Part shown: positions 1-64,000 of the stretch, piece by piece | How positions within the stretch are numbered: position 1 is the stretch's first letter | Layout of the letters: each line of letters opens with the position of its first letter | NCBI GenBank assembly: GCA_016867815.1 | Contig: VGIR01000006.1 | Span: forward strand, 1-64,000 | DNA length: 64,000 nt | DNA from: a candidate division WOR-3 bacterium | Lineage (GTDB): Bacteria > Hydrothermota > Tepidihabitantia > Tepidihabitantales > Tepidihabitantaceae | Reading direction: 5' to 3' | Position numbers and translations under genes: made by a program | Notes under the pieces: model-generated | Told to the model about the DNA's origin: nothing | The model's input: only the letters and a program-made list of their open reading frames with translations | Database searches by the model: none

Positions 1-1
1 T

Positions 2-124
2 CAGAAAGGTGAAATCGTCTACACCCACATCGGGTACAAGAAGGGCGACGAGAACCGGATCAAAGCCGAGTTCCTGAAGTGGCTGCCCGAGGAATCGGCC
101 ACCGAGGAGAAGTCGGAAGAGTGA
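2..124 (+). CDS. Thioredoxin/TlpA-like protein, C-terminal fragment (5' partial)
   Basis: This is the last 40 codons of a gene whose start lies left of the window. The visible tail (GEIVYTHIGYKKGDENRI and then a helix ending in an acidic stretch) looks like the final strand and helix of a thioredoxin-fold TlpA/redoxin protein, where a 'G-x-I-V-x-x-x-x-G' strand precedes the last helix. The catalytic CxxC would lie upstream and cannot be seen. Its stop overlaps the GTG start of the next gene by 4 bp (GTGA), so the two are probably co-translated. Family assignment is an inference from a short tail; the link to the redox genes downstream supports it. Confidence 0.6.
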   Translation, partial: QKGEIVYTHIGYKKGDENRIKAEFLKWLPEESATEEKSEE

Positions 125-1623
125 AAGCCTGGTCGGCGGCTGGCGTCCTGCTCCTCGCCCTCTGCTCCTTTTCCCGAGCCGCGGAGCTTTCCATGCAGGG
201 CACGAACAAGGCCGAGTTCTGGCTCTACGAGCAGGACTACGCCACGCACCTTGAGGACAAGCTCGACCTGAACCTCCGCTACGGCGACCTGCGCGGCGGG
301 CTGGGGTTGTTCCTCTACGAGCCATCAAAACCGTGGGACGCCGTCCGGCAGCCTTTGCGTCTGCTCGACTACACCGTTGCCTACAGCCCGAAGATGCTCG
401 AGGTCCTGTACGGGAAGTTCTTCCAGACGTTCGGCAAGGGGCTCGCCCTGCGGACGTACTCGGACGACGATTTCCGGCACTACAAGAGTCTGAACGGCCT
501 GCGCTTCATCGGTCGGCTGCCGCGGCAGACCGAACTGGTGCTGCTCGGCGCGCGGATGCGTGACATCTTCTTCCAGGAGAATGCCTACCGGGTGATGAAC
601 GCCGATTCGGTTCACGCCGACACGAACGACCAGGTGCTGGGCGCAAACCTGTCATCACGGCCGTTCAGCTTCGCCGGGTTCGGCGGGCGGTACGTGCGCG
701 TGAACCGCACCCAGGACCCGACGCCCAAAGCGTTCAACGAGCTCTTCGGCGGCGACGCCACGATTTCGGTCGGTCCGGTCGAGATCTACGGCGAAGTCTG
801 TCAGCGGCTCGGCACCAAACCCTATGTCGGCGGCCGCGAGAAGGGATTCGGATACTACCTCACCGGGACCGTCGCCATCGGCAGCTATTCGATAGTCGGC
901 GAGTACGTAGACTACGACAAGCTCGGGTTCCCGGACGTCGTGCTGGCGGACAGGAGGACTTACCGCTACACCGACCCGCCGACTCCTATCAAGTCCGGCG
1001 TGGCCATCAACCGCGGAGTGGATGAACGCGGGTTCGGCGTGACCGCGTCGGGTACTCCGACTGCGCCGCTCTATGTTGAGGCGAGTCTCGGCAGCCTGAG
1101 TGCCCCGCGCGATTCGACGAAGGGCGTGATCGAGGGTGAGGGCAAGGTGCGGTACTCGCTCGGGACCGACTGGACGTTCGAGGCGAAGTTCAACCACATG
1201 GTGCAGGAGAACATCGAGCTGCATGTGGCCAGCCGCGCGACCGACAAGCCGACCATCCATGCCAACTACCTGTTCGGCCAGCACACCTTCGCTTTCGAGG
1301 CCGAGTATAACTTCGTCACCGAGGACACGGGACACATGGTCGAACCGTGGAAGTACCACGAGGCCGCCATCTCCGCCAGCTACGGCTACGGCGAAGCGCT
1401 CCTCTTCACCGTCGGCTACCAGTTCGTGGACATGAAGCTCGACCGGCGCTTCAAAGGTGAAACGTCGTGGCCGGTGGTCGAGGCAGTCTGGTCGATAACC
1501 GAGCGGAACATGCTGCGCGTGCGGATCGGCTCCGAGCGCGGTGGCTACACCTGCTCGGGCGGTGTCTGCCGTGAAGAAGCGCCCTTCAGCGGCATCAAAG
1601 CACAGCTCATCAGCACTTTCTAG
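121..1623 (+). CDS. Outer-membrane beta-barrel protein (DUF6029-like)
   Basis: The protein has about 500 residues. I chose the GTG at 121, which overlaps the previous stop (GTGA), lies just after a GAGGAG-type ribosome site and gives a clean signal peptide (hydrophobic AAGVLLLALCSF, cut near SRA-A). The mature part is rich in alternating aromatic and polar residues, as in transmembrane beta-strands. The last residues, AQLISTF, end in phenylalanine, typical of outer-membrane proteins. The pattern near the start (KAEFWLYEQ, then LDLNLRYGDLRGGLGLFLYEPS, then LYGKFFQTFGKGLALRTY) resembles the DUF6029 family as I recall it. Its place between a thioredoxin-like gene and a polyferredoxin suggests it belongs to a periplasmic redox system, but its role is unknown. 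Confidence 0.7.
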   Translation: MKAWSAAGVLLLALCSFSRAAELSMQGTNKAEFWLYEQDYATHLEDKLDLNLRYGDLRGGLGLFLYEPSKPWDAVRQPLRLLDYTVAYSPKMLEVLYGKFFQTFGKGLALRTYSDDDFRHYKSLNGLRFIGRLPRQTELVLLGARMRDIFFQENAYRVMNADSVHADTNDQVLGANLSSRPFSFAGFGGRYVRVNRTQDPTPKAFNELFGGDATISVGPVEIYGEVCQRLGTKPYVGGREKGFGYYLTGTVAIGSYSIVGEYVDYDKLGFPDVVLADRRTYRYTDPPTPIKSGVAINRGVDERGFGVTASGTPTAPLYVEASLGSLSAPRDSTKGVIEGEGKVRYSLGTDWTFEAKFNHMVQENIELHVASRATDKPTIHANYLFGQHTFAFEAEYNFVTEDTGHMVEPWKYHEAAISASYGYGEALLFTVGYQFVDMKLDRRFKGETSWPVVEAVWSITERNMLRVRIGSERGGYTCSGGVCREEAPFSGIKAQLISTF

Positions 1624-1625
1624 AA

Positions 1626-1763
1626 GTGAAGCGGCGCATCAGTTTCGTTGTCCTCGCGGTTGTCGGGTTGGCCGCGGTCGTGCTCGGTATCAGGGCCGGG
1701 GACCCGGAGACGATTCACCGCTTCGCAGCCCAGATATGACTGTCCTGCATGGGGCTCGTGTAG
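1626..1763 (+). CDS. Small membrane UxxC protein, candidate selenoprotein (CD1871A-like)
   Basis: A GTG start at 1626 opens a 45-codon frame: a basic start (VKRR), one membrane segment (FVVLAVVGLAAVVLG), then RAGDPETIHRFAAQI, an in-frame TGA (1737-1739), LSCMGLV and a TAG stop. Reading TGA as selenocysteine gives AAQI-U-LSC-MGLV. This matches the end of the small CD1871A-type CxxC family as I recall it (an ICxxC-x-G-x ending after one membrane helix), with the first cysteine replaced by Sec. A strong hairpin follows at the distance expected for a bacterial SECIS. Neighbours are a thioredoxin-like gene and a membrane 4Fe-4S protein, a setting known for this family. If TGA is a plain stop, the product is a 37-residue peptide without any redox residue. 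The selA/selB/selC genes are not in the window. Confidence 0.72.
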
Positions 1764-1775
1764 CCTCGATGCAGG
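1744..1775 (+). promoter_or_regulatory. SECIS-like hairpin after the in-frame UGA
   Basis: CCTGCAT (1744-1750) pairs perfectly with ATGCAGG (1769-1775), and GGGGCT (1751-1756) pairs with AGCCTC (1762-1767, one G-U pair). This gives 13 bp with one bulged G (1768) and the 5-nt loop CGTGT (1757-1761). The loop starts 17 nt after the UGA and has a G in its first two positions; both fit the usual description of bacterial SECIS elements. The 3' arm also holds the AGG that serves as ribosome site for the next gene, so folding may couple Sec insertion and downstream translation. Confidence 0.7.
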
Positions 1776-1785
1776 TTCCGGCACT

Positions 1786-3393
1786 ATGACCGGCACGCGC
1801 TTCGACATCAGCGCCCGGACGCGAGTCTGTGTGTTCATTGCCATCGCCGGAGCGTCGGCAGTTTCCACGCTCCTGCTCAAATTCCTCGGGCATTTTGACT
1901 GGGGCGTGCTCTACTACGGGCTGGCCTCGATGCTGGGTTTGGGGCTCTTTCTCGCCCTGTTCCTCGGCCGGCCGACCATCCTCAACCGCTGGCTCTCTTT
2001 CGGCGTCATTGCCCTGACCGGCGCGGTCGCGGCCGCGTTCCTGAGCTTCGGCGAAAAGCTGCCGCTGGGTCGGGTACTCGTCTTCGGGTGGCTGCCGTTC
2101 GCCCTGATCATGCTGGCTACGGTCATTTTCCTGCGCCGCCGTGTCGCTCCCTACCGCGTAGTCCAGATAGCATCGGCGGTCCTGCTCAACGCCTACATCG
2201 TCGCCTACCTCCAGAACAAGATACTCTACCAGGGTTTCCTGAAGTACCTGCCGCAGCCGATACTCAACTGCTACGGTGGGCCCCTGGCGGTTTTCGCCTG
2301 CCCGATCGGCTCTACCCAGCAGATGGTCGGCATGAAGCTGCTGCCCTGGCTGCCGCTCGGCATGTTCATCGTCGTCGGCGCGGTGGTCGGGCGGGCGGCC
2401 TGCGCCTGGCTCTGTCCGTTCGGAATGTGGCAGGACCTGCTCTTCAAGGTCAAGGTTGGCGCGAAGGCGGGAAACAAGCGCTGGGCGTCGTTCGGAGGAG
2501 TCGGCCTCATCAGTGCATTGATCGCCACGGCGCTCATCTTCTTTCTGAAACTGCCGCCGCTGCGGGTCTTCCTCTACGCGTGGCTGCCGTTCAACCTGGC
2601 GGTGCTGGCCATTGTCATCAAAGGCAAGCTCGAACTGCCGCGCCGGATGCGGCTGGGCGGATTCCTGGCTGCGGTCGGGCTCGCGCTTGTCGTCTGGTTC
2701 AAGTTCGAAATCGGGTACGCGGTCGCGGCCGGGTTTGTCGCCATGATCCTGTTCGGGATTACCGGGCGCTGGCTTGGCGCCATACTTGCCGCAGTCGCCG
2801 GTTTCCTGCTCGGCTGGCTGGGCAATCCTGCCTTCCATGTCGGCCCTCTGTCGGGCCTGCCGCTGGGAATCGGTTTGGCCCTGGCGTCGCTCTTCGTGGT
2901 CGTGATGCTGGATGTGGTGGTCAAGGTGTCGCTTCCCTCCAACTTTCTCAAGTTCGGCGTGCTCTTGCTCGTGGCAGGCGTGGCTTCCTATCTCACTGCC
3001 GAGCCGTGGTTCTGCAAGCTCTGTCCGCAGGGGACGTTCGGCGCCGGCATCCCGCTCGTGCTCTGGGATCCGGTCAATGCCCTGCGTGGCCTGGTCGGCT
3101 GGCTCTACTGGGTCAAGATCGGTCTGCTGCTTTTCTTCATCGTCGCGGCCATCGCCATCAAGCGCCCGTTCTGCCGCATCATCTGTCCCATCGGTGCCGT
3201 CTACTCGCCCTTCAACAAGGGTAGTCTGATGAACCTGAAGCTGGACGAGAGCACCTGCATTCACTGCGGCATCTGCCGCAAGGTCTGCCCGATGGACATT
3301 GACCCCGTGCAGAGCCAGAACCAGCTCGAGTGCATCCGCTGCAACGAGTGCGTGGCCAACTGCCCCAAGTCCTGCCTTAGATTCCGCGCCTAA
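1786..3393 (+). CDS. Membrane 4Fe-4S polyferredoxin, NapH/NosR-like
   Basis: About 535 residues. The start ATG at 1786 follows AGG at 1773-1775, although the frame is open further upstream. The protein has many membrane helices and cysteine motifs of the NapH/MauN/NosR type: CPIGSTQ, CAWLCPFGMWQDLLF, CKLCPQGTFGAG and CRIICPIGAVYSPFN. It ends in a two-cluster ferredoxin domain (CIHCGICRKVCP and CIRCNECVANCP). Such proteins carry electrons across or along the membrane. It follows the UxxC selenoprotein directly and is likely in one operon with it. I infer that the polyferredoxin exchanges electrons with the periplasmic thiol/selenol partners. The exact physiological donor and acceptor cannot be read from the sequence. 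Confidence 0.85.
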   Translation: MTGTRFDISARTRVCVFIAIAGASAVSTLLLKFLGHFDWGVLYYGLASMLGLGLFLALFLGRPTILNRWLSFGVIALTGAVAAAFLSFGEKLPLGRVLVFGWLPFALIMLATVIFLRRRVAPYRVVQIASAVLLNAYIVAYLQNKILYQGFLKYLPQPILNCYGGPLAVFACPIGSTQQMVGMKLLPWLPLGMFIVVGAVVGRAACAWLCPFGMWQDLLFKVKVGAKAGNKRWASFGGVGLISALIATALIFFLKLPPLRVFLYAWLPFNLAVLAIVIKGKLELPRRMRLGGFLAAVGLALVVWFKFEIGYAVAAGFVAMILFGITGRWLGAILAAVAGFLLGWLGNPAFHVGPLSGLPLGIGLALASLFVVVMLDVVVKVSLPSNFLKFGVLLLVAGVASYLTAEPWFCKLCPQGTFGAGIPLVLWDPVNALRGLVGWLYWVKIGLLLFFIVAAIAIKRPFCRIICPIGAVYSPFNKGSLMNLKLDESTCIHCGICRKVCPMDIDPVQSQNQLECIRCNECVANCPKSCLRFRA

Positions 3394-3397
3394 CCGC

Positions 3398-3463
3398 GGA
3401 ACGTGCACCGCATACCGTGAACCGTATTCCGTTCACTTCCCTTTGTGCCCTTATGTCTTTATG
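3398..3463. repeat. Word-like repeat stretch before lipA
   Basis: The gap between the polyferredoxin and lipA is filled with short echoing words (accgcat, accgtga, accgtat, cgttcac) followed by CTTTGTGCCCTTATGTCTTTATGG. Its reverse complement resembles the 'CCA-TAAGGCACAAAGACAC' repeat seen at 10.45 and 45.2 kb. It appears to be a member of that dispersed family. Confidence 0.45.
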
Positions 3464-3470
3464 GTAGAAT
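3443..3470 (+). promoter_or_regulatory. Possible lipA promoter, leaderless arrangement
   Basis: The -10 box TAGAAT (3465-3470) ends 9 nt before the lipA ATG; the -35 is weak (TTGTGC, 3443-3448, spacer 16). There is no ribosome site, which fits a leaderless transcript. Confidence 0.4.
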
Positions 3471-3479
3471 TCACTCCCG

Positions 3480-4382
3480 ATGAGAAAACCTGACTGGCTG
3501 CGGACGGCCGTGCCGTCTGGCGCGGAGTTCGAGGCGACCAACGAGCGGCTGCGAGCGTACGGCATCAACACCGTGTGCAGCTCGGCTCGGTGTCCCAATC
3601 TCGCCGAATGCTGGGGACGCGGCACCACGACGTTCATGATTCTCGGTGACACCTGCACGCGCCACTGCCGATTCTGCGCGGTCAGGACCGGGAACCCGCA
3701 GGGCACGCTGGATAAGACCGAGCCCGAACGCGTTGCCCGCGCTGTCGTTGAACTCAAGCTCTTCTACGTCGTCCTGACCTCGGTTGACCGCGACGACCTG
3801 CCGGACCTCGGGGCGGGGATGTTCGCGGAAGCAGCCAGGCAAGTCAAAATGCAAAGTGCAGAAGGCAAAGTGCAAAATGGGCGGCCCGCGTCCCCTCTGG
3901 TTGAGGTTCTCACGCCTGATTTCGGCGGAAGAGAGGATCTGGCAGCGATGGTGGTGTCGGCTTCTCCCGACGTGTTCGGACACAACCTGGAGACAGTCGA
4001 GCGGCTCTCGCCGAAGGTACGTGACCCGCGTGCTTCCTACGAGCGTTCACTCGCCGTGCTGGCGACGGTTAAGCGTATCGCGCCTAAGTTGACGACCAAG
4101 AGCGGGTTGATGGTCGGACTGGGAGAAACCGACGACGAACTGCGGCAGGCACTCCGCGACCTGCGCTCGGTAGGCTGTGACATCGTTACGGTCGGCCAGT
4201 ATCTCCAGCCGGCGCGAAGGTGCCTGTCGGTAGAGCGCTACTTGACGCCCGAAGAATTCGTGGCGCTGGAGAAAGAGGCCCTCGCGATGGGCTTCAAGGG
4301 CGCGCTCTGCGGTCCGCTCGTGCGGAGTTCCTATCGCGCCGCAGAAGTGTCCCATTGCCCCAGTGGCCAAGAGGTCACGTGA
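3480..4382 (+). CDS. lipA: Lipoyl synthase LipA
   Basis: A radical-SAM enzyme that inserts two sulfurs into octanoyl groups on E2/H proteins to form lipoyl cofactor. The auxiliary cluster motif is C33-SSAR-C38-PNLAE-C44 and the radical-SAM motif is C59-TRH-C63-RF-C66. The C-terminal RSSY that caps the auxiliary cluster is present (GPLVRSSYRAAE). Length is 300 residues, normal for LipA. One oddity: between the helix AEAARQ and the strand LVEVLTPDF the protein carries an extra 'VKMQSAEGKVQNGRPASP' loop encoded by a low-complexity repeat (3841-3883). The ATG at 3480 has no ribosome site but sits just after a -10 box. The stop overlaps the GTG of the transporter gene. Confidence 0.95.
   Translation: MRKPDWLRTAVPSGAEFEATNERLRAYGINTVCSSARCPNLAECWGRGTTTFMILGDTCTRHCRFCAVRTGNPQGTLDKTEPERVARAVVELKLFYVVLTSVDRDDLPDLGAGMFAEAARQVKMQSAEGKVQNGRPASPLVEVLTPDFGGREDLAAMVVSASPDVFGHNLETVERLSPKVRDPRASYERSLAVLATVKRIAPKLTTKSGLMVGLGETDDELRQALRDLRSVGCDIVTVGQYLQPARRCLSVERYLTPEEFVALEKEALAMGFKGALCGPLVRSSYRAAEVSHCPSGQEVT
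3841..3883. repeat. In-frame dispersed repeat inside lipA
   Basis: The stretch reads as echoing words (CAAAATGCAAAGTGCAGAAG, then GCAAAGTGCAAAATGG) and resembles the intergenic 'CAGAATTCAGAGTGCAGAA' repeats at 51.35 and 61.9 kb. It encodes an extra loop of about a dozen residues in LipA and leaves the frame open. Confidence 0.6.
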
Positions 4383-5806
4383 AGACGAACACGGGACTGG
4401 ATTCCGGCACCGGACCACCGGACCACTCGACCACCAGATCACTATCCGCTTCCGAGGTGAACCGCGGACTGCGCGTCTCGATTGTCGAAGGCGGGTTCGC
4501 GATGCTCTACGCCACGCTCGCGGGCGGGATGTTCCTGACCGGTCTTGCTCTCTGGCTTGGCGCCAACTCATTCCAGATCGCGCTGCTTTCCGCCATCCCT
4601 GCCCTGGTCACCGGGTTCGGGTTCCTGTCCGGCTACCTGGTGCGCCGCGCCGGCGAGCGCAAGAATCTGCTCATCTGGACCGCAGGTATCGGCCGTTCGG
4701 TCTTCATAGTGCTCATCCCGTTCCTGCTGTTGCAGATGAAGGTCAGCCTGGTGCTTTTCTTCGTCACGGTCGCAGTGTCGAGCCTGATAATGACCATCGC
4801 GGGTACGGTCTGGCAGGCGTGGATCACGGACCTGGTGCCGGAGGAGAGGCGGGGCAGGTTCTTTGGTCTGCGTAATGCCATCCACAGCATCCTGGGCGTG
4901 ACGGCTGCGTACGGCGCGGGCCGGGGCATGGACTGGCTCAAGGCGCAGGGACACGAACCGCTGGGCTACGCGCTGGCCTTCGGTCTCGCCGTAGTCTTCG
5001 GCCTGGTCTCGACGCTCCTCCTACTCCGCCAACCCGAGCCTGAACTTCCGCCGCGCCCGCGCCTGGGCCTGCGCGACACTTTCATCGGGCCGCTGAAGGA
5101 ACCGCAGTTCAGCAAGCTCGTCCTCTTTCTGGCGGTCTGGTTCGTGACCGGCACGCTCGCGTCGCCGTTCTACATCGTCCACATGATGAAGAACCTGCAC
5201 TTCTCTTTTGCCGCCATCGGCGTCTACTCGATGATCGGCGGCGTGACCGGCATGGTGATGCAGCTGTTCTGGGGCCGGGCCGTCGACCGGTTCGGCGCGC
5301 GGCCGGTCACGGTTCTGAACTTCGCGCTGGTCGGGGTGATGCCGCTGCTCTGGCTCTTCGCGACGCCGTCGTTCCGCCTGCCCATCTGGGGCGACGCCCT
5401 GATGAACGGCCTGGTCTGGAGCGGCGCCAGCCTCGGTCTCTGGAACCTGCTCCTCGAACTGGCCGACAACCCGGCCCACCGCGAGAGCTACTTCGCGATC
5501 TACGCCGCGGTCACCGGGCTGGGCGCGTTCGCGGCTTCGATGCTCTCCGGCGTCATCGCCCAGGCTCTGCACGGTTTCCACGTGGCCATCGCCGGGCGCA
5601 CCTTCATCAACTACCACATGATGTTCATGGCTGCGGGCCTGCTCCGGTTCGTCACCCTGCCGCTGCTGCTGCGGGTGCACGAGCGCGACTCGAAGTCGGT
5701 GCCGCACACGATGCGGGCGCTCGGTACGATGGCGCTCTGGCAGCTCAACGCCGGGAAAGAGAGCGTGCTCGCCGCGCTGGGCCTGCGTCCCAAAGACGAG
5801 CCCTGA
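4379..5806 (+). CDS. MFS transporter
   Basis: About 475 residues with roughly twelve hydrophobic segments (for example FAMLYATLAGGMFLTGLALWLG and LFFVTVAVSSLIMTIAGTVW). A typical MFS loop, EERRGRFFGLRNAIHSI, follows the fourth or fifth helix. It is probably a secondary transporter in the inner membrane; the substrate is unknown. The GTG at 4379 overlaps the lipA stop, so the genes are translationally coupled. The first 25 codons (CCGGACCACCGGACCACTCG and onward) are repetitive and poorly protein-like. The real core begins near NRGLRVSIVEGGF, so a later start is possible. Confidence 0.8.
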   Translation: MKTNTGLDSGTGPPDHSTTRSLSASEVNRGLRVSIVEGGFAMLYATLAGGMFLTGLALWLGANSFQIALLSAIPALVTGFGFLSGYLVRRAGERKNLLIWTAGIGRSVFIVLIPFLLLQMKVSLVLFFVTVAVSSLIMTIAGTVWQAWITDLVPEERRGRFFGLRNAIHSILGVTAAYGAGRGMDWLKAQGHEPLGYALAFGLAVVFGLVSTLLLLRQPEPELPPRPRLGLRDTFIGPLKEPQFSKLVLFLAVWFVTGTLASPFYIVHMMKNLHFSFAAIGVYSMIGGVTGMVMQLFWGRAVDRFGARPVTVLNFALVGVMPLLWLFATPSFRLPIWGDALMNGLVWSGASLGLWNLLLELADNPAHRESYFAIYAAVTGLGAFAASMLSGVIAQALHGFHVAIAGRTFINYHMMFMAAGLLRFVTLPLLLRVHERDSKSVPHTMRALGTMALWQLNAGKESVLAALGLRPKDEP

Positions 5807-5921
5807 TCTGACACGCCGGTTGATGCGCCGCGCGGTACTCTCTTGTCCCTTGTCGTGACCGGGACCGCGACCGCCAGGGCAAGCTGATCGTGACTGACTG
5901 ATTCCTGCGGGCCGGATTCCT

Positions 5922-5942
5922 GGGCGGGCGTGCGGCCCGCCC
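5922..5942. terminator. Hairpin between convergent genes
   Basis: GGGCGGGC (5922-5929), loop GTGCG, GCCCGCCC (5935-5942): a perfect 8-bp stem in the gap between the MFS gene and the opposing AICAR transformylase gene. There is no clear T-tract on either side, so it may be a weak bidirectional terminator. Confidence 0.45.
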
Positions 5943-6004
5943 TCCATCTAGAGACCGCCAGCCCAAGTCTGCGGCTTGACGTCCGGGAATCCTGCGTGAG
6001 CGGG

Positions 6005-7174
6005 TCAGTGGTGGAAGAGGCGGAGGCCGGTGAAGGCCATCACCATGCCGTATTCGTCGGCGGCGCGGATGATGCCTTCGTCACGGGAGGAGCCGCCGGT
6101 CTGTACTACGTAGCGGACGCCGGAACGGGCTGCACGGTCGATGTTGTCGCGGAAGGGGATGAAGGCATCGGAACTGAGCGCTACCGCGTCAAAGCGGGTG
6201 AGCCACTCCTGTCTCTCGTCGCGGGAGAGCGGCGCCGGCATGGTGCTGAAGCTGAGACGCCAGGCCGTGAGTTCGGCCTCGGCTGCATCTTCTTCGAGAA
6301 AGAGGTCGATCGCGTTGGCCTTGTCGGTGCGGGTCGTGCCCTTCTTGAAGTCGAGTCCGCGCACCTGCGGATGAAGTCGGAGCAGCCACTTGTCGGCCTT
6401 GGCGCAGGCGATGCGGGTGCAGGCGATGCGTGACTGCTGGCCCGCGCCCATGCCGATGACTTGTCCGTCATACGCGACGCAGACTGAGTTCGATTGAGTG
6501 TACTTCAGGGCCAGTGTGGCGACGAGCATGTTGGTCCGGGCTTCGTCCGGGATCTGCTTCCTGGACGTAACGACTTTGTCGAGCAACGCGGACGTTATCG
6601 GCGTGTTGTTGCGGGCCTGTTCAAGTGTGACGCCGTAGACCTCCTTGGCTTCGAACTCGGGAGGCCGATAGGACGGGTCCATCTGGAGAACCGGGTAGGT
6701 GCCGTTCTTCTTGCCCTGCAGGAGCTTGAGCGCCCCCGGTTCGTACCCGGGCGCGATGCAGCCGTCCGAAACCTCACGGCTGATGACCTTCGCGGTGGAT
6801 TCATCAACGGTGTCGGAAAGCGCAATCCAGTCGCCGAACGAGGCGAGCCGGTCAGCGCCACGTGCCCGGACGTACGCAGTGGCCAGCGCCGAGAGGTCGG
6901 CGGCTTTGACGAAGCACGACTCGGCAAGTTCCGGCGAGAGCGGCAGGCCGGTTGCGGCACCGGCCGGAGAGACGTGCTTGAACGAGGCGGCCGATGGCAG
7001 GCCGGTCAGCTCCTTCATCTCGCGTACGAGTTGCCACGAATTGAGCGCGTCGAGCAGGTTGATGTATCCGGGCGCGCCGGACAGCACCATGAACGGCAGC
7101 TTGCCGTCAGGGACGAATGCGCGCGCTGGAGTCTGGTGCGGGTTGACGCCGTAGCGGAGCTTTATCTCTTCCAT
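6005..7174 (-). CDS. purH: Stand-alone AICAR transformylase (PurH formyltransferase domain)
   Basis: About 390 residues corresponding to the AICAR formyltransferase part of PurH. It starts MEEIKLRYGVNPHQ, carries the catalytic Lys-His in SFKHVSPAG (K66, H67), and has the nucleotide and folate region with LKYTQSNSVCVAYDGQVIG and the end FIPFRDNIDRAARSGV...GGSSRDEGII. It transfers a formyl group to AICAR in late purine synthesis. The MGS-like IMP cyclohydrolase domain normally fused in front is absent, so a separate cyclohydrolase is expected elsewhere. I chose the ATG at 7174 because a promoter lies 7 nt upstream; an in-frame GTG at 7183 is the alternative. Confidence 0.9.
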   Translation of the reverse strand: MEEIKLRYGVNPHQTPARAFVPDGKLPFMVLSGAPGYINLLDALNSWQLVREMKELTGLPSAASFKHVSPAGAATGLPLSPELAESCFVKAADLSALATAYVRARGADRLASFGDWIALSDTVDESTAKVISREVSDGCIAPGYEPGALKLLQGKKNGTYPVLQMDPSYRPPEFEAKEVYGVTLEQARNNTPITSALLDKVVTSRKQIPDEARTNMLVATLALKYTQSNSVCVAYDGQVIGMGAGQQSRIACTRIACAKADKWLLRLHPQVRGLDFKKGTTRTDKANAIDLFLEEDAAEAELTAWRLSFSTMPAPLSRDERQEWLTRFDAVALSSDAFIPFRDNIDRAARSGVRYVVQTGGSSRDEGIIRAADEYGMVMAFTGLRLFHH

Positions 7175-7181
7175 GCGGGTC

Positions 7182-7209
7182 ACGTTATCGCCCCCGGCCG
7201 CAAAGTCAA
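7182..7209 (-). promoter_or_regulatory. Promoter of the AICAR transformylase gene (leaderless)
   Basis: On the minus strand, TTGACT (7204-7209), a 16-nt spacer and TAACGT (7182-7187) precede the ATG at 7174 by only 7 nt. No ribosome site is present, which fits a leaderless mRNA. The -10 box is weak, so the call rests on position and the good -35. Confidence 0.45.
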
Positions 7210-7368
7210 GCAGGCGCAGTCACCGAAGAACTCGGGATCTGCCGTCCGGCCCGGAAGAAAGCTGTGAATGAGGAGGATGGACCCCGGATCACTGGGAGGT
7301 CGCGACCGGGTATCGCGGGAAGGCGCGCCGCAACCGGAAGCCGTCTGGCACCACACCGCCGTCTGCTC

Positions 7369-7396
7369 TTGACATACTGCCCGACTCACGGATAAT
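7369..7396 (+). promoter_or_regulatory. Sigma-70-type promoter upstream of the 7484 gene
   Basis: TTGACA (7369-7374), a 16-nt spacer and GATAAT (7391-7396). It lies in the 300-base gap between the divergent genes at 7174 and 7484, where I otherwise see no gene. It would give a leader of about 80 nt. Confidence 0.6.
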
Positions 7397-7454
7397 TGGT
7401 ATGGTGACAGCAGCAGCTTGGTTCAACTTCGGACCAGGTAACAAGGAGTATCCA

Positions 7455-7487
7455 GTGCAGCAACCTGACTCGGACCTTCACCAATGA
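7455..7487 (+). CDS. Possible 10-residue leader peptide
   Basis: AAGGAG (7443-7448) lies 6 nt before a GTG that opens the frame VQQPDSDLHQ. Its TGA overlaps the ATG of the next gene (ATGA at 7484-7487). The downstream ATG itself lacks a good ribosome site, so translation of the main gene may depend on this short frame. It may equally be chance. Confidence 0.3.
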   Translation: MQQPDSDLHQ

Positions 7488-8050
7488 ACCCAATTGAAGT
7501 AATAGTCGCGGACGTCGCCAAGAGCGCGCTCACCGGCTGTGCCAAGAGCATCGTTGTGGAGTTGGCGGAGAGCGTTGGCGGCGCACAGCAGCTGGCCGAT
7601 CAGATCGCCGCCGAGGACGCGGTCAAGCAGTGCCTGTCGACGCTGGTACAGGTGCGAGCGTCCGCCGACTTCGGCGCGGTGTCGGCCAAGGCGTTGAGGA
7701 AGTTCGGCCGGGCGCTCGGGGAATTCGTCGGCGTCCGGGGCGTGCAAGGGCAGTTGATGCGACCGTACACCGAGGAGAACACCGATCCGGCATCGGTGGC
7801 TGCGGAGCTGGACAGGCTGTGGCGCACCAATCAGGAGTATATGGGGTTGCCGCAACTGCCGACCGGATACTGGGCTCAGGCCCTGGCGGAGTACTGTGCA
7901 GCGGTAGCCAAGGTCGTTTCCAGAAGAACGCTGCTGCAGCGGGCTCGCGTTTCGGACCCGTCCCGTCGACTGTCGGTGCTGCCCGAAGCGCTGCAGATGC
8001 TTGAACAGTACGTCGCCGGCGACCCGGATTCGCCTCGCCCGACCAAGTAG
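7484..8050 (+). CDS. Hypothetical protein, soluble, alpha-helical
   Basis: 188 residues without signal peptide or membrane segment. It is mostly helical with many Ala, Val and Glu residues. The segment AELDRLWRTNQEYMGLPQLPTGYWAQALAEYCAAVAKVV resembles, in my memory, the helical region before the NTPase domain of some NACHT-type signalling proteins. No P-loop is present, so this is either a lone helical domain or a shortened relative. It is preceded by a good promoter and a possible leader peptide. A 136-base gap to the next gene holds an orphan TTGACA (8070-8075) without a -10 box. I do not recognise a function. Confidence 0.6.
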   Translation: MNPIEVIVADVAKSALTGCAKSIVVELAESVGGAQQLADQIAAEDAVKQCLSTLVQVRASADFGAVSAKALRKFGRALGEFVGVRGVQGQLMRPYTEENTDPASVAAELDRLWRTNQEYMGLPQLPTGYWAQALAEYCAAVAKVVSRRTLLQRARVSDPSRRLSVLPEALQMLEQYVAGDPDSPRPTK

Positions 8051-8186
8051 TCGCCGACGCGGACATCGGTTGACATTGCCACGGTGCCGCCCCGGACCCG
8101 GGTTGTCTGATTGTCGCGCGCAACTGGGATTCCGTTCGGGGTAGTGAGAGTCCCGCAATGACGATTCCACAAGAGAGGAGATCGGC

Positions 8187-8753
8187 ATGAATCACGTTCT
8201 TGTGCTCGAAGGAAGCCCGAGGAAGGGAAACACGAGCGCGGTGACCGATTGGGTGCTGGCCGGTATGGGCAAGGGCAACAAGGTGACGCGGGTGAAGTTG
8301 TGTGAGCTGGATATCCACCCATGTCAGGCGTGTCTTGCGTGCACGAAGACCAAGGGAGCGCCCGGTTGCGCACAGGGTGACGACATGACCGAGCTGTACG
8401 ACAAGATGATCGACGCCGACCTCGTGCTCTGGACCAGCCCGATCTATTGCTGGAGCGTGACCGCCCGGGTCAAGTCGGCCTTGGAGCGGTGTTTTGCGCT
8501 GTTGACCGGCGAGGGTTTGCTGAAGGGGAGCAAGTGGGCACTGGTGCTGACCGCGGGTGGCGATGCGTTCGACGGCGCGGACCTGGCGGTGCAAGTGTTC
8601 GCACGGTTCTCACGCTACGCCGGCATAGAGTACTTGGGCCAGCACGTAGCCGCGCCCTGCCCGGATGGTGCGAAGCTCGCGGCGAGCGCCGCGCTCAGGA
8701 GCAGCGCTAGGGGCTTTGGCAAGGAGCTGGCGAAGGCGCTGAGGGCGAAGTAG
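8187..8753 (+). CDS. NAD(P)H-dependent FMN reductase / flavodoxin-like protein
   Basis: 188 residues with a flavodoxin fold. The start MNHVLVLEGSPRKGNTS is the phosphate-binding loop for FMN. Then come CQACLACTKTKGAPGC, with the cysteine pattern common in iron-sulfur flavoproteins and multimeric flavodoxins, and DADLVLWTSPIYCWSVTARVK, the flavin-contacting loop. A GAGAGGAG ribosome site precedes the ATG. It probably transfers electrons from NAD(P)H to a small acceptor; the physiological target is unknown. It is monocistronic, with a hairpin terminator about 55 bases downstream. Confidence 0.85.
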   Translation: MNHVLVLEGSPRKGNTSAVTDWVLAGMGKGNKVTRVKLCELDIHPCQACLACTKTKGAPGCAQGDDMTELYDKMIDADLVLWTSPIYCWSVTARVKSALERCFALLTGEGLLKGSKWALVLTAGGDAFDGADLAVQVFARFSRYAGIEYLGQHVAAPCPDGAKLAASAALRSSARGFGKELAKALRAK

Positions 8754-8808
8754 TACAGGTACTGACGACTAGCTGATTCCCAGTCACCGATCAGGCCAGA
8801 ATGCGGGC

Positions 8809-8846
8809 AACAGCCAAGGCGAGGACCCTTGGTTGTTCTGCGTTTC
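8809..8846 (+). terminator. Hairpin terminator after the flavoprotein gene
   Basis: AACAGCCAAGG (8809-8819), a 7-nt loop and CCTTGGTTGTT (8827-8837) form an 11-bp stem with one G-U pair, followed by a T-rich stretch (CTGCGTTTCTT). It lies between the convergent flavoprotein and kinase genes. I see no gene in the rest of 8754-9020. Confidence 0.6.
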
Positions 8847-9020
8847 TTCCCCGATAGGATGCGCATCGCAGGTTTGACCGCAGGGTAGGGTCAGTCGGAA
8901 GTCAAGGGACTCGTCTTCCCTCCTCACCAGGGAGCATCCGCAGCCCGGCGACGTCGGTGTCCGGTTCTTGCTGACAACAGGATGCAGGCGCGTGAAGGAA
9001 GGCGGCCGGATCGGTCGTCC

Positions 9021-10337
9021 CTACGCTGGCGTGCTCGCCAGGGGGGCTTCCTGCCGGAGCGGGATGCGGAACCGGAACTCGGTCCACTTGCCCGGTTCGG
9101 AATCGGCCGTGATCTCGCCGCCGTGCCGTATGACTATCTGGCGCGAGATGTACAGGCCCAGGCCGGAACCGGTCACGCCCTTGTGTTCGGGATGGTTGAG
9201 GCGCTGGAACCGGGCAAAGAGTTTCTGCTTCTGTTCCGGCGCGAACCCGACGCCTTCGTTGCGTACCGAGAAGAGCGCCCAGTACTGGCGGACGTGCTCG
9301 CCCGAGTCAGCGTAGTCGGAGAAGCTCCGGCGCACGAGCCGGACCAGGATCTTCGAATTCTCACGGCCGTACCGGACCGCGTTGCCGAGCAGGTTGTTGA
9401 AGACGACCTTGAGCAGGGTTGCGTCGCAGGGCGCGACCAGGTACTCGAGGTCGGTCTCGATGGTCATGCCGCGGGCCCTGGCAGCCGTTGACTGGATTTC
9501 CACCATCGGCCGGATGACTTCCTCGACCAGGTCCACGGCCGGGCCGGGATGATACCGGAGTTCGCCGGTTTCGATTTGCGACAGGTCGAGGTAGTCGCGC
9601 ACGAGATTGACCAGGTAGTTGGAGTTCGCAATCATCCGCTGCACCTTTTCGGCCTGTTGGGGCGTGAGTTTGCCGAGGTAGCCTTCGGTCAGGGTCTGGC
9701 CGAGAGTCACAATCGAGGCCAGCGGCGCCTTCAGTTCGTGGGCGACGAAATAGAGTATCTGGGCGTAGTTGTGCTTGGCCTGGGCAAGGTCGTCGAGGTA
9801 TTTGACCTTCTCGACCGCGAGAGAGAGCGAGTCCGCGACCGCGAGGAAAGTGTCGATGTGGCTGGGCTGGTAGTTGTCGGGCTTGCGTGAACTGAAGAAG
9901 AGCAGGCCGATGGCGCGGTCGCCGGCGCGCAGCGGGCAGGTCAGGTTGGACATCACGCCGTCCTTCAGGATGTCCTGGGTTGCCCTGGAATCGGGCCGGG
10001 CGGCGAGGTGTTGTTCGAGGTTGTTGATGATACGGGGCCGGCCGGTGCGGAGAATTGGCTCGAGCGACGAGCCTTTGAGTTCTGCCCAGTAGCCCTTGTC
10101 GACGCGTTTCACCTCGGTATCGCTCCGCACCCAGCGGGACACGACCATGCCGGTTTCCTCATTGTAGAAGGCCACCGACATCCGGTCGAACGGAATGATA
10201 TGGCGCATCGTCTCAAAGACGACGTCGAGCACCTCGAACAGCGACTTGCCCGAGAACCAGAGGTGCTTCAGGTCCTCGATGACCATCTGCACCGCGGCCT
10301 CGTGCAGCGGTCCGGCCGAGTCTTCCGGGGTGCGCAT
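9021..10337 (-). CDS. Soluble sensor histidine kinase with GAF domain
   Basis: About 438 residues from the ATG at 10337. A GTG at 10352 is also possible; the open frame reaches 10628, but that part overlaps a promoter and a repeat and does not look coding. Domains in order: a GAF domain (from LDVVFETMRHIIPFDRMSVAF to LAVADSLSLAVEKV), a HisKA dimerisation helix with the H-box FVAHELKAPLAS, and an HATPase_c domain with N-box NNLLGNAVRYG, a modified G1 box (RNEGVGF, where DxGxG is usual) and G2 GSGLGLYI. No membrane segment is seen, so it senses a cytoplasmic signal. It is divergent from a lone receiver gene in front of hydrogenase genes, so the receiver is its likely partner and redox or H2 state its likely input (inference). 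Confidence 0.88.
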   Translation of the reverse strand: MRTPEDSAGPLHEAAVQMVIEDLKHLWFSGKSLFEVLDVVFETMRHIIPFDRMSVAFYNEETGMVVSRWVRSDTEVKRVDKGYWAELKGSSLEPILRTGRPRIINNLEQHLAARPDSRATQDILKDGVMSNLTCPLRAGDRAIGLLFFSSRKPDNYQPSHIDTFLAVADSLSLAVEKVKYLDDLAQAKHNYAQILYFVAHELKAPLASIVTLGQTLTEGYLGKLTPQQAEKVQRMIANSNYLVNLVRDYLDLSQIETGELRYHPGPAVDLVEEVIRPMVEIQSTAARARGMTIETDLEYLVAPCDATLLKVVFNNLLGNAVRYGRENSKILVRLVRRSFSDYADSGEHVRQYWALFSVRNEGVGFAPEQKQKLFARFQRLNHPEHKGVTGSGLGLYISRQIVIRHGGEITADSEPGKWTEFRFRIPLRQEAPLASTPA

Positions 10338-10384
10338 TTCCGGCCCGTTCACGGGTGTGGAGCTTTCGTCTTCCTTGATGATAG

Positions 10385-10412
10385 AAGATAGCCGGCGACG
10401 CGCCTCAGTCAA
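10385..10412 (-). promoter_or_regulatory. Promoter of the histidine kinase gene
   Basis: On the minus strand TTGACT (10407-10412), a 16-nt spacer and TATCTT (10385-10390). It sits just upstream of the probable kinase start. Confidence 0.5.
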
Positions 10413-10436
10413 CCGCGGTTCACCACTCCCAGGTTC

Positions 10437-10525
10437 GATTTGGGAGTTCACCACCAAGGTGCAAAGAGACGAAGAAGGTCCGGCAGGCAATGTCACTGTA
10501 CGCTTGGTGTTCTTGGCGTCGGATT
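10437..10525. repeat. CACAAAG-type imperfect inverted repeat between divergent promoters
   Basis: CACCAAG (10452-10458) and CTTGGTG (10503-10509) form the arms; the words TTCACCACCAAGGTGCAAAG and TTGGTGTTCTTGG match the repeat at 45209-45291. It lies between the kinase promoter and the receiver/hydrogenase promoter. Confidence 0.6.
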
Positions 10526-10534
10526 CGGCGGGAC

Positions 10535-10563
10535 TTGCCAGCCGGGCTGGTTTCTGATACACT
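10535..10563 (+). promoter_or_regulatory. Promoter of the receiver-hydrogenase operon
   Basis: TTGCCA (10535-10540), a 17-nt spacer and TACACT (10558-10563), giving a leader of about 78 nt before the receiver gene. Confidence 0.5.
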
Positions 10564-10647
10564 GCACTCGGTAGGTCGCACCCCGTACCATTCGCAACAA
10601 TCCGTTGGCCAGACCCGAAGACAGGCAAGAATTAATAAGGAGTCGCT

Positions 10648-11019
10648 ATGCCGAAGGTACTGATCGTTGACGACGACCCGGATATCGTCGATTCCCTGCA
10701 GCTCATCCTCTCGGCCGAGGGATATGTGGTGGCCACCGCCACGAGCAGGGAAGAGGCTATGCGTGGAGTCGACAAAGAGAAACCCGACCTCATCATACTC
10801 GATGTGATGATGGAGCAGCCGGATGACGGGTTCGTGGTTGCCCAGGATCTGCGCCACAAGGGTGTGAAGACGCCGATCATCATCCTGTCCTCCATCGGCC
10901 ACGTGACCGGCTACAAGTTCGGTAAGGATTCCGAAATGGCGCCGGTAGACGAGTTTGTGTCCAAGCCGGTTGCGCCCAAAGACCTGGTCGCCAAGGTCAA
11001 GAAGTTCCTGAGGAAATGA
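10648..11019 (+). CDS. Single-domain response regulator (CheY-like receiver)
   Basis: 123 residues forming one receiver domain. The acidic pocket is VDDDPD (D8-D10), the phospho-acceptor is D52 in LIILDVMM, the switch Ser is in IIILSSIG and the conserved Lys is in FVSKPVAPKDL. No output domain follows, so it acts by protein contact or as a phosphate sink and does not bind DNA. A TAAGGAG ribosome site precedes the ATG. Its stop overlaps the start of hydC (ATGA), so it is made together with the hydrogenase subunits. Pairing with the divergent GAF kinase is likely but inferred from position. Confidence 0.93.
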   Translation: MPKVLIVDDDPDIVDSLQLILSAEGYVVATATSREEAMRGVDKEKPDLIILDVMMEQPDDGFVVAQDLRHKGVKTPIIILSSIGHVTGYKFGKDSEMAPVDEFVSKPVAPKDLVAKVKKFLRK

Positions 11020-11546
11020 AGATGCTGGCAACTGAAAGAGAATCGCTCCGCCACGAAATCGCGGAATTGGCGGAGAAGTACGAGCACAAGCGCGACGGGA
11101 TGATGCCGATCCTCGAGGCCGTACAGGAGAAGTACCATTGCGTTTCCGACTTTGCGATGCAGGAGATTGCCCGCCAACTCGGGGTGTTCCCGACCGAGGT
11201 TTACGGCGTGGCTTCTTTCTATTCTTTCCTTTCGACCGAGCCGCGGGGGAAGTTCGCCATCCGGCTCTGCCGCACCCTTTCCTGTGACTTCGTGGGCAAG
11301 AAGGAGGTTGCGCGTCAGCTCGAGAACGAGCTGGGCATCGGGTTCGGCCGCACGACCCAGGACGGGCTTTTCTCACTCGAGTACTGCAACTGCCTGGGCA
11401 TGTGCGACCACGGCCCGGCCATGCTCGTGAACAATGACGTCTACACCGAGGTCAGCCCGGAACTGGTATCGGAAATCCTCGAGAAGTACCGGAGAATGTT
11501 CGGCCCGGCCTCGCAACTGGAAGAGAAGGAGGCGCACCATGGCTAG
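11016..11546 (+). CDS. hydC: Hydrogenase/NADH dehydrogenase 2Fe-2S subunit HydC (NuoE-like)
   Basis: 176 residues of the thioredoxin-like [2Fe-2S] family (NuoE/HndA/HydC). A helical N-terminus (EIAELAEKYEHKRDGMMPILEAVQEKYHCVS) is followed by VYGVASFYSFL and the cluster ligands C85-x4-C90 (CRTLSC) and C126-x3-C130 (CLGMC). The subunit passes electrons between the NAD(H)-oxidising flavin subunit and the hydrogenase chain. It overlaps the receiver gene upstream (ATGA) and hydB downstream (8 bp), a tight operon. The name hydC follows from the hydA neighbour; on its own the protein cannot be told from NuoE. Confidence 0.92.
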   Translation: MKMLATERESLRHEIAELAEKYEHKRDGMMPILEAVQEKYHCVSDFAMQEIARQLGVFPTEVYGVASFYSFLSTEPRGKFAIRLCRTLSCDFVGKKEVARQLENELGIGFGRTTQDGLFSLEYCNCLGMCDHGPAMLVNNDVYTEVSPELVSEILEKYRRMFGPASQLEEKEAHHG

Positions 11547-12720
11547 CGTCGTTCATATCATGGAGCGCTACGAAGCCGGCTCGGGCGTGAAGAAGGCGCT
11601 TTCGCTGTCGCGGACCGAGGTCATCCGGGTCGTGCGTGAGTCCGGCATCCGCGGTCGCGGCGGCGCCGGGTTCCCGACCGCGGTGAAGTGGAATCTCTGC
11701 GCGGTGGCCCAGTCCCCGAAGAAGTTCCTCGTCTGCAACGCCGACGAGGGCGAGCCGGGTACTTTCAAGGACCGGTTGCTCCTGACCGAGCGGCCCGAGG
11801 TGCTGCTCGACGGCATCACCATCGGCGGCTACGCCATCGGCGCCAGGCTCGGGGTCATCTACCTGCGTGCCGAGTATGCCTACATGCGGCCCGGGCTGGA
11901 GGCCGCGCTGGCGGAGCGGCGCAAGAACAAGCTGCTCGGCAAGAAAGTGCTGGGCAAGGACTTCGACTTCGACATCGAAATCCGCATGGGCGCCGGCGCC
12001 TACGTCTGCGGCGAAGAGACCGCCCTCATCGAGTCGCTTGAGGGCTCACGCGGCGAGCCGCGCAACCGGCCGCCCTACCCGGTGAACACCGGGCTGGTTG
12101 GCGTTCCGACCTCGGTGAACAACGTCGAGACGCTCATCGCCTGCGCGCACATACTCGTCAAAGGACCGGAGTGGTTCAGGAAGCTGGGTACCGACGTCTC
12201 AACCGGATCGAAGCTGCTGTCGATATCCGGCGACTGCAAGCGCCCTGGCGTCTATGAAGTCGGTTTTGGCACCAGCGTCAGGGACATCCTGAAACTCGTC
12301 GAGGGCGAGGGAGCCAAGGCAGTGCAGGTAGGCGGCGCCTCGGGGCGGACGGTCCCGGCGGCGCAATTCGCCCGCAAGCTGGGCTTTGAGGACCTCGCGA
12401 CCGGAGGCTCGGTCATCGTCATCGGCCAGCAGCGGGATATGCTGCACGTGGCCGAGAACTTCCTCGACTTCTTCGTCGAGGAGTCCTGCGGCCAGTGCAC
12501 CCCCTGCCGTGAGGGCAACCCGAAACTGCTGGAGGGCGTGCACCTGTTGAAGCAGGGACGCTGCTCCATCAACTATCTGCGCGAGCTGCAGAATCTAGGG
12601 CGCACGATGCAGGCCGCGTCCAAGTGCGGCCTGGGACAATCGAGCGCCAATGCGTTCCTCGACATCACCGAGCACTTCCGGTCGGAAATCCTGGGCCGCG
12701 TGCCCGCGACGAAGGAGTAG
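11539..12720 (+). CDS. hydB: Hydrogenase NAD(H)-binding flavin subunit HydB (NuoF-like)
   Basis: 393 residues. It carries the FMN/NADH site GRGGAGFPTAVKW, NADEGEPGTFKDR, the glycine-rich GAGAYVCGEETALIES and the 4Fe-4S motif CGQCTPCREG with a distal Cys. It oxidises or reduces NAD(P)(H) through FMN. Many HydB proteins carry an N-terminal 2Fe-2S domain and a C-terminal ferredoxin domain; both are absent, so this is a NuoF-sized core. An AAGGAGG ribosome site precedes the ATG at 11539, inside the end of hydC. With HydC and HydA it forms a three-subunit complex of the bifurcating type. Whether it truly bifurcates between NADH and ferredoxin cannot be told from sequence alone. Confidence 0.92.
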   Translation: MASVVHIMERYEAGSGVKKALSLSRTEVIRVVRESGIRGRGGAGFPTAVKWNLCAVAQSPKKFLVCNADEGEPGTFKDRLLLTERPEVLLDGITIGGYAIGARLGVIYLRAEYAYMRPGLEAALAERRKNKLLGKKVLGKDFDFDIEIRMGAGAYVCGEETALIESLEGSRGEPRNRPPYPVNTGLVGVPTSVNNVETLIACAHILVKGPEWFRKLGTDVSTGSKLLSISGDCKRPGVYEVGFGTSVRDILKLVEGEGAKAVQVGGASGRTVPAAQFARKLGFEDLATGGSVIVIGQQRDMLHVAENFLDFFVEESCGQCTPCREGNPKLLEGVHLLKQGRCSINYLRELQNLGRTMQAASKCGLGQSSANAFLDITEHFRSEILGRVPATKE

Positions 12721-12726
12721 TCCACG

Positions 12727-14709
12727 ATGCCTACGAAGAAAGCCTCCAGCACCAAGCCCCAAGCTCCCGGCGCCAACCCCAAACGGGTCGCGCCGGGCGG
12801 GACCGCCCCGACCAGCGAGAAGCCGATGACCGTCCTGGCGGGCAAGCCGGGCGACATCGGCGGCCTTGTCTCGGTCAAGATGGACGATCTCGACATCAAG
12901 GTGCCGTTCGGCACCACCATCCTCGACGCGGCCAAGACCGTCGGTATCCGCATCCCGACGCTCTGCTACCATGAGGACCTCTGCCTTGCCGGTGTCTGTC
13001 GCATCTGCGTGGTGGAAGTGGCCAAACAACGTACGCTCCAGACCGCCTGCACATTTCCCATCACCGAGCCGATCACGGTCAGCACGACCAGCCAGCGCGT
13101 CCGCCAGGCGCGCCGCCACGTTCTCGACCTCATCCTCTCGAAGCACTACGGCGAGTGCTACTCCTGCTTCCGCAACAACAACTGCGAGTTGCAGGCGCTG
13201 GCCAAGGAGTACGGCGTCGATTTCTTCCGCTTTGGCCACCCGGACAAGCCCCGGTTCGAAGTCGACCGCTCCAGTTACTCGGTCGTGCGCGACATGAACA
13301 AGTGCGTCGTCTGCCGGCGGTGCGTCCGCACCTGCATCGACCTGCAGTCGGTCGGCGTCCTGACCGCGGCCAAGCGCAGCGACAAGACGCGGATCGAGAC
13401 CTTCGAGGACCGGCCGCTCGCCGACGTCATCTGCATCAACTGCGGCCAGTGCATCAACCGCTGCCCGACCGGCGCGCTCCGGGCCAAAGACCCATCGGAC
13501 GAGATCTGGGCGGGTATCGATGACCCGAAAAAGCACGTCGTGATGCAGACCGCGCCCAGCCCGCGCGCCGCCATTGCCGAGGAGTTCGGTTTCAAGGCCG
13601 GCACTTCGATGACCGGCGAAATGAACACCGCGCTGCGGCGCGCCGGGTTCGACATGGTCTTCGACACCAATACCACGGCCGACCTCACCATCATCGAGGA
13701 AGGCACCGAGCTCCTGACACGGCTCTACAAGGCGCTGGTCAAGAAGGAAGAGACGTTCGTGCCCCAGTTCACCTCCTGCTCGCCGGGCTGGGTCAAGTTC
13801 ATCGAGCACTTCTACCCTGAGTACCTGCCCTACATGTCGAGCTGCAAATCGCCGCAGCAGATGTTCGGCGCGCTCATCAAGAGCTACTACGCCCAGAAGC
13901 AGAACATCAACCCGGCCGACATCGTGACCGTTTCGCTGATGCCGTGCTCGGCCAAGAAGTTCGAGGCGAACCGGCCGGAGATGCGTTCGACCGGGTACAA
14001 GGATGTGGACTACGGCCTCACCACCCGCGAGACCGCGCAGATGATAAGGGAGGCAGGGATCGACCTGCCGCACATGCCCAAGTCGCAGTTCGACCTGCCG
14101 TTCGGCGACGCTTCGGGCGCCGGCCTCATCTTCGGCGCCTCCGGCGGTGTGATGGAAGCGGCGCTCCGGACCGTGGTCGAGGTGGTGACGGGCTTGAAGG
14201 CCGAGCAGGTCTTCACCGACGCCAACATCATCCCGGTGCGCGGGTTTGAGGGCATCAAGTACATGGAGATCAAGGTGCCGCAGACCGGCCCGATGCTCGA
14301 TTTGTTCAAGCCGCTCATCAAGAAAGGCAAGCTGGGCAAGGACTGGTCGTGGCTCAAAGGTGCGACACTCAAGGTTGCGGTGGCGCACGGGACGGCCAAC
14401 GCCCGCAAAGTGATGGAAGACATCAAGGCGGGGGGGCAGTTTGCCGGCTGCCACTTCATCGAGTTCATGGCCTGCCCGGGCGGATGCCTCGGCGGCGGCG
14501 GCCAACCGATTCCCACTTCGCCCGCCATTCGCGCGGCCCGGGCCAAGGCGATCTACTCCGAGGATATGGGCCTGCCCATCCGCAAATCGCACGAGAACCC
14601 GCACGTGCTGAAACTCTACTCGGAGTTCCTCACCGACGGGCCGTGCGGCGAGGTGAGCCACAAGTACCTGCACACTCACTACACTCCCCGCGGCGACTAC
14701 CTCGTCTAG
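12727..14709 (+). CDS. hydA: [FeFe] hydrogenase catalytic subunit HydA
   Basis: 660 residues. After about 50 residues (a Lys/Pro-rich tail) come a [2Fe-2S] domain (CYHEDLCLAGVCRICVVEV), the His-ligated cluster (HYGECYSCFRNNNC), two 4Fe-4S clusters (CVVCRRCVRTC and CINCGQCINRC) and the H-cluster domain: L1 TSCSPGW, L2 MPCSAKKFE, L3 EFMACPGGCLGGGGQP. A small-subunit-like end (IRKSHENPHVLKLYSEFL) closes it. It makes or uses H2. L1 has Cys-Ser where many monomeric enzymes have Cys-Cys; I recall this variant as common in multimeric NAD-linked enzymes. The N-terminal tail looks unconserved, and starts at Met34 or later are possible. The maturases HydE/F/G are not in the window. Confidence 0.96.
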   Translation: MPTKKASSTKPQAPGANPKRVAPGGTAPTSEKPMTVLAGKPGDIGGLVSVKMDDLDIKVPFGTTILDAAKTVGIRIPTLCYHEDLCLAGVCRICVVEVAKQRTLQTACTFPITEPITVSTTSQRVRQARRHVLDLILSKHYGECYSCFRNNNCELQALAKEYGVDFFRFGHPDKPRFEVDRSSYSVVRDMNKCVVCRRCVRTCIDLQSVGVLTAAKRSDKTRIETFEDRPLADVICINCGQCINRCPTGALRAKDPSDEIWAGIDDPKKHVVMQTAPSPRAAIAEEFGFKAGTSMTGEMNTALRRAGFDMVFDTNTTADLTIIEEGTELLTRLYKALVKKEETFVPQFTSCSPGWVKFIEHFYPEYLPYMSSCKSPQQMFGALIKSYYAQKQNINPADIVTVSLMPCSAKKFEANRPEMRSTGYKDVDYGLTTRETAQMIREAGIDLPHMPKSQFDLPFGDASGAGLIFGASGGVMEAALRTVVEVVTGLKAEQVFTDANIIPVRGFEGIKYMEIKVPQTGPMLDLFKPLIKKGKLGKDWSWLKGATLKVAVAHGTANARKVMEDIKAGGQFAGCHFIEFMACPGGCLGGGGQPIPTSPAIRAARAKAIYSEDMGLPIRKSHENPHVLKLYSEFLTDGPCGEVSHKYLHTHYTPRGDYLV

Positions 14710-14727
14710 ACTCTACCGAATACACAG

Positions 14728-14757
14728 GCCGGCGGGCTCGCGCCCGCCGGCTTTCTC
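14728..14757 (+). terminator. Rho-independent terminator of the hydrogenase operon
   Basis: GCCGGCGGGC (14728-14737), loop TCGC, GCCCGCCGGC (14742-14751): a perfect 10-bp stem followed by TTTCTCGTT, 18 bases after the hydA stop. Confidence 0.85.
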
Positions 14758-14888
14758 GTTCGCCATAGGCGCTCTTCGTTTGCAGACCCTCGTAACCTGG
14801 TGTCCCGGTGATGAAGGCGGTTCTCGCCCTTGCCGACGCCGCGACCGCACTTCTGGTCTGGACTCGGCACCACGCGCGGTCGAATCTG

Positions 14889-15152
14889 GCGAAGTACCGC
14901 TCGATGTTCGTCACGAAGTAGCGGAAGAAGCTCCGCGCGCTGTATACTCGCTTGCGCAGGTGGTTGCGTCGTGAGCTGTGTCCTGAGCTGAACCCGGACC
15001 TGAACCTCGACCTGAATCCGTCGCTGTACCGCGCGTTGTTCACGAAGTCTTACCGGTCGGTGTTCCGGCTGTTGTTCGCACCGTTGTTCGGCTCGATGTA
15101 CGAGTCGATGCTCGCGCAGTTGTCCGTTCCGATGCGTCTCGCGATGTGTCGG
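14889..15152. repeat. Degenerate 12-bp tandem array, about 22 units (array A)
   Basis: The stretch can be cut without gaps into about 22 units of 12 bp, such as GAGCTGAACCCG, GACCTGAACCTC, TCGGTGTTCCGG, CTGTTGTTCGCA, CCGTTGTTCGGC and TCGATGTACGAG. Most units have TG at positions 5-6. Frames through it encode 4-residue periodic peptides on both strands, which is a by-product of the period. The surrounding 14760-14888 and 15153-15390 hold no gene I can support. Confidence 0.75.
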
Positions 15153-15390
15153 CAGAGGCTAGGGGGGAGGCGGCCTGTGGGTCGTGGAGTGGGCGGCAGG
15201 ATTGTGGTGCTGCGTCCGGCCAATACCACACGTTGTGGTGCCGATACCGACGCGAGCGTCTCCGCCCGCATGATAAGAGTACTCATCACGTATGTTCTCT
15301 CGCTTGTCCCAGTAACCTCAACGCTCCGCACCTACTGATCATTTATGGCCGGGAAGGGCACCTTCACCCGGGGGAAGACCGCGATGGCAG

Positions 15391-15655
15391 AGTACAGAAC
15401 AGAGTAGGTAGTAGACGGGGAGACTGCGAAGAGGACAGTATGCAGAATTCAGTAGACAGGTGTCAGTGGAGGAACGTGAACAGGAGTTCGGGAGCTTGGG
15501 TGCTGGAGAGCCGGGGACGGAGTTCGCCGGTTTGTTCTACGGGTTGTTCTCCAGTGAGTTCGGGAGCTTGTTGCCCGAGCTGCAGTCGAGACAGCAGTCA
15601 AGGTCGCGTGCGGGTCAGTCTCCCGACTTGCCTGCCGTTCTATTCCCCGACTAAC
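15391..15655. repeat. Intergenic repeat, copy 1 (array B; partner at 43973-44230)
   Basis: It starts with TACAGAACAGAG and contains GTGAACAGGAGTTCGG, TTCGCCGGTTTGTYCT, GAGACAGCAGTC and GCGGGTCAGTCTCC, all shared in the same order with 43973-44230. The copies align almost without gaps at an estimated three quarters identity. Inside, 12-bp periodicity like that of array A is visible. A small CAGAATTCAG-type repeat lies at 15436-15468. No gene is supported from 15656 to 15755. Confidence 0.75.
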
Positions 15656-15755
15656 GACAGGAGCAAGTGGTCGTGAGTAGACAGCATAAGGGGCAAAGAC
15701 GGGCGCAGGCCCGCCTTCTGCTTCTGGGCAGGCGACTGGCGCCAGCTGGCGCAAC

Positions 15756-15783
15756 TTGACACTTGAGCGGGTGGGGCTATAAC
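15756..15783 (+). promoter_or_regulatory. Strong promoter before the surface-protein run
   Basis: TTGACA (15756-15761), a 16-nt spacer and TATAAC (15778-15783). This is the best promoter at the head of the 28-kb run of secreted proteins; the leader to the first ATG is about 120 nt. Confidence 0.7.
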
Positions 15784-15833
15784 TAGGCGTGCGCGAGCGG
15801 GGTGGCGCGTCCCGTGCTACGGCTTCAGGCCTT

Positions 15834-15862
15834 GGGGACAGTCCACGCCGGGACAGTCCCCA
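15834..15862. repeat. GGGGACAGTCC double motif
   Basis: GGGGACAGTCC (15834-15844) and GGGACAGTCCCC (15850-15861) stand side by side; the second is a near-palindrome. It lies in the leader of the first surface-protein gene. Confidence 0.55.
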
Positions 15863-15908
15863 TCCGTCGCCACGAGAATGGGAAGCCCTGACATACCTGG
15901 GAGGTCAG

Positions 15909-17444
15909 ATGAAGTTCACGATCCTGCTGCCGGCGCTGTTCTGCGCCTTCACCTTCGCGGCCGACAACGCGGTCCGCGACCGTCAGTCCATCGTCCATAG
16001 TCCATCGTCCATGGTCGATGGCGCTGACGCCATCGCGATTCCGCAGATGCTCTCGTACCAGGGGCAGCTCACCGACACGCTCGGCCGACCGGTCGCGGAC
16101 TCGACCTACAGTGTCGCGTTCCGGCTCTACACCGTGCCGTCGGGGGGGAGTTCGTTCTGGAACGAGACGCAGAGCGTCACGACGAAGGCCGGGCTGTTCT
16201 CAGTGCTGCTGGGAGCGATGACGCCCATCGGTTCGGTCCCTGCCGCAGGCGGGCTGTACCTGGGCATGGCTGTCGGCGGCGGGCCAGAACTCGTACCGCG
16301 CCTGCGTGTAGTGAGTGTGGCCTACGCGTACAAGGCAGACACTGCAGGCTATGCGCTTGCAAGCGCTGGTGGCGACAACGCGTGGGTACGAGGGACTCCC
16401 GACAGTGTGCTCTTCACAATACGCCAGCTCGGCATTGCCCGCGGCGGTTCCGGCAACATGCTGTACGGCGCCGCCCGTAGCACGCACGTCAACCTTGGCG
16501 TTGCCTGTACCACCGGGCTCTCAGGGCAGGACTACCGATACACGACGGTCGCTGGCGGGCAGGTTAACGTCGCCGGCATGGATTGGAGCACGGTCGGTGG
16601 CGGCTGCTACAACGATGCTCGCGGAAGTTGCGCAGTGGTAGGCGGCGGCGGGTACAATGTGGCGGACGGAGGGTATTCTGTCGTCGCGGGCGGTTCGGAC
16701 GACACCGCAAGTGCGTACTGGAGCGCCGTCGGCGGAGGAAACAGGAACGTCGCGAATGGGCAGTACTCCTTTGTCGGCGGCGGGAACCGCAACCTCGCGG
16801 ACGCGATCTGGACCGTGGTCGGCGGCGGCAGCTTCAACACCGCCGATGAGAGTCTCGCGACCGTCGGTGGCGGAAGCTACAACACCGCCAGCGGCAGCAA
16901 TTCTGCCGTACCAGGTGGCTTCATGAATTCAGCCCGAGGCTACTCCAGTCTCGCGGCAGGCAGCTACGCCAGGTCCAACCACGATGGGTCGTTCGTGTGG
17001 AGTGACGGGGCGGTGACCGCCGCGGAATCGGTCTACACCACTGGCATCCTCCAATTCCGGGCGCGGGCGCGCGGCGGGGCGTGGTTCTTCTCCAATTCTG
17101 CAATGACCACCGGCGCGTACCTTGCCCCGAACTCCAACTCCTGGGAGTCAGCCTGTGACAGCATGACCAAGGAGGATTTCCGTCCGGTTGACAGGAAGAC
17201 TCTGCTCGACAAGGTTGCGTCGCTCCGTGCGCGTGACTACAAGATGAAGGACCAGAACGACGGGACCAGGCACATCGGCCCGGTAGCGCAGGACTTCCAC
17301 AGCGCCTTCGGATATGGCGGGAACGAGACGAGCATCAACCTGGCTGACGCCGACGGCGTCCTGCTGGCCGCAGTTCAGGCGTTGTTTGACGAAGCGAAGA
17401 CTGACAGGATCCGGATCGCCCAGCTCGAAGCTGAGCTGGCGTAG
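15909..17444 (+). CDS. Secreted adhesin/tail-fibre-like protein with S74 chaperone domain
   Basis: About 511 residues; the ATG at 15909 follows GGGAGGT and gives a signal peptide (ILLPALFCAFTFA). The N-terminal region (IPQMLSYQGQLTDTLGRPV) is shared with the next gene. The middle carries at least seven repeats of about 21 residues of the type VVGGGxYNxAxGxYS, like YadA-type trimeric adhesin heads. The C-terminus (KEDFRPVDRKTLLDKVASL, HIGPVAQDFHSAFG, LLAAVQALFDEAK) resembles the S74 intramolecular chaperone that trimerises and may cleave itself from tail spikes. The classical SD.RLK start is altered to SMTKEDF, so self-cleavage is uncertain. It probably forms a trimeric cell-surface fibre. It lacks the sorting tag of the downstream genes. 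Confidence 0.8.
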   Translation: MKFTILLPALFCAFTFAADNAVRDRQSIVHSPSSMVDGADAIAIPQMLSYQGQLTDTLGRPVADSTYSVAFRLYTVPSGGSSFWNETQSVTTKAGLFSVLLGAMTPIGSVPAAGGLYLGMAVGGGPELVPRLRVVSVAYAYKADTAGYALASAGGDNAWVRGTPDSVLFTIRQLGIARGGSGNMLYGAARSTHVNLGVACTTGLSGQDYRYTTVAGGQVNVAGMDWSTVGGGCYNDARGSCAVVGGGGYNVADGGYSVVAGGSDDTASAYWSAVGGGNRNVANGQYSFVGGGNRNLADAIWTVVGGGSFNTADESLATVGGGSYNTASGSNSAVPGGFMNSARGYSSLAAGSYARSNHDGSFVWSDGAVTAAESVYTTGILQFRARARGGAWFFSNSAMTTGAYLAPNSNSWESACDSMTKEDFRPVDRKTLLDKVASLRARDYKMKDQNDGTRHIGPVAQDFHSAFGYGGNETSINLADADGVLLAAVQALFDEAKTDRIRIAQLEAELA

Positions 17445-17468
17445 ATCAAGAAGCAATAGGAGGAGAAG

Positions 17469-20018
17469 ATGAAAGCGAGAATCCTGATACTGGTCGTGAC
17501 GGCGCTTTGCCTTGTGGCATTGGCCGTCGATAGGGCATCGGTTGTACCAAAAACGGCCCCAAGCCAGGGGCCTCAGGATAAGAGCTACGGGACAGAAGCG
17601 ATAGCGGTTCCGCAGATCCTGTCATACCAGGGCAAGCTGACTGACACGACCGGCATCCCGGTCCCGGACGGCAACTACTCGGTCGTGTTCCGGCTCTACA
17701 CCACCCCTTCGGGCGGCAGCCCGATTTGGAACGAGACCCAGGGCGTTACGACCAAGGCCGGGCTCTTCTCGGTCCTGCTCGGCTCGGTGACGCCCATCGG
17801 CTCGATGCCCGACGCCGGTGCTGCCTATCTGGCCATGGCGGTTGACGGCGGTGCGGAGTTGACCCCACGCCTGCGCCTTGCCAGTTCAGCCTATGCCTAC
17901 CTGAGTTCCCGGGCGGCCAGTGCCGACCTGCTGCAGGGCAGGGACACGGCCGCATTCGCTCCTTCCGGACACAACCACGACGCGGCCTATGTGAACGAGG
18001 GGCAAATGTCATCGGTAACCAGCAACATGATAGCAGACGGGACTATTGCGGCGGCGGACTTCAGCCAGATGGGCGCCTCGTCCGGCCAGGTGATGAAGTG
18101 GACCGGAAGCGCGTGGGCACCGCGGAACGACAGCGTGGGTGGGGGTGGCGGTGGCGGCACCGTAACCAGCGTGTCTCAGGCGACCGGCGCAGTCTGCACG
18201 CCCAATCCGATTACCACGACCGGTACGGTCGGATTCGACGCGACCTGGGGCGATGGCCGGTACGTCAACGAAGCCCAGAGCGCGGGCGGCGACCTGACCG
18301 GCACCTATCCGAGCCCGACGCTCGGAACGTCCGGCGTATCGGCGGGGTCCTACGGCAGCGCCACGCAGGTCGGTACGTTCACGGTAGACGCCAAGGGACG
18401 GCTCACCGCTGCGAGCAATACCACCATCAGCGGCGTGCCACCCGGCGGAACCGCTGGCGGCGGTTTGACCGGCACGTATCCGAACCCGACTGTCGCGGCG
18501 GACGCGGTGTCATCGGGGAACATCGTCAACGGCAGCGTCACCGCGGCCGACATCCGTGACACCACCGTGAACACGGCCGACCTGAAGGACGGTGCTATTA
18601 CCTCGGCGAAGATACAGGATGGCGCGGTCACTTCGGCTGGCATCCGCGACACGACCGTGAATACGGCCGAGCTCAAGGACGCAGCGGTGACGATGCCCAA
18701 GCTCAATCAGGCCGGAGCTGCCTCCGGACAGGTCATCAAGTGGACCGGCAGTGCCTGGGCGCCACGCAACGACAGCCTAGGAACCGGCACGGTGACAAGA
18801 TGCTCCAGCGGCACCGGGATTACCTGCACGCCGAATCCCATCACAACCACGGGAAACATAGCCTTGAACACGACCTATACAGATGGCCGCTACATTCTGA
18901 ACCAGTACTCATCGGCCCAGACGGGCAACCACTGGATAAGCGGCTATGGCCGGGCGGCGCAGTTCTACGGCGTGGCGGCCTCGAGCGGCTCGCCCGCAGT
19001 TTACGGCGACGGCGGTAGCTATGCCTACGGCCTATACGGCACGGCGACGACCACGGGTGCCGCCGGAGTCGGCGCCTTTGGCGGTTCTACCACCCACGGC
19101 CTGTACAGCTTCGCGAACAACGCGACCCACTTCGGTGCACGCGTGCACAACTCGCACGCCACCGGCACCGGCATCGTCTCCACGGGCAACGGCGCGAGCG
19201 CCACGTACCTGACTGGGGGCTCGGGCGGCGCATTCGTCGGAACGGTATGCGGCGGGTATGGCCGTGCCACCAACACCAGCGGCACAGCCTACGGGCTCTA
19301 CGGCGAGATCAACAACGCCAACGGGTTCGGCTCCTTTGCCCACAACAGCAATACCAGCGGCACGGGCATCTCGGGCATCGGCAACAACGCCAGCGGCTCT
19401 CACCTGGCGTCCGGCAGCGGCGTGGCCGGCACCGGCACGCAGTACGGTGTCTATGGCTACGCTCGCAACAGCACCAACCCGACCGCGGGCGGCTACTTCG
19501 CCAACGGCTACGGTTCCTATGCCTACGTCGCGTACTACAACGGCACGAACTACAAGATAGCCGGTTCCGGCACTGTCTCGACAATAATGGATACCAGACG
19601 CGGCAAGAAAACCCTGTTCGCGCCGGAGATGCCGGAGGCATACTTTGAGGATGCGGGCGAGGGTCAACTGGTCAAGGGACACTGCCGCATTGACCTCGAG
19701 GCGTTGTTCTCCGACTGCATCAAGGTTGACGCGACGCACCGGCTCAAGGTCTTCGTCCAACTGGAAGACGACTGCAACGGCGTCTACGTGAAGAAGGACG
19801 AAACCGGGTTCGACGTGTACGAACTGCAGGGCGGCTCGAGCAACGCCCGGTTCTCCTGGCGGGTACTTGCCAAGTGGAAGGGCAACGAGGGCGTGCGCCT
19901 GCCGGATGCGCCCGGACCGCAGCCGTCCGAAACGGTCGAACGACCGAGGACGGTGCATACTCAAGCCACGACCGCGACTTCGCTCACGGCGACTCCACAG
20001 CCGGCCGGGCAGCCGTAG
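17469..20018 (+). CDS. Large secreted tail-fibre-like repeat protein
   Basis: 849 residues, 24 bp after its paralogue, with an AGGAGAAG ribosome site. The signal sequence (ILILVVTALCLVALAV) and the first 150 residues repeat the preceding protein (IPQMLSYQG here reads VPQILSYQGKLTDT). Then come phage-tail-fibre modules: SASSGQVMKWTGSAWAPRND twice, LTGTYPSPTLG twice, and a ladder of short repeats (ADIRDTTVNTADLKDGAIT, AGIRDTTVNTAELKDAAVT). A long Gly/Ser/Ala/Tyr-rich section follows with 'YGLYGTATTTGAAGVGAFGG' units, and a compact C-terminal domain (TRRGKKTLFAPEMPEAYFED...FSWRVLAKWKGNEGVRLP) with a Thr/Pro-rich end. No sorting tag is seen. It is likely extracellular and fibrous. Confidence 0.78.
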   Translation: MKARILILVVTALCLVALAVDRASVVPKTAPSQGPQDKSYGTEAIAVPQILSYQGKLTDTTGIPVPDGNYSVVFRLYTTPSGGSPIWNETQGVTTKAGLFSVLLGSVTPIGSMPDAGAAYLAMAVDGGAELTPRLRLASSAYAYLSSRAASADLLQGRDTAAFAPSGHNHDAAYVNEGQMSSVTSNMIADGTIAAADFSQMGASSGQVMKWTGSAWAPRNDSVGGGGGGGTVTSVSQATGAVCTPNPITTTGTVGFDATWGDGRYVNEAQSAGGDLTGTYPSPTLGTSGVSAGSYGSATQVGTFTVDAKGRLTAASNTTISGVPPGGTAGGGLTGTYPNPTVAADAVSSGNIVNGSVTAADIRDTTVNTADLKDGAITSAKIQDGAVTSAGIRDTTVNTAELKDAAVTMPKLNQAGAASGQVIKWTGSAWAPRNDSLGTGTVTRCSSGTGITCTPNPITTTGNIALNTTYTDGRYILNQYSSAQTGNHWISGYGRAAQFYGVAASSGSPAVYGDGGSYAYGLYGTATTTGAAGVGAFGGSTTHGLYSFANNATHFGARVHNSHATGTGIVSTGNGASATYLTGGSGGAFVGTVCGGYGRATNTSGTAYGLYGEINNANGFGSFAHNSNTSGTGISGIGNNASGSHLASGSGVAGTGTQYGVYGYARNSTNPTAGGYFANGYGSYAYVAYYNGTNYKIAGSGTVSTIMDTRRGKKTLFAPEMPEAYFEDAGEGQLVKGHCRIDLEALFSDCIKVDATHRLKVFVQLEDDCNGVYVKKDETGFDVYELQGGSSNARFSWRVLAKWKGNEGVRLPDAPGPQPSETVERPRTVHTQATTATSLTATPQPAGQP

Positions 20019-20030
20019 GGAGGAACCGTG

Positions 20031-20558
20031 ATGCTCAGAACTCTCTGTGTCCTCTACGTTCTCTGTAGTCCATTCTGTCTCGCCCAGCCCTACAGGTGTG
20101 ACTGGAGCGTGGTGGGGTTTGGGGGCGGGGAGATGACGGGCAACTACAAGTGCGGCTCGACCGTCGGCCAGACCGCAGCCGGGCCCATTGCGGGCGCGAA
20201 CTACTGGGCGCTGATCGGCTTCTGGCAGCCGGAGGGTGCGACCGGTGTGAGAGAGGCCCAGTGGTCCAGCGGTCAAGCGTTCAAAACGAGGTTGTACCGT
20301 CCATTCCCGACTCCCGCTGCACGCAGCGTGACGATCCGCTACACGCTGGACGCTGAACACCAGACGCTCCTGCAGGTGCATGACCTGACCGGCAGGGTTG
20401 TCCGGACGCTCTGCGCATCGAGCATGAAGCGTGGCGCCTACAGCGTTGTCTGGGACGGCCGCGACCAGAATGGCCGCAGTCTTGCCAACGGCGTCTACTT
20501 CGTCCGCCTTGTGGCCGGCGACTACCGGGCGACGGAGAAGGTGGTGCTGCAGAGGTAG
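20031..20558 (+). CDS. Small secreted protein with FlgD-like/sorting C-terminus
   Basis: 175 residues. The ATG at 20031 follows GGGAGG; a GTG three bases earlier is possible. Its signal peptide (LRTLCVLYVLCSPFCLA) is encoded by DNA that reads like a word-type repeat (CTCTCTGTGTCCTCTACGTT). The centre (SVVGFGGGEMTGNYKCGSTVGQ...YWALIGFWQPE) is a short module, and the end (FPTPAARSVTIRYTLD...VHDLTGRVVRTL...GVYFVRL...EKVVLQR) is a FlgD-Ig-like or type-A sorting domain. Its last codons and 3' flank are nearly the same as those of the gene ending at 43712. Confidence 0.75.
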   Translation: MLRTLCVLYVLCSPFCLAQPYRCDWSVVGFGGGEMTGNYKCGSTVGQTAAGPIAGANYWALIGFWQPEGATGVREAQWSSGQAFKTRLYRPFPTPAARSVTIRYTLDAEHQTLLQVHDLTGRVVRTLCASSMKRGAYSVVWDGRDQNGRSLANGVYFVRLVAGDYRATEKVVLQR

Positions 20559-20640
20559 GGTAGGGGCAAGGCTGAGGCCAAGGTTGAGGTAGAGACCGGA
20601 ACTAGAGCGTGAACGGAGACGGGCGGGCGAGAGCCAGCCT
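20559..20640. repeat. 3' flank repeat, copy 1 (partner at 43713-43800)
   Basis: GGCAAGGCTGAGG, AAGGTTGAGGTAGAG, CCGGAACTAG and GCGTGAACG occur in the same order in 43713-43800. Both copies follow a gene ending in EKVVLQR. A hairpin that is perfect in the other copy is degenerate here (GGGCGGGC-gaga-GCCAGCCT). Confidence 0.75.
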
Positions 20641-20659
20641 CTGCTTGCCGCAACTGGAT

Positions 20660-20687
20660 TTGACCGACGACCACGACGTCTTAGAAT
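20660..20687 (+). promoter_or_regulatory. Promoter of the first propeller-type gene
   Basis: TTGACC (20660-20665), a 16-nt spacer and TAGAAT (20682-20687), followed by GAGAGGAG and the ATG at 20709. It marks a transcription start between the fibre genes and the propeller genes. Confidence 0.65.
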
Positions 20688-20708
20688 ATCCGCGAGAGGA
20701 GATACTCA

Positions 20709-22133
20709 ATGTACACCAGATGCTCGTACGTGGTTCTCGTTTGCCTGCTGGTCTCTCTGACTGGAACCGCCGCCGCGCAGCCAGACGGGGCTGATATCCA
20801 GATACGCGACGGGACCATCGTCGCTACCGCGGCCGACTACGAGATGGACGGCACGATGTGGGCGGCATTCACGCTGCTGGAAGACACCAGCTTGCGCGTC
20901 CACCGAACGACCGATCACGGTCTGAATTGGGGATTCTTCTTGTCTCTGCGCACTGCCGGGATTGCAGACCGACTGGGACTGGTGGTCGGTGAGGGCGAAT
21001 CGGCATTCGTCTACCTTTTCTATCTCAGCCCGGCGCAAAACGGCGACCTCCAGTGTCTCCGGTTTGACCGCGAAACCGGCGCTGGCAACATCTTCGACGT
21101 CGCGGTCGGCCCGGACACAATCCGCGACTTTGCGGTCTGCCGCGACTACACCGGGGACAACTACTGGCTGTACGCAGTTGTGACAAATCCCGATCCGCCC
21201 GGCAGCGGTCACGCTGTCCGTTTCCTGCGCTCCTCGACCTACGGCCGCCAGTGGTACATAACCGACAGCGCCAGTCACCGGGCATTGGACCCGCACATCT
21301 CGGCCGGACCCGGTAGCTACATCTTCTGCACATTCACACATGGCGACTCGCTGACCCTGCTGAGAAACCGCCTCTACCTTGGCAGCGGGTACTGGAAGTC
21401 GGCCTTCTACTACAGCGGCTACGAGGTCGGCGATCCGGTCATTGCCACCGCTTTCACCCTTCCTGAGTCGACCGCGACCGTGTGGGCCCTCTGGTCGGAG
21501 AACTACCATAACTCCGGTGACTGGGATATAGTGTCCAGCTACGCCGACGGCGGCTGGAACTGGTATGGACCCGACTACCTTGCCGGCTCGAGGGCCACCA
21601 ATGAGCGGTTTCCCGATCTGCGCAACTACACAAGCCTGGGGAACCAGTACATCAATGCATCCTACATCAGCGACAACGACGTGTTCCGGACCGTCTACCG
21701 CCGCTACGCCAACGCGGCGAGCCCGACGCAGTGGTCGGACACCCTGCGAATCAACGAGGGCAGTGCCGGCACCGGGTCCGAAATCAAGCCCAAGCTCTGC
21801 TACACACCGGGCGGGCCGTTTCCCGGCGCGGGCTGCGTCTTTGTCGGAGCGGGACTGAACGGCTGCTGGTGGAACGCGCCATACCCGACCGCCGTCGCAG
21901 AAGCGCCGAGTGACGGAGTGCGAACACCGAACCGCGGAGCCACCATCGTCCGCGGCGTGCTGCGGCTGGCGCCGAGCGCAAGCCCAAGCTCAAGCACAAA
22001 CCACTTGCTGGACATCAGCGGCCGCAAGGTGATGGGCCTCGTGCCCGGCGCGAACGACGTCTCGCGCCTCGCTCCCGGCGTGTACTTCGTCCGTGGCGCG
22101 GCGGAGGTCCGGACGGTCGTAGTCCCGCGCTAA
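20709..22133 (+). CDS. Secreted sialidase/BNR-like beta-propeller protein with sorting tag
   Basis: 474 residues with a signal peptide (VVLVCLLVSLTGTAAA-QP). The body has repeated strands with Asp-box-like turns (HRTTDHGLNWGFF, SSTYGRQWYI), as in BNR/sialidase-type propellers; no sialidase catalytic set is evident. The C-terminus carries the tag shared across the run: a hinge (VRTPNRGATIVRGVLRL), a variable linker (APSASPSSSTN) and LLDISGRKVMGLVPGANDVSRLAPGVYFVR. The linker is encoded by CAAGC-type words. It starts a transcription unit. I infer an extracellular or surface-bound protein; ligand unknown. Confidence 0.75.
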   Translation: MYTRCSYVVLVCLLVSLTGTAAAQPDGADIQIRDGTIVATAADYEMDGTMWAAFTLLEDTSLRVHRTTDHGLNWGFFLSLRTAGIADRLGLVVGEGESAFVYLFYLSPAQNGDLQCLRFDRETGAGNIFDVAVGPDTIRDFAVCRDYTGDNYWLYAVVTNPDPPGSGHAVRFLRSSTYGRQWYITDSASHRALDPHISAGPGSYIFCTFTHGDSLTLLRNRLYLGSGYWKSAFYYSGYEVGDPVIATAFTLPESTATVWALWSENYHNSGDWDIVSSYADGGWNWYGPDYLAGSRATNERFPDLRNYTSLGNQYINASYISDNDVFRTVYRRYANAASPTQWSDTLRINEGSAGTGSEIKPKLCYTPGGPFPGAGCVFVGAGLNGCWWNAPYPTAVAEAPSDGVRTPNRGATIVRGVLRLAPSASPSSSTNHLLDISGRKVMGLVPGANDVSRLAPGVYFVRGAAEVRTVVVPR

Positions 22134-22135
22134 GT

Positions 22136-22666
22136 ATGGCGGCAATCGTCAGGCTCCTCGCGCTGGAAGCCCGCGACCTTGGCCTTGTCGAGCGCTGGCT
22201 GCGCGCCGAACACGTCCGGCGCTACTGGGGCGACCCGGCCCCTGTCGCGGTCGAACTCAGCCGGTTGCCGCCCTCGGCGCGCGCCTCACTCATCGAGGCG
22301 GACGGACGCAAGGTCGGCCTTATCGTCCGGCAGCACCCGACGCGGGAGGAGCTGGACGTCGCCGGGCTGCACGACATCCCGGAGACCGTCGTTGACATTG
22401 ACATAATGGTCGGCGAGGCGGCCGAGCAGAACCGAGGCGTGGGCCGGGCGGCGATTCGGCTTATCGCCAACGAGGCGTTGGCCGACCCCAATGTGCCGCT
22501 CGTGATGGCGGCGACAATGGTCGAGAACGTCGCGTCGCGCCGGGCGTTCGCCGCGGCCGGGTTCAGCGAGGAACGGGAGTTCGACGATGTCCCTTATGGG
22601 CGCTGCCTGCTGATGACGCGCCGCCGAGGCGCTGCCGGTGGCGATTCACCAAAGCACCGTGACTGA
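22136..22666 (+). CDS. GNAT N-acetyltransferase (AAC(6')-like)
   Basis: 176 residues, cytoplasmic. It shows the start of the aminoglycoside 6'-acetyltransferase-type GNAT family (RLLALEARDLGLVERWLRAEHVRRYWGDP), the strand VVDIDIMVG and the acetyl-CoA loop QNRGVGRAAIRLI, then the closing MVENVASRRAFAAAGF. It moves an acetyl group from acetyl-CoA to an amine; the substrate cannot be told. It begins 2 bases after the previous stop with no clear ribosome site and is the only cytoplasmic enzyme inside the run of secreted proteins. It may modify a cell-surface precursor or be a passenger. Confidence 0.85.
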   Translation: MAAIVRLLALEARDLGLVERWLRAEHVRRYWGDPAPVAVELSRLPPSARASLIEADGRKVGLIVRQHPTREELDVAGLHDIPETVVDIDIMVGEAAEQNRGVGRAAIRLIANEALADPNVPLVMAATMVENVASRRAFAAAGFSEEREFDDVPYGRCLLMTRRRGAAGGDSPKHRD

Positions 22667-22679
22667 ATAGGAGGATGGT

Positions 22680-24026
22680 TTGAGAGTCTGTATGCTCGTG
22701 TCCGCAATCTGCGTTCTGACCTCGGCGCCGGTACATGCCCAGTGGTTCGAGACCACCGTCCCGGCCGACAGTTGGCCATATGCACTCTGCTACAACCCGC
22801 AGAACGACTTTGTCTACTGCGCGAACTGGGGCGCAGACAACGTGACGGTCATCAACGGCACGACCAACGAAGTCGCCGCCACGGTCGCGGTCGGAGACCA
22901 GCCGCACGCCATCATCTGGAGCCCGCTCAACAACAAGGTCTTCTGCTTCAACGAGGGCAGCCAGACATTCAGCGTCATCGACGGCGCGACCAACGTCGTC
23001 GTCGCGACCGAGAGCCTCGGCACGCACCCGTGGGACGTGGTCCGCTGCCCGGTCAACGACAGGCTCTACGTCCTCGGCGGCAACCCTAGCGTCGTGGTCG
23101 TGGTCGACTGCGCCAGCTACGCCGTCGAGGTCACCATCCCCTTCGACTTCAAGCCCTACGGCGTCTGCTACGACTCGACCGACAACCGGGTCTACGTGGC
23201 GACCCGGACCGACAGCGCGGTCCACGTCATTGACTGCGCCGGCAATGTCGTCGTGGCGACGATCAAGGTCGGCCCGGCCCCGGACAAGCTCTGCTGGAAC
23301 TCCCGCGAGAACAAGGTCTACACCGCGACGGCGGAGGGCACGGACTCAACCGTGGCTGTGATTGACTGCGCCAGCAACATGGTCGTCGCCACGCTGAAGC
23401 CGGCCCAGTACCCGCACCGCGTCAGCTACGAGCCGACCCGGAGCCGGGTCTACGTGAGCTGCTTCACCAGCGCGGTGCTCGCGGTCATCGACGGCGCGTC
23501 GAACCAGGTCGTCGCGAGCACCCCGGTGAGCGGCTGGCCCGAGGGCTCGCTCGCGGTCCCAGAGCTTGGCTACGTCTTTGTCGCGCTCGGCAGCGACTCG
23601 GTGCTCGTCCTCGACGCAGAGAGCTCGCAGGTCAGGACCAGCGTCGGGGTCGGGCGCGGCCCGTTTTCGCTGGTCTACAACACCCGCGACAACCGTGTCT
23701 ACACGACCGACTTCTACGGCGCGACCGTCTCCATACTGCGAGCCTCGGGCGCGGTCGAGGAGCGACGCTCCACGCCGGACGCTTCACGCATCACGCCCGG
23801 CGCTACCATCGTCCGCGGCGTGCTGACGCTGCCGCGAGCCTCAAGCCACAAGCCTCAAGCTGCAAGCCTGCTGGACGCAACCGGCCGAAAAGTGATCGAG
23901 CTGAACCACGGCGCGAACGACGTGCGTTCGCTGGCCCCCGGCATCTACTTCGTGCGTCCTGCGTCCAGCGTGATGCGTAGTGCGTCAGGCATTGAGCGCA
24001 TGACCAAGGTCATTGTGACAAGATAG
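22680..24026 (+). CDS. Secreted YVTN-type beta-propeller protein with sorting tag
   Basis: 448 residues. I chose the TTG at 22680, 5 nt after AGGAGG; it gives the signal peptide MLVSAICVLTSAPVHA-QW. The body holds about seven repeats of the YVTN type (PYALCYNPQNDFVYCANWGA, VTVINGTTNEVAATVAVG), a seven-bladed propeller. The end is the common tag (ATIVRGVLTL, linker, LLDATGRKVIELNHGANDVRSLAPGIYFVR). The linker (PRASSHKPQAAS) comes from CAAGC words. Inverted copies of a GCGTGATGCGT-type repeat flank the tag at 23764-23796 and 23968-23999. Function is likely binding or a structural role at the cell surface. Confidence 0.85.
   Translation: MRVCMLVSAICVLTSAPVHAQWFETTVPADSWPYALCYNPQNDFVYCANWGADNVTVINGTTNEVAATVAVGDQPHAIIWSPLNNKVFCFNEGSQTFSVIDGATNVVVATESLGTHPWDVVRCPVNDRLYVLGGNPSVVVVVDCASYAVEVTIPFDFKPYGVCYDSTDNRVYVATRTDSAVHVIDCAGNVVVATIKVGPAPDKLCWNSRENKVYTATAEGTDSTVAVIDCASNMVVATLKPAQYPHRVSYEPTRSRVYVSCFTSAVLAVIDGASNQVVASTPVSGWPEGSLAVPELGYVFVALGSDSVLVLDAESSQVRTSVGVGRGPFSLVYNTRDNRVYTTDFYGATVSILRASGAVEERRSTPDASRITPGATIVRGVLTLPRASSHKPQAASLLDATGRKVIELNHGANDVRSLAPGIYFVRPASSVMRSASGIERMTKVIVTR
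23764..23999. repeat. Inverted repeats flanking a sorting domain (gene 22680)
   Basis: The left arm, 23764-23796 (GACGCTCCACGCC then GACGCTTCACGCATCACGC), is nearly the reverse complement of the right arm, 23968-23999 (GCGTGATGCGTAGTGCGTC then AGGCATTGAGCGC). About 26 of 33 positions pair by my count. The sorting domain is encoded between them; both arms are translated. Confidence 0.7.
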
Positions 24027-24035
24027 GAGAAACCG

Positions 24036-25262
24036 ATGAGGTTGTCCTCCGTGTTGTTGGCCGCAGGCTGTGTGTTGTCAGCCGTCTCCGCCCAGTGGCT
24101 GGAAGCGACCATCGACCTGCCGCCGGCGTCCGGTCCGGCCGCGCTGGTCTATGACTCGCTGAACGGCAAGGTGTACTGCGCGAACCAGTCATCGAACACG
24201 GTGACGGTCATCGACGGCGCGACCAACGCGATTCTCGCGACCGTGAATGTCGGCGGCGGACCGCGCTCCCTCTACCACAACCCCACGGGCGACAAGATCT
24301 ATTGCGCGAACTCGAGCTCCAACAGCGTGACGGTCATAGACGCGGCGACAGACTCGGTCGTCGCGACCCTTGCCGTCGGCACCGGGCCGCGCGCCCTCTG
24401 CTACAACCCGCAGGACAACAAGGTGTATGCTGCCTGCTACGACGGCCACGGCGTGGCCGTGATAGACTGCACGGCGGATTCGGTCGTCGCGACCGTAGCT
24501 TTCGCCTACCCCACGGCCATCTGCTACAACCCCGCCGGCAACAAGGTCTACTGCGCGAGCATGACCGGCGCCGTCCTGAAGGTCATCGACGGCTCGTCCG
24601 ATACCGTGGTGGCAACGGCCTCGACCGGAGGAACCTACCCGCTGGCCGTGGTCTACAACCCTCGGGACAACAAGGTGTACGCCGCGAACTACTACAGCCT
24701 CAATGTCGGCGTGGTCGACGGCGAGTTCGACTCGCTCACAGCGACCGTGCCGACGGGCAACGGATCCCACGCCCTCGTCTACGCTCCCGCCTGCAACAAG
24801 GTCTACTGTGCGAACGAGACCAGCGACGACGTGACCGTCATCGACTGTGCGTCCGACTCCGCGAAGGCGACTATCGCGGTCGGCGACGAACCGGTTGGGT
24901 TCTGTCACAACCCGGATTGGAACCGGACCTACGTTGCCAACAAATCGGGTTCCTCGATATCGGTCCTGCGCGACTCGGTGCCGGTGGCGGTCGAGGAGCG
25001 ACGCTCCACGCCAGACGCTTCACGCATCACGCCCGGCCCCTCTATCATCCGCGGCATACTCAATCTGCAATCTGCAACCTGCAACCTGCAATCGGAAGTC
25101 GCCCTGCTCGATGCAGCCGGCCGCAAGGTCCTTGACCTCGTCCCCGGCCCGAACGACGTCTCGCGCCTCGCGCCGGGCGTCTACTTCATGCGTCCCGCGT
25201 CCGGCGAGATGCGTAGTGCGTCAGGCATTGAGCGTATGACCAAGGTCATTGTGACCCGATAG
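24036..25262 (+). CDS. Secreted YVTN-type beta-propeller protein with sorting tag
   Basis: 408 residues; signal peptide LLAAGCVLSAVSA-QW. Seven or so propeller repeats (ALVYDSLNGKVYCANQSSN, TVTVIDGATNAILATVNVGG). It is a close paralogue of the genes at 22680 and 34368 (mature start QWLEATIDLP or similar). The tag has hinge RSTPDASRITPGPSIIRGIL, linker NLQSATCNLQSE and LLDAAGRKVLDLVPGPNDVSRLAPGVYFMR. The linker is made of CTGCAATCTGCAACCTGCAA words. Inverted GCGT-type arms lie at 25000-25032 and 25203-25235. The start is 9 nt after the previous stop, and that stop, TAG, is part of the AGGAG ribosome site. Confidence 0.85.
   Translation: MRLSSVLLAAGCVLSAVSAQWLEATIDLPPASGPAALVYDSLNGKVYCANQSSNTVTVIDGATNAILATVNVGGGPRSLYHNPTGDKIYCANSSSNSVTVIDAATDSVVATLAVGTGPRALCYNPQDNKVYAACYDGHGVAVIDCTADSVVATVAFAYPTAICYNPAGNKVYCASMTGAVLKVIDGSSDTVVATASTGGTYPLAVVYNPRDNKVYAANYYSLNVGVVDGEFDSLTATVPTGNGSHALVYAPACNKVYCANETSDDVTVIDCASDSAKATIAVGDEPVGFCHNPDWNRTYVANKSGSSISVLRDSVPVAVEERRSTPDASRITPGPSIIRGILNLQSATCNLQSEVALLDAAGRKVLDLVPGPNDVSRLAPGVYFMRPASGEMRSASGIERMTKVIVTR
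25000..25235. repeat. Inverted repeats flanking a sorting domain (gene 24036)
   Basis: The same pair of arms as in the upstream paralogue: 25000-25032 (GACGCTCCACGCC and on) and 25203-25235 (GATGCGTAGTGCGTC and on) in opposite orientation on both sides of the tag-coding part. Confidence 0.68.
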
Positions 25263-25271
25263 GAGGTTGGC

Positions 25272-27863
25272 GTGAGAACCACTGCGTTGAGTGTGGCGAT
25301 ACTGGGTGCAGCGTTGGCAGGGGTCGGGCAGGTCCGGGCGTTGCCCTCGCCGCCGGTGCTGATTGATTCCGGCGTGCGATTCGTGGCACCCTATGGAGCA
25401 CAGAAGTACCCGGCCGCCGCGTTCGACGGTACGAACTGGCTGGTTGTCTGGCAGGACCTGCGAGGAGACCGGGAAGCGATCTGGGCCGCTCGGGTGAGTT
25501 CAGCCGGGGTGTTGCTCGACTCAGGGAACATCCTGGTCGCCAACGACGACGACGAGCGGTACGAACCGAGGGTGGCGTTCAACGGGTCCGGCTATCTCGT
25601 GGTATGGCAGGATGCGCGCAATTCCTCGTACGACATCTACGCCGCAAGGGTCAGCACCGCCGGGGTCGTGATGGACCCGGACGGGATACCAGTCTGCTCG
25701 ACCGCCCATTCCCAGAAGTTCCCGGGGGTTTCTTCGAACGGCAGCGACTTCCTGGTTGTCTGGCAGGACACGCGGATCGACAGCTTGGACGAGGACATCT
25801 ATGCCGCGCGGGTCAATTCCGGCGGCGGTGTGCTGGACCCGGCCGGCATCCTAGTCTCGAGCGTGATGCTGCCGCAGGAATACCCGACGGTAGGCTTCAA
25901 CGGCACGAACTACCTGGTTGCCTGGAAGGACCGGCGCAACGACTCGCTCACGTCGGACGATATCTACGCGGCCCGCGTGACACAGGCCGGCACGGTGCTG
26001 GACCCGGCCGGCATCGCGGTTTCGCGCGCCCCGGGGAGCCAGGACGGCCCGAGTGCGACCGCCGGTGGTTCAACCTGGCTCGTGGTGTGGGAGGACTATC
26101 GCAGCCCGGACGGCGAAGTGATGGGTTCGCGCGTGTCTCCGGCCGGAGTCGTGCTGGACACGGCCGGACTGAATGTCACTTCAGACCCCTACTGGCAAGG
26201 AGGGCCGGCAGCGGCCTTTGACGGCGCCAACTACTTCGTCACCTGGGAGGACGACCGGCTGACCGGCGGCGGTAACTGCGATATCTTCGCGGCGCGGGTC
26301 ACGCCCTCGGGCGCGGTGCTGGACACCGGCATTGTCGTGTGTGAAGCGGACGATAACCAGTACTATCCCTGTATCGCGTCCGGTTCCTCCGGACTGCTGG
26401 TGGCGTGGGCTGACTGGCGGAGCGACCCGAGCGACCCGGACATCTGCTGCAACCGGCTCAGCCCGGCCGGTATCGTGCTGGATACGGTTGACGCGCTGCT
26501 CCCGAGCAGGCTCTACGCCTATGAACAGAAAGAGCCCGCGGTGGCCTTTGACGGCAGCAACTACCTCGCCGTCTGGAAGGACGGCCGCGCCCACGAGGGC
26601 GCGGACAACGTCTACGGCGCACGGATGAGCCCGGTCGGTGTGGTTCTCGACCCCGGTGGCTTCCCGATTGCCGAACACTCGGGGGGCCTGGGTACTCCGG
26701 TGGTGGCACGAGGCGACAGCAACTGCCTGGTCTGCTGGGATGCACCTTCCGGCAACTATCGCAGAATTCAGGCAGCCCGCGTGAACCGCGCCGGAGCGGT
26801 GCTCGACACTGTCCCCGTCTCGACGCGCCTCTGGGGATATGACGCCTGGCCGCCGTCGGTGGCCTTCGACGGCACCAACTGGCTGGTCGTGGCGGCAATG
26901 AAGTGCCCGGGCCAGGACTGGAACGTCGTCTGCTCGCGCGTGGGCCAGGATGGAGTCGTACTGGACAGCAACCCCGTATTCGTCTGTCAAGTGCCCGGCG
27001 AGCAGAACCGGGCCGACGTCGCGTTCGGCGCCGGCAGCTACCTCGTGGTCTGGTACGACGCTCGCAGCGGCTCGAGCTATGACATCTACGGAGCGCGGGT
27101 TTCACCTGACGGAACGATACTGGACACGGCCGGCATCGCCATCTCGACCGCGGGCAACAGCCAGTACGCACCGTCGGTGGCCTTTGACGGAACCAACTGG
27201 CTTGTGGCCTGGCAGGACCGGCGCGGCGGCGACGAGGAGAGCCTCTACTACGCCAGGGTAAGCCAGGCTGGGACTGTGCTCGACCCCGGGGGCATCCCGC
27301 TCGGCTGGGAGCCGGCCAACTACCAGGACCCGCTGCAGATGGTCTTCGACGGCACCAACTTCTTCTGCGTCTGGCAGTACCGGAACAACTCTCCCGGCGA
27401 CCTCTGGGGAGCACGCATCAGCCCGCAAGGCGCGGTTCTCGACTCCTTCCCGGTCTGCGCAGAGCCTGAATACCAGGCCACGCCCTCGGTCGCACTTGGC
27501 TCTGGGGGACGGATTGTGGTAGTCTACTCGGGCTACGTGGACACGCTTCGCGGTTCCTATGTCGAGACGATGCGTATCTGGGCGGGCATCTACCCGTTCT
27601 ACGGTATCGAAGAACGCTCTACGCCCTATGCATTACGCCAGACGCCAAACCCGACCATCGTCCGTGGCATACTCAATCTGCAATCTGCAATCTGCAACCT
27701 GCAACCGGAAGTCGCCCTGCTCGATGCAGCCGGCCGCAAGGTCCTTGACCTTGTCCCCGGCCCGAACGACGTTTCGCGCCTCGCACCGGGCGTCTATTTT
27801 CTGAGAGAAGCAGTAGCGCAAGCTCAAGCACGAGCTGTCCGCAAGGTCATAATTCCGAGATAG
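25272..27863 (+). CDS. Large secreted repeat protein (DGTNWLVVWQD repeats) with sorting tag
   Basis: 863 residues from the GTG at 25272, 9 nt after the previous stop with TAGGAGG between. Signal peptide LGAALAGVGQVRA. The body is some twelve to fourteen units of about 55 residues with the pattern AFDGTNWLVVWQDxR...IYAARVSxAGxVLDxxGIxV, which predicts a beta-propeller or beta-solenoid. The gene at 41175 is a full-length paralogue. The tag follows (PTIVRGILNL, linker QSAICNLQPE, LLDAAGRKVLDLVPGPNDVSRLAPGVYFLR). In the same family elsewhere, this type of repeat has no known enzyme activity that I can name. Confidence 0.83.
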   Translation: MRTTALSVAILGAALAGVGQVRALPSPPVLIDSGVRFVAPYGAQKYPAAAFDGTNWLVVWQDLRGDREAIWAARVSSAGVLLDSGNILVANDDDERYEPRVAFNGSGYLVVWQDARNSSYDIYAARVSTAGVVMDPDGIPVCSTAHSQKFPGVSSNGSDFLVVWQDTRIDSLDEDIYAARVNSGGGVLDPAGILVSSVMLPQEYPTVGFNGTNYLVAWKDRRNDSLTSDDIYAARVTQAGTVLDPAGIAVSRAPGSQDGPSATAGGSTWLVVWEDYRSPDGEVMGSRVSPAGVVLDTAGLNVTSDPYWQGGPAAAFDGANYFVTWEDDRLTGGGNCDIFAARVTPSGAVLDTGIVVCEADDNQYYPCIASGSSGLLVAWADWRSDPSDPDICCNRLSPAGIVLDTVDALLPSRLYAYEQKEPAVAFDGSNYLAVWKDGRAHEGADNVYGARMSPVGVVLDPGGFPIAEHSGGLGTPVVARGDSNCLVCWDAPSGNYRRIQAARVNRAGAVLDTVPVSTRLWGYDAWPPSVAFDGTNWLVVAAMKCPGQDWNVVCSRVGQDGVVLDSNPVFVCQVPGEQNRADVAFGAGSYLVVWYDARSGSSYDIYGARVSPDGTILDTAGIAISTAGNSQYAPSVAFDGTNWLVAWQDRRGGDEESLYYARVSQAGTVLDPGGIPLGWEPANYQDPLQMVFDGTNFFCVWQYRNNSPGDLWGARISPQGAVLDSFPVCAEPEYQATPSVALGSGGRIVVVYSGYVDTLRGSYVETMRIWAGIYPFYGIEERSTPYALRQTPNPTIVRGILNLQSAICNLQPEVALLDAAGRKVLDLVPGPNDVSRLAPGVYFLREAVAQAQARAVRKVIIPR

Positions 27864-27872
27864 GGAGTAACC

Positions 27873-29957
27873 GTGAAACTAATGCTGACTCTGTACGCCG
27901 CTTCGTCGCTGCTGTGTTCCTCCGCAGGTGCCGGCTGGCAATGGCTATCTCCCCGGACAACGACGAACTCCATCAAGGGTATCAGCTTCGTGGGCAACGA
28001 CACCGGGTACGCGGCCGGTGTCTGGGGCACGGTTCTGCGTACCTGCGACGCCGGAAGCACCTGGACACTTCTGCCGACGACGTTCTCGAACGACCTCATG
28101 TCGCTTCAGTTCCCGGTCGGGACCAGGGTCGGGTATGCCGGCGGCGATTCGGGCCAGGTCTACCGGACCGCGGATGGCGGCGAAACCTGGACCCGGCATC
28201 AGATCGTGAGTCACCCGCTTGAGGTACCCGACCTCTGCTTCCCCCGCGACGACCTGAACGGCTACGCTCTGGGCGCGTACCCTGACACCATATTCCGAAC
28301 CACCGACGGCGGACAGACCTGGCTACACCTCCCGATGCCGGGGCTGTACTTCCGGAAGCAGTTGTCCTTCCCGGTGAGCGTCGAGACCGGGTACGTGGTC
28401 GGCGGCGGAGGCACAATCCTCAAGACGACCGATGCCGGGAACTCCTGGCAGCAACTCAGCTCCGGGACCCTGTCTAACCTGCGAGTTGTTTGTTTCCCGC
28501 GTAGCCCGGACAGTGGCCTGGTTGCGGGTGAGGACACCTTCGTATTGCGCACGACCGATGCCGGTGCCACCTGGCAGCGATGCCCTGTCCCTACCGGCAT
28601 TGGCGACTTCATAGATGCCGCGTTCGTGCCGGGCACGAGCACCTCCTACTTGGTCGGGTTCCACGGGTCCATCTACCGGAGCACGGATTTCGGCCTGACC
28701 TGGGCCAGAGCCGGCCAGATCTCCGAGAGGCTTGACGTCATCCAGTTTCCGACCGGACCCGACACCGGCTACATCGCCGGCGGGGCAGGCCGCATCTACC
28801 GGACGACGGATGCCGGCCAGTCCTGGCGAATGGTCACTGCCACGCCCCACACCGAGCATCTCCTGTACGTCGTCTTTCCTACCGGGCCGGACACCGGCTA
28901 CGCCGCAGGTTTCCAAGGAACGATACTGAAGACAACCGACGCGGGCGTGACCTGGAATCTGCAGGACCTGCAGACTTCTTCGGCAGTCTCCGGTCTCGCG
29001 TTCCCCGCGGGCAATGACAGTGGGTATGCCTGCGACGCCTGGGGAAATCTCTATTTGACCTGGGATGGGGAAAGCTGGCTCTCGACCGGGTTCGCCCCGT
29101 ACGGTCTGGCTGGCATCTGCTTTCCTTGGGGCACGCAGGTCGGTTATGCCTGCGGTTCGGACGGGTCACTTGCGAAGACGACCAATGGAGGGCTGCAGTG
29201 GACGTATCCGTCTCCGCCCACGAACGAGGACATGATGGCGGTCAGCTTCCCGCCCGGCCAGAGCGATACCGGATGGGTGGCTGCCTGGCCCGGCCTGGTC
29301 TACAAGACAACAAATGGCGGCGGCACCTGGTCCGAGCATAGCAGCGGGCTGGCGTATCTCAATGGGCTGCTGTTTCCGCACGACACCCGCACCGGCTACG
29401 CTCTCGGCGATGGTATCGCCAAGACCACTGATGGCGGTGCGACCTGGACGCTGAAGCGACCATCCTCGGGTCTCAGCATCTATCGGGCCAGTTTCCCGTT
29501 CGGCAATGACACGGGGTACGTCAGCGGCGGCGAGATGCTCTACACCACCGACGGCGGCGAGAGCTGGACGACGCAGGTCACCCGCTGCCGCAACGAGTTG
29601 CCCGGGGTCTGGTTCTGCGGCCGAACTGGGATCGGCTACGCGGTCGGGGCCTACGGCACGATTCTCAAAGCCACAGAAGGCGGGCAGTGGATAGAAGAGG
29701 CCGGCCCGCCGCGCGGAGCTGGGAGGCGAGAGCACCTGCCGACCCTGCTCGTGTGCGGCGTTCTCCGGCTGGAGGCGGCCGCTGATTTCAGGCCACGAGT
29801 CGCAGTACTGCTGGACGCGGCAGGGCGGCAGGTGGCGGACCTGCGCCCCGGCCCGAATGACGTTTCGCGCCTCGCCCCCGGCGTCTACTTCATGCGTCAA
29901 GCGTCCGGCGTCGAGCGTGAGGCGTCAAGCGTGACCAAGGTCGTCATTGTCATGTAG
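27873..29957 (+). CDS. Secreted Ycf48/HCF136-like beta-propeller protein with sorting tag
   Basis: 694 residues from GTG 27873, again 9 nt after the previous stop with TAGGGAG between. Signal peptide LYAASSLLCSSAGA. The body has about fourteen repeats like FPTGPDTGYAAGFQGTILKT and TDAGVTWN, the Asp-box-like turn of the Ycf48/BNR class, enough for two seven-bladed propellers. The gene at 35756 is a paralogue. The tag at the end reads LLDAAGRQVADLRPGPNDVSRLAPGVYFMR and is followed by a GCGTCAAGCGT-type repeat that encodes QASGVEREASSV. Cell-surface location is inferred from signal peptide and tag. Confidence 0.83.
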   Translation: MKLMLTLYAASSLLCSSAGAGWQWLSPRTTTNSIKGISFVGNDTGYAAGVWGTVLRTCDAGSTWTLLPTTFSNDLMSLQFPVGTRVGYAGGDSGQVYRTADGGETWTRHQIVSHPLEVPDLCFPRDDLNGYALGAYPDTIFRTTDGGQTWLHLPMPGLYFRKQLSFPVSVETGYVVGGGGTILKTTDAGNSWQQLSSGTLSNLRVVCFPRSPDSGLVAGEDTFVLRTTDAGATWQRCPVPTGIGDFIDAAFVPGTSTSYLVGFHGSIYRSTDFGLTWARAGQISERLDVIQFPTGPDTGYIAGGAGRIYRTTDAGQSWRMVTATPHTEHLLYVVFPTGPDTGYAAGFQGTILKTTDAGVTWNLQDLQTSSAVSGLAFPAGNDSGYACDAWGNLYLTWDGESWLSTGFAPYGLAGICFPWGTQVGYACGSDGSLAKTTNGGLQWTYPSPPTNEDMMAVSFPPGQSDTGWVAAWPGLVYKTTNGGGTWSEHSSGLAYLNGLLFPHDTRTGYALGDGIAKTTDGGATWTLKRPSSGLSIYRASFPFGNDTGYVSGGEMLYTTDGGESWTTQVTRCRNELPGVWFCGRTGIGYAVGAYGTILKATEGGQWIEEAGPPRGAGRREHLPTLLVCGVLRLEAAADFRPRVAVLLDAAGRQVADLRPGPNDVSRLAPGVYFMRQASGVEREASSVTKVVIVM

Positions 29958-29966
29958 GAGGATTCA

Positions 29967-31556
29967 ATGGGCATGAGGCTACTGCCAGTGCTCGCAGCCG
30001 TCGTTGTGAGCGTGTCGGCCCAGGTGGATACCGCCTGGGTGCGCCGGCTCAACGGGGCGGGCGACTCGGCCGACCTGCCGGCCGCGCTCGTGACGAACCC
30101 ATCGGGAGGCGTGTGGGTCACAGGCCACAGCTTCGACGACGACACGATCGAGGACTTCGCGACCGTCCGCTACGATGCCGCCGGCGAGGCCGTCTGGTTT
30201 CGCCGCTTCGACGGGCGGGGCGACACGAGTGCCCGGGCGACCGCGCTGGCGGTGGACGCCGAGGGCAACTGCTACGTCACCGGCAAGGCCTGGCAGGAGG
30301 GCGGGCGGTTCGACTGGATGACCGCGCTGCACGACAGCGACGGCATCGTACGATGGGCTGTCTACCACTCCGGGTCGCTCGCCGAGAACGACGAGGCGCG
30401 TGCGGTTGCCGCCTACCCGGGCGGCGGGTGCGTCGTGACCGGCGCGGCGTTCGGCCCGGCCGGCAACTGGGACTTCACCACGATTCGTTATGGCGCGGAC
30501 GCCGAGACCCTATGGACCGCGAACCACAACGGCGACGCGAACAGCGCCGACGAGGCCGAGGCGCTGGGTATCGACTCCGTGGGCCATATCTACGTGGCCG
30601 GGTCGAGCCGCAACACCGGGACGAATGTCGACGTCGTGACCGTGAAGTACGACGGCGTGGGGGAGACGCTGTGGGCGCGTCGCTGGACCGGCACCGGCGG
30701 CAACGACGAGGACAAGGCGACCTGCCTGGTTGTCGACGCGTCGCAAAGCGTCTATGTCGGCGGGTACACCGAAGGCTGGGGCACGGGCCGCGACTTCGCG
30801 CTGGTGAAGTACAGCCGGCACGGCGACACGCTCTGGACCCGGCGATACAATGGCTCGGGAGACGACGATGACGAGGTTGTAGGCATCGGCACCGACGCAC
30901 GGGGACGGGTCTACGTCTGCGGCTACAGCGGCGGGGACGGCACGTTCGCCGACTACCTGGTCATCTGCTACAGCCCGTTGGGCGACTCCTTGTGGGCCCG
31001 GCGCTGGGACTATGGCGGCTATGGCAACTGGGCCACGGCACTGGTGGTCGACGGGGATGGCAACAGCTACATCACGGGCTACGGCTTCGGCCCGGCGACG
31101 CAGTACGACTTCCACACTATCAGCCTCGGGCCGGACGGGACGCCGCGCTGGCAGACAAGGTACAGCGGCTACGCGAACGACTGGGACCAGCCGGTCGGCA
31201 TCGGGCTGGACGCTGACCGCAACGTCTATGTGGCCGGCTTCTCGATGTCCAATTCGCAGGACTTCGAATACGTTACCATCAAGTACGTTCAGGCCCCCGG
31301 CGTCGAGGAAACGCCGAGCGCCGAAGTGCGAACGACGAACCGCGGCCCGACCATCGTCCGCGGCGTGCTGCGTTTGCCTGCCTCACTCATCACTCATCAC
31401 TCATCGCTCATCACTTCCGATGGTCGGAAGGTGATGGACCTGAAGCCCGGTCCGAACGACGCTTCGCGCTTAGCGCCTGGAATCTACTTCCTACAGTCGA
31501 TTGACGGAAGTCGGCTGTCCGCATTCGGGATGCAGAAGATCATTGTCACGAGATAG
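29967..31556 (+). CDS. Secreted SBBP-type beta-propeller protein with sorting tag
   Basis: 529 residues; ATG at 29967 after TAGGAGG. Signal peptide LLPVLAAVVVSVSA-QV. About eight repeats of the SBBP type (DSVGHIYVAGSSRNTGTNVDVVTVKYDGVGETLWARRW), a beta-propeller. Hinge VEETPSAEVRTTNRGPTIVRGVLRL; the linker SLITHHSSLITS is encoded by repeated CTCATCACT words; then SDGRKVMDLKPGPNDASRLAPGIYFLQ. It is a paralogue of the next gene. No catalytic motif is seen. Confidence 0.83.
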   Translation: MGMRLLPVLAAVVVSVSAQVDTAWVRRLNGAGDSADLPAALVTNPSGGVWVTGHSFDDDTIEDFATVRYDAAGEAVWFRRFDGRGDTSARATALAVDAEGNCYVTGKAWQEGGRFDWMTALHDSDGIVRWAVYHSGSLAENDEARAVAAYPGGGCVVTGAAFGPAGNWDFTTIRYGADAETLWTANHNGDANSADEAEALGIDSVGHIYVAGSSRNTGTNVDVVTVKYDGVGETLWARRWTGTGGNDEDKATCLVVDASQSVYVGGYTEGWGTGRDFALVKYSRHGDTLWTRRYNGSGDDDDEVVGIGTDARGRVYVCGYSGGDGTFADYLVICYSPLGDSLWARRWDYGGYGNWATALVVDGDGNSYITGYGFGPATQYDFHTISLGPDGTPRWQTRYSGYANDWDQPVGIGLDADRNVYVAGFSMSNSQDFEYVTIKYVQAPGVEETPSAEVRTTNRGPTIVRGVLRLPASLITHHSSLITSDGRKVMDLKPGPNDASRLAPGIYFLQSIDGSRLSAFGMQKIIVTR

Positions 31557-31571
31557 CGAAAGGAAAACGGA

Positions 31572-33158
31572 ATGACCTGGAACGTTCTTCGGGCTTGTAT
31601 CGGCTGCGTCGCGCTATCCTGCGTTCTGCATGCCGATCCGCTCTGGTCCGGGACCTACAACGGGCCATACAACAGCTACGACGAGGTCTACGCCATCGGC
31701 GTAGACGACTCGGGCAACGTCATCGTCTCCGGCTTCAGCGAGCTCAGCGCGAACGATGCGGAGTTCGTCACCATCAAGTACAAACCGAGCGGCGACACCG
31801 CCTGGCTTCGGCACTTCAACCCGGGTTCCGGCTGCGACGGCGGGACGGCGCTTGCCGTTGACCGCTCCGGCAACGTCATCATCACCGGCTACCTCGGCAG
31901 TTCGACCTCACAGTACGGTGAGTGGCAGACCATCAAGTACTCGCCGACCGGCGATTCACTCTGGACTACGACCAGGGACTTCGGCAACCGGGACCGGCCG
32001 ACTCAGGTCGCAGTCGACTCGGCGGGAAACAGCTACGTCACGGGCGAGGCGGGAAGCCTCAACTACCTCGACTTTGTCGCCGTCAAGTATGACCCGAACG
32101 GGACTGAGGCATGGGCATTCAACTATGACGGCGGAGACAACGATGGGGCGAACGCAATCGCGGTGGCTCGCGACGGCAACGTCTACCTGACCGGGTACAC
32201 GATCCGGAGCGGCAGCTACGGCGACCTGCTGACCTGCAAGGTCAGCCCGACCGGCGAGTCGCTCTGGGCGACCGTCTACGTCGGGCCGGGCGGCAAGTCG
32301 GACATGGGCAGGTTCATCACGGTTGACGGTAGCGGCAACGTCCTCGTGGGCGGAGTCAGCAACGACAGCGCGGGCCGCAGCCACTATGTCACGATCAAGT
32401 ACGCGCCGAACGGCGACACGCTCTGGACCCGGCGCTACGTGGGTGCGGGCAACCAGGACGACCAGATAGCCGGGCTTGCACTCGACCAGGCCGGCAACGT
32501 CTACGTGACCGGCGGCAGCTATGTCGACCAGAACCACTACAACTACGCGACCATCAAGTACAGCCCGGACGGGTCCGAACGCTGGGTAGTACTCTATGCC
32601 GGTCTCACAGGTCGGGCTACGGCACAGGGAATCGCGCTCGATGCCGAAGCCAATGTCTACGTCACCGGCTCGAGCGCCGACTCCACCGGCGGCTGGGACG
32701 TAGTCACGGTCAAGTACGACTCGGCCGGCAACCAGCGGTGGGTGGAGCGCTACGACCGGCCGAGCAGGTTCGACGAAGGCTACGTCCTCGCGCTCAGCCG
32801 CCAGGGAAACGTCTTCGTCGGTGGACGGACCGACGACGACAGCACGGGCATTGACTACCTGACGCTGGCCTACGGCTCAGCCGGTGCGGTCAAAGCAACG
32901 CCGAGCGCCGAAGTGAGAACGACGAACCGCGGCCCGACCATTGTCCGCGGCATACTCAATCTGCAATCTGCAACCTGCAACCTGCAACCGGAAGTCGCCC
33001 TGCTCGATGCAGCCGGCCGCAAGGTACTTGACCTTGTCCCCGGCCCCAACGACATCTCCCGCCTCGCGCCGGGCGTCTACTTCATGCGTCCCGCGTCTGG
33101 CGTGATGCGTAGTGCGTCAGGCGTTGAGCGTATGACCAAGGTCATCATCAATCACTAG
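31572..33158 (+). CDS. Secreted SBBP-type beta-propeller protein with sorting tag
   Basis: 528 residues; signal peptide ACIGCVALSCVLHA-DP, with AAAGGAAA as ribosome site. About eight SBBP repeats (DQAGNVYVTGGSYVDQNHYNYATIKYSPDGSERWV). Hinge ETPSAEVRTTNRGP-type, linker QSATCNLQPE from the CTGCAA words, then LLDAAGRKVLDLVPGPNDISRLAPGVYFMR and a GCGTGATGCGT-type repeat (33086-33125) that encodes the last part before MTKVIINH. The spacer to the previous gene (15 nt) is longer than at the other junctions. Confidence 0.83.
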   Translation: MTWNVLRACIGCVALSCVLHADPLWSGTYNGPYNSYDEVYAIGVDDSGNVIVSGFSELSANDAEFVTIKYKPSGDTAWLRHFNPGSGCDGGTALAVDRSGNVIITGYLGSSTSQYGEWQTIKYSPTGDSLWTTTRDFGNRDRPTQVAVDSAGNSYVTGEAGSLNYLDFVAVKYDPNGTEAWAFNYDGGDNDGANAIAVARDGNVYLTGYTIRSGSYGDLLTCKVSPTGESLWATVYVGPGGKSDMGRFITVDGSGNVLVGGVSNDSAGRSHYVTIKYAPNGDTLWTRRYVGAGNQDDQIAGLALDQAGNVYVTGGSYVDQNHYNYATIKYSPDGSERWVVLYAGLTGRATAQGIALDAEANVYVTGSSADSTGGWDVVTVKYDSAGNQRWVERYDRPSRFDEGYVLALSRQGNVFVGGRTDDDSTGIDYLTLAYGSAGAVKATPSAEVRTTNRGPTIVRGILNLQSATCNLQPEVALLDAAGRKVLDLVPGPNDISRLAPGVYFMRPASGVMRSASGVERMTKVIINH

Positions 33159-33167
33159 GGAGGAAAC

Positions 33168-34364
33168 ATGAGAACAACCATCCTCGTTGGCGTCTGCCTG
33201 CTGCTGGCAGTGTCAGCGGTCCGCGCCGATTCGCTCAACTGCCGGCTGGTCGGAACCTATGGCGTACCGGTCGGGTATCCGACTGACGTTGCCGTCGCCG
33301 ACAGCCTTGCCTACGTAGCGGCCGCGCATGGCGGCCTGCGCATAGTCAGCCTCACTGAGCCGCAGAACCCAACCGAGGTCGGGTTCTTCGACGCGATGGC
33401 AAACGCGATTGGCGTTGCGGTTCGGGATAGCATCGCGTACGTGGCCGGACACGCCGCCGGGGTATTCCTGGTCAACGTCGCCGACCCGCGCAACCCGACC
33501 CTGGCCGGACAGAGGGGTACGCCCGCCGTTGCCCCGCGCGTCGCGGTCAAGGACACCTTCCTCTACGTCACGAACCGCGACGCGGGCCTGCGTGTGCTCT
33601 CCGTGGCCAATCCGGTAAGCCCGTATGAGGTAGGCTTCTGCGACACCCTGGCCTTCTACGAGGACGTTGCGGTCAAGGACACCATTGCCTGCGTCAGTGG
33701 GGCGCTGCAAAGCCTGTTCCTGACCATCAACGTCGCCAATCCGGCCAGCCCAACGCTCGCCGGATACTGCGCCCTGCCGAGCAGCGGCCAGGGACTTTCC
33801 GTCTCGGGCAGCTACGCCTACGTTACGGCCGGGGACATGCTCATCATTGATGTCATCGACCCGACGGACCCACAGGAGGTCGGCCGCTACGCTAGTCCTA
33901 GCTACTCCGCGGACGTCCTGGTTGTCGGTGACTTCGCCTACGTGGCGGGCGGATACGCGGGCCTGCGCGTGGTTGACGTGTCGAACCCGCAGCAACCCCA
34001 GGAGGTAGGATACTACGACACGCCCGGCTACTCGAACGGCGTTGCCCTTGCGGGCGACTACGTCTGCGTCACCGAGGACCCGGTCGGCCTGCGCGTGTTC
34101 CAGTTCTACGGCGCGGGAGTCGAGGAGCGACGCTCCACGCCCGACGCTTCACGCATCACGCCCGGGGCAAGCATCGTCCGCGGCGTCCTTCGATTGGCGA
34201 TTGACGGTTGCCGAATGTCGAATGCGGAGCTGCTGGACATCAGCGGACGCAGCGTGATGCCGCTGGAGTCCGGCGCGAATGACGTCTCGCGCCTCGCGCC
34301 GGGCGTCTACTTCGTGCATTCCCCGGTGAGTGCGGCCATCCGCAAAATCGTAGTGGGAGACTAG
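33168..34364 (+). CDS. Secreted LVIVD-repeat beta-propeller protein with sorting tag
   Basis: 398 residues; ATG 33168 follows TAGGGAGG, 9 nt after the previous stop. Signal peptide LVGVCLLLAVSAVRA-DS. Seven LVIVD-type repeats (GDFAYVAGGYAGLRVVDVSNPQQPQEVGYYDTPG), i.e. one seven-bladed propeller. Hinge RSTPDASRITPGASIVRGVLRL; linker AIDGCRMSN from GATTGGCGATTGACGG words; then LLDISGRSVMPLESGANDVSRLAPGVYFVH. Only the left GCGT-type repeat arm is present (34132-34165). Confidence 0.84.
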   Translation: MRTTILVGVCLLLAVSAVRADSLNCRLVGTYGVPVGYPTDVAVADSLAYVAAAHGGLRIVSLTEPQNPTEVGFFDAMANAIGVAVRDSIAYVAGHAAGVFLVNVADPRNPTLAGQRGTPAVAPRVAVKDTFLYVTNRDAGLRVLSVANPVSPYEVGFCDTLAFYEDVAVKDTIACVSGALQSLFLTINVANPASPTLAGYCALPSSGQGLSVSGSYAYVTAGDMLIIDVIDPTDPQEVGRYASPSYSADVLVVGDFAYVAGGYAGLRVVDVSNPQQPQEVGYYDTPGYSNGVALAGDYVCVTEDPVGLRVFQFYGAGVEERRSTPDASRITPGASIVRGVLRLAIDGCRMSNAELLDISGRSVMPLESGANDVSRLAPGVYFVHSPVSAAIRKIVVGD

Positions 34365-34367
34365 ACC

Positions 34368-35747
34368 GTGAACCGAGAAAACACTATGAGTCGATTGACT
34401 CTGTGTGCGGCGACAATGTTGCTGTGCGGTTGCCTGTCCGCGCAGTGGCTGGAGACTACGATAGCCCTGCCCGATACGTCGATGCCGGGAGCCATGCTCT
34501 GCAACCCCGCTGCCGGCAAGCTGTACGTGGCGAACACTACCTCGGCCCACGGTACGGTCGACGTTGTTGACGCTGCGGCCAACGTCTTTGTCAAAGCCAT
34601 CCCCTGCGGGGTGAATCCAGCCTCGCTCTGCTTCAATTCCGCGAACAACAAGCTCTACGCTGCAGCCGCATACGGGACTGCCGTGACCATCATCGACGCG
34701 GACGCGGACACCGTCATCAAACACCTAGCCATCGGCACCTGGCCGGGCCCGCTGGTCTATCACGCGCCGAGCAACCGCATCTACTGCGGCTCGGGCGGTG
34801 ACCGCACCATCGCCGTCATCGACGGCGCCGGCGACTCGGTCATCCACCGCATAGCGGTTGCGCACATGCCGGACTACGTGTGCCTGAACCCGGGCATGAA
34901 CAAGTTGTACGTGTCCATCCACTCGCAAAGCCGGGTCGAAGTCATCGACTGCGCGGCGGACACGATTTGCGCCCGCCTTACCGTGGGCGAAACCCCGGGT
35001 ATGATGTGCTACAATCCCATGCAGAACCGCGTCTACGTCGCGCTCGACGTCGGCAACGACGTCGCGGTCATCGACTGCTCGGCCGACACCGTTATGCGCC
35101 CGATTCCGGTCGGTGTCTGGCCTACGTACGTCTGCTACAGCCCGGGCGTGAACAAAGTCTTCGCCGCGACGACCGGGAACAACAACGTCGGAATCATCGA
35201 CTGCCAGACTGATTCGGTCCGGTCGTACGTCACGATTCCCGGCACGCCCGGTGCAATCGACGTCGATACGATTCACAACCGGGTGTATTGCACCGATCGC
35301 GACGGCGGCAAAGTGGTAGTGATCGACGGCGCGTCCGACTCGGCGATAGCGACCGTCACGGTCGGGGCGAAACCCGACCACCTGTACTGGAGCGCACAAC
35401 GTCAGCGGATGTATGTCGCCAACTCGTGGGACCAAACGATATCGGTACTGCGCGATTCGGCCGCAGCCGTCGCGGAGCAACGCTCCACGCCCGACGCTTC
35501 ACGCATCACGCCCGGGGCAAGCATCGTCCGCGGCGTGCTGTACCTGCTGCCCTCACCCTTCCCTCTCCCGCTGGGAGAGGGGCAGGAGGTGAGGGAGTGG
35601 AACCTGCTGGACATCAGCGGGCGCAGCGTGATGCCGCTGGAGTCCGGCGCGAACGACGTGAGCCGCCTCGCGCCCGGGCTGTACTTCGCACGTTTGGCAG
35701 TCGGCACTCGCCGCTCGACAACGACAAAGGTCGTAGTGACGCGGTAG
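34368..35747 (+). CDS. Secreted YVTN-type beta-propeller protein with sorting tag
   Basis: 459 residues from the GTG at 34368, 8 nt after GGGAG. An ATG at 34386 would give a tidier signal peptide (RLTLCAATMLLCGCLSA-QW). Seven to eight YVTN-type repeats (MMCYNPMQNRVYVALDVGNDVAVIDCSADTV). The linker of the tag (PSPFPLPLGEGQEVREW) is encoded by a CTCACCCTTCCCTCTCCCGC / GGGAGAGGGGCAGGAGGTGA inverted repeat. Then LLDISGRSVMPLESGANDVSRLAPGLYFAR, the same tag version as in the upstream gene. Confidence 0.83.
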   Translation: MNRENTMSRLTLCAATMLLCGCLSAQWLETTIALPDTSMPGAMLCNPAAGKLYVANTTSAHGTVDVVDAAANVFVKAIPCGVNPASLCFNSANNKLYAAAAYGTAVTIIDADADTVIKHLAIGTWPGPLVYHAPSNRIYCGSGGDRTIAVIDGAGDSVIHRIAVAHMPDYVCLNPGMNKLYVSIHSQSRVEVIDCAADTICARLTVGETPGMMCYNPMQNRVYVALDVGNDVAVIDCSADTVMRPIPVGVWPTYVCYSPGVNKVFAATTGNNNVGIIDCQTDSVRSYVTIPGTPGAIDVDTIHNRVYCTDRDGGKVVVIDGASDSAIATVTVGAKPDHLYWSAQRQRMYVANSWDQTISVLRDSAAAVAEQRSTPDASRITPGASIVRGVLYLLPSPFPLPLGEGQEVREWNLLDISGRSVMPLESGANDVSRLAPGLYFARLAVGTRRSTTTKVVVTR

Positions 35748-35755
35748 AGGCACGC

Positions 35756-37906
35756 ATGCTCAGATGGAAGATATCGTTCCTGACCTGTGTCGTTCTGTGC
35801 GCGATGGCTGCTGCCGACTGGTCCTACCGGTGCCCGTTGCCTACCGGAAACGACCTATTCGCGGTGCAGCACGTGCAGGCGAACACATGGCTGGTGTCCG
35901 GGGCGGGCGGCACCGTGCTCAAGACCACGGACAACGGGGCAAGTTGGTCCGACCACGGCGCGTACGGCAGACCGTACGCATTCCGCCGCATCCATTTCCC
36001 TGCGGACACCTTGACCGGGTTCGTGCTCGGACGTAGCGGGGACGGAGGCCGTGCCGTCTTCAGGACCACTGACGGTGGCCGCAACTGGACGATGGTCTTG
36101 TCCAACATCCTGTACCGTTTTGAAGACATCTGCTTCTCCTCCGATACGAGGACCGGTCTCGCCGTCGGCTACTTCCCTGGTTCCCCGGAATCGACGGTCG
36201 TCTTCCGGACAATCGACAGCGGCGTCACTTGGACGCGGTCGGAGCCTCGCGAGATCGGCCGGCTCTACGGTGTCTTGCTCCTGGCAGACGACCGAACCGG
36301 ATATGCCGCGGGAAACTTGGGAACGTCCGGCGGGGTCGTATTCAGAACCACGGACGCGGGAGTCACGTGGAACCGCGTCGCTGGTCCGGTAGGCCATTCA
36401 CTCACGCACATCAGCTTCCCGGTAGACGGCCAGACCGGGTACGCTGTGGGTAACTACGGTCTTGTCCTCAAGACCACCGACGCGGGGCTGTCGTGGGACT
36501 CGTCCGGTTTCCAGTCGGGCTGGAACAGCATCGGCGCCGGCTTTCGCGACAACCAGACCGGGTTCGTGCTGATGGGTGTGTACAACGGGGGCGCACAGAC
36601 CCGCCACCGGACGACGGACGGCGGCGCAACCTGGTCGGAAGACACGACCAGCTCGTTCTACCCTACCTCCCTTGATTTCGCGGCCGACGGCGAGCACGTC
36701 CTGATGACCGGGCTGGCAGGCGACCTGAAGTTGAGCAGCGACACCGGCCGGACGTGGTTCGACCTCGCGCGGCGGGTGACCCGTCATACGCTGACGGGTG
36801 TTTCGTTCCCGACCGGGCCCGAGAGCGGCTATATGGCCAGCGACTTCGGCGGGCTGTTCGCCACCGGCGACTACGGACAGAACTGGATGGCGCTGGGCGC
36901 TTTCGACTCGACCTACCTCTTCACGGAGATTGTCTTCCCGGGCGGGCCCGAGACCGGGTTCGTGTCCGGCCGGCACGGCCTGAACCGCGGAGTCGTCTGT
37001 CGGACCACGGACGAAGGCGTCACGTGGGACTCGGTACTGGGGTCTTCGGGCTCCACTTTCAGCGACCTGTCGTTCCCGACTGGGGAAACCGGCTACGCCC
37101 GTGCCGGCAACCTCGTCTACCGCACCACCGATGCCGGGAGCACGTGGTCCCCACGCCACACCGGAACCTCGGCGACCTACCTCGACATGGACTTCTGCTG
37201 CGCTGACACCGGGATGCTCGTTGGTGAATGGGGCGCGGTCGCCCGGACCACCGACGCGGGCCAGACCTGGTCCGTAGTCAACGCCGGCATGACTGACGAC
37301 CTGTACGCGGTCTCCCTGCTGCCCGGCGGTCAGGACGTACATGTCTGCGGCAGTGATCGGTACTTCGCGCGCTCTACCGACGGCGGCGAGACGTGGCAGG
37401 GCGAATTCATCGGCAGCTCCAGCGATTGCCTCTACGACATCACGTTTCCCGCGGGCGCGGACACCGGCTACATGGTCGGCGAACGAGACATATTCCGAAC
37501 AACCGACCAGGGCGCCACCTGGACCAGCCAATTCCCGACGTCCGCGCTGCTGATGGCGGTCTGCTTCCCGGTCGACTGCCGCAACGGTTACGCCGTCGGC
37601 ACAGGAGGGACCGTCGTCGCGACCGGCGATGCCGGCGGCGCGGTACACGAGACGCCGCACGCGGAACGGCGGACGCCAAGCGGCCGCCCGACCATCATCC
37701 GCGGCGTGCTGCGGCTGGGCTCACGACTTGCAGCTAGCGGCCCGCAGCGGGCGGAGCTGCTGGACATGAGCGGGCGCAAGGTGATGCATCTCGTGCCGGG
37801 CGAGAACAGCATTCGGCATCTCACATCGGGGGTCTACGTGGTGCGGCGCTATCAGAGCGGCAGACTACCGACGACCAGCCTGACCAAGGTGGCCGTCGTA
37901 TGGTGA
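35756..37906 (+). CDS. Secreted Ycf48/HCF136-like beta-propeller protein with sorting tag
   Basis: 716 residues from ATG 35756; signal peptide LTCVVLCAMAAA-DW. Some fourteen repeats with GYAVGNYGLVLKTTDAGLSWD turns, a likely double propeller and a paralogue of the gene at 27873. The end is the tag (PTIIRGVLRL, linker GSRLAASGPQRA, ELLDMSGRKVMHLVPGENSIRHLTSGVYVVR), the most divergent tag of the run. It is the last plus-strand gene before the minus-strand gene and decayed copy at 37.9-38.8 kb. Upstream open frame to 35288 belongs to the previous gene's DNA and is not used. Confidence 0.82.
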   Translation: MLRWKISFLTCVVLCAMAAADWSYRCPLPTGNDLFAVQHVQANTWLVSGAGGTVLKTTDNGASWSDHGAYGRPYAFRRIHFPADTLTGFVLGRSGDGGRAVFRTTDGGRNWTMVLSNILYRFEDICFSSDTRTGLAVGYFPGSPESTVVFRTIDSGVTWTRSEPREIGRLYGVLLLADDRTGYAAGNLGTSGGVVFRTTDAGVTWNRVAGPVGHSLTHISFPVDGQTGYAVGNYGLVLKTTDAGLSWDSSGFQSGWNSIGAGFRDNQTGFVLMGVYNGGAQTRHRTTDGGATWSEDTTSSFYPTSLDFAADGEHVLMTGLAGDLKLSSDTGRTWFDLARRVTRHTLTGVSFPTGPESGYMASDFGGLFATGDYGQNWMALGAFDSTYLFTEIVFPGGPETGFVSGRHGLNRGVVCRTTDEGVTWDSVLGSSGSTFSDLSFPTGETGYARAGNLVYRTTDAGSTWSPRHTGTSATYLDMDFCCADTGMLVGEWGAVARTTDAGQTWSVVNAGMTDDLYAVSLLPGGQDVHVCGSDRYFARSTDGGETWQGEFIGSSSDCLYDITFPAGADTGYMVGERDIFRTTDQGATWTSQFPTSALLMAVCFPVDCRNGYAVGTGGTVVATGDAGGAVHETPHAERRTPSGRPTIIRGVLRLGSRLAASGPQRAELLDMSGRKVMHLVPGENSIRHLTSGVYVVRRYQSGRLPTTSLTKVAVVW

Positions 37907-37929
37907 ACCTGGCTGCGCCCCGGCGGGCA

Positions 37930-38289
37930 CTACTTTGCGACTACGAAGTAGGAGAGATCCGCCCAGGTGACCATTTCGTCGTGGTCCTCGGCTCTGACCC
38001 TGATAGTGTCCCACTGGTTCTGCTCCACGGTGGAAGCGTCCCAGAACAACCAGTAGGTATCGGGCGGACAGCAATGCGCGGGAACCGGGTCGGCCCCCGG
38101 GAAATGGTACAGCACGCTTTTGACTTCATAGTCGTCAGTGACGACGACGACGATTTCGACCGGGCCGGCGTGGACCGTAGACCCGGGCTCCGGGCGTATT
38201 GGCACTATTTTCGGCGCTTTCGGTGGGCACATGTTACCCATGGCCACGAGTGCGAGGAATGCAAGAAACAGCCTTAGCAGTTTTCTCAC
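37930..38289 (-). CDS. Small secreted Ig-like protein, minus strand
   Basis: 119 residues from a GTG at 38289, 5 nt after AAGGAGG on the minus strand. The N-terminus (LLRLFLAFLALVAMG) is a signal sequence followed by NMCPPKAP, so a lipoprotein is possible though the lipobox is not classical. The body (VPIRPEPGSTVHAGPVEIVVVVTDDYEVKSVLYHF...VRAEDHDEM) resembles one bacterial Ig-like or cadherin-like domain. It has its own strong promoter and opposes the whole surface-protein run. It has no sorting tag. Function unknown. Confidence 0.72.
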   Translation of the reverse strand: MRKLLRLFLAFLALVAMGNMCPPKAPKIVPIRPEPGSTVHAGPVEIVVVVTDDYEVKSVLYHFPGADPVPAHCCPPDTYWLFWDASTVEQNQWDTIRVRAEDHDEMVTWADLSYFVVAK

Positions 38290-38338
38290 GTTTGCCTCCT
38301 TGGTTGGCTGGCCGCGGCGTCAGATGGCACTATGTGGG

Positions 38339-38366
38339 ATTCTATCGGCCTCGACTTTGCTGTCAA
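38339..38366 (-). promoter_or_regulatory. Promoter of the minus-strand Ig-like gene
   Basis: On the minus strand TTGACA (38361-38366), a 16-nt spacer and TAGAAT (38339-38344). Confidence 0.65.
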
Positions 38367-38550
38367 GCGCTCGGGCGTCATTCCCGTACGCGGAGACGCC
38401 GTCCCTGTGCTGCTCCTCAGGATCGGCTTGGCTGCACGTCAGTTTCGGCCATACGTCAGCCTGTGGTGGGACCCGGAGCCGGCTGTGCGGCGCCAACCTC
38501 AACTCTGGGGTCTCGGCCGTTGGCGGCAGTGCGCAGCGAGGGGTTGAGAA

Positions 38551-38795
38551 GGAGATGGACCATCAGCGCGGCACGGTGGATCCCGTCCCGAGCGTCGTCC
38601 GCAGCGTCTGTCGATTGCCGGTTGCCGAGTGCCGAATGCGGAGCTGCTGGACATCAACGGCGGAAGGCGATTGACTTGCGTCCCGGCCCGAACGAAGTCT
38701 CCCGCCTCGCGCCCGGCGTCTACTTCGTGCGAGAAGTGCCGTCAGCCACAGGCCGCAGGCTGTCGACCGCTACCAGAATCGTCGTGGCAAAATAG
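38551..38795 (+). pseudogene. Decayed sorting-tag end of a lost surface-protein gene
   Basis: The sequence carries the hinge and tag of the neighbouring genes in two frames. GCGGAGCTGCTGGACATCAACGG reads ELLDING in one frame, and from ATTGACTTGCGTCCCGG it reads IDLRPGPNEVSRLAPGVYFVR in another. A one-base loss near 38670 (GGCGGAAGGCG where GGCCGCAAGGCG is expected) explains the shift. Upstream (38367-38550) no propeller repeat can be recognised, so the body is gone. The TAG stop and AGGAGG that follow still serve the next gene. Confidence 0.7.
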
Positions 38796-38804
38796 GAGGA
38801 TGAG

Positions 38805-41165
38805 ATGAGATTCTCTGTTCTGTTGCTAGCTGCGAGCTGCCTGCTGTCCGGCGCGTTGGCGCAAGGACTCGACAAGACGATATGGCTGCCGGACTCTTTC
38901 GTGGGAACCGCTTCCCCGTCGCGGCTGGTCTATGCGCCGGCGGGCAACTGCGTGTACGTCGGCGGCGGGGGCGGCCTACTGCTGGTGATCGACGGCGCCA
39001 CCAACCACAAGGTCGCCCGCATCCCGGTTGCCGAAGCGGTGGGCGCTTTGCTGTACAACCCGACCGGCAACAAGGTCTACGCGGCGCAGACCGATAGTTT
39101 CTCGGTCGCTGTCATTGACGCCGCCAGCAACCAGCCGGTGGCGACAGTGCCGGTTGGCGGTCGTCCGCTGGCCCTCGGGTACAACAGCCAGAACGACAAG
39201 GTTTACTGTGCCACCGCTCAAAGGGTAGTGCTCGTCATATCCGGTGCGACCAATCAGGTGCTGGATACCGTTGCGGTCGGAACCGCGCCGACGGCGCTCG
39301 GGTACAACCCGTCCGGCAATAGGCTCTACTGCGTGAACGAGTACAGCGACAACGTGACCGTGATTGACGGCGCGACCAACGAGGTGCTGGCGACCGTCGC
39401 CACCGGCGATGAGCCGAACGCCGTCGTCCACAACCCGGCGGCAAACAAGGTCTACGTCGCCAATCGGGGCGCCGACCGCGTAACGGTAATCGACGGCTCG
39501 ACCAACCAAATCCTGGCCCAGATCGATGACATATCGAGAGCGGGAGCGTTGTGCTACAACCCGGCCAACCAGCAGGTCTACTGCCTTGGCGGGCCGGGGC
39601 TGGTGGCAATCAGCGGTCCGGGCGATTCGGTGCTGGCGCGGATTACCCTGATGGGATACGAGCAGGGCCTCGTGGTGAGCGAGGCGCTGAACCGGGTGTA
39701 CTGCGTCAGCGCATTGGATACGAGCCTGGTGACCGTGATTGACGGCTCGACCAACCAGCCGATGACCGAGGTCGAGGCCGGAAGCGATTCCCGAGCCATC
39801 TGCTTCAACCCGCAGAACGGCAAAGCCTACACCGCGAACCAAGCGTCGGACGACGTGACGGTCATCGACGCTTCGGCCGACACCGTCGTCGCGACCATCA
39901 AGGCCAGATACTCGCCCGTCGCGCTCTGCTACGACCCGGGTCGCAACCGGGTTTACTCGGCGAACGAAACCAGCGACGACGTGGCCGTCATCGACGCGGC
40001 TGCCGACACGGTGGTCACCTATGTCCGAACCGGGGACTGGCCTTACGCAATCCTGTACAATCCGACGAGCGACAAGGTCTACACCGCCAACACCGGTGGC
40101 GGCACCGTGACCGTGATTGACGCGGCAACGAACGCGGTCCGGGCGACGTTGCCGGCCGGCGCCGAACCGCAGGCGCTGTGCTGGAACCCCCAGAACAACA
40201 AGGTCTACGTCGCCGACTACTGGGGCGGCATCGTGACAATCATCGATGGTGCCGGCGACAGCGTCATCGCCAGCCTCACGCGCGGGACGGGTCCGGAGGG
40301 ATTCTGCTACAGTCCGACGAGCAACCGGGTCTACTGCACGAACTCGAACGACGACATCGTGACCGTGATCGACGGGGCGACCAACACCTGGCTGCCGGAC
40401 ATCACGGTCGGCGAGTGCGACAACGCCATCTTCTACAATCCCGGCGACAACCGCGTCTACGTCGAAAGCCACCACGGTGGCCAGAACTCGGTGGCGGCAA
40501 TCGACTGCCCCAGCGACAGCGTGGCGGCCTACATCGCGGTCGGCAACAACCCGAGCGCGATGGCCGGCGGCCCGGGCGGGACCGAAGTCTACGTCGCCAA
40601 CCAGCAGAGCCGGAGCGTCTCGGTGATTGACTGCGCGGCGGATTCGGTTATCGCGACCGTGCCGGTCGGCAACAACCCGGTCGCGCTGGTCCTCGACACG
40701 CTTAGCAACCGTGTCTACTGCGCGAACGGCCAGGACGACAACGTCAGTGTCATCGACTGCGCGACCCGTCAGGTGATAGCGACCATTGCGGTGGGCAAGA
40801 GCCCGCTGGACCTGGTATGGAATCCGGCACGGAACCGGGTCTACACCGCGAACTCCGTGGGTTCCAGCATCTCGGTCCTCGACGACGCGGGCGGCGTCGA
40901 GGAAACGCCGAGCGCCGAAGTGCGAACGACGAACCGCGTCCCGACCATCGTCCGAGGCATACTCAATCTGCAATCTGCAACCTGCAACCTGCAATCGGAA
41001 GTCGTCCTGCTCGATGCAGCCGGCCGCAAGGTCATGAACTTGCAGCCCGGCGCGAATGACGTATCCGCCCTCGCCCCTGGCATGTACTTCATGCGTCAAG
41101 CGTCCGGCGTGATGCGTAGTGCGTCAGGCATTGAGCGAATGACCAAGGTCATCGTGACCAGATAG
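38805..41165 (+). CDS. Large secreted YVTN-type double beta-propeller with sorting tag
   Basis: 786 residues; ATG 38805 follows TAGGAGG, 9 nt after the previous (pseudogene) stop. Signal peptide LLLAASCLLSGALA-QG. About sixteen YVTN-type repeats (ALCYDPGRNRVYSANETSDDVAVIDAAADTVV), enough for two propellers, twice the content of the paralogues at 22680, 24036 and 34368. Tag: hinge VRTTNRVPTIVRGILNL, linker QSATCNLQSE, LLDAAGRKVMNLQPGANDVSALAPGMYFMR, then a GCGTGATGCGT-type repeat encoding SGVMRSASGIE. Confidence 0.85.
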   Translation: MRFSVLLLAASCLLSGALAQGLDKTIWLPDSFVGTASPSRLVYAPAGNCVYVGGGGGLLLVIDGATNHKVARIPVAEAVGALLYNPTGNKVYAAQTDSFSVAVIDAASNQPVATVPVGGRPLALGYNSQNDKVYCATAQRVVLVISGATNQVLDTVAVGTAPTALGYNPSGNRLYCVNEYSDNVTVIDGATNEVLATVATGDEPNAVVHNPAANKVYVANRGADRVTVIDGSTNQILAQIDDISRAGALCYNPANQQVYCLGGPGLVAISGPGDSVLARITLMGYEQGLVVSEALNRVYCVSALDTSLVTVIDGSTNQPMTEVEAGSDSRAICFNPQNGKAYTANQASDDVTVIDASADTVVATIKARYSPVALCYDPGRNRVYSANETSDDVAVIDAAADTVVTYVRTGDWPYAILYNPTSDKVYTANTGGGTVTVIDAATNAVRATLPAGAEPQALCWNPQNNKVYVADYWGGIVTIIDGAGDSVIASLTRGTGPEGFCYSPTSNRVYCTNSNDDIVTVIDGATNTWLPDITVGECDNAIFYNPGDNRVYVESHHGGQNSVAAIDCPSDSVAAYIAVGNNPSAMAGGPGGTEVYVANQQSRSVSVIDCAADSVIATVPVGNNPVALVLDTLSNRVYCANGQDDNVSVIDCATRQVIATIAVGKSPLDLVWNPARNRVYTANSVGSSISVLDDAGGVEETPSAEVRTTNRVPTIVRGILNLQSATCNLQSEVVLLDAAGRKVMNLQPGANDVSALAPGMYFMRQASGVMRSASGIERMTKVIVTR

Positions 41166-41174
41166 GAGCACTGA

Positions 41175-43712
41175 ATGCGTATCCGTGTCCTGGTAGCTGC
41201 TGCTCTGGCCATCAGTGCAGTGGCCAGCCCGGCCCGAGCCGACGAGTTTCTGCTCGATACGACCATCGTTTACACGCCCTCAGTCGGCGGGCAGTCCGAG
41301 CCAGCGATAGCTTTCGACGGCACGAACTTCCTCGCGGTCTGGGAGGACCATCGGAGTGTGACCGCCTACGACGTCTACGGAACCAGGCTGAGAGCGGACG
41401 GCACCGTGCTGGATCCGGGTGGAATCCCGATCTCGCTGGCAGCCGACGGTCAGTATGACCCGGCGGTCGCGTTCGACGGTGAGAACTACCTCGTGGTCTG
41501 GGAGGATTCGCGCGGCACATCGAGCGACATCTACTGCGCCAGGGTCACGACCAACGGCACCGTGCTCGACACCGCCGGCATTCCCGTCTCGACCGTAACG
41601 CGCCATCAAGAGAGGCCTCGGGTCGCATACTGCAACGGGCAGTACCTTGTGGTCTGGGAGGACTACCGGAACAGCACGATCTACGCGGACGTGCGCGGAA
41701 CGCGGGTCAGCACGGCAGGCCAGGTGCTGGACACGCAGGCAATCGAGATCGCCATGATGCCGGACAAGGACAAGGAGACGCCGGAAGTCGCCAGCGATGG
41801 CGTCAACTGGCTGGTCGTCTGGAGGTTCGGAGGAACCGACATCCACGGCGCGAGAGTGAACTCCGGCGGCGGCGTGCTCGACTCCGGCGGTTTCGTCATA
41901 TCCGCAGCCGTGCTTAGTCAGGCAAGCCCGGCAGTCACCTTCGATGCGGCCAACTACCTGGTAGCCTGGGCCGACCTGCGCAACTATCCTCCGGCGAACT
42001 ACGACATCTACTGCGCGCGGGTCACACCGGGCGCAACCGTGCTCGATACCGCGGGGATTGCGGTCTCAAAGGCGGCCGGTCACCAGATGCTGCCCGCCGT
42101 CTCCCATGGCGCTGCCGGCAGCTTCATAGTCTGGACCGACCGGCGCAATGATACCACCAGGTACGACATCTACGGAGCACGCGTCGCCGGGACCGGGCAG
42201 GTCCTCGACACATCGGGCATCAGGGTCTGGCAAGGTCGCCACACCGGCTATTACCCGGCCGTTGCTGCCGGCGACAGCTTCTTTGTTCTCTGGTCGTCCG
42301 GCAATGTGCTGGGTGCTCGGGTGACTGAGTCCGGGGTCGTCCTGGACACCGCCGGAATCGCGGTGGCGGTAGGGGCCAGTCATCAATCCGAACCGGCAGT
42401 CGCCGGGCTCGGGTCCGAGTACCTGGTTGCCTGGCAGGACTACCGCAGCGCCGAGTCCGAGTTCGACATCTACGCGGCCCGGGTTTCATCCGGCGCCCGG
42501 GTTCTCGACCCGACTCCGATTGCGGTCAGCACGGCATCCGGCTACCAGTTGTCGCCGGTGGTGGCCGCCGGCAGCGGGCAGTACCTCGTTGCCTGGGAGG
42601 ACGCGCGGCGCGATAAGAACGACCTGTACTGCGCGCGCGTCGCTGCAACCGGGGCCGCGCTCGACCCGGCGGGCATCGCGGTGTCGGCACAGCCCGGCGA
42701 GCAGCGACATGCAGCGGCCGAGTGGGACGGAAGCAACTACCTGGTTGCCTGGGAGGACAGGCGCAACGGGCAGGACTTCGACATCTACGTGGCGAGAGTC
42801 AGTCCGGCAGGCGTGGTGCTCGACCCGACCGGAATCCCAGTTGCGGCCGCCACCGGGGACCAGCTCACGCCAGACGTCGCATTCGACGCATCGAACTGGC
42901 TCGTGGTCTGGGCCGACGCGACCAGCGGGGGCGACGTCCACGGCGCGAGGGTCACGCCCGGTGGGCAGGTGTTGGATACGGTACCGATTGTCGTCTCCGC
43001 GGCTCAGGGAGGGCAGAGCTACCCATCCGTCGCATGCGGCGGGGACCGCTTCCTCGTCGCCTGGATGGACAACCGCAGCGGCGTGGACCGGAACGTGTAC
43101 GGCGCCAGGGTCGGCACGGGCGGGGCCGTGCTTGACTCGGCCGGTATTCCGGTCTCTACCGCCGAGCGCGAACAGCTCTATCCGACAGCAGCCTTCGACG
43201 GTTCGGACTTCGTCGTCGTCTGGGAGGACAACCGCCAGAGCTATGAGAACTACGATGTGTACGGCGCCAGGGTTTCTCCCGACGGCCTGGTTGGAGACAC
43301 GGTGGTCATCACCCAACGACAGGGCAACCAGCGGACGCCCGACATCGCCCGTGGGCCGGACGCGCAGGTGCTTGTTGCCTACTCCGGCTGGACCGAGGAG
43401 ATCGGCGGCCGGCCGGCGCGGACCATGCGGGCATGGGGCAAGCTCTACCCGGGCCCGGGCGTAGAGGAAGCGCCGAACGCCGAAGTGCGAACGACGAACC
43501 CCGTCCCGACCATCGTCCGCGGCGTGCTGCTCCTCTCGGAAGCTGCAAGCCGCAAGCCCCAAGCCGCAAGCTTGATGGACGCAACCGGCCGCAAGGTAAT
43601 CGAACTAGAGCCCGGCGCGAACGACGTCTCGCGCCTCGCCCCCGGCGTCTACTTCGTGCGGCGCCTTGCCGGCGAGCACCCGGCGACGGAAAAGGTGGTC
43701 TTGCAGAGATAG
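41175..43712 (+). CDS. Large secreted repeat protein (DGTNFLAVWED repeats) with sorting tag
   Basis: 845 residues; 9 nt after the previous stop with TAGGAG between. Signal peptide AAALAISAVASPARA-DE. Some twelve to fourteen units of the type AFDGENYLVVWEDSRGTSSDIYCARVTTNGTVLDTAGIPV; full-length paralogue of the gene at 25272. The tag has hinge VRTTNPVPTIVRGVLLL, linker EAASRKPQAAS (CAAGCCGCAAGC words) and LMDATGRKVIELEPGANDVSRLAPGVYFVR, but ends GEHPATEKVVLQR, the ending of the small gene at 20031. It is the last gene of the run. Confidence 0.84.
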   Translation: MRIRVLVAAALAISAVASPARADEFLLDTTIVYTPSVGGQSEPAIAFDGTNFLAVWEDHRSVTAYDVYGTRLRADGTVLDPGGIPISLAADGQYDPAVAFDGENYLVVWEDSRGTSSDIYCARVTTNGTVLDTAGIPVSTVTRHQERPRVAYCNGQYLVVWEDYRNSTIYADVRGTRVSTAGQVLDTQAIEIAMMPDKDKETPEVASDGVNWLVVWRFGGTDIHGARVNSGGGVLDSGGFVISAAVLSQASPAVTFDAANYLVAWADLRNYPPANYDIYCARVTPGATVLDTAGIAVSKAAGHQMLPAVSHGAAGSFIVWTDRRNDTTRYDIYGARVAGTGQVLDTSGIRVWQGRHTGYYPAVAAGDSFFVLWSSGNVLGARVTESGVVLDTAGIAVAVGASHQSEPAVAGLGSEYLVAWQDYRSAESEFDIYAARVSSGARVLDPTPIAVSTASGYQLSPVVAAGSGQYLVAWEDARRDKNDLYCARVAATGAALDPAGIAVSAQPGEQRHAAAEWDGSNYLVAWEDRRNGQDFDIYVARVSPAGVVLDPTGIPVAAATGDQLTPDVAFDASNWLVVWADATSGGDVHGARVTPGGQVLDTVPIVVSAAQGGQSYPSVACGGDRFLVAWMDNRSGVDRNVYGARVGTGGAVLDSAGIPVSTAEREQLYPTAAFDGSDFVVVWEDNRQSYENYDVYGARVSPDGLVGDTVVITQRQGNQRTPDIARGPDAQVLVAYSGWTEEIGGRPARTMRAWGKLYPGPGVEEAPNAEVRTTNPVPTIVRGVLLLSEAASRKPQAASLMDATGRKVIELEPGANDVSRLAPGVYFVRRLAGEHPATEKVVLQR

Positions 43713-43800
43713 GGCAAGGCTAAGGTTGAGGTCAAGGTTGAGGTAGAGTCCGGAACTAGGGCGTGAACGAAAGCGGGGCGGGCGATAGCCCGCCCCTGCT
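43713..43800. repeat. 3' flank repeat, copy 2, with perfect hairpin
   Basis: It matches 20559-20640 in order (GGCAAGGCTAAGG, AAGGTTGAGGTAGAG, CCGGAACTAG, GCGTGAACG). It includes GGGGCGGGC (43775-43783), loop GATA, GCCCGCCCC (43788-43796), a 9-bp stem without a T-tract that may terminate the run. Beyond it, CGACC...GTCCTAGG appears to be a decayed copy of the promoter found at 20660. Confidence 0.72.
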
Positions 43801-43901
43801 CCCTTCGACCCACTCGCCGTGACGATGTCCTAGGCTCGCTGCCACACGCGATTCTACAACCCTGTAGAATGGCGCGGGAGCGGGCTCTTGGGCCCATGTG
43901 C

Positions 43902-43932
43902 TTGAGGCTTGAGGCCTTAGGCTTGAGGCTGA
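43902..43932. repeat. GCTTGAGGCTTGAGGC word repeat
   Basis: Intergenic run of GCTTGAGGCTTGAGGCCTTA and GGCTTGAGGCT. Its reverse complement matches the CAAGCCTCAAGC words that encode the tag linkers at 23832 and 43545. Confidence 0.6.
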
Positions 43933-43972
43933 CGAAATGACACCCCCGCCTGGGGGACGGCCCTCCGGATAG

Positions 43973-44230
43973 AATACAGAACAGAGAAGACAGGAGACAG
44001 GAAGACTGTCTCGGAAGTTGTCTCGGGGAGTCCCTGGTCCCTTGTCCGGGGAGGAAAGTGAACAGGAGTTCGGGGGCCCGTGTGTCGGAGAGCAGGGGAT
44101 GCAATTCGCCGGTTTGTCCTGCGGACTCTTCTCCGGTGAGTCCGGGCGCTTGCGGCCCGAGCAACCGTTGAGACAGCAGTCGAGGTCGCATGCGGGTCAG
44201 TCTCCAGGTTCGCTTGCCGGGCTATGCGCC
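43973..44230. repeat. Intergenic repeat, copy 2 (partner at 15391-15655)
   Basis: It starts ATACAGAACAGAG and contains GTGAACAGGAGTTCGG, TTCGCCGGTTTGTCCT, GAGACAGCAGTCGAGGTCGC and GCGGGTCAGTCTCC in the same order as the copy at 15.4-15.65 kb. Frames on both strands are conserved between the copies, the minus-strand one slightly better, but all are 4-residue periodic. The rest of 43801-44435 has no gene I can support. Confidence 0.75.
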
Positions 44231-44231
44231 G

Positions 44232-44275
44232 AGGCAATGCAGACTGCAGAGTGCAGATGGCAAGATGCAGAATGG
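44232..44275. repeat. TGCAGA-type dispersed repeat
   Basis: GCAATGCAGACTGCAGAGTG and CAGATGGCAAGATGCAGAAT belong to the same word family as the repeats at 50.3, 51.35 and 61.9 kb. Confidence 0.55.
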
Positions 44276-44435
44276 TGGACCTGAGCGCGGCAGTGGCGCA
44301 GCGACGACGGCTGAGACGCGCGAGGTGCGCTCGGTCGGTGAGTGGGCCTGCCCGGGCGCAGAGCCGCTGCCGTCGCTCGCCTCCGGTCCGCACGGAGAAG
44401 CACAACTCCCGCAATCTCCAGCAGCCCCGCGCGGG

Positions 44436-44464
44436 TTGACAGGCGAGTGCCGCTGCCCTATAAT
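44436..44464 (+). promoter_or_regulatory. Consensus promoter of the dtxR-feoA-feoB operon
   Basis: TTGACA (44436-44441), a 17-nt spacer and TATAAT (44459-44464): a perfect sigma-70 consensus, the strongest in the window. A strong promoter under two operator-like palindromes fits tight repression by metal. Confidence 0.88.
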
Positions 44465-44477
44465 TAACCGAGGTTAA
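44464..44477. promoter_or_regulatory. Operator-like palindrome 1 (TTAACC-GA-GGTTAA)
   Basis: A perfect 14-bp palindrome that starts in the last base of the -10 box and covers the expected transcription start. It is a likely binding site for the DtxR-family protein encoded directly downstream. Confidence 0.72.
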
Positions 44478-44482
44478 CAAAA

Positions 44483-44496
44483 TTATCCATGGATAA
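44483..44496. promoter_or_regulatory. Operator-like palindrome 2 (TTATCC-AT-GGATAA), over the start codon
   Basis: A second perfect 14-bp palindrome with the same TTAwCC-N2-GGwTAA form, centred 19 bp from the first and containing the ATG of the regulator gene. Confidence 0.65.
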
Positions 44497-44983
44497 CACA
44501 GCCAGGGCGACGGGCAGTACGGACCTGAGCGAAAGCGCCCAGGACTATCTTGAGGCAATCATCGAGTTGGAGAGCGGGGACGTCCCGGTGCGAGTGGCGG
44601 CGCTCGCGCAGCGGCTGGAGGTGAGCCGGCCGGCGGTGGTGGCCGCGTTGCGGCGGCTGGCCGGGCGCGGGCTGGTACGGCACGAGCGCTACGCCCACGT
44701 GACGCTGACCGAAACAGGCCGATCGGCGGCGCGCCTGGTGGCCGGACGCCACCGGCTGCTGGTGAGGTTCCTTTCCGAGCTTCTCGGCGTCGGGGCGCAG
44801 GCGGCGGAGGCGGACGCATGCCGCATGGAGCACGCGCTGTCGGCCGGAACCATGCGGCGCATGGTGCGGTTCCTCGATTTCGCCGCCGACCCAGACGGTG
44901 CGGCCCGGTGCCGGGACCGGTTCGAGCGGTTCCTGGCGACCGGGAAGCGGTGCGAATGCGGAGGCAGGCATGAGTCTCGCTGA
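44489..44983 (+). CDS. DtxR/MntR-family metal-dependent repressor
   Basis: 164 residues. The N-terminal winged helix (SESAQDYLEAIIELESGDVPVRVAALAQRLEVSRPAVVAALRRLAGRGLVRHERYAHVTLTETG) matches the DtxR family, including the SxxxxDYLExI start. A shorter dimerisation and metal-binding region follows (GRHRLLVRFL, EADACRMEHALS) with the Cys, Glu and His positions used for metal in MntR/IdeR relatives. It has no SH3 domain but ends in FLATGKRCECGGRH, a Cys/His-rich tail that could bind metal. It probably represses its own operon with feoA and feoB when Fe(II) is high. There is no ribosome site near the ATG, which lies about 18 nt after the expected transcript start. Confidence 0.88.
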   Translation: MDNTARATGSTDLSESAQDYLEAIIELESGDVPVRVAALAQRLEVSRPAVVAALRRLAGRGLVRHERYAHVTLTETGRSAARLVAGRHRLLVRFLSELLGVGAQAAEADACRMEHALSAGTMRRMVRFLDFAADPDGAARCRDRFERFLATGKRCECGGRHESR

Positions 44984-45218
44984 CGTTCAACCCGGCAGCA
45001 ACGTGCGGGTAGTGGAAATCGACGGCGGCCGCGGCATGGCCGGCCGGCTGAGCACGCTCGGTCTCATCCCCGGCACGGAGGTGAGCGTTCTGTCCCGGCG
45101 CGGGGGCGGGCCGGTGTTGGTCGCCCTGCGCCGCTCGCGTCTGGCAATCGGCCACGGGCTTGCCCGCCGCGTCAGGGTCGAGCCGGTCCCTGAATCCGGC
45201 ACAGGATGTCACCACTAA
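44970..45218 (+). CDS. feoA: FeoA-like ferrous iron transport accessory protein
   Basis: 82 residues of SH3-like FeoA type (MSLADVQPGSNVRVVEIDGGRGMAGRLSTLGLIPGTEVSVLSRRGGGPVLVALRRSRLAIGHGLARRVRVE). FeoA assists FeoB in Fe(II) uptake at the inner membrane. The start overlaps the end of the regulator gene by 14 bp and follows GGAGGCAGG. The last residues (TGCHH) and the stop codon are supplied by a dispersed repeat that begins near 45209, so the natural C-terminus was probably altered. Confidence 0.9.
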   Translation: MSLADVQPGSNVRVVEIDGGRGMAGRLSTLGLIPGTEVSVLSRRGGGPVLVALRRSRLAIGHGLARRVRVEPVPESGTGCHH

Positions 45219-45291
45219 GGCACAAAGACACAAATGGGTGAGGAAGGACCCGAAGCTCTTCTCTTGGTGTTCTTGGTGTCTTGGTGGTTCA
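45209..45291. repeat. CACAAAG-type inverted repeat between feoA and feoB
   Basis: ACCACTAAGGCACAAAGACAC at the left and TTGGTGTTCTTGGTGTCTTG with GTGGTTCAA at the right form an imperfect inverted repeat. It matches the copy at 10437-10525. It supplies the stop codon of feoA. Confidence 0.7.
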
Positions 45292-45322
45292 ATTTCGGAA
45301 TCGGGGCGGCAGGAACCGGATC

Positions 45323-47356
45323 ATGACCGCTGCTCCGGCCAAACGCCGGATTAGGGTGGCGATCGCCGGCAACCCCAATTCGGGCAAAACCACAATCTTC
45401 AACGCGCTGACCGGTTCGAGCCAGCATGTCGGCAACTGGCCGGGCGTGACGGTCGAGCGGAAAGAAGGCCGGTTCAGCTTCCAGGGGCACGAGGTCGAGG
45501 TGGTGGACCTGCCCGGTACCTACAGCCTGACGGTCTATTCGCTCGATGAGAAGGTTGCGCACGACTACCTGGTGCGCGAGCGTCCGGACGCGGTGCTGGC
45601 AGTGGTCGACGCGGCCAACCTTGAGCGGAATCTCTACCTCGTCGTCCAGTTGCTCGAACTCGGGGCCCGCGTGGTCCTCGACCTGAACATGAGCGACGTC
45701 GCGGCGAAGCAGGGGACCGCAATCGACGCGGCCGGTCTCTCCCGCGTGCTCAACGTACCGGTGGTGGAGACGGTCGCGAGCCGCGGCCAGGGGTTGGACG
45801 AGCTCCGCCGCGCGCTCCACGATGCCGGCCGGACCGAAGGCGGGCCGGCGCTGCGCGTGGACTACGGGCCGGATATTGAAGCCGAGGCGGCGGCGCTTGA
45901 GTCGGTGATGGCCGGCTGCGGGGACGCGCCGGGTCTGCCGCGACGCTGGCTGGCCCTGCGGCTGCTCGAGGGCGACGCCGACGAGCTGCACCACTTCAGT
46001 CCTGCCTGCCGCGCGGCGCTGGAGCCGGCATTGGGCCGGGCCCGCACCCGCTTGGAGTCGCGCCTGCCCGGGGGCATCGAGGCGGCGATGGTGCAGCGAC
46101 GCCACGCCTATGCCCATGGCCTGGTGCATGAGTGTGTCAGGGAAGCGCCAGACGCGGAGGCCGGGCCGACCGCTTCGGACCGCATCGACCGGGTCGCAAC
46201 TCACGCCTGGTTCGGGGTTCCGCTTTTCCTGGCGGTGATGGGACTGGCGTTCTTCGTCGTTTTCCGCGCCGGCGCGCCGCTCGCCGACCTGGTTGACACC
46301 GGGTTCGGCAAACTGGCGGCAGCCGCGTCGACACTGCTCGCTGCCGCACACGCTCCGGAGTGGGTGGGCTCGCTGGTCGCGGACGGGCTCATCGGTGGAG
46401 TCGGCTCGGTGCTGGTTTTCGTTCCCAATGTGGCGCTGCTGTTTCTCGTTATCTCGCTCCTCGAGGACTCCGGGTACATGGCGCGGGCAGCGTTCGTGAT
46501 GGACCGCTTCATGCACGCACTCGGGCTGCATGGCAAGTCCTTCATCCCGTTGATGATGGGTTTCGGCTGCTGCGTGCCGGCAATCCTGGCAACCCGGACA
46601 CTGGACGCGCGCAAGGACCGATTGCTCACCATCCTTATCTCGCCGCTCATGTCCTGCTCGGCCCGGCTGCCCATATACACTCTCTTCGCAGCCGCGTTCT
46701 TCCCGCGCCGGCAGTGGCTCGTAGTCTTCTCGCTCTATCTGCTCGGTATCCTGCTGGCCCTGGTCGTCGCCCGGGTGGCGCGCCGGCTGCTCTTCCCGGG
46801 CGAGGCGGCGCCGCTTATCATCGAACTGCCTCCGTACCACGCACCCGTGCTCCGGCACCTGCTGCGCCACACCCTGCAGCGGACCGGTCTCTTCCTGCGC
46901 AAGGCCGGCACGACCATCGCCCTGGCCGTGGTTCTGCTCTGGCTGCTGGCGCGGCTGCCCTGGGGTGCTCCCTACGCCTCGGAGGGGACGCTGATCGGAC
47001 GGATCGGCAGCCTGCTGGCGCCGCTGTTCGCGCCGGCCGGGTTCGGCTTCTGGCAGGCGGGGGTATCGCTGCTGGCCGGGATAGTGGCCAAGGAGCTGGT
47101 CGTCGGGACCATGGGAACGTTGATGGGCACCGGCAGCCAGGGGTTGACGGCCGCCCTCCACGCCCAGTTCACGCCGCTTACAGCCTATGCGTTCATGGCG
47201 ATGTCGCTCATCTACGTCCCGTGCGTCGCTACCATCGCCGCCATCCGGCGTGAGGCCGGCGGGCGCTGGGCCCTGCTCGCGACCGGGTACAGCCTGGCGC
47301 TGGGCTGGGTCGTAGCCGTCGCCATCAACCAGGTCGGCCGGTTGTTGCTGCGCTAG
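45323..47356 (+). CDS. feoB: Ferrous iron transporter FeoB
   Basis: 677 residues. The G domain comes first: G1 GNPNSGKTT (residues 16-24), the switch I segment HVGNWPGVTVE, G3 DLPGTYSL and G4 NMSD (where NMxD is usual). The membrane part has the gate motifs LLFLVISLLEDSGYMAR, GFGCCVPAILATRTL and LMSCSARLPIYTLF, and the second gate around GIVAKELVVGTMG. FeoB imports Fe(II) through the inner membrane with nucleotide-dependent control. An AGGAA ribosome site precedes the ATG. It is somewhat shorter than the E. coli protein and lacks a long C-terminal extension. It is the third gene of the repressor-feoA-feoB operon. Confidence 0.96.
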   Translation: MTAAPAKRRIRVAIAGNPNSGKTTIFNALTGSSQHVGNWPGVTVERKEGRFSFQGHEVEVVDLPGTYSLTVYSLDEKVAHDYLVRERPDAVLAVVDAANLERNLYLVVQLLELGARVVLDLNMSDVAAKQGTAIDAAGLSRVLNVPVVETVASRGQGLDELRRALHDAGRTEGGPALRVDYGPDIEAEAAALESVMAGCGDAPGLPRRWLALRLLEGDADELHHFSPACRAALEPALGRARTRLESRLPGGIEAAMVQRRHAYAHGLVHECVREAPDAEAGPTASDRIDRVATHAWFGVPLFLAVMGLAFFVVFRAGAPLADLVDTGFGKLAAAASTLLAAAHAPEWVGSLVADGLIGGVGSVLVFVPNVALLFLVISLLEDSGYMARAAFVMDRFMHALGLHGKSFIPLMMGFGCCVPAILATRTLDARKDRLLTILISPLMSCSARLPIYTLFAAAFFPRRQWLVVFSLYLLGILLALVVARVARRLLFPGEAAPLIIELPPYHAPVLRHLLRHTLQRTGLFLRKAGTTIALAVVLLWLLARLPWGAPYASEGTLIGRIGSLLAPLFAPAGFGFWQAGVSLLAGIVAKELVVGTMGTLMGTGSQGLTAALHAQFTPLTAYAFMAMSLIYVPCVATIAAIRREAGGRWALLATGYSLALGWVVAVAINQVGRLLLR

Positions 47357-47431
47357 CCGGAGGAGAGCCGGGCACCTTGCTCGCTCGCACAGGTCGTCCC
47401 GTTTGCCGCACGCGCGGAGGGTGGAAAACGC

Positions 47432-47460
47432 TTGATTCGAGGCCCGGGTGGGGGTAGACT
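47432..47460 (+). promoter_or_regulatory. Promoter of the ribonucleotide reductase gene
   Basis: TTGATT (47432-47437), a 17-nt spacer and TAGACT (47455-47460). Confidence 0.5.
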
Positions 47461-47467
47461 CGCGGCG

Positions 47468-47602
47468 TCGTAGGTTGAATTCCGAAGCTCGAATCCCGAA
47501 CACCGAGTCAAACCAGATTGACGCCAGGCGGACGGCGAGCCGTCGGCAGCCTACGCAAACAACTTCAATTTCCCGGTGCACTGAGACGTGAGAGGAGAGG
47601 TC
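47468..47602 (+). promoter_or_regulatory. Structured leader of the ribonucleotide reductase gene
   Basis: A 135-nt leader lies between promoter and start codon. CGTAGG near 47470 can pair with CCTACG near 47553, closing a domain that contains the hairpin GACGG-CGAG-CCGTC (47531-47544). The middle carries echoing words (GAATTCCGAAGC, CGAATCCCGAACACC), so part of it may be a dispersed repeat. I find no B12-box, so it is not an evident cobalamin riboswitch. Confidence 0.35.
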
Positions 47603-49510
47603 TTGGCAGAGCAGCACAGTCTGTTTCCGAATCAGGCCGCAGAGTTCGTCGCCCTGACCCACTATTGCCGGTGGCGGGAGGAAGACGGCCGCCGCGAAAC
47701 GTGGGACGAAGTGGTGGAGCGGGTCGTATCGTTCCTGCGCAACAACACGCCCGGGCGCGAGGGCGTGCCGCCCCGGGTGTGGGAAAGGATACGGGACGGG
47801 CTCGCGACGTTCAGCGTGATGCCGTCGATGCGGCTGGTGGCGACCGCGGGCCCGGTCGTGCTCAAGGACAACGCGTGCATCTACAACTGCGCCTATTTCC
47901 CGATCCGGGACCTGCGCAGTTTCTCCGAGTTGATGTTCCTGCTGATGTGCGGATCGGGCGTCGGGTTCTCAGTGGAACGGGAGTTCGTGCAGCAGTTGCC
48001 GCCGGTGGCGCAGCCGGGCGTGGACTGCCGCGATGACTACGCGATAGAGGATTCGCGCGAGGGCTGGGCCAAGGCATTCCTTTTCGCCCTCGAGACCTGG
48101 TTCGCGGGCGAGTCGGTGCGTTTCGACTTCTCGCAAATCCGCCCGTACGGCGCGCGGCTGAAGCAGATGGGAGGCAGGGCGTCGGGCGCCGAATCGCTGC
48201 AGCATCTGTTCGCCGACGTCGAGGCAATCGTGCGCCGGGCTGCGGGCCGGCGCCTGACGCCGCTGGAGTGCCACGACATCTGCTGCATGGTGGCCGAGAA
48301 GATCGTGATGGGCGGGAAGCGCCGTTCGGCCATGATCTCGTTTTCGGACCTCGATGACGAGGAGATGCGCCACGCCAAGGACTTCTCGCGCGGCCCGGTC
48401 CCGTCCTACCGGTTCATCGCCAACAACAGCGTAGCCTACACGAAGAAGCCGGACCCGATTGTGTTCATGAACGAGTGGGCGGCGATGGCCGCCTCCGGCT
48501 CGGGCGAACGCGGCATCCTGAACACGAGCGCCGTGCCGGTCGCCTGCTCGCAGACCCGCAAGTACCGCGGGGACGAACGCACCAATCCCTGCGGCGAGAT
48601 CATCCTCCGCCCGCACCAGTTCTGCAATCTCTCCGAGGTGGTGCTGCGGCCCGCGGACGACATCGGCACGCTGGTCGACAAGGTGAAGACCGCGGCCTGG
48701 CTGGGCGTGATCCAGGGGACTTTCACTTTCTTCCCGTTCCTGCGCAAGGAGTGGGCGGAGAACTGCAACGAGGAACGGCTGGCAGGGGTGTCTTTGACCG
48801 GGCAGATGGACCACCCGTCGCTCCTCACCGAGAAGGTGCTGGAGCAGTTGAAGACCGTGGTCGAGCGCACGGTCGAGGAGGCCGCCCGCTGTCTCGGGGT
48901 TCCGGCCGCCACCGCTTACACCTGCGTCAAGCCGTCGGGCACGGTGTCGCAACTGGTAGACTCCGCCAGCGGCCTGCACCCGCGCTGGAGTCGCTACTAC
49001 CTGCGCCGCTACCGGATTGCGGCCAACGACCCGGTCCTGGCCATGCTCCGTGCCCAGGGGTTGCCCTGGGAGCCGGAAACCGGCCAGACCCGCGACAACT
49101 TCACGACCGCGGTCGTCACCTTCCCGGTCCAGGCGCCCGCGACCGCGGTCTTCCGCGACGGGATGGACGCGTTCAAACAACTCGACTGGTACCGCAAGGT
49201 GCAGCAGCACTGGTGCACGCACAACGCCTCCTGCACGGTCTACGTGAAGCCGGATGAGTGGCTGAAGGTCGCGAACTACGTCTACGAGCACTGGGAAGAG
49301 ATCGTCGGTGTAACGTTCTACCCTTACACCGATGCCGAGTACGAGCTGGCGCCGTTCGAGGAGATCGACGAGGCGACGTACCGGGACCGGGCGGCGAAGT
49401 TCCCGAAACTCGACTTCTCGCAGCTCGGCAAGTTCGAGGCGATGACCGGCGACACCACGACCGTGGACGTCGAGCCGGCCTGTTTCGCGGGCCGCTGCGA
49501 GATTCTCTAG
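47603..49510 (+). CDS. nrdJ: Adenosylcobalamin-dependent ribonucleotide reductase (class II)
   Basis: About 635 residues. It reduces ribonucleoside triphosphates to deoxy forms using a B12-generated thiyl radical. Visible features are the first redox Cys in the N-terminal barrel strand (CIYNCAYFPI), the finger loop NPCGEIILRPHQFCNLSE with active Cys and Glu, the Pro/Ser-rich TCVKPSGTVSQLVDSASGLHPRW, and the C-terminal shuttle pair C-FAGR-C in ACFAGRCEIL. The monomeric RTPR type is the closest match. I place the start at the TTG at 47603, 5 nt after AGGAG; the in-frame GTG at 47588 has no ribosome site. Confidence 0.93.
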   Translation: MAEQHSLFPNQAAEFVALTHYCRWREEDGRRETWDEVVERVVSFLRNNTPGREGVPPRVWERIRDGLATFSVMPSMRLVATAGPVVLKDNACIYNCAYFPIRDLRSFSELMFLLMCGSGVGFSVEREFVQQLPPVAQPGVDCRDDYAIEDSREGWAKAFLFALETWFAGESVRFDFSQIRPYGARLKQMGGRASGAESLQHLFADVEAIVRRAAGRRLTPLECHDICCMVAEKIVMGGKRRSAMISFSDLDDEEMRHAKDFSRGPVPSYRFIANNSVAYTKKPDPIVFMNEWAAMAASGSGERGILNTSAVPVACSQTRKYRGDERTNPCGEIILRPHQFCNLSEVVLRPADDIGTLVDKVKTAAWLGVIQGTFTFFPFLRKEWAENCNEERLAGVSLTGQMDHPSLLTEKVLEQLKTVVERTVEEAARCLGVPAATAYTCVKPSGTVSQLVDSASGLHPRWSRYYLRRYRIAANDPVLAMLRAQGLPWEPETGQTRDNFTTAVVTFPVQAPATAVFRDGMDAFKQLDWYRKVQQHWCTHNASCTVYVKPDEWLKVANYVYEHWEEIVGVTFYPYTDAEYELAPFEEIDEATYRDRAAKFPKLDFSQLGKFEAMTGDTTTVDVEPACFAGRCEIL

Positions 49511-49524
49511 CGCGGGCGCGGGCT

Positions 49525-49551
49525 TTGACACTCGGAGCCGGCCCTTACAGT
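49525..49551 (+). promoter_or_regulatory. Possible promoter of the O-methyltransferase gene
   Basis: TTGACA (49525-49530) with TACAGT (49546-49551) at a short 15-nt spacer; a GGGAG ribosome site follows before the ATG at 49593. Confidence 0.4.
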
Positions 49552-49592
49552 ACCTTCTCTCAGGCAGACTCGCAACCGAAGGGAGACGAGTG

Positions 49593-50255
49593 ATGTCTAA
49601 CCGAACCATCTACCTGAACGACGCGCTGTACGAGTACCTGCTCGGGGCCTCGCTGCGCGAGCCGGACGTGCTGCGCGAGCTGCGCGACGAAACTCGGCCG
49701 ATGCCTGAGGCCGACTGCCAGATTTCGCCCGAGCAGGGGCAATTCATGGCTCTGCTCCTGCGGGTGATGGGCGCGAAGCGCGTGCTTGAGGTCGGGACCT
49801 TCACGGGTTACAGCTCGCTCGCGATGGCGCTCGCGCTGCCTGAGAATGGGAAGGTCATCACCTGCGATCGAAGCGAAACATGGACGGCAGTCGCCCGGCG
49901 CTACTGGCGGAAGGCCGGAGTCGAGGGCCGAATCGAACTCCGCCTGGGCGAGGCGCAGAAGACGCTGACGCAACTGCGCAAGGAGCGCGGACGCGACAGC
50001 TTCGACTTCGCGTTCATCGATGCCGACAAGACAAAGGACGGCGCCTACTTCGAGCAGTGCATGGAGTTGGTGCGTTCGGGCGGCATTATCGCTATCGACA
50101 ACACTCTGTGGAGCGGCAGGGTGGCGGACCGGGCGAAGCGCGATGCCGACACGCGGGCCATCCGCGCCTTCAATGCCGCGCGGGTTGATGACCAGCGCAT
50201 CGACCTGAGCCTGGTGCCGATTGCCGACGGCCTCACCCTCTGCCGCAAGCGCTGA
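49593..50255 (+). CDS. SAM-dependent O-methyltransferase (family 3)
   Basis: 220 residues of the catechol/caffeoyl-CoA O-methyltransferase class. It has ISPEQGQFMALLLRVMGAKRVLEVGTFTGYSSLAMALALP (SAM motif I with the conserved TGYSSL), DRSETW as motif II, FDFAFIDADKTKDGAYFEQCM (metal-binding DADK) and GGIIAIDNTLWSGRV (the second metal and catalytic segment, with Asp-Asn). It transfers a methyl group to a hydroxyl of an unknown small molecule, usually with Mg2+. It is monocistronic, with a UUCG-loop terminator downstream. A GTG three bases earlier could also start it. Confidence 0.9.
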   Translation: MSNRTIYLNDALYEYLLGASLREPDVLRELRDETRPMPEADCQISPEQGQFMALLLRVMGAKRVLEVGTFTGYSSLAMALALPENGKVITCDRSETWTAVARRYWRKAGVEGRIELRLGEAQKTLTQLRKERGRDSFDFAFIDADKTKDGAYFEQCMELVRSGGIIAIDNTLWSGRVADRAKRDADTRAIRAFNAARVDDQRIDLSLVPIADGLTLCRKR

Positions 50256-50270
50256 GATACCGGCACAGAC

Positions 50271-50370
50271 AATTCAGTAGTCAGAAACCAGATGCCAGAA
50301 TTCGGAGAGGTGGATTCTGAAGCAATGGCACATGGGCGCCCGTTCTGAGACTTCTGACATCTGACCTCGG
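50271..50370. repeat. CAGAAxCCAGATGCCAGAATT-type repeat
   Basis: AGTCAGAAACCAGATGCCAG, AATTCGG, GATTCTGAAG and TTCTGAGACTTCTGACATCT lie in this stretch. The first and last parts are roughly inverse to each other, as in the related repeat at 61.9 kb. Confidence 0.55.
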
Positions 50371-50374
50371 TTGT

Positions 50375-50399
50375 GCCCTTCTTCGGGAGGGCTTTACTT
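50375..50399 (+). terminator. Terminator with UUCG tetraloop
   Basis: GCCCTTC (50375-50381), loop TTCG, GGAGGGC (50386-50392) and then TTTACTT: a 7-bp stem closed by the very stable C(UUCG)G loop. It ends the methyltransferase transcript, about 120 bases after the stop, and argues that the next gene starts further downstream. Confidence 0.72.
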
Positions 50400-50436
50400 G
50401 TGGAGGGCTGCGCCTAGACTGACCGCCGACCACCAG

Positions 50437-51321
50437 ATGAAAGCCGCCAATTCGTCCCTGCTCATGCTCGCGACCGGCGCGGCGATCGTCAGCTTCACTG
50501 GGCCGATTGTGCGCGTGCTCGCCGTGGCGCCCACGGTCACCGCGTTCTACCGGATGGTCTTCGGCGGCGCCATACTGCTGCTGATCGTCGGGCTTGCGCG
50601 GGAGCGCCTGAGACTGGACCGTAACTCGCTTCCGCTCGCCGCGGCCGCCGCTCTTTCGTTCGCCTTTGATATGACGATGTGGAACCGCAGCATCCGGCTG
50701 GTCGGGCCGGGCCTCGCTACTATCCTGGTCGGCTGCCAGGTGTTTCCCATGGCCGGCATCGGTCTTCTTTTCGGCCGAGAGAAGCTGACCTGGCGCCTTG
50801 CCGCGGCAGCGCCGCTGGCAATCGTCGGCCTGGCGATGATAGTCGGCGTTGACTGGCGGCTTGGCAGCACCGGGTTCAGGCACGGCGTCCTTTTTGGGCT
50901 CGGCAGCGCCTGCTGCTACACCGGGTATCTCGTGGCCCTGCGCCGGCTGCAGCACAGCGCTGGGCTGGCCGGGCGAGTTTCAAACATGGCGACCGTGTCG
51001 GCGTGCTGTGCCGGCTTTCTTGGCATCATTGCCCTGATACAGCGGGAGAGTTTCGGGATTCCGGACGTGCCGAGCCTGGGTCTGTTGCTGGCCCTGGGCG
51101 TCATCGGGCAGGTGCTGGCGTGGGTGCTCATGTCCGGCGGCCTGCCGCGCGTTCGCCGTTCACTGGCGGGTCTGCTGCTCCTGCTACAACCCCTGCTGGC
51201 GGCGGTCTGGGACGTGGTCTTCTTCAGGCATCCGGTGTCGTTCATGCAGGCTGCGGGCGCGACTGTGACACTTCTCGCCATCTACCTCGGCACGATCGCA
51301 GGGCCTGCCGAGGTCGACTAG
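50437..51321 (+). CDS. EamA-family (DMT) membrane transporter
   Basis: About 294 residues with ten hydrophobic helices in two EamA halves (LMLATGAAIVSFTGPIVRVL, TAFYRMVFGGAILLLIVGLA, and in the second half GVLFGLGSACCYTGYLVAL, LLLQPLLAAVWDVVFF). The conserved 'FYRM' and a Pro in the helix-4 and helix-9 areas are present. It exports or imports small metabolites across the inner membrane; substrate unknown. I chose the ATG at 50437 because a terminator hairpin lies in the longer open frame; no clear ribosome site precedes it. Confidence 0.85.
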   Translation: MKAANSSLLMLATGAAIVSFTGPIVRVLAVAPTVTAFYRMVFGGAILLLIVGLARERLRLDRNSLPLAAAAALSFAFDMTMWNRSIRLVGPGLATILVGCQVFPMAGIGLLFGREKLTWRLAAAAPLAIVGLAMIVGVDWRLGSTGFRHGVLFGLGSACCYTGYLVALRRLQHSAGLAGRVSNMATVSACCAGFLGIIALIQRESFGIPDVPSLGLLLALGVIGQVLAWVLMSGGLPRVRRSLAGLLLLLQPLLAAVWDVVFFRHPVSFMQAAGATVTLLAIYLGTIAGPAEVD

Positions 51322-51338
51322 GGCAACGGTTCGGCCGA

Positions 51339-51386
51339 AGTCAGATGCCAGAATTCAGAGTGCAGAAGTCGGAGTCCGCAATCTCG
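51339..51386. repeat. CAGAATTCAGAGTGCAGAAGT-type repeat
   Basis: AGTCAGATGCCAGAATTCAG followed by AGTGCAGAAGTCGGAGTC: a dispersed word repeat filling the gap between the convergent transporter and asparaginase genes. Confidence 0.6.
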
Positions 51387-51397
51387 GCGGCTGGCTG

Positions 51398-52507
51398 CTA
51401 GCCGACAGTCAGTTCGCCGGCGAGATCCTGGCTCAGAAGTAGCCGCACTTCGGCTGGTCTGAGATTCGAGTCGCCGAGCAGGACCATCAACTTCACCAGC
51501 GCGGCCTCGGGCGTGATGTCGCGGCCGGATACGACTCCGGCGTCGATCAGTTGGGCGCTCGCCTTGTAGCGCTCGAGTTCGACCGTTCCGCCGCCGCACT
51601 GAGTAACGGCAATTGCCACGACCCCGCGCTCTACCGCCGCCGCAATCGGGTCGAGAACCCTTGAGTCAGATGGCACGGTGCCGGCGCCGTAGGTCATCAG
51701 GACTACGCCTTTGAGGCGCGGGTCGGAGAGCACGTCCTCCAGAATCGACGCTTCCTGAATCCCGGGAAAGAAGATGACGGAGGCGACATTGGGCTCGATG
51801 TGGCTGCGCAGACGCAGGCGTGAGCCCGGTGGCCGCAGGACGCGACGGTCGACAATGATGCTCTCACCGGCGGAAGCGAGCCGCGGGTAGTTGGGAGACG
51901 TGAACGCGGCGAACCCGGAGGCGTTCACCTTGCGGCTGCGGTTGCCGCGTAGCAGCTCCTCGTGGAAGAAGATTGAGACCTCGGGGACGACAGGCAGACC
52001 TGAGTGCTTCGGGTTGGCGATGAGCAACGAGGTGAGCAGATTCTGGAGGGCATCGTTGCGCACGTTGGCAAGGTGCGAGCGCTGCGCGCCGGTGAGCAGA
52101 ACGGGCTTGCCCAGCCCCTCGAGCATGAAGCTGAGCGCTGATGCGGTGTAGACCATGGTGTCGGTGCCGTGGAGCACGACAAAGCCCTCGTAGCGGTCGT
52201 AGCTCTCCTCGATGAGCCGCGCCAGTTCGACCCAGTATCCCGGTCCGATGTTGCATGAGTCGAGCGGTTCGAGGCTGGCGCCATCCACATTGAACCCGAT
52301 GTAGCGCGGGTTGGTGCTGCCGTCGGCCAGGAGTTCCGAGAGCGAAGATGTGCGACGGCGGAAATCTGCCCAGTCGACGACCACGAGCGGGCTCTGCGGG
52401 TCCGACGGGTCGCGGGGCATCGAGCCGATGGTGCCGCCGGTGTAAATGACCAGCACACCCGAGCCGCGGTTACCGGCCTCGTAGCGGTGCTGGGACGCGG
52501 TGGCCAT
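51398..52507 (-). CDS. ansA: Type I L-asparaginase
   Basis: About 369 residues. Asparaginases hydrolyse Asn to Asp and ammonia. The first catalytic Thr motif is VLVIYTGGTIGSMP, the second is FVVLHGTDTMVYTASALSFML, followed by GKPVLLTGAQRSHLANVRNDALQNL. There is no signal peptide, so the enzyme is cytoplasmic. I chose the ATG at 52507: on the minus strand a promoter (TTGACT-17-TAGATT) lies only 7 nt before it, and no ribosome site is seen. The longer frame to 52543 would start inside the -35 box. Confidence 0.93.
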   Translation of the reverse strand: MATASQHRYEAGNRGSGVLVIYTGGTIGSMPRDPSDPQSPLVVVDWADFRRRTSSLSELLADGSTNPRYIGFNVDGASLEPLDSCNIGPGYWVELARLIEESYDRYEGFVVLHGTDTMVYTASALSFMLEGLGKPVLLTGAQRSHLANVRNDALQNLLTSLLIANPKHSGLPVVPEVSIFFHEELLRGNRSRKVNASGFAAFTSPNYPRLASAGESIIVDRRVLRPPGSRLRLRSHIEPNVASVIFFPGIQEASILEDVLSDPRLKGVVLMTYGAGTVPSDSRVLDPIAAAVERGVVAIAVTQCGGGTVELERYKASAQLIDAGVVSGRDITPEAALVKLMVLLGDSNLRPAEVRLLLSQDLAGELTVG

Positions 52508-52514
52508 CAGGCAG

Positions 52515-52543
52515 AATCTAGCCGCGATATCGTCCGGAGTCAA
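52515..52543 (-). promoter_or_regulatory. Promoter of the asparaginase gene (leaderless)
   Basis: On the minus strand TTGACT (52538-52543), a 17-nt spacer and TAGATT (52515-52520), 7 nt before the ATG. Confidence 0.6.
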
Positions 52544-52563
52544 ACACGGGCCGGAGGCGAGGC

Positions 52564-52592
52564 TTGACGAAGGGCGGTCAGCGCCGGAGAAT
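52564..52592 (+). promoter_or_regulatory. Promoter of the SGNH hydrolase gene (leaderless)
   Basis: TTGACG (52564-52569), a 17-nt spacer and GAGAAT (52587-52592), 8 nt before the ATG at 52601. It stands back to back with the asparaginase promoter, with 20 bp between the two -35 boxes. Confidence 0.5.
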
Positions 52593-52600
52593 CACTGGCC

Positions 52601-53539
52601 ATGTATGGCCTGCGTGCAGTCGCTCTCATCCTCGCGCTCGCTGGTCTGGCCACGGCTGACGACTCGCTGCTGGTGCTCTTCGTCGGGAACAGCTACACGT
52701 ACGTGAACGACCTGCCCGGGCTGTTCCAGGGGCTATCTGAGGCCGGGGGCCGGCCGTTGCGGACCGACGCCGGCACGTTCGGCGGCTACTCGCTTAACGA
52801 CCACGCCAACTCGCAGGCGACGCTCGACAAGATCGCACAGGATTCGTGGTCCTTCGTGGTGCTGCAGGAGCAGAGCGTCATACCGACGATTCACTATTGG
52901 CGGTACAACAGCATGTACCCGGCTTCCCGCCTGCTAGACTCGCTCATCAGGCTCCAGGACGCGAAGACCGTCTTCTTCACGACGTGGGGTCGGAAGCATG
53001 GCGGCCAGTGGAGCTATGGTGACTCGCTGAGCCCGGATTTCCGCGACTTCTTCGAGATGCAGGATAGCTTGTGCGTGGCCTACCAGGAGATCGCGGGCGA
53101 GTTGTCCTCTGGCCTCTGCCCGGTCGGGACGGCTTTTGCCCGCGCCCGCCAGGTTGACTCGCTCGTGGACCTGTGGCAGGGCGACAACAGCCATCCTACA
53201 CTCGAGGGTACCTACCTCGGAGCATGCGTGTTCTACGCGGTTCTACACGAGGCGAACCCGGTGGGCCTGCAGTTCTACGGTGGCCTGGACTCGGCGACCG
53301 CGCGGTTCTGCCAGGAGATCGCCTGGCAGACTGTGTCGGATATTACTGACGCACCGACAGGCGAGCGGCAGCGGGTCGAGAGAGGTTTGTACGTCTTGAG
53401 TTCTTTGCCCACGGGTATGACAGTGTATGACCTATCGGGAGCAAACGTCACGGCGAGGGGTGCGTTTCTGCCGCGCGGGGTGTATTTCGTCCGACAGGAC
53501 CAGGCGCAGGCAGCGCAGAAGGTCGTTGTTGTCCGCTAG
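52601..53539 (+). CDS. Secreted SGNH/GDSL-type hydrolase with sorting-like C-terminus
   Basis: 312 residues with a signal peptide (AVALILALAGLATA-DD). Block I is LLVLFVGNSYTYVNDL (GNSYT in place of GDS), the block with Gly is FGGYSLNDHANS, and the catalytic Asp-His is in DNSHPT. It resembles the DUF4886 type of SGNH esterases. It probably cleaves acyl esters outside the cytoplasm; the substrate is unknown. The C-terminus (VYDLSGANVTARGAFLPRGVYFVRQDQAQAAQKVVVVR) is a short relative of the sorting tag of the propeller genes, suggesting the same export route. Confidence 0.82.
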   Translation: MYGLRAVALILALAGLATADDSLLVLFVGNSYTYVNDLPGLFQGLSEAGGRPLRTDAGTFGGYSLNDHANSQATLDKIAQDSWSFVVLQEQSVIPTIHYWRYNSMYPASRLLDSLIRLQDAKTVFFTTWGRKHGGQWSYGDSLSPDFRDFFEMQDSLCVAYQEIAGELSSGLCPVGTAFARARQVDSLVDLWQGDNSHPTLEGTYLGACVFYAVLHEANPVGLQFYGGLDSATARFCQEIAWQTVSDITDAPTGERQRVERGLYVLSSLPTGMTVYDLSGANVTARGAFLPRGVYFVRQDQAQAAQKVVVVR

Positions 53540-53584
53540 CGTCGGGACGATGCAGTCGATTGCTGCAGCATGAGAGGAGTAGAG

Positions 53585-53962
53585 ATGGCAAAACACAGGG
53601 TGAAAGGACTGGCCTTCGCGTCGGTGTACGTCGACGACTTCGAGAAGGCCTATCGGTTCTACGCCGAAGTCCTCGGTCTGGAAAAGGAGTACGACATGGG
53701 GAGCGCGGCATGCTTCTTCAAGCTTCCCGACAACACCGGGCTCTACCTGCAGGGCAAGAACAAGGCCGCGAGCTACGGAGAAGACACGATGCGCACCGCG
53801 TTTGTCTTCTCGGTCGAGTCGGCCGAGGCAACCTATGAGCGACTCAAGGCCGCGGGTGTCAGGTTCATCTACGCGGAGCCGAAGCACATGGGTGGAGACA
53901 ACTACTGGTTCCAGTTCTACGACCCGGCGGGCAACATCCTAGAAGCACTCGGGGGCAAGTAG
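53585..53962 (+). CDS. VOC (glyoxalase/dioxygenase-fold) protein
   Basis: 125 residues, one VOC domain: HRVKGLAFASVYVDDFEKAYRFYAEVLGLEKEYDM, then LPDNTGLYLQGKN and FYDPAGNILEALGGK. The metal residues usual in glyoxalases are only partly present (Glu in the last strand), so the reaction is unknown. GAGGAG lies 6 nt before the ATG at 53585, which is preferred over an ATG at 53570. The next gene begins 12 nt downstream, with the stop TAG forming part of AGGAGG, so the two are probably in one operon. Confidence 0.85.
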   Translation: MAKHRVKGLAFASVYVDDFEKAYRFYAEVLGLEKEYDMGSAACFFKLPDNTGLYLQGKNKAASYGEDTMRTAFVFSVESAEATYERLKAAGVRFIYAEPKHMGGDNYWFQFYDPAGNILEALGGK

Positions 53963-53974
53963 GAGGCACGGGCG

Positions 53975-54505
53975 ATGGCGACGGACAAGGGACTCGTGGT
54001 CAGCATCAACCGGGCGCCGGTGCTCGCTTTGTGGGCTACGGTCGTGGCCGAGCGGCTGGGCTTCAGCCGCGAAGAGGCGCTGTCGCTCGGCAAGGCGGTG
54101 ACCGGCCTGAACGCGCAGGCCAAGGGGCGGCACCTCGGGATATACAAGAAGCACGAGATGCCGGGAGAGCGACGCGAGGGGTGGGCGGACTCGGTCGAGT
54201 TGTTCGGCCGGGAGGTGCCGGTGACGCGTACCGCGGAAGGCGTGCGCGCCTTGTCAAAGGGTGAACCGGTTCCGGCCCGAAGCGCTCAGGCGTATCTTGA
54301 GTCCAAGTTCGGCGAACACCTGGCAGCCGTACGGGCGGCGATGGAAGAGCTGGCCAAGTCGATGAAGCCGGACGTCCTGGCTGCCCGGGCCTTTGCCTTT
54401 TACGCGCAGTTCCGACCGCAGATTCCCGACGGAGTCAAAGGCTGGGGCGCAAAGGGAGAGTTGGATACGGATCTCATCCGATCGCTGGCAGGCCCCCGGA
54501 AGTGA
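53975..54505 (+). CDS. Conserved-looking hypothetical cytoplasmic protein
   Basis: 176 residues. The beginning (LVVSINRAPVLALWATVVAERLGFSREEALSLGKAVTGLNAQAKGRHLGIY) is a compact helical segment that recurs in unnamed bacterial proteins in my memory. The middle reads WADSVELFGREVPVTRTAEGVRALSKGEP and the end is a helical stretch plus GVKGWGAKGELDTDLIRSL. There is no signal peptide or membrane helix. It lies between a VOC gene and the reductase-like gene, overlapping the latter by 4 bp (GTGA). I do not recognise a function. Confidence 0.75.
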   Translation: MATDKGLVVSINRAPVLALWATVVAERLGFSREEALSLGKAVTGLNAQAKGRHLGIYKKHEMPGERREGWADSVELFGREVPVTRTAEGVRALSKGEPVPARSAQAYLESKFGEHLAAVRAAMEELAKSMKPDVLAARAFAFYAQFRPQIPDGVKGWGAKGELDTDLIRSLAGPRK

Positions 54506-55551
54506 CGAAGTCATCCGTGCCCGTGTCCTTCGGTTTTGCGGTACACCCGCCGACGCTCAGGCACATACGCAAGGCCGTGCCCGCGCTATGCCTCGTCCCT
54601 GATGGTCTCGTCGTGTCCCTCATCAGTCTTCAGAAGCCGTGCCTCATTTCACGCGTGCGCAAGGTCATTTCCGTTCTCGGAAACGAGGTCCAGGGTTTCT
54701 TCGTCGTCTGCCCGCTGCTGCCGAAGCAGATGCTCGAACTGGAGACGGAGTTCGTCATAGACCGCATTGTCGGTGCCGGCAGGATTGCCGAGAGGCTTGG
54801 CGCCGGAATCCTGGGCCTCGGCGGATACACGTCAATCGTCGGCGACAAAGGGCATACGGTTGCCTCCCGGATGAGAATCGCGGTGACGAGCGGAAGCGCG
54901 ATGACTGCCTGGTCGGCCGTCGAGGCGATTCGTCGTCTGGCCAAGCAGCGTGGCGTTGCCCCGGGCAGTTCGACGCTCGCGGTTATCGGCGCGAGCGGCT
55001 CCATCGGTTCGCTCTGCACCAAGGTGCTGGCACCCTCGGTCAAGAAGGTCATCATCAACGCCCGGCATCAGGACAGGCTGGAGAGGCTACGAGGCGATGT
55101 CGCTAGGTCCTGTGCCGCCGAGGTGATCGTGGAGATGGATGCTCACAAGGCCGTCGCGGCTGCCGACCTTATCATCACAACGACCAGCGCTCCAGACGCG
55201 TTGTTCACAGCAGAGGAACTGCGGCCGGGGAGCATAGTTGCCGACGTATCGGTGCCCAAGAACATCTCCAAAGCCCGGCATTCCCGCGACGACGTGACCG
55301 TGGTTGACGGAGGAAGGGTGAAGCTGCCAGGCAAGCCGGAGTTCAGCGTCGACATCGGGCTTTCCCGAGGCGTAGTATATGCCTGCATGGCCGAGACCAT
55401 GGCGCTGGCGCTCGAAGGCAGACTGGAGAACTTCTCCCTGGGTGACAACATCAGTCCGGCCAAGGTCGAGGAGATAGGGCAAATCGGCCGGAAGCACGGG
55501 TTTGAGGTCTGGCTCGGTGAAAGCGCCGTGGAGATTGAAGAGGAGGGGTGA
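54502..55551 (+). CDS. Acyl-ACP reductase-like (AAR/shikimate-dehydrogenase-fold) protein
   Basis: 349 residues from a GTG that overlaps the previous stop. The first part (FGFAVHPPTLRHIRKAVP...GLGGYTSIVGDKGHTV, ITSGSAMTAWSAVEAIRRL) and the Rossmann motif VIGASGSIGSLCTKVLA are like the fatty acyl-ACP reductases known from cyanobacteria. A Cys in YACMAETMALALEGR sits where those enzymes have their active Cys. Such enzymes reduce acyl-ACP to aldehyde with NADPH. An alternative reading is an uncharacterised shikimate/glutamyl-tRNA-reductase-like oxidoreductase. No aldehyde decarbonylase or wax synthase is nearby. Confidence 0.75.
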   Translation: MTKSSVPVSFGFAVHPPTLRHIRKAVPALCLVPDGLVVSLISLQKPCLISRVRKVISVLGNEVQGFFVVCPLLPKQMLELETEFVIDRIVGAGRIAERLGAGILGLGGYTSIVGDKGHTVASRMRIAVTSGSAMTAWSAVEAIRRLAKQRGVAPGSSTLAVIGASGSIGSLCTKVLAPSVKKVIINARHQDRLERLRGDVARSCAAEVIVEMDAHKAVAAADLIITTTSAPDALFTAEELRPGSIVADVSVPKNISKARHSRDDVTVVDGGRVKLPGKPEFSVDIGLSRGVVYACMAETMALALEGRLENFSLGDNISPAKVEEIGQIGRKHGFEVWLGESAVEIEEEG

Positions 55552-55573
55552 TGACGACAGGGGAAGGTGCCTG

Positions 55574-56026
55574 ATGCAGACCGGCCTGTTGAGTCTCGTT
55601 CAGTCGATGGTCACGCCGGCAGTGATGATCTCGGCGTGCGGGTTGCTGCTGCTGTCGGTCTCCAACAAGCTTGCGCGCATCGTTGACCGGATTCGCGGGC
55701 TGAACTCGGAGGATCGAGAACTGCCTGCGGATGTTGATATGGTCCGGCGCCTATCCATCCGCAATCAGATTGACATCCTGCTCCGCCGCGCCGTGCTCCT
55801 GCGCAACGCCTGCGGGCTGCTCTACTTTGCCGTGGCCGTCTTTGCCCTTACCTCTCTTTGCGTCGGCCTTTCGCATGCCGCCCAGTTCTTTGAGGTGCTG
55901 ATGCTCGTGCTTTTCGTCCTCGGGCTGGCATCGGTCGTCTGGGCCGGCATCCTCGCCTACCTCGAGATACGCCTCTCCCATCAGGCAATCATGGAGGAAA
56001 TCAAGGAGCTCCGGCTGCACGACTAG
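55574..56026 (+). CDS. DUF2721 family membrane protein
   Basis: 150 residues with three hydrophobic segments: an N-terminal one (MVTPAVMISACGLLLLSVSNKL) followed by ARIVDRIRGL, and two near the C-terminus (ACGLLYFAVAVFALTSLCVGL and VLMLVLFVLGLASVVWAGIL). The pattern 'PxxMISACGLLLLSxxNRLxRIVDRIR' is the hallmark of DUF2721. The function of the family is unknown. ATG 55574 follows GGGAAGG. Confidence 0.88.
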   Translation: MQTGLLSLVQSMVTPAVMISACGLLLLSVSNKLARIVDRIRGLNSEDRELPADVDMVRRLSIRNQIDILLRRAVLLRNACGLLYFAVAVFALTSLCVGLSHAAQFFEVLMLVLFVLGLASVVWAGILAYLEIRLSHQAIMEEIKELRLHD

Positions 56027-56040
56027 TCCGGCGACGGGGG

Positions 56041-56068
56041 TTGACTTGCATCCGGTTAGGTCTACACT
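56041..56068 (+). promoter_or_regulatory. Promoter of the 56.1-kb gene
   Basis: TTGACT (56041-56046), a 16-nt spacer and TACACT (56063-56068), with a leader of about 50 nt. Confidence 0.55.
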
Positions 56069-56125
56069 GATTCATCATCCGCCGGCGGCCGCGATCCTAC
56101 CGGCCGAGCGGACAGAGGAGGAATG

Positions 56126-57094
56126 ATGCGGACACTAGTCCTTTCGCTGGCGCCCATGCTGGTCCTGGCGTTGGCGCCGACACTGGTCAGCGAGCGGCCG
56201 ATGGGTACCGGTGCCTGGCAGTTTCGCTCGCCGTCCGGCAGCTACGCAGCCAAGGTGGAGTACTCCGCCGGCAACACCGAATTTGTCCCGTTCGATCGGT
56301 TCGAACTACTCGATGCCGCCGGCAAGACGGTATACGGAAGGAGCGGTAGCGGGCACACGGTCCTCGACATCTCGGACAACGGGCTGGTAGTCGGGGTCGA
56401 CTTCGACGGGCCCGTGTCGGGAGGGGCGAGGCTGCACTTCTACGACGCGGAAGGCAAAGAGCGCGGCACCGCCGAGGTCGGGTTCTGGGACCGACATGGT
56501 TTCTCAGCGAGCGGCAACGTCTACTGCGTGCTCGACGGCAAGCAGGGACTGCGGGTCTTCACTTCCGAAGGCAGGGAACTCTACAATGCCGGTCGCGGCA
56601 ACCGCTTCGCAGTTTCCGCGGACGGCCGGCAGCTGGCGCTGGCGACCGACGAGGCAATCCGGCTCCTGAAGGACGGCGCGCCGGTCGCCGAGGTTCCTGT
56701 CGCCGTACCCTTCGTCCGCGGGATGGTATTCTCCCCGGACGGTGAGCGTTTCGGATACTGCGAGCGGCGCACGCTGTACCTGTACCGAGTCCGGGACGCG
56801 GCTCTCGAGTTCCAGTTCCAGCCTGAGGACCCGAGGCTGCAGTTCATCTCGCTCGACGTTGGTAACGAGCTCACGGCTGCCGGCCTTGACCTTGACGGTG
56901 GCAAGGGCACTCCCAACCGACACCGGATCGGGCAGGTGGTTCTGCTCGACCCGGCCGGCGCTCCGGTCTGGCAGCAGGAACTCACCTACAGCCGCTGGAG
57001 CAGCGCCATGCCAGGCGTTCGATTCGGGCTCGGCCGAACGCTCACTGTCAAGACTGCCGACGTGGTCCGAGAGTACCGCTATCAGGAGGAATAG
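56126..57094 (+). CDS. Secreted WD40/PQQ-like beta-propeller protein, no tag
   Basis: 322 residues. Two ATGs (56123 and 56126) follow AGAGGAGG; the second has the better distance. Signal peptide (LSLAPMLVLALAPTLVS). The body has short repeats such as FELLDAAGKTVYGRSG, LHFYDAEGKERGTAEVG, GLRVFTSEGRELYNAG, FAVSADGRQLALATDEAIRLLKDG, typical for WD40-like propellers. It ends without a sorting tag. The stop is directly followed by the next ATG, so both are co-expressed, perhaps as partners at the cell surface. Confidence 0.78.
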   Translation: MRTLVLSLAPMLVLALAPTLVSERPMGTGAWQFRSPSGSYAAKVEYSAGNTEFVPFDRFELLDAAGKTVYGRSGSGHTVLDISDNGLVVGVDFDGPVSGGARLHFYDAEGKERGTAEVGFWDRHGFSASGNVYCVLDGKQGLRVFTSEGRELYNAGRGNRFAVSADGRQLALATDEAIRLLKDGAPVAEVPVAVPFVRGMVFSPDGERFGYCERRTLYLYRVRDAALEFQFQPEDPRLQFISLDVGNELTAAGLDLDGGKGTPNRHRIGQVVLLDPAGAPVWQQELTYSRWSSAMPGVRFGLGRTLTVKTADVVREYRYQEE

Positions 57095-58723
57095 ATGAAG
57101 AGCCTGTTGGTCTTCACCGCGCTGCTCACTACCGGTTTCGCGCTCCCCTGGCCGCACCTGCCGCAGAATTCGGTTCATCCCATCGGCAACGCCTGGGGCA
57201 ACTACCAGAACTACGGTTCGGCCTACATGCACAACGGGCAGGATATCATGGTCGCAGCCCAGGCTCCCGTCGTCGCCATCAAGCCCGGGTATGTGAAGCA
57301 GGTCTGGCTCGGCGGCAGCCCGCTCTACAACGGTGTGACCGTCGCCGATTCGGCCGGCGCTTCGTTCTGCTCCGGGTACATGTACTACCATATCGACGAC
57401 ACGACGATCCAGGTCCAGAACGGCGACACGGTCGCGGTCGGCGACACGCTTGGGTTCATCTCGACCTGGCCGGTGGCCGATTTCCACCACAACCACTTCT
57501 CGGCAAACCACAACTCCGGCATAACCTGGTCTGACTACGGTGCGTTCTACCACAATCCGCTGCTCGACCTGTCGCCCGACAACGATACGGTGGTGCCATG
57601 GTTCAGCAACGCCTATTCCGGGCAGCGCTTTGCCGTCTGCCGAGACAACTCGAGCAGCTACCAGGGCAGGGATAGCGTCTACGGCACGGTTGACCTCATC
57701 TGCCGGATTGACGACCGCATCAACCACCGGCTTTGGCGGGTCTGCATCTACCGCATTGACTACTCAATCCGCGACACGGGAGGCACCTACATCGTCCCGC
57801 CGACGCGGGCGTTTGAGATGTCGGATTCGATCGACGGGTACTCGGCCACGCAGTCGCGGGTCGTGTACAAACAGGATGCCACCTGTCCCACCCGCTGCAA
57901 CTACGACTCGACCGCCCGACAGTACTTCTACATCTTCACGAACACCGATGGCGACTCGCTCGTCGAGCCTTCCGACTCGCTCGCCGGCTGGAACACCACC
58001 CTCTCGCCCGACGGAGACTACTGGGTCAAAGCAGTCGCCCGGGACGAATACGGCAACTCCAGGGCTGACAGCATGCTGTTGCAGGTCAGGAACGACACCA
58101 CACCCCGCCACGACGTGGGTGTATCGAGTATCGCCTCGCCGCCGGCAGCGGTCGATTCCGGCACGGTCGTCGCGCCTGCCTGCACCCTGTACAACTACGG
58201 CAACCGCAGTGAAAGCTACAGCGTACGGATGACCATCGGTCCTGACTACGACACCGCTATCAGCGTGAACCACGCCGCGGGCACGAAGCAGGCCGTGCTC
58301 TTCCCGAGCTGGACAGTGAGCTATCCGCCGGGCTTCTACGCCGTCACTTGCTCGACCCGACTAGGCACCGATACCCTATACGCCAACGACCGCATGCAGG
58401 ACTCGGTCGAAGTCAAACCGCCTCCCGGTGTCAGCGACGCCGGTCTGACTGCCGCCGGCACCGGGATCGAAGCAAGCCCGAATCCCGCGCGCCGGCACGT
58501 CCGCTTTCAGCTTGCACCAGACCCGGATGCCGCTCCGGCCGCGCTGAGCATCTTCGATGCCGCCGGTCGCTGTGTCCGCACGCTGCGGGCTATTCGGCCG
58601 GGCGGTTCCTCGCCGCTGATCTGGGACGGCTGCGACGGGAGTGGCAGGATGCTACCCGGCGGCGTCTACTTCTGCCGCGCGGCTGGGCAGCATGCCGCAG
58701 TCGAAGTGGTGCTGCTGGACTAG
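57095..58723 (+). CDS. Secreted M23-like metallopeptidase with FlgD/sorting C-terminus
   Basis: 542 residues; signal peptide LLVFTALLTTGFA-LP. The N-terminal third is a LytM/M23 domain with metal ligands in HNGQDIMVAAQAPVVAI (HxxxD) and FHHNHFS (HxH), so it is probably an active zinc endopeptidase that cuts peptidoglycan or extracellular peptides. A middle region has paired Cys residues and Asp-rich loops; then a CARDB-like segment (DVGVSSIASPPAAVDSGTVV). The end is a FlgD-Ig-like or type-A sorting domain (ASPNPARRHVRFQLAPD, IFDAAGRCVRTL, GGVYFCR). AGGAGG precedes the ATG. Confidence 0.82.
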   Translation: MKSLLVFTALLTTGFALPWPHLPQNSVHPIGNAWGNYQNYGSAYMHNGQDIMVAAQAPVVAIKPGYVKQVWLGGSPLYNGVTVADSAGASFCSGYMYYHIDDTTIQVQNGDTVAVGDTLGFISTWPVADFHHNHFSANHNSGITWSDYGAFYHNPLLDLSPDNDTVVPWFSNAYSGQRFAVCRDNSSSYQGRDSVYGTVDLICRIDDRINHRLWRVCIYRIDYSIRDTGGTYIVPPTRAFEMSDSIDGYSATQSRVVYKQDATCPTRCNYDSTARQYFYIFTNTDGDSLVEPSDSLAGWNTTLSPDGDYWVKAVARDEYGNSRADSMLLQVRNDTTPRHDVGVSSIASPPAAVDSGTVVAPACTLYNYGNRSESYSVRMTIGPDYDTAISVNHAAGTKQAVLFPSWTVSYPPGFYAVTCSTRLGTDTLYANDRMQDSVEVKPPPGVSDAGLTAAGTGIEASPNPARRHVRFQLAPDPDAAPAALSIFDAAGRCVRTLRAIRPGGSSPLIWDGCDGSGRMLPGGVYFCRAAGQHAAVEVVLLD

Positions 58724-58727
58724 TCAC

Positions 58728-59117
58728 GTGTCAGGAATCGTCTTCCTCCGCACCCGGGAGTTCGAGCGCGTGGTCGCGTTCTATCGTGAGCGGATAGGGA
58801 TGACGACGTGGCTCGAGCAGCCGGGTATCGCCATCCTGCGCCACGGCAACCTGCTGCTCGGCTTCAACCGGCAGGGGGTGGCGGACACGCAGGGCGTCTT
58901 CACCTTCTTCTACGAGACGCGGGCAGAGGTCGACGCGATGCACGGACGCCTGGCCGACGTCGCGCTCGGCCCGCCGAAGGAGAACCCGGAGTACCGTATC
59001 TACCATTTCTACGGACAGGACCCGGAGGGGCGCTCGGTCGAGTTCCAGCAGTTCCTCCACCCGGTGAGTTCACTGTTCCTTCCTGATGTCAAACTGCAGC
59101 GATTCCGTCATACCTAA
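58728..59117 (+). CDS. VOC family protein, 3' end altered by an insertion sequence
   Basis: 129 residues from the GTG at 58728, 4 bases after the previous stop: SGIVFLRTREFERVVAFYRERIGMTTW, then HGNLLLGFNRQG and FYGQDPEGRSVEFQQFLHP. It is a VOC-fold protein of unknown activity. The natural gene would have ended HPVSSLFLPD-stop, with TGA formed by the bases now at 60441-60443. An insertion sequence entered at the last codon, so nine foreign residues (VKLQRFRHT) now follow. The core domain is intact and function is probably kept. Confidence 0.8.
   Translation: MSGIVFLRTREFERVVAFYRERIGMTTWLEQPGIAILRHGNLLLGFNRQGVADTQGVFTFFYETRAEVDAMHGRLADVALGPPKENPEYRIYHFYGQDPEGRSVEFQQFLHPVSSLFLPDVKLQRFRHT
59071..59086. 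repeat. Target-site duplication, left copy
   Basis: CACTGTTCCTTCCTGA flanks the insertion sequence at its left end; the identical 16 bases are at 60425-60440. Confidence 0.85.
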
Positions 59118-60424
59118 ACCGCAGCGAAAACGTCATAGGGAGTTCTCTTCGGCGGACGCTGTGGCCGAGGCCGGTCAATGGTATGGGTTACGGGAATGGT
59201 CCCGGCTCTTTCATGCCGGACGTGGATCGAGCCGTCAAACCACTCCTGCACGTTGACTTGGGATCCGGCGATAGGGAAACTGCGAGTATTGGGCTTGAGC
59301 TGGTAGCTGCATCCGTGGTAGCTGATGGTGTTGTCGTTTTGGACCTCGCGGGTGGACTTGGCGCAGAGGACGGTGCGCAGGTCTAGTCCCTCGGGAATCG
59401 ATCGGAAGGCCTGTTTGGGATCTCGTGGTTTGACTCCGAAGCGTTTGGCGTACTTGGGGATGAATACCCGATTGAGGTAGTCGGTGGCTTTTTCGGGGTC
59501 GGTGATTTGGTGATGGTCGAGTTCTGCGACCAGCCGGTCTTGTAACGAGCCGTTGATCCGCTCGCCCCTTCCCCGGGCCTGCGGGCTGTTGGCGAAGATG
59601 AGTTCTACGGCCAGGCTGTGCATGGCGATCTCGAAGTGGGTAGGTTTATCGTCACGCTGGAAGAGATGGGTGCCGCCGTGGCGGGTGGTAGTGAACTGGC
59701 CGGCGTGGTCGAGGTAGAGCGCGGCGGGAATGCCATAGCGCAAGCCGACGTGGTAGAAGACGTTAAAGCAGCCGGCCAGCGTTTCTTCGCGGTCGAATCG
59801 GCCATGGAGGGGCATGCCGGTGGCGTCGTCGGTGGCGAGGATGAGAGTGGACGGCGGTTGATTGATGCCAAACCAAGGATGCGGGCTGCCGTCGATGAAG
59901 ACGAGCTCACCGAAGCGGGCTCGGCGCTCTCTTCTGCGCCGGTGGTTGCCCTGAGAGCGATGGCGATGCTTGGGCGGGACACCGGCGGCTCGGAGCCAGC
60001 GGCGGATGCTGTCGGGACTGAGCTTGATGCTTTTCTCTTCGGCGAGGGCCTCGGCGAAGTGGCAGGCGTTGTACTTGGAGAACTCGGTCTGAAAGAGGTC
60101 CAGCACCTGTTGGCGCAGGGCTTGTGGTTTGGCGTTATGCGGCTGGCGGCCACAGTTGCCATGGCGGATGCCCATATCGCCCGTGGTCCGGACCTTGGCC
60201 TTGAGCCGGAAAACCTGGCGTGCGCTCAGCTTCAGCATCGGAGCTGCGGATCGCGCCGAGAGTCCGGCGAACGTCTGGTGGATGACGGTGAGCCGTCTCA
60301 CTTCCGGCTCCGTGAAGAACGTGCATTCCGACATGCAACTAGCATAACGTCATCCCGCCCGCTACCGTCAATATGACATTTTCGCTGCAGCATAACCCTA
60401 TGACATTATCGCTGCAGTTCCACA
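59087..60424 (-). mobile_element. Complete insertion sequence, IS1202/ISNCY type, 1338 bp
   Basis: It begins TGTCAAACTGCAGCGAT and ends with the complement TGTGGAACTGCAGCGAT, so the ends are TG...CA. Each end has two similar blocks: an outer CTGCAGCGATnnnGTCATA and an inner GCAGCGAAAAyGTCATA about 30 bp inside, which look like two transposase binding sites. It contains one transposase gene and is bounded by 16-bp direct repeats. I recall long target duplications for the IS1202 family. It looks recent and intact. Confidence 0.88.
59114..60334 (-). CDS. DDE transposase, ISNCY/IS1202 family
   Basis: 406 residues. An N-terminal helix-turn-helix (LSARSAAPMLKLSARQVFRLKAKVR) is followed by a second DNA-binding region rich in Arg/His (KHRHRSQGNHRRRRERRARFG). 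The catalytic core has Asp in ELVFIDGSPHPWFG, Asp in ALYLDHAGQF and Glu in GRGERINGSLQDRL. The 'W-L-R-A-A-G-V' helix and ERRARFGELVFIDGS order match the ISNCY group as I recall it. The C-terminal beta domain (YHGCSYQLKP) binds DNA or nucleotide. The frame is intact, so the element may still move. Its stop lies within the left end of the element. Confidence 0.9.
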   Translation of the reverse strand: MSECTFFTEPEVRRLTVIHQTFAGLSARSAAPMLKLSARQVFRLKAKVRTTGDMGIRHGNCGRQPHNAKPQALRQQVLDLFQTEFSKYNACHFAEALAEEKSIKLSPDSIRRWLRAAGVPPKHRHRSQGNHRRRRERRARFGELVFIDGSPHPWFGINQPPSTLILATDDATGMPLHGRFDREETLAGCFNVFYHVGLRYGIPAALYLDHAGQFTTTRHGGTHLFQRDDKPTHFEIAMHSLAVELIFANSPQARGRGERINGSLQDRLVAELDHHQITDPEKATDYLNRVFIPKYAKRFGVKPRDPKQAFRSIPEGLDLRTVLCAKSTREVQNDNTISYHGCSYQLKPNTRSFPIAGSQVNVQEWFDGSIHVRHERAGTIPVTHTIDRPRPQRPPKRTPYDVFAAV

Positions 60425-60440
60425 CACTGTTCCTTCCTGA
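60425..60440. repeat. Target-site duplication, right copy
   Basis: CACTGTTCCTTCCTGA, identical to 59071-59086. Confidence 0.85.
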
Positions 60441-60468
60441 TTGACCGGGCGCGGCGCGGCGGTATAAT
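60441..60468 (+). promoter_or_regulatory. Promoter of glmM (leaderless)
   Basis: TTGACC (60441-60446), a 16-nt spacer and TATAAT (60463-60468), ending 10 nt before the ATG. The -35 box touches the duplicated target site, so the promoter itself was left whole by the insertion. Confidence 0.72.
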
Positions 60469-60478
60469 ACGCCGCGAG

Positions 60479-61870
60479 ATGCAGCCGCCCATTTTCGGTA
60501 TCTCCGGGCTCCGGGGGATCATCGGTGACAGCCTTGTTCCCGAGACAGTAGCCCGCTACGCTGCCGCATTCGGCACATTTGTCGGCCACGGCACGGTCGC
60601 GCTCGGCCGTGACTGCCGGGCTTCGGGCGAGATGATGCAAACGGCCGCGACCGCCGGGCTGGTATCCGTCGGCTGCGAGGTGATGGACCTCGACGTCTGC
60701 CCGACGCCGACCGTCGTCTATGTAACCCGGCGCGGCACGGTCGCCGGCGCGATCATGCTCACCGCCAGCCACAACCCCGAGCAGTGGAACGGCATGAAAT
60801 TCGTCAGCCGCGAAGGCCAGTTCCTCTCCCCGGACGAGGTCGCGGCATTCCGAAAACTGGTCAAGGGAAAAGGCGCGAAGTACGCGGACTGGGACGCCCT
60901 GCGCCCGGTGAAGAAGAACCCGAACGCCATCTATGCCCATATCAACTCGATACTGTCGAACGAGCTCTTCCGCAGCATCCGGCCCGCGCTGATCGAGCGG
61001 AAGATGAAGGTCGGAGTGGACGCGGTCAACGGCGCGGCATCGGTCGCCGCCTGCCAGCTGGTCGAGGCGCTCGGCGCCGAGCCGGTCAGACTCTACTGCA
61101 GTATCGAACCGATGAAGCAGGGAACCACGTTCCCGCGCAAGCCGGAGCCCGAGGCGCAGAACCTCGGCGACCTCTGCAATCTCGTGCGCGAGCGGAGGCT
61201 GGATCTCGGGATTGCCTTCGATCCGGACGGAGACCGGTTCAGTTGTGTTGACGAGACCGGTACGGCGCTCGGCGAAGAGGCGACGATCTGCCTTGCGTGC
61301 AGGTACGTGTTGCCGCGGCGCAAGGGGCCGGTCGTGGTCAATCTCTCGACGACCCGGGCAGTTGACGATGTCTGTGCCGAACTGGGCGTCGTGGTCGAGC
61401 GGGCGTCGGTGGGAGAGGCGAACGTGGCGGATCGGATGGAGAAGGTCCAGGCGGTGCTGGGGGGCGAAGGCAACGGGGGAGTGATTCTGCCCGACCTGAA
61501 CTTCACCCGCGATGGGCTCGTGGCTGCGGCGACGGTAATCGGGCTTGCCAGCCAGGGGCGCGAACCGCTCTCCACCATTGGCGCGTCACTGCCCAAGTAC
61601 CAGATGGTGAAGACCTCATTGAGTCTGACTCGCGAGCAGTTTGCCGAGCGGAGCGAGAAGCTGGCCAAAGCGTTCGAGGGGGCGACAATCGACCGGCAGG
61701 ACGGGCTGAAGTTCAGTCTCGAAGATTCCTGGGTGCACGCCCGGCCGTCGAATACCGAGCCGATCGTGCGGATCATAGCCGAAGCGAAGACGGATACGCA
61801 GGTCAAGGCAGTCGTCGACAAAGTTCGGCAGGCCCTGAGCACCAACGGCAAAGAGCCGGAGAAGAAGTGA
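60479..61870 (+). CDS. glmM: Phosphoglucosamine mutase-type phosphohexomutase
   Basis: 463 residues. Four motifs of the alpha-D-phosphohexomutase family are visible: substrate entry FGISGLRGIIGD, the phospho-Ser loop TASHNP (S97), the metal loop DPDGDR, the sugar loop GEGNGGVILP (where GEqSGH is common in GlmM) and the phosphate site ARPSNTEPIVR. It probably converts glucosamine-6-P to glucosamine-1-P, since glmS is the next gene. The GEGNGG variant occurs in archaeal-type and bifunctional mutases, so other hexoses are possible. No ribosome site; the start is 10 nt after TATAAT. Confidence 0.88.
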   Translation: MQPPIFGISGLRGIIGDSLVPETVARYAAAFGTFVGHGTVALGRDCRASGEMMQTAATAGLVSVGCEVMDLDVCPTPTVVYVTRRGTVAGAIMLTASHNPEQWNGMKFVSREGQFLSPDEVAAFRKLVKGKGAKYADWDALRPVKKNPNAIYAHINSILSNELFRSIRPALIERKMKVGVDAVNGAASVAACQLVEALGAEPVRLYCSIEPMKQGTTFPRKPEPEAQNLGDLCNLVRERRLDLGIAFDPDGDRFSCVDETGTALGEEATICLACRYVLPRRKGPVVVNLSTTRAVDDVCAELGVVVERASVGEANVADRMEKVQAVLGGEGNGGVILPDLNFTRDGLVAAATVIGLASQGREPLSTIGASLPKYQMVKTSLSLTREQFAERSEKLAKAFEGATIDRQDGLKFSLEDSWVHARPSNTEPIVRIIAEAKTDTQVKAVVDKVRQALSTNGKEPEKK

Positions 61871-61882
61871 GCCGGACAATCC

Positions 61883-61960
61883 GGAGTTCAGAGTCCAGAA
61901 TCCAGAGTGCAGAATTGCCGGAGATTCTGAATTCTGATTTCTGGTTTCTGACTTCTGCAC
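61883..61960. repeat. Palindromic CAGAATTC-type repeat between glmM and glmS
   Basis: The left half (GTTCAGAGTCCAGAATCCAG, then AGTGCAGAATT) and the right half (GATTCTGAATTCTGATTTCTG, then GTTTCTGACTTCTGCACT) are imperfect inverse copies. The RNA could fold into a long irregular hairpin. It is a member of the same word family as 51339-51386. Confidence 0.65.
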
Positions 61961-61978
61961 TATCCGTGATCCTCTGAT

Positions 61979-63802
61979 ATGTGCGGCATCGTCGGCTACA
62001 TCGGGCCGCGCAACCTGGCCAACGTCATCATGGTCGGGCTGGAGAGGCTGGAGTACCGTGGCTACGACTCGTGCGGTATCGCGGCCGTCGACGGTGGCCT
62101 GACCATCAGGAAGACCGCGGGCCGGCTGCAGAAGCTGAAGGAGCTGCTGGCCGCAAACCCGGTGACCGGGAACCTCGGGGTCGGCCACACACGCTGGGCC
62201 ACCCACGGCAAGGTCACGGATGAGAATGCCCACCCGTTCACCGGCTGCTACGGCCGAATGGCGCTGGTGCATAACGGTATCATCGAGAACTACCGGGAGC
62301 TGCGCCAGCGGCTGGTCGCCCAGGGACACAGGTTCGTGTCTGAGACCGACACCGAGACCATCGTCCACCTCATCGAATCGCACCACAAGAAAGACCTCGT
62401 CGCCGCCGTGCGCCAGGCGGCCGCAGAACTCGTTGGGTCATACGCGATCGCTGTTGTCTCGGCTGATGAACCCGACCGGCTGATAGCGATGAAGGTCGGG
62501 AGCCCGCTGGTCATCGGCCACGGTGAGTCGGAGTACATAGTCGCCTCCGACTCTCAGGCGCTGGTCGGCATCGCCCGGCGGATGCTCTCGCTGCAGGATG
62601 GAGACGTCGCGGTGGTGACGCGCTACACGCTGCAACTAACCGACCTTGAGGGGCGGAGCGTCGAGCGTCCGTTCGCCGCCATCGACCTCAAGGCCAAGCC
62701 GGTCACCAAGGGCCGCTATCCGCACTTCATGCGCAAGGAGATCTACGAGCAGCCGGCGATCATCAGTGAGGGCGTCAAGCATCGTTTCGTTGACCGGCGC
62801 GTCATGCTCGACCCGGAGTTCCTCCTCTATCCGGATGAAGTCGAAAAGGTGGCGCGAGTCGTCATCCAGGCTTGCGGCACCTCCTACCACGCGGGGCTGG
62901 TAGGCAGGTACTACTTCGAGAAGTTCTGCCGCATCCCGGTCTCGGTCGAAATCAGCTCCGAGCTTCGTACCTCGGAGTTCATCTACGATGGCGATACTCT
63001 CATGGTACCCATCAGCCAGTCAGGGGAAACCGCTGACACCCTGGCTGCCCTGCGCGAAGCCTGCGCTCGTGACATCCAGTCCCTGGCGGTGCTCAACACG
63101 AAACGTTCCTCGATCGACCGCGAAGCCGACTCGTCGGTCTACATCCACGCCGGGCCGGAAATCGGCGTCGCCTCCACCAAGGCGTACACTGCCCAGTTGT
63201 TCACCCTGCTGTCGCTGGCGCTCTACTTCGCCCGGGTGCGCAAGGCGATGCCGGACGACAGGTTCGACGAGATCGTGCGCCACTGCCGCGAGCTGCCGGA
63301 ACAGATGCGGAAGGCTCTGGCCCTCGACGCCAAAGTTAAGGCGACCGCAGCCCGCCTCGCGCGCGCCCACGACTTCATCTTCCTCGGTCGCGGCATCAAC
63401 TACCCCTCGGCGCTCGAAGGAGCGCTCAAGCTCAAGGAAGTCGCCTACGTCCATGCGACCGGGCTGCCGGCCGGTGAGATGAAGCACGGGCCGATTGCCC
63501 TGATTGCCGAAAACGTGCCGGTCATCGGTATCGCGCCGCGCGACTCGGTGTACGAGAAGATGGTATCGAACCTGGCCGAGTCCAAGGCGCGCAAAGGTCT
63601 GATCATCGCCGTCGGTACTGAGGGCGACAAGCAGCTGGAAGAGCAGGCTGACATCGTCTTCCCGATCCCGGCCGCGCCCGAGTACCTGACGCCGCTGCTC
63701 GCGGCGATTCCTCTCCAGCTCTTTGCCTACCACGCGGCAGTGATGCGCGGCTGCGACGTGGATAAGCCGCGCAATCTCGCCAAGAGCGTGACGGTCGAAT
63801 AG
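61979..63802 (+). CDS. glmS: Glutamine-fructose-6-phosphate aminotransferase GlmS
   Basis: 607 residues. The N-terminal Ntn glutaminase has the nucleophile Cys2 (MCGIVGYIG), HTRWATHGKVTDENAHPF and LVHNGIIENY. The two SIS domains carry ACGTSYHAG, ISQSGETADTLAAL, ASTKAYTAQL, GRGINYPSALEGALKLKEVAYVHA and EMKHGPIALI, ending DKPRNLAKSVTVE. It makes glucosamine-6-P, the first step to UDP-GlcNAc for cell-wall and envelope polymers, together with the preceding mutase. No ribosome site or ribozyme leader is seen; a palindromic repeat fills the gap upstream. Confidence 0.97.
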   Translation: MCGIVGYIGPRNLANVIMVGLERLEYRGYDSCGIAAVDGGLTIRKTAGRLQKLKELLAANPVTGNLGVGHTRWATHGKVTDENAHPFTGCYGRMALVHNGIIENYRELRQRLVAQGHRFVSETDTETIVHLIESHHKKDLVAAVRQAAAELVGSYAIAVVSADEPDRLIAMKVGSPLVIGHGESEYIVASDSQALVGIARRMLSLQDGDVAVVTRYTLQLTDLEGRSVERPFAAIDLKAKPVTKGRYPHFMRKEIYEQPAIISEGVKHRFVDRRVMLDPEFLLYPDEVEKVARVVIQACGTSYHAGLVGRYYFEKFCRIPVSVEISSELRTSEFIYDGDTLMVPISQSGETADTLAALREACARDIQSLAVLNTKRSSIDREADSSVYIHAGPEIGVASTKAYTAQLFTLLSLALYFARVRKAMPDDRFDEIVRHCRELPEQMRKALALDAKVKATAARLARAHDFIFLGRGINYPSALEGALKLKEVAYVHATGLPAGEMKHGPIALIAENVPVIGIAPRDSVYEKMVSNLAESKARKGLIIAVGTEGDKQLEEQADIVFPIPAAPEYLTPLLAAIPLQLFAYHAAVMRGCDVDKPRNLAKSVTVE

Positions 63803-63826
63803 CAGACGCCTAGCGCAGCGCACCAG

Positions 63827-64000
63827 ATGCTCAACGCCAGACGCTTGGTCCCTGCCGCAATGCTGCTTGCCGCGTTTGCCTGCAGGCAGCCGGATAGCAC
63901 GCGGCCGAGAATCGTCGCCACCCATCCTGCGAGCGGCGCGACCGGAGTCCCGACCAACGCGCAGATACGGTTGGCGTTCTCCGAGGCCATGGAAACGGCA
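63827..64000 (+). CDS. Ig-like (Big_5-type) secreted protein or lipoprotein, 3' partial
   Basis: The first 58 codons of a gene that runs out of the window. The start MLNARRLVPAAMLLAAFACRQ is a signal sequence with a Cys that could be lipidated, although the lipobox AFAC is not classical. Then comes PRIVATHPASGATGVPTNAQIRLAFSEAME, the hallmark start of a Big_5 Ig-like domain. The ATG at 63827 follows glmS by 24 bases without a strong ribosome site. Confidence 0.7.
   Translation, partial: MLNARRLVPAAMLLAAFACRQPDSTRPRIVATHPASGATGVPTNAQIRLAFSEAMETA

Follow-up and report, generated by a model that had tools for sequence, protein, structure and literature searches.

The closest described relatives of the small gene analysed here are the CD1871A proteins (NCBIfam NF040920), with which its product shares a single helix, a length of about 45 residues and a C-terminal motif of the CLxCIGIG type. 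Three further systems bear a resemblance to it. TsoA, the LULAxC-motif selenoprotein (NF045695), has a similar-looking motif name in which Sec is followed by Leu. The UxxC thioredoxin-like selenoproteins likewise have Sec in place of the first Cys of a redox CxxC. CcdA/DsbD (PF02683) has in common with the small protein a proposed role, namely to supply outer thioredoxins with reducing equivalents from the other side of the membrane. UxxC and CxxU sites in selenoproteins are usually redox sites (PMC13188914). The same source describes the bacterial SECIS (bSECIS) as an element with a loop 16–37 nt after the UGA, a G in the first two loop positions, a stem of 4 bp or more and an MFE at or below -7.5.

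The window, that is the whole 64,000-nucleotide stretch of DNA under analysis, begins with the first base of contig C6, which belongs to a 3.37-Mb genome. The pattern scan brought up near relatives whose genomes are labelled 'candidate division WOR-3' and lie in Caldifarciminota on the tree. Two bases past the stop of the preceding gene, a GTG opens a short frame whose internal TGA is flanked by AAQI and LSCMGLV (Table 1). The sequence-only reading had singled out this in-frame TGA at 1737, and translation of the frame 1626–1763 confirms it: with U at the TGA, the full product is VKRRISFVVLAVVGLAAVVLGIRAGDPETIHRFAAQI-U-LSCMGLV. The family HMM, of which the window sequence is itself a part, matches positions 1626–1760 at E 8e-18, with one TGA inside the match.

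Table 1. Coordinates of the small gene, its putative recoding signals, its neighbours and the CxxU genes (window positions unless a locus is named).
Feature	Position	Strand	Description
TlpA/AhpC-TSA-like exported thioredoxin-fold protein, C-terminal end	2..124	+	cut by contig edge
DUF6029 porin-like outer-membrane protein	121..1623	+	PF19494 1.2e-17; start overlaps upstream stop
Small UxxC selenoprotein gene (very probable)	1626..1763	+	GTG start, internal TGA, TAG stop; 45 residues, one helix
Predicted Sec codon TGA	1737..1739	+	first position of CxxC motif; TGC/TGT in 53 homologues, TGA in 28
Full hairpin	1744..1775	+	13 bp, one bulged base; lower stem largely species-specific
Conserved SECIS apex GGGGCU-CGUGU-AGCCUC	1751..1767	+	straddles stop codon
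SECIS apical loop CGUGU	1757..1761	+	5-nt, G at second position, 17 nt after TGA
TAG stop	1761..1763	+	A and G sit in SECIS stem
NapH-like polytopic membrane protein, proposed redox partner	1786..3393	+	Fer4_5, Fer4_9 and others; NapH-type 2e-12
CxxU genes	L177 2390-2521; L178 2352-2483	L177 reverse	two species, genus g33

The genome is equipped for selenocysteine insertion. The genes for SelB (359 bits) and SelD (340 bits) are neighbours on C85; SelA (576 bits) maps to C4 and a tRNA-Sec (71.6 bits; anticodon TCA, ARAGORN type SeC) to C37. All score above their cut-offs, so that selA, selB, selC and selD are all present. The selD gene, which adjoins selB (L067 4101–5006; G000:C85:5600–6505), has an in-frame TGA at its own catalytic UxxK site, which points to a second Sec gene in the same genome. 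This machinery bears on the possibility that the TGA of the small gene specifies a residue other than Sec, through a reassigned code or near-cognate insertion of Trp or Cys. Such decoding is compatible with the data as far as the proteins go and is nonetheless exceedingly improbable: a tRNA-Sec with a UCA anticodon is present together with SelA, SelB and SelD, neighbouring genes still end with TGA, the site is otherwise always Cys and a covarying SECIS follows the TGA.

Homologues of the small protein are widespread. NF040920 at a permissive threshold finds matches in 60 of 120 relatives, the family HMM (window sequence included) in 64 of the 65 genomes of the class, and a broader HMM in 115 of the 147 genomes of the phylum; this near-universal presence suggests that the CD1871A-type job is probably basic to these bacteria. 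The 81 distinct forms differ exactly at the first Cys of the motif, where 28 have TGA and 53 have TGC or TGT, and none of the homologues ends at the TGA. Two features by which selenoproteins are recognized are accordingly present: conserved coding sequence on either side of an in-frame UGA, and Cys homologues at the position of the UGA, here in 53 forms. Across the seven tail codons after the TGA, single-base differences are 941 synonymous versus 208 non-synonymous (82% versus 27% expected), these being pairwise counts and not independent events.

The TGA is very improbable as a genuine stop, which would leave a 37-residue peptide devoid of redox residues, or a decayed copy of the gene. Standard annotation would indeed end the frame at the TGA, and one degenerate extra copy in another genome (G004) indicates that decay does happen. 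Against this, the codons past the TGA are conserved, with mostly synonymous variation across genera, Cys homologues continue through the site, the UxxC forms always end with TAG and the SECIS covaries. The extra copy in G004 (L097:4108–4197) is a third copy, degenerate-looking, which reads KIULSVKRWRN and is devoid of the second Cys.

Within the phylum the TGA forms are confined to a single family, f1, and a distant genus, g33, and SelA is present in g33. Mapped onto the phylogeny of the adjacent 4Fe-4S protein, the Sec label needs 5 changes (gains or losses), of which at least 4 fall on well-supported branches. In one genome (G011; L114/L040) a Cys form with TGT lies inside the TGA clade, and that genome yielded no SelA and no complete SelB, as expected for a reversion; a return from Sec to Cys after loss of the machinery is likely here. 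Another genome (G015; L101, L104) has two TGA copies and SelB, yet SelA was not found in it; as the genome is about 92% complete, the missing SelA is probably a gap in the assembly.

A pattern scan for the TGA form across 84,980 species genomes returned 20 stretches. By translation, TGA forms occur in Cloacimonadota (three), Poribacteria (one), Anaerolineae (one) and a Planctomycetia-labelled MAG (one), and a hydrophobic helix precedes the motif in all of them. SelA was found in every non-Acinetobacter genome outside the phylum that has the TGA form, in fragmentary state in the Anaerolineae genome. The two Acinetobacter matches (L118, L123) are due to chance, as they are without the helix and have in-frame TGAs upstream. 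The Planctomycetia-labelled contig (L133; PMZT01000246.1) harbours a WOR-3-like TGA form in a WOR-3 type-B gene cluster, which represents either a transfer or a misbinned contig.

The sequence-only reading had described a 13-bp hairpin with a 5-nt loop 17 nt past the TGA. The hairpin is real; its conservation is limited to the six apical pairs (1751–1756 with 1762–1767), the lower seven being mostly private to the window species. It agrees with the bSECIS description of PMC13188914, and its fold has a z of -2.5, with 4 of 200 shuffles folding as well. A loose bacterial SECIS model is passed by 29 of 30 TGA forms versus 2 of 53 Cys forms. Random TGAs in this GC-rich window often pass the same model (134 of 400, 33%), so that the pass rates are evidence only as a comparison between TGA and Cys forms, and the hairpin alone was rejected as proof of a SECIS. 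A perfect six-pair register equal to that of the small gene follows 8 of 1551 random TGAs in the window.

The weight for a SECIS comes from conservation and covariation across relatives. Of the 22 TGA forms in the initial comparison, 20 share a single register for the six apical pairs, whereas Cys forms have a mean of 2.5 of 6. Over 21 sequences, 99.2% of the cells of the apex are paired, and covariation is 0.329 versus 0.016–0.085 for slid registers. The pair 18–28, which joins the third base of a Gly codon to the base that follows the stop, occurs as CG in nine of these sequences, as GC in nine and as UA in three, and is broken in none.

The apex takes in the stop codon, and the choice of stop is constrained to match. 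TAG closes every one of the 22 UxxC forms retrieved with the stop left free, versus 7 of the 53 Cys forms; the comparison of 24 TGA forms with the Cys forms gives a Fisher p of 3e-11, uncorrected for relatedness. The stop is fixed as UAG because its A and G are paired in the SECIS stem.

A further line of evidence is provided by genus g33. One of its genomes (G065) has the UxxC arrangement, with the tail LLULSCIGIG, and two others (G117, G146) read LLCLSUIGLE, with the TGA at the second Cys. In each of these two CxxU genes an 8-bp hairpin, its loop opening with G, follows the TGA at a distance of 21 nt, and both genes stop with TAA. A hairpin that moves with the TGA to the other Cys is hard to explain other than as a SECIS.

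Taken together, the machinery, the Cys/Sec exchange, the recurrence of the TGA and the conservation and covariation of the SECIS strongly support the proposal of the sequence-only reading that the first Cys of the motif is selenocysteine. The gene is almost certainly a selenoprotein gene with Sec encoded by the UGA of its redox motif. The mechanism that best explains the data, and that is very probably correct, is that SelB with tRNA-Sec would decode UGA 1737 as directed by a SECIS hairpin, the conserved portion of which starts 11 nt past the UGA and takes in the UAG stop. Insertion of Sec in vivo at UGA 1737 is thus predicted from the comparison of sequences.

The genes around the small frame point towards redox chemistry. 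The product of the downstream gene contains CxxxCP motifs and, at its C-terminus, two [4Fe-4S] ferredoxin motifs, and it matches solved structures in its ferredoxin part only; for the small protein, no relative of solved structure was found. A NapH-like 4Fe-4S protein is encoded just downstream of the small gene in 67 loci, always on the same strand. The thioredoxin-fold protein truncated by the contig edge has a complete counterpart with the same C-terminus (L098), which matches AhpC-TSA (PF00578) at 1e-15. The small gene is repeatedly accompanied by exported TlpA/AhpC-TSA-like genes (motif CVNC), by DUF6029 porins and by Omp28-type genes (CTYC or CVYC). The context of thioredoxin and 4Fe-4S membrane genes that had been claimed for this type of protein is therefore borne out. 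Second paralogue clusters in family f1 (L116, L133, L115, L110, L104, L106) are without the 4Fe-4S gene: their order is BcrA/BcrC-like or methyltransferase genes, the small UxxC or CxxC gene and then Omp28-type thioredoxin-like genes.

In the partner protein, the second Cys of a C[YW]xC motif (residues 162–172 of the 1786–3393 product) is missing at 18 of 22 Sec loci versus 3 of 39 Cys loci on the tree. A coupling of the loss of this Cys to Sec was considered and set aside, the association being not significant after ancestry is taken into account, with only one of four independent pairs informative. Further along the window, the gene for LipA (lipoyl synthase) contains in-frame imperfect AAAATGCAAAGTGCA-type repeats at 3841–3880, which are absent from shuffles of the window.

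The mean net charge of the small proteins is +2.0 before the helix and -0.55 after it, with the N-terminal side more positive than the C-terminal side in 77 of 83, and this bias predicts that the motif lies outside the membrane. The product would thus consist of a single transmembrane helix with its N-terminus inside and a short outer tail ending in U-L-S-C-M-G-L-V. The selenol/thiol pair U38/C41 may take electrons from the adjacent NapH-like 4Fe-4S membrane protein and pass them to the exported proteins of thioredoxin-like type (TlpA/AhpC-TSA or Omp28-type) that are encoded in the same clusters. A plausible function, to which about even chances are given, is that of a relay anchored in the membrane, whose selenol/thiol pair would carry electrons from an Fe-S donor on the cytoplasmic side to thioredoxins outside the cytoplasm; electron transfer, its direction and the identity of the partners are proposed on the basis of motifs and gene linkage. 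The copy of G065 is not adjacent to a 4Fe-4S gene and, together with the second paralogue clusters, indicates that the relay is not universal as drawn.

Two other functions deserve consideration. The UxxC protein may serve as an assembly factor, binding a metal or Fe-S cluster or delivering one to the 4Fe-4S protein next door. Chaperone activity is conceivable for a one-helix CxxC protein encoded beside an Fe-S membrane protein, and three members show a weak likeness to FixS in Pfam, which at a best value of 0.034 is not significant. This function is rather unlikely, as recurrent thioredoxin-like genes are shared by both types of cluster, including the type without the 4Fe-4S protein, and as UxxC and CxxU selenoprotein sites tend to be redox sites (PMC13188914). 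Alternatively, the flow of electrons may be oxidizing, from the outer thioredoxins to the Fe-S protein, for instance in disulfide formation. Topology and linkage fit both directions; the ferredoxin motifs and the TlpA-like partners would suggest reduction, and the oxidizing direction is considered improbable. The relay with electrons flowing outwards, the reading preferred here, is not simply a replacement for DsbD/CcdA: the latter is present in 37 of the class's 65 genomes, and the window's own genome yielded no match to it, so that it is neither excluded by the small-protein system nor required with it.

As regards novelty, a catalogue of May 2026 that lists 119 prokaryotic selenoprotein families and subfamilies has no matchable entry (PMC13188914), and in NCBIfam of June 2026 only the Cys-named NF040920 matches the family. 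A literature search on CD1871A, and on WOR-3 or Caldifarciminota combined with selenoprotein, found nothing. The families of Haft and Tolstoy (2025) and of Haft and Gwadz (2023) were compared via NCBIfam models and the 2026 review only. The UxxC family is here called a new selenoprotein family, absent from the catalogue checked (PMC13188914). Standard gene callers are likely to miss it because the product ends only seven codons past the UGA. Its unusual features are a stop codon inside the SECIS and Sec at either place of the motif. The picture as a whole is put forward tentatively: an unlisted family, possibly among the smallest, that may act as a membrane selenol relay from 4Fe-4S protein to thioredoxins, has its stop in the SECIS and alternates between UxxC and CxxU within a genus. 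The occurrence side by side of UxxC, CxxU, CxxC and reverted forms provides a natural experiment on which of the two Cys does the attacking, and a UAG that belongs to both stop and SECIS makes a clear test of how signals for recoding and for termination coexist on common bases.

The comparison with the described systems can now be completed. TsoA differs in having a 144-position model and a printed motif that reads UxxxC, not UxxC; its profile has no match at E up to 1 in the genome of the window or in 20 relatives, and TsoA was rejected as the same family. In contrast to the UxxC thioredoxin-like selenoproteins, the small protein has no room for a thioredoxin fold and consists of a single TM helix with a short tail. 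CcdA/DsbD is unrelated in sequence, PF02683 matching neither the small protein nor its 4Fe-4S partner; an Fe-S partner takes the place of a polytopic thiol relay, and many genomes have both systems. As for CD1871A, all 29 aligned members match NF040920 at E up to 1, the best at 1e-10. When its U is treated as C, the window protein reaches 24 bits, below the 32-bit cut-off exceeded by other aligned members: the earlier description of it as CD1871A-type is right in kind, although the protein falls short of formal membership. NF040920 is named and modelled with Cys only, whereas in the window protein Sec replaces the first Cys. A single helix followed by a C-terminal CxxC, a trait of NF040920, is encountered here in the UxxC version, with exchange between Cys and Sec.
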